A DNA stretch of 5,863 nucleotides. It comes from Chloroflexota bacterium. GTDB lineage: Bacteria > Desulfobacterota > Desulfuromonadia > Desulfuromonadales > Geopsychrobacteraceae. The notes below the pieces were generated by a model. It was not told the DNA's origin. It saw only the letters and a program-made list of their open reading frames with translations, and searched no databases. The position numbers and the translations under genes are program-made. The stretch is taken from NCBI GenBank assembly GCA_015222355.1, contig JADFVC010000303.1, positions 1-5,863 on the forward strand, in the 5' to 3' direction. Shown piece by piece: positions 1 to 5,863 of the stretch (positions within the stretch are counted from its first letter, which is position 1; every line of letters begins with the position of its first letter).

Positions 1-502
1 CACCGGGCTGGGGCAGGATATCTACTCACAGACATTGCAGCCGCTCGGCCATTATAATCATCTGGATATCCTTAATGAAGTCCGTCAACGCGGTTCCATC
101 GCCCAAACAATTGAAGATCTGAATCTCAATGACGGGATCATTTATGCCTGCGAAAAACAGCAGATCCCTTACGTGCTGGCCGGTTCGATCCGCGATGACG
201 GTCCCTTGCCGGGAGTGATCGCCGATGTTTACCAGGCGCAGAACGCCATGCGTGAACATGCCCGCAAGGCAACGACGGTGATCGCTTTAGCGACCCAGTT
301 GCATTCCATCGCTTTCGGCAACATGGTGCCGAGCTACCGAGTGATGGACGATGGCAGTGTTCGGCCGGTCTTCTTCTATATCGTTGATATGGCCGAGTTC
401 AGTGCCGACAAACTGGCCAATCGCGGTTCGGCCCAGGCGGTGGCGATCCTGACCAACGTCCAGGATTTCATGGTGAATTTGTGGAACAACCTGAAGCAGT
501 AA
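1..502 (+). CDS. Ornithine cyclodeaminase (TIGR00300 / archaeal-type), C-terminal part, 5' end outside the window
   Basis: The frame is open from base 2 (first residues TGLGQDIYSQ) to a TAA stop at 500-502, so about 166 residues of the C-terminus are visible and the start lies upstream. An internal TTG at 35 is not a real start. The visible part resembles the C-terminal Rossmann-like domain of the TIGR00300 family (archaeal ornithine cyclodeaminase, also the C-terminal half of cyanobacterial AgrE/ArgZ). Typical stretches are the GSIRDDGPLPGVIADVY segment and the following TTVIALATQLHSIAFGNMVPSY segment. This family is known to convert ornithine to proline and ammonia using NAD, in the cytoplasm. 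An arginase begins 54 bp downstream on the same strand, which fits a two-step arginine to proline route and supports the call. The N-terminal domain cannot be seen, so a fusion to an arginine dihydrolase domain (as in AgrE) cannot be excluded, although arginase next door makes it less likely. Confidence 0.78.
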   Translation, partial: TGLGQDIYSQTLQPLGHYNHLDILNEVRQRGSIAQTIEDLNLNDGIIYACEKQQIPYVLAGSIRDDGPLPGVIADVYQAQNAMREHARKATTVIALATQLHSIAFGNMVPSYRVMDDGSVRPVFFYIVDMAEFSADKLANRGSAQAVAILTNVQDFMVNLWNNLKQ

Positions 503-514
503 ATCATAAAGCGA

Positions 515-535
515 GGACAGAATTGAATTCTGTCC
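515..535. repeat. Perfect 10-bp inverted repeat, REP-like palindrome between ocd and arginase genes
   Basis: The arms GGACAGAATT (515-524) and AATTCTGTCC (526-535) are perfectly complementary around a single G. Pairing continues outwards at 513/537 and 512/538 with one mismatch, giving a palindrome of about 27 bp. It fills the gap between the cyclodeaminase stop and the arginase start and ends about 20 bases before the arginase ATG. No T-run follows, so it is not a standard intrinsic terminator. The GGGGACAGAATT-type word resembles dispersed palindromes that I associate with REP/RAYT-type elements in proteobacteria. That link is recollection, not a search result. It could also act as an mRNA processing or stability hairpin within the operon. 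Confidence 0.7.
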
Positions 536-556
536 CCGGTGCCGTAGGGTCATGAT

Positions 557-1447
557 ATGCCAACAAAAAAAATCCGTATTATCGGGGTTCCCATCGATCT
601 GGGGCAGAGTCAGCGCGGGGTTGATATGGGGCCGAGTGCAATCCGCTATGCCGGTCTGTCTTCGCGGCTCAAATCTTTAGGCTATCAACTTCACGAAGCG
701 GGGAACCTGTACGTTCCGGTGCGCGATTCCCTCTCGGGGGAATCGGCCGATTTTCTGGGCGCGGTCCAGCAGGTCTGTCAGGCGGTTTATGAATCTGCTG
801 CACAAGCTGTGACAGATGGAGAAATTCCGTTATTCCTCGGTGGCGATCATTCTTTAGCGATCGGAACCATCGGCGGCGTGACCAGTCGCGAACCGGTTGG
901 AGTGATCTGGGTGGATGCGCACGGTGATGCCAATTCGCCCGGGATTTCACCGTCAGGGAACATCCACGGGATGTCGGTTGCCGCATTGCTTGGCGAGGGT
1001 TTCCCCGAATTGATAAATATCGGCCGACCGGGAGCGAAGCTGTCCGGAAAGGATATGGTGATGATCGGCATTCGCGATCTGGACAGCGGTGAACGTCAAT
1101 GGCTGAAGCAGAGCGGGGTCAAGGTTTATACCATGCGTGATCTCGACGAGCGGGGAATGGGGGCGGTCACCCGTGAAGCTTTGGAGCATCTGAAAGGTCA
1201 TAGCCGTCTCCACGTCAGCTTGGATATGGACAGTTTGGATCCGAATAGTGCCCCCGGTGTCGGGACCCCCTCTCCCGGTGGATTGAGTTATCGCGAAGCC
1301 CAGTTATTGATGGAAATTATTGCTGACACCGGCAAACTTGCATCGGCCGATATTGTTGAGATCAACCCGATTCTCGACCACGAGAACCGTACGGCAAAAA
1401 TGGCGGTGGAACTGGTGGCCTCCCTGTTCGGTAAAAGTATCCTTTGA
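557..1447 (+). CDS. rocF: Arginase (ureohydrolase family)
   Basis: This 296-residue cytoplasmic enzyme has the usual arginase length and would hydrolyse L-arginine to L-ornithine and urea with a dinuclear manganese centre. All metal-binding signatures are present: GGDHS with His98, DAHGD with Asp120, His122 and Asp124, and SLDMDSLDP with Asp223 and Asp225. The substrate-loop signature SPSGNIHGM is at about 131-139, and the C-terminal DIVEINP segment holds a conserved Glu. The N-terminal IIGVPIDLGQSQRGVDMGPSAIR is typical of arginases rather than agmatinases. The ATG at 557 has only a weak Shine-Dalgarno element (AGGG at 546-549). It is probably cotranscribed with the ornithine cyclodeaminase gene upstream, which would consume its product. 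Agmatinase or formimidoylglutamase are less likely given the arginase-like substrate loop and this neighbour. No terminator is visible after it. Confidence 0.93.
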   Translation: MPTKKIRIIGVPIDLGQSQRGVDMGPSAIRYAGLSSRLKSLGYQLHEAGNLYVPVRDSLSGESADFLGAVQQVCQAVYESAAQAVTDGEIPLFLGGDHSLAIGTIGGVTSREPVGVIWVDAHGDANSPGISPSGNIHGMSVAALLGEGFPELINIGRPGAKLSGKDMVMIGIRDLDSGERQWLKQSGVKVYTMRDLDERGMGAVTREALEHLKGHSRLHVSLDMDSLDPNSAPGVGTPSPGGLSYREAQLLMEIIADTGKLASADIVEINPILDHENRTAKMAVELVASLFGKSIL

Positions 1448-1482
1448 GCAATCTGTCTGGTTAAAAATTCTGTCGAAGTGGC

Positions 1483-1511
1483 TTGCATATATCGCAGAGA
1501 ACCATTATATT
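1483..1511 (+). promoter_or_regulatory. Candidate sigma70 promoter for the thioredoxin-lipoprotein/ccdA unit
   Basis: TTGCAT (1483-1488) and TATATT (1506-1511) are separated by 17 bp and match the -35 and -10 consensus at most positions. The expected transcript start is near 1518, about 35 bases before the ATG at 1554. It lies in the only sizeable gap between the arginase gene and the next gene. The -10 box is inside an inverted repeat (see next entry). Confidence 0.5.
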
Positions 1512-1528
1512 CATCATTCTGAATATAA
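1505..1528. promoter_or_regulatory. Perfect 8-8-8 inverted repeat over the -10 box, operator candidate
   Basis: TTATATTC (1505-1512) and GAATATAA (1521-1528) are perfect inverted copies separated by eight bases. The left arm covers the proposed -10 box and the right arm lies just past the expected transcript start, which is a classical place for a repressor dimer to bind. The AT-rich arms have the general look of ArsR/SmtB- or Fur/PerR-type sites, but no family can be assigned from the sequence and no regulator gene is adjacent. Confidence 0.45.
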
Positions 1529-1553
1529 GAATGCCTTTGCTCAGGAGTTGTTC

Positions 1554-1970
1554 ATGTTGAAGAAAATTATTCTCAGTGCCTGTTTTCTGGCACTGTTCGG
1601 TTGTTCTGATAATCAACCCACGGCACAGTTGTTTCCGCCTGAAAAAGCGGCGGCGAAAGCGGACGCAACTCAGGAGACACCGGCTGCCGCGGAGCATTAT
1701 CTGGTCTTTTTCCTCGATCCCAAGGGCGGTCCCTGCCGGATGCAGGATACCATTCTCAATGATATGGCTGACGAGTTGAAAGGCAAGGTCAACCTGCGTT
1801 ACGTGCAGACGACAATTCCTGACGATCGGCAGTATTTTTATGCTTTCGGGGTCCGAGGCTTGCCCACTTTGTTGTTGGCTGATGCCGATGGCAAGGAAAT
1901 CAAACGCCTGCCTCCGGGAGTGAATCCGGCAGCGGCGGTTCGTGACCTGTTGAAAACTATTCCCAACTGA
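1554..1970 (+). CDS. Thioredoxin-fold lipoprotein with a single active-site cysteine (GGPC)
   Basis: This is a 138-residue protein. The ATG at 1554 is chosen because it has AGGAG (1543-1547) at good spacing and gives a lipoprotein signal: KK at 3-4, a hydrophobic stretch and the lipobox LFGC with Cys17. A frame extension upstream (from 1320) overlaps the arginase gene and is not used. After a low-complexity Ala/Glu/Lys linker (about 20-47) comes a thioredoxin-like domain: strand YLVFFLD, active-site segment KGGPCRMQ (Cys61), and the cis-proline motif GLPT (Pro104) before a LLLADADGKE strand. In ordinary thioredoxins the site is WCGPC. Here the first, nucleophilic cysteine is replaced by glycine, so a normal dithiol reaction is not possible. 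It probably sits lipid-anchored outside the cytoplasmic membrane and works with the CcdA-type protein whose gene overlaps its stop by one base. Possible roles are a monothiol partner, a binding or sensing protein, or a reductase using another thiol. The substrate is unknown. Confidence 0.82.
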   Translation: MLKKIILSACFLALFGCSDNQPTAQLFPPEKAAAKADATQETPAAAEHYLVFFLDPKGGPCRMQDTILNDMADELKGKVNLRYVQTTIPDDRQYFYAFGVRGLPTLLLADADGKEIKRLPPGVNPAAAVRDLLKTIPN

Positions 1971-2638
1971 TGACCATGACACCGATAGATCTCAGTATGA
2001 CCTCGTTGTTGATGGCGGTGCTGGCCGGGTTGGCCAGTATTGCCTCTCCTTGCGTGCTGCCGGTGGTGCCAATTATTGTGACCGGTAGCAAGGAGGATCA
2101 CAAGTATCGCCCGTTGCTGATTGTCCTCGGCCTGAGTCTCAGCTTTATGGCGATGGGAGCGCTGACCTCCATTTTTGGCGGTGCGGTTGCCGTTTACATG
2201 CCGACCCTCGAAAAGGCTGCCGGGGTGCTTGTCATTCTTTTCGGCCTGCTGATGCTGTTTGATATCAACCTGTTCAAAAATTTCACCGCTTTTTCTCGAA
2301 TTCAGACCCGCAGCAAGGGGCGCTGGTCCGGCCTGGTTATGGGGTTGACCCTCGGGCTGGTCTGGATTCCCTGTGTCGGGCCGATGCTCTCCGGCGTTCT
2401 GGCTCTGGTCGCTTCTGAGGGGAAACTTTCCTCGGGCTTGATCCTGCTGGCATTTTATTCCCTGGGGTTTGCCATCCCGATGCTGTTGGCTGGTTACGCC
2501 ACGCAGACCGCACGGCAGAAGATTCGTGTCATCAACAGTCATCCGCTATTGATTCGTCTGGTGAGTGGGGGCTTGTTGATTTCTTTCGGGGTTTACATCC
2601 TCTCGGAAGGGATGCTGGCGATCGGGTTCAGCAGTTAG
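1970..2638 (+). CDS. ccdA: CcdA/DsbD-type thiol:disulfide interchange membrane protein
   Basis: This 222-residue, strongly hydrophobic protein has about six membrane segments, the usual size of stand-alone CcdA proteins. The two signature cysteines of the family are present: SPCVLPVVP with Cys28 in the first membrane segment and WIPCVGP with Cys135 in the fourth. Proteins of this family carry reducing equivalents from cytoplasmic thioredoxin across the membrane to extracytoplasmic thioredoxin-like partners, for example for cytochrome c maturation or disulfide repair. The ATG at 1970 overlaps the TGA of the preceding thioredoxin-like lipoprotein gene by one base, and there is no clear ribosome binding site, so translation is probably coupled. 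An in-frame ATG at 1976 is an alternative start. The pairing suggests the lipoprotein is its electron acceptor. Assignment to the family is firm. Whether it serves cytochrome c maturation specifically is not shown here, because no other ccm genes are in view. Confidence 0.88.
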   Translation: MTMTPIDLSMTSLLMAVLAGLASIASPCVLPVVPIIVTGSKEDHKYRPLLIVLGLSLSFMAMGALTSIFGGAVAVYMPTLEKAAGVLVILFGLLMLFDINLFKNFTAFSRIQTRSKGRWSGLVMGLTLGLVWIPCVGPMLSGVLALVASEGKLSSGLILLAFYSLGFAIPMLLAGYATQTARQKIRVINSHPLLIRLVSGGLLISFGVYILSEGMLAIGFSS

Positions 2639-2696
2639 TACCATGTAAACCATAAACTAACGCATCTTGCTGATTATTTGCCACGCCAGCTGCGTT

Positions 2697-2738
2697 GTGA
2701 TTTCAGTTGCATAGCTACGGCTATGCAACTGAAATCAC
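2697..2738. repeat. Perfect 19-bp stem with TACG loop (long intergenic hairpin)
   Basis: The arms 2697-2715 and 2720-2738 are exact reverse complements (GTGATTTCAGTTGCATAGC on the left), joined by the four bases TACG. A G-T wobble extends the stem by one pair. No T-run follows (the next bases are GCCTTGCC), so it is not a typical terminator. The perfect arms over 19 pairs, far longer than needed for termination, suggest a dispersed hairpin element or an RNA structure kept intact by selection or recent insertion. Confidence 0.85.
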
Positions 2739-2799
2739 GCCTTGCCGGCACGTCAAATCCCGGCGCAATTTTGCGAAATTTTATGATGTACATGGCACC

Positions 2800-2827
2800 A
2801 GTTTCCGTCCAGAAACGGTTCTTTTCC
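2800..2827 (+). repeat. GTTTCCG repeat unit 1 (direct orientation)
   Basis: The unit starts AGTTTCCGTCCAGAAACGG and ends in a pyrimidine-rich TTCTTTTCC tail. The arms GTTTC and GAAAC can form a small hairpin. It is closely similar, in the same orientation, to the unit at 2958-2984 (AGTTTTCGTCCGGAAACGGG followed by TTTTTCC). Confidence 0.6.
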
Positions 2828-2858
2828 GCCGTGGCAGCGTTAATCTGCATGCTTGTTT

Positions 2859-2886
2859 GTGCGGCGTACGGTGTACGCCTCCGCAC
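2859..2886. repeat. GC-rich hairpin with a three-base bulge
   Basis: GGCGTAC (2863-2869) and GTACGCC (2873-2879) pair perfectly around GGT. The stem can be extended by GTGC (2859-2862) with GCAC (2883-2886) if the three bases TCC are bulged out. It sits between repeat units 1 and 2. A function as terminator is unlikely because only mixed sequence follows. Confidence 0.6.
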
Positions 2887-2910
2887 AATCCCTTGATTTC
2901 CTTACCACAA

Positions 2911-2940
2911 CGAAAAATCCCACGTTTCCGACTCGGAAAC
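2911..2940 (-). repeat. GTTTCCG repeat unit 2 (inverted orientation)
   Basis: Read on the opposite strand this stretch matches units 1 and 3: CGAAAAATCCCACGTTTCCG corresponds to the reverse complement of the GGAAACGGGTTTTTCC end of unit 3. Its core (2924-2940) is itself a perfect palindrome, GTTTCCGA-C-TCGGAAAC. With unit 3 it can fold into one large hairpin spanning 2911-2984. Confidence 0.6.
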
Positions 2941-2957
2941 CCGCCATTCCTGCTCGA

Positions 2958-2984
2958 AGTTTTCGTCCGGAAACGGGTTTTTCC
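2958..2984 (+). repeat. GTTTCCG repeat unit 3 (direct orientation)
   Basis: This is a near copy of unit 1 in the same orientation: AGTTTTCGTCCGGAAACGGG followed by a TTTTTCC tail. The arms GTTTTC (2959-2964) and GGAAAC (2969-2974) pair around GTCC. The T-run after a short GC-containing hairpin could weakly terminate transcription from the left, but the stem is short. Confidence 0.6.
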
Positions 2985-3062
2985 ATAATCTCAGCGTCAA
3001 TCAGCGTGCTCAATTGTCGGCGTACAGAGGATGCGCTGGTCCGGAGTATCCAGACAGATATT

Positions 3063-3091
3063 TTGAAGATTCTGAGACATCTCTGCATAAT
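3063..3091 (+). promoter_or_regulatory. Candidate sigma70 promoter for alanine dehydrogenase
   Basis: TTGAAG (3063-3068) and CATAAT (3086-3091) are 17 bp apart. The transcript would start near 3098 and carry a leader of about 100 bases before the ATG at 3198. A second -10-like word, TAGAAT (3162-3167), has no good -35 partner. Confidence 0.4.
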
Positions 3092-3134
3092 AGTTGAAGA
3101 AAATTTCAGCAGAAAAGAAGATTGTCGTGCTATT

Positions 3135-3192
3135 TAGCAGAAAAAATCCTGTATTAGCTGCTAGAATATTGCTCAGTCTGTTAACAGGGGAG
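3135..3192 (+). promoter_or_regulatory. ald leader: inverted repeats and strong ribosome binding site
   Basis: TAGCAG (3135-3140) and CTGCTA (3158-3163) are inverted copies 17 bases apart. CTGTTAACAG (3178-3187) is a perfect 10-bp palindrome that touches the Shine-Dalgarno sequence AGGGGAG (3186-3192), which lies five bases before the ATG. The word AGCTGCTA occurs twice (3156-3163 and 3191-3198). These could be a regulator binding site or an RNA fold that covers the ribosome binding site. Neither is proven by sequence alone. Confidence 0.4.
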
Positions 3193-3197
3193 CTGCT

Positions 3198-4322
3198 ATG
3201 ATTGTCGGAATTCTCAAAGAGATTAAAACCGAAGAAAACCGTGTCTGTATGACCCCGGCCGGGGTTGAGGTGATGAAAGCCAATGGCCACCAGGTCCTGG
3301 TGGAAATCCTTGCCGGTGTCGGCAGTGGTTTCAGTGATGAGGATTATATCCGCGCCGGAGCAGAGATGACCGCCGGACCGGAAGAGGTTTATGCCCAGGC
3401 TGAGATGGTCATGCACGTCAAGGAGCCGCAGCCGAGCGAGTATGCGCTGATCCGTGCAGGGCAGATCCTGTTTACTTATTTCCACTTTGCCGCTTCGGAA
3501 GAGTTGACTCGGGCGATGATCGGGCGCAAAGCAGTCTGTATCGCTTACGAAACCATCGCCAATCCGGATGGCAGTCTGCCTTTGTTGACACCGATGAGTG
3601 AAGTCGCCGGCCGCATGGCGGCCCAGGAAGCGGCCAAATACCTTGAGCGTGCGCAGGGCGGTCGCGGTATCCTTATGGGTGGCGTGCCGGGGGTGGCCCC
3701 GGCGACCGTCGTGGTCCTCGGTGGCGGGGTGGTCGGAACCCACGCAGCGCAGATGGCTTGCGGGCTTGGTGCCAAGGTTTACCTGCTCGACATGAACCTC
3801 AATCGCTTGCGCTATCTGTCGGAAATCATGCCGAAAAACTGTTTCCCGATGATGTCTTCTCCGGCCACCGTGCGGGAACTGGTGCAGCAGGCTGACGTGG
3901 TGATCGGCGCGGTGCTGCTGCATGGGGCCAAGGCTCCCAAGCTGGTGACCCGGGAGATGCTGAAGAGTATGAAGAAAGGTGCCGTGCTGGTCGATGTCGC
4001 CATCGATCAGGGGGGCTGCTTTGAAACCTCGCAGGCAACCACACACCGTGAGCCGACTTACGAAGTTGACGGAGTTGTGCATTATTGTGTCGCCAACATG
4101 CCGGGTGCCGTGCCGCTGACCTCGACCATGGCTCTGACCAATGCCACCTTGCCCTATGCCGTGCAGATCGCCAACCGGGGCTGGAAGTATCTGGCGCGGA
4201 ATGACGTCGGAATCAGGGAAGGTTTCAATGTTGTTGACGGGATAGTCTGTTACCAAGGTGTCGCCGCTGCGTTCGATATGGATTATCTGCCGGTTGATGA
4301 GCTGCTGAAAATCGAACCCTGA
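3198..4322 (+). CDS. ald: Alanine dehydrogenase (NAD-dependent)
   Basis: This cytoplasmic enzyme interconverts L-alanine, NAD+ and water with pyruvate, NADH and ammonium. At 374 residues it matches the family length (about 370). All known key residues fall at the expected numbers: Arg15 (ENRV) and Lys75 (HVKEP) for substrate binding, catalytic His96 (TYFHFA) and Asp270 (VAIDQGG). The NAD-binding glycine motif GGGVVG is at 175-180, with Asp198 (LLDMN) closing the Rossmann fold by binding the adenosine ribose, as in NAD-specific enzymes. The start at 3198 is well supported by AGGGGAG five bases upstream. It stands alone, with its own promoter candidate and a strong terminator directly after it. 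In context it may assimilate or release ammonia alongside the arginine/ornithine pathway encoded to the left, though the two are separated by the thioredoxin/ccdA unit and hairpin region. Confidence 0.97.
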   Translation: MIVGILKEIKTEENRVCMTPAGVEVMKANGHQVLVEILAGVGSGFSDEDYIRAGAEMTAGPEEVYAQAEMVMHVKEPQPSEYALIRAGQILFTYFHFAASEELTRAMIGRKAVCIAYETIANPDGSLPLLTPMSEVAGRMAAQEAAKYLERAQGGRGILMGGVPGVAPATVVVLGGGVVGTHAAQMACGLGAKVYLLDMNLNRLRYLSEIMPKNCFPMMSSPATVRELVQQADVVIGAVLLHGAKAPKLVTREMLKSMKKGAVLVDVAIDQGGCFETSQATTHREPTYEVDGVVHYCVANMPGAVPLTSTMALTNATLPYAVQIANRGWKYLARNDVGIREGFNVVDGIVCYQGVAAAFDMDYLPVDELLKIEP

Positions 4323-4342
4323 ACATCTGTCGATAATTCCAG

Positions 4343-4392
4343 GCAAAAGAAATCCCCCTGATCATTCAATTGGTCAGGGGGATTTCTTTTGC
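4343..4392. terminator. Strong bidirectional intrinsic terminator after ald
   Basis: The arms 4343-4364 (GCAAAAGAAATCCCCC followed by TGATCA) and 4371-4392 pair over 22 bases with only one T-G wobble, around the loop TTCAAT. The stem core is GC-rich (CCCCC/GGGGG) and the outer part is A-rich on the left and T-rich on the right (TTTCTTTT), so it would terminate transcription arriving from either side. It closes the ald transcript 20 bases after the stop codon. Confidence 0.93.
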
Positions 4393-4418
4393 TTAACCAT
4401 CCCAAGACTTTTTACGAT

Positions 4419-4436
4419 CTGATTAGCGCTAATCAG
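4419..4436. repeat. 18-bp perfect palindrome at the edge of the Fic remnant
   Basis: CTGATTAGC followed directly by GCTAATCAG is a perfect palindrome without spacer. It lies between the ald terminator and the first base of Fic homology (about 4435-4438) and provides the in-frame TGA (4420-4422) that limits the frame. It may be an operator, an IS or integration target, or the footprint of the event that removed the front of the fic gene. Confidence 0.8.
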
Positions 4437-4437
4437 C

Positions 4438-4884
4438 TTGAACTATGGGCTGAGCCTCTACTTTAAGACTCACCGCCGGTATTACTACGAACTGCTCAAC
4501 AGTGTGCGCCTTACAGGTGACTGGGAAGTTTGGCTCGACTTTTTTGCTGAAGCGGTCACCTTTACCGCCACCCAAGCGGTGGAGACTGCTCAGCAGCTTC
4601 TTGATCTGTCGAACGAGGATCGGATGAAGGTCAGCGGACTTGGACGTGCGGCGGTTTCAACCCTGCAGGTGTATCGTGCGCTGATGGAGCATCCAATTGC
4701 CACATCAGGCTGGCTGGTGGAAAAGACCGCTATCACTCCAGCCACAGTCAACAAGGCTCTGGCACATTTGGAATGTCTTGAGATCGTCCGCGAGTTGACC
4801 CGACAAAAGCGCAACCGACTATTTAGTTACACCGGATACGTGGAGATTTTGAATCGAGGCACGGAACTTCCGGTCAGGGATTAG
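4438..4884 (+). pseudogene. Fic-family protein, C-terminal remnant (catalytic motif missing)
   Basis: The visible 148 residues match the C-terminal third of long Fic/DOC proteins (usually about 370 residues). They contain the LSLYFKTHRRYYYELL helix that follows the Fic core, then the GDWEVWLDFFAEAV and AVETAQQLLDL helices, and a winged helix-turn-helix at about 85-145 (ATSGWLVEKTAITPATVNKA, then RNRLFSYTGYVEIL). The catalytic HPFxDGNGR motif and the N-terminal domain, which should lie upstream, are absent: an in-frame TGA stands at 4420-4422 and the ald terminator is only 45 bases away. The only start is a TTG at 4438 without a ribosome binding site. An intact family member would transfer AMP from ATP to a protein target; this piece cannot. 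A pseudogene left by deletion is most likely. A short DNA-binding protein made from the wHTH part is a possible but weaker alternative. Confidence 0.8.
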
Positions 4885-5077
4885 GATATGCTGCACCCGA
4901 CCCCATGGGTTTGGACTATTCTCAGGGATCGGGATTTGTAGGAAACTGGCTTTCGCACCCATTCGTGAGCACTAAAACGATCCGGAACAACATCTAGGAC
5001 AGATGAGCCAGACAGCAAAACACCAGCTACCCGTATCTTAAAAATACAGACAATGTTAAAAAATACCTGCAAAGGGA

Positions 5078-5105
5078 TTGACCTCTCATTAAGTTCTGAT
5101 AGAAG
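5078..5105 (+). promoter_or_regulatory. Candidate sigma70 promoter upstream of the riboswitch
   Basis: TTGACC (5078-5083) is a strong -35 box. TAGAAG (5100-5105) lies 16 bases on and is a fair -10 box; TATAGA (5106-5111) is another -10-like word but with 22-base spacing. Transcription would start near 5112-5118, just before the riboswitch candidate. Confidence 0.5.
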
Positions 5106-5124
5106 TATAGATTAACATCACAAC

Positions 5125-5224
5125 AATATCGATAATCCCGATAAAGCCAATCCTTCTGTGAGGGGGGGGGACGGAAAGTGACGGGTCTTTGTGGACAAAG
5201 ATGGCCGAGCTGCCGAAGGATATT
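5125..5224 (+). ncRNA. GEMM-I (cyclic dinucleotide) riboswitch candidate, partly degenerate
   Basis: The 3' half matches the GEMM-I consensus as I know it. GGGACGGAAAG, TGACGGGTCT and GATGGCCGAGCTGCCGAAGG stand where GGGACGCAAAG, CCACGGGTCT and GATGGC..CCGGGTTGCCGAA are expected. The right arm folds as CGG/CCG plus TCTTTG/CAAAGA (5184-5199) with the TGG internal loop of the tetraloop receptor. The left arm can fold as CCTTCT (5152-5157), a GNRA tetraloop GTGA (5158-5161) and the G-run, after AGCCAATCC in place of GGCAAACC. AATATC (5125-5130) and GATATT (5219-5224) can close the structure. Deviations are the nine-G tract (5162-5170) and GTG instead of GCC at the base of the left arm, so binding may be weak. 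Family members sense c-di-GMP, or cGAMP in some Geobacter types; the ligand cannot be decided here. Confidence 0.66.
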
Positions 5225-5252
5225 AATCCAACGGTTGGGTTCGGCTTTTTTT
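5212..5252 (+). terminator. Intrinsic terminator sharing bases with the riboswitch 3' end
   Basis: GCCGAA (5212-5217) pairs with TTCGGC (5240-5245), directly followed by seven T (5246-5252). Inside are two small stems, GGAT/ATCC (5218-5229) and CCAA/TTGG (5228-5238), that can alternate. GCCGAA is also the conserved 3' end of the aptamer, so aptamer and terminator cannot form fully at the same time. This suggests an ON switch: ligand holds GCCGAA in the aptamer and lets transcription continue to the secreted-protein gene. Confidence 0.72.
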
Positions 5253-5356
5253 GTTTTCTGGATGGTGATGGGATCGAGTCAGGACGAGAGGGAACTTTTG
5301 TGGTGTAGCTGGAAGAGTCTTGTAAAGGTTTCTATATCGCTAATAGGAGGTTAAGC

Positions 5357-5380
5357 ATGCAAAAAACCAAACCATTCTGA
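5357..5380 (+). CDS. Seven-codon frame MQKTKPF with strong ribosome binding site (leader peptide or interrupted start)
   Basis: AGGAGG (5345-5350) is followed after six bases by ATG and the codons for MQKTKPF, then TGA at 5378-5380. Such a strong Shine-Dalgarno sequence before such a short frame is unusual. The same frame stays open after the TGA (VRSQQGLVQSKEGELISQLF, then KKDLQEAKT) and runs straight into the ATG of the secreted protein at 5468. It may be a leader peptide that affects downstream translation, or the true start of a longer protein interrupted by TGA. An A6 run (5361-5366) inside it could also be a slippage or sequencing-error site. No homology is recognised. Confidence 0.4.
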   Translation: MQKTKPF

Positions 5381-5467
5381 GTGCGATCCCAGCAGGGACT
5401 GGTTCAATCTAAAGAAGGCGAGCTTATTTCTCAACTCTTCAAGAAGGATCTTCAGGAGGCAAAAACT

Positions 5468-5863
5468 ATGAAGGGAAAATTTATTTTGGGGGTAGTGGGG
5501 GCGATTCTTTCATTAGCTCTGGCCCCATTTTTTTTCACCGATATCGCGTGTGCCGAGAACATTACAATAGAAAAGATATATCACCACCGTGATATACGAT
5601 CACCGAATTCCGTTGGTTATGCGATCGGGGACAGGTTGACGTTTGCTGTGAATATAATACCGAATGGCGATCTCGATGGCGATGGATTTGCTGACAGCGA
5701 CGGAACTTCACCCCCTTCTACCGTCATCGCCTTTCAAGATTCTGTGGAGCGGAATTTATTTTTCATCCCACTCTTTAATTCCCCGAACCACTTCGTGAGA
5801 TCCGTTTCCTACGACCCCTTGCTTATCGATTCCTGGCAACTTGAAATCACGAACGGGGATGAC
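5468..5863 (+). CDS. Secreted protein of unknown function with DxDxDG loop, 3' end outside the window
   Basis: The frame is open from ATG at 5468 to the window edge (132 residues, no stop), with AGGAGG (5454-5459) eight bases upstream. The N-terminus is a signal peptide: MKGK, a hydrophobic core (about 5-23) and the cleavage motif ACA before Glu30. The Cys at 28 is not in a proper lipobox because Asp25 occupies position -3, so a lipid anchor is unlikely. The mature part starts ENITIEKIYHH and continues with YAIGDRLTFAVNI, which looks like a beta-sandwich surface or exported domain. GDLDGDGFADSDG (67-79) has the Asp spacing of a calcium-binding loop as in EF-hands and dockerins. I recognise no named family. 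It lies behind a riboswitch candidate, promoter and terminator, so its expression is probably controlled by a cyclic dinucleotide. In related bacteria such switches often control surface and extracellular proteins, which fits. Confidence 0.72.
   Translation, partial: MKGKFILGVVGAILSLALAPFFFTDIACAENITIEKIYHHRDIRSPNSVGYAIGDRLTFAVNIIPNGDLDGDGFADSDGTSPPSTVIAFQDSVERNLFFIPLFNSPNHFVRSVSYDPLLIDSWQLEITNGDD

Follow-up and report, generated by a model that had tools for sequence, protein, structure and literature searches.

A predicted c-di-GMP-I ON riboswitch ahead of a likely exported protein, and the terminator layout of related aptamers across its bacterial order

Overview

The window analysed here, a stretch of 5863 bases that is one whole contig (G000:C216) in a 445-contig genome of 82% completeness, carries a c-di-GMP-I aptamer overlapped by an intrinsic terminator, and the two together are predicted from the sequence to act as an ON switch of transcription, controlling a gene whose product is likely exported, a reading to which we assign a probability of about 0.7. 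At low c-di-GMP the nascent RNA would fold positions 5203–5215 into the terminator and transcription would end near 5252, while binding of c-di-GMP would hold nucleotide C92, the pairing partner of one ligand guanine in known members of the family, and would block terminator formation, letting RNA polymerase continue into the gene. A secreted or surface component produced at high c-di-GMP fits the usual theme of the family. The window is a new member of an already known riboswitch family and, taken by itself, adds one further c-di-GMP-I switch; the tie between aptamer type and predicted switch direction seen across the order is a useful by-product.

The aptamer and its predicted ligand

The aptamer lies at 5136–5217 on the plus strand. 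An earlier note on this DNA had described a GEMM-I-like aptamer at this place, and the covariance model RF01051 (c-di-GMP-I) agrees, with 49.5 bits against a gathering score of 35 (E 1.1e-7 for the window). Positions follow the Vc2 numbering, in which the key positions are G20, the C22-G45 pair, A47 to A49 and C92, as given in PMC3764141. All three contact letters of the window are those of c-di-GMP-I (G20 at 5146, A47 at 5175 and C92 at 5213); C21-C22 fall at 5147–5148, G45-G46 at 5173–5174 and C92-C93 at 5213–5214. A GUGA loop of the GNRA type occupies 5158–5161, the AAA junction is intact, and C44 of the interhelical pair C44-G83 is present at 5172 (the C44 side was read). The pair 21-46 is C5147-G5174, a C-G pair in place of the consensus G-C of RF01051, and is referred to below as flipped.

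Position 25 is U in the window (5151). A25 is listed among the highly conserved positions in PMC3764141 and is treated here as a conserved, not a defining, position for c-di-GMP-I; it varies among the relatives as well. Together with the nine Gs in P2 and a score that is among the lower ones in the genus (11 of its 47 matches score lower than 49.5 bits), U25 would suit a decayed switch that has lost ligand binding and whose terminator acts on its own, a reading that we consider improbable, as the contact letters, the GNRA loop and the AAA junction are all intact and U25 or 8 to 9 Gs are also found in relatives from several genomes, P2 holding 7 to 9 Gs across the branch.

The earlier note had left the ligand as either c-di-GMP or cGAMP. 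An A at position 20 is the mark of the cGAMP type (GEMM-Ib), and an A20G change switched one such riboswitch to c-di-GMP, according to PMC6456294. This A is absent from the window, which has G at 5146, and c-di-GMP is therefore favoured over cGAMP; judged by the contact letters alone, c-di-GMP would be the predicted ligand, and the cGAMP half of the earlier proposal becomes less likely than it was put there. Position 20 predicts the ligand imperfectly: mutating the equivalent G of Cd1 is described as having no large effect (PMC9262584) and that of Vc1 as not fully abolishing binding (PMC4744006), and a natural GEMM-I switch that responds to both ligands has been reported (PMC6456294). That last report, like the A20-type aptamers in the genus, two of which (L026 and L031) by eye precede multihaem or iron-sulphur proteins, lends something to the alternative that the window's switch senses cGAMP, or cGAMP and c-di-GMP both, as some Geobacter switches do; with G at position 20 in the window and also in the second aptamer of the same genome, we hold this to be very unlikely.

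Genomic context

At gathering scores the RF01051 aptamer is the single RNA that Rfam finds in the window. The window's genome contains 14 GGDEF matches, two of them partial, which bear on the supply of the signal and speak for the ON-switch reading. It also contains two RF01051 matches, both of which have G at position 20 and CC at positions 21-22 (G20-CC). The second (L001, 541–619 of contig G000:C321, minus strand) is a riboswitch of the same type with a promoter similar to the window's and a terminator that likewise overlaps the aptamer, and its contig stops within 540 bases downstream. Elsewhere in the window, an inverted repeat whose 19-base arms match perfectly around a 4-base loop (2697–2738) stands between the genes for a DsbD-like protein and alanine dehydrogenase, and an ORF at 4438–4884 gives weak winged-helix matches only; we take the latter to be similar to the C-terminus of a Fic-type protein, and it may be a remnant.

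Promoter, terminator and leader

A promoter, which the earlier note had also seen ahead of the aptamer, is predicted on the plus strand (5078–5105), with TTGACC as −35 (5078–5083), a 16-nt spacer, a TG extension (5097–5098) and TAGAAG as −10 (5100–5105), the last two reading TG-A-TAGAAG; it scores 10.5 in a dedicated scan. A generic scan, which requires a T ending the −10, did not list this promoter; its three promoter-like sites lie on the opposite strand, against an expectation of 1.8. Among 40 G20-CC aptamers of the family, a site scoring at least 9.5 precedes 17, against 6.4% of shuffles, and the TG extension is present in 23, against 18% of shuffles.

The intrinsic terminator (5203–5252, plus strand) consists of arms at 5203–5215 and 5232–5246, an inner hairpin at 5218–5229 and a run of seven Ts at 5246–5252. 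RNA 5198–5253 folds at −24.4 kcal/mol (z −4.23), and one of 200 shuffles is as stable; a generic scan of the window listed no terminator. The terminator of the earlier note is thus present, although its pairing of GCCGAA with TTCGGC has to be redrawn as 5203–5215 with 5232–5246; the span given in that note, 5125–5252, takes in both aptamer and terminator. Its 5′ arm takes in the last strand of P3 together with C92 and C93, so that the bound aptamer and the terminator would be mutually exclusive, which is an ON layout. A classifier of switch platforms places the overlapping hairpin at −31.3 kcal/mol and the best separate one at −3.1 kcal/mol, i.e., no separate terminator hairpin, and the layout accordingly modelled supports the ON-type platform that had been suggested. 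Folded freely, the whole leader has the terminator state as its minimum, with P1 and P3 unformed; this is as expected of a ligand-free state and is no proof of switching.

Between the terminator and the gene lies a leader (5253–5467, plus strand) with a mini-ORF, MQKTKPF (5357–5380), that has its own AGGAGG; part of this leader is common to two other of the order's 136 genomes. The stretch 5340–5445 is conserved in L054, where mini-ORF and in-frame TGA are placed as in the window, the secreted proteins that follow in the two being unrelated; the later part of the stretch recurs with the same TGA in L127. A second RNA element was considered for the leader and discarded, given a fold no better than shuffles (z 0.30) and a pattern found in two other of 136 genomes; Rfam gave no match to it.

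The downstream gene and the targets of related aptamers

The ORF downstream (5468–5863, plus strand) is cut by the contig end after 132 codons. Its better start is ATG at 5468, with AGGAGG eight bases upstream (5454–5459). Residues 1–29 resemble a signal peptide by eye, with a hydrophobic segment at the start and a cleavage-like A-C-A/E site, and 5669–5686 encodes DLDGDG, a DxDxDG motif of a kind that turns up in 0.84% of sequences made by shuffling these residues; both are in keeping with the exported DxDxDG protein described previously, and the product is likely to be exported. It was also described as like none of the named families, and the 132-codon part indeed has no Pfam or NCBIfam family, the best Pfam match being FG-GAP below its cut-off (E 0.057 or 0.05). 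No relatives were found in the order's 136 genomes, in plasmids or viral contigs, or among proteins of 73–231 aa in a large protein search, and a PDB sequence search returned only E 0.86. One candidate relative among the genome contig matches listed (L124, Planctomycetota) was rejected as an unrelated FG-GAP protein aligning around GDLDGDGF, as were weak matches in genomes of the family (E 0.05–0.7): of the 12 lying in genomes other than the window's, we read all but L035, and these 11 look unrelated or run through stops. A structure prediction for the 103-residue mature part, made without relatives, has a mean pLDDT of 46.5. Since the ORF is cut off at 5863, missing relatives are weak evidence for the novelty of the protein, which the earlier note had put forward as perhaps a new extracellular component.

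A downstream ORF could be picked for 37 of the 40 CC aptamers, and a hydrophobic stretch of at least 2.6 starts within the first 25 residues of 16 of these 37, among them the window's. When 20 of the 37 were compared with Pfam, 13 matched something: PEP-CTERM (2), GDSL lipase, doubled CXXCH, VWA, FG-GAP, carboxymuconolactone decarboxylase, a beta-lactamase fold, nitroreductase, GYD, HSP20, DUF1326 and cupin, the last below its cut-offs. By their sequences, the targets of the flipped type appear diverse, with exported proteins common among them. A cupin-like protein starting MRIAKEDVP recurs in several genomes downstream of flipped-type aptamers (L018, L073, L103, L111 and L113).

Aptamer type and terminator layout across the order

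RF01051 matches occur in all 10 genomes of the genus (47 matches) and in 41 of the 44 genomes of the family (206 matches, under filters stricter than those of the genus search). We read 120 of the 206, namely the 47 from the genus and 73 picked from the higher-scoring matches listed; by positions 20 and 21-22 they divide into 43 G20-GC, 40 G20-CC, 27 A20-GC and 10 others, and the window's flipped type, G20-CC, makes up 26 of the 47 genus matches. Each aptamer was classed by script according to its best terminator-like hairpin, as overlapping where this includes C92/C93 and as separate where it sits wholly downstream; the script replaced a first classifier that had mixed the two. Among the 40 G20-CC aptamers the hairpin is overlapping in 37, separate in one and absent in two, whereas the 43 G20-GC aptamers have no overlapping hairpin, 39 separate ones and four with none. 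The 27 A20-GC aptamers are mixed (nine overlapping, 16 separate, two none). L026 and L031 are A20 (cGAMP-type) aptamers with overlapping terminators; by eye, the protein behind the former has CxxCH motifs and that behind the latter iron-sulphur-like cysteines. Three tandem pairs of unflipped G20 aptamers (L005/L013, L006/L014 and L007/L015), spaced about 240–260 bases apart and with OFF-like separate terminators, precede proteins with a signal peptide-like start and a KTVxLSWDxSPS motif.

A pattern search of the order's 136 genomes found the CC pattern in 61 and the GC pattern in 91. Outside the family, 80 CC stretches were taken, covering 85 of 95 rows (several of the 10 omitted are chance-like), and on these Rfam gave 85 matches, 60 to RF03167, 24 to RF01051 and one to RF03168, with one stretch (L133) lacking a match and another (L183) having one extra. 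The 85 comprise 74 overlapping, two separate and nine without a hairpin, although in 22 of the 74 positions 92-93 are not CC in frame and the aptamer end is perhaps off by 1–2 bases. From 40 picked out-of-family GC stretches the aptamer end could be placed in 28 (12 were dropped) by a script that, of 43 known cases, had agreed with Rfam on the end in 27, and of these 28, 25 are separate, one is overlapping and two have none. Combined, the layout is overlapping in 111 of 125 CC aptamers versus 1 of 71 GC aptamers and separate in 64 of the 71 GC aptamers, all counts being over related sequences.

The strength of the overlapping hairpins was set against a control in which the 28 bases preceding an imposed T run were shuffled. 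The loose threshold of −9 kcal/mol is reached by 111 of 200 such shuffles and alone proves nothing, so that the counts at or below −20 kcal/mol are the more trustworthy: 30 of 40 CC aptamers in the family and 65 of 85 outside it, against 4 of 200 (CC) and 0 of 215 (GC) shuffles. Separate hairpins arose in one shuffle of each set, of 200 and of 215, a comparison that is not like for like, with 28 bases in the control and 115 in the real search. On average, the arms of the overlapping terminators pair better with their own partners (mean −19.88) than when swapped (permutation mean −18.65, with 2 of 20000 permutations as low), and an outer helix of eight pairs is retained by 32 to 37 of the 37 sequences. 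In the G20-GC type, the separate hairpin repeats at least six bases complementary to the P1 strand in 29 of 39 cases as a raw count, and these bases could form an antiterminator; judged by layout, the separate terminators of the unflipped G20 type would fit OFF switches.

At 80% identity the 40 CC aptamers form six clusters, in each of which overlapping hairpins predominate, and the 43 GC aptamers form three, two mainly separate and one mainly without a hairpin. Since the aptamer sequences are related, shared descent of aptamer and platform may account for the link between type and layout, and it is the simplest reason for it.

Relation to the variant model RF03167

By E-value, RF03167 (c-di-GMP-I-GGC) fits the window slightly better than RF01051 does, and it is the best model for all 20 sources tested, the window included, of which six reach its cut-off of 59. 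The window scores 51.8 bits, below that cut-off, and its family at gathering scores is RF01051. We infer from the printed RF03167 consensus that the GGC of the name stands for positions 20, 47 and 92; position 47 is G there and A (5175) in the window, which thus misses membership on score as well as on G47. That the aptamer belongs to the RF03167 group and responds to another signalling molecule through the same ON terminator is accordingly unlikely in our view, though this would agree with the E-values, with the flipped pair adjoining the pocket (21-46) and with the RF03167 label given to 60 of the 85 out-of-family matches of the flipped type, since against it stand the score and the ordinary contact letter at position 47. 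Those 60 (among L132–L211) were labelled RF03167 although the search pattern had demanded A at position 47, and the model therefore does not enforce the letter that should be diagnostic for it. This suggests that it collects aptamers with ordinary contact letters and that its label is an unsafe guide to an altered ligand. The idea that the flipped type is wholly new was dropped, as Rfam already gathers much of it under RF03167.

Returning to the window as a c-di-GMP-I ON switch, a wider and quite tentative proposal is that aptamers with a flipped 21-46 pair form a distinct sensor type between RF01051 and RF03167 that is almost only ON-wired, with the unflipped G20 type OFF-wired in the same bacteria, so that one messenger, or two close ones, would be read in opposite directions by types differing in affinity or ligand, the window's protein being an ON target. 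Searches of open-licence papers turned up no account that connects pair 21-46 with the direction of switching. If aptamer type does predict direction in this order, many genes under riboswitch control could be sorted from sequence alone into likely c-di-GMP-induced and c-di-GMP-repressed ones.

Comparison with known riboswitches

The window resembles members of RF01051 in passing the covariance model and in having G20, A47, C92 and a GNRA loop, and differs from the consensus in the C-G rather than G-C pair at 21-46 and in U at position 25. Its likeness to RF03167 lies in the better E-value and in flipped-type relatives that often exceed that model's cut-off, in contrast to its own score and its A rather than G at position 47. 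Two characterised switches, as described in PMC9262584, mark the possible layouts. The pilM riboswitch of Geobacter metallireducens is an ON switch in which the ligand-pairing C is captured by the terminator, as is predicted for the window; pilM, however, senses cGAMP, whereas the window has G at position 20. The Cd1 riboswitch of Clostridioides difficile shares its aptamer family with the window but is an OFF switch in which aptamer and terminator can coexist, while in the window the two share bases; it is the unflipped G20 aptamers of the order that resemble Cd1 more.
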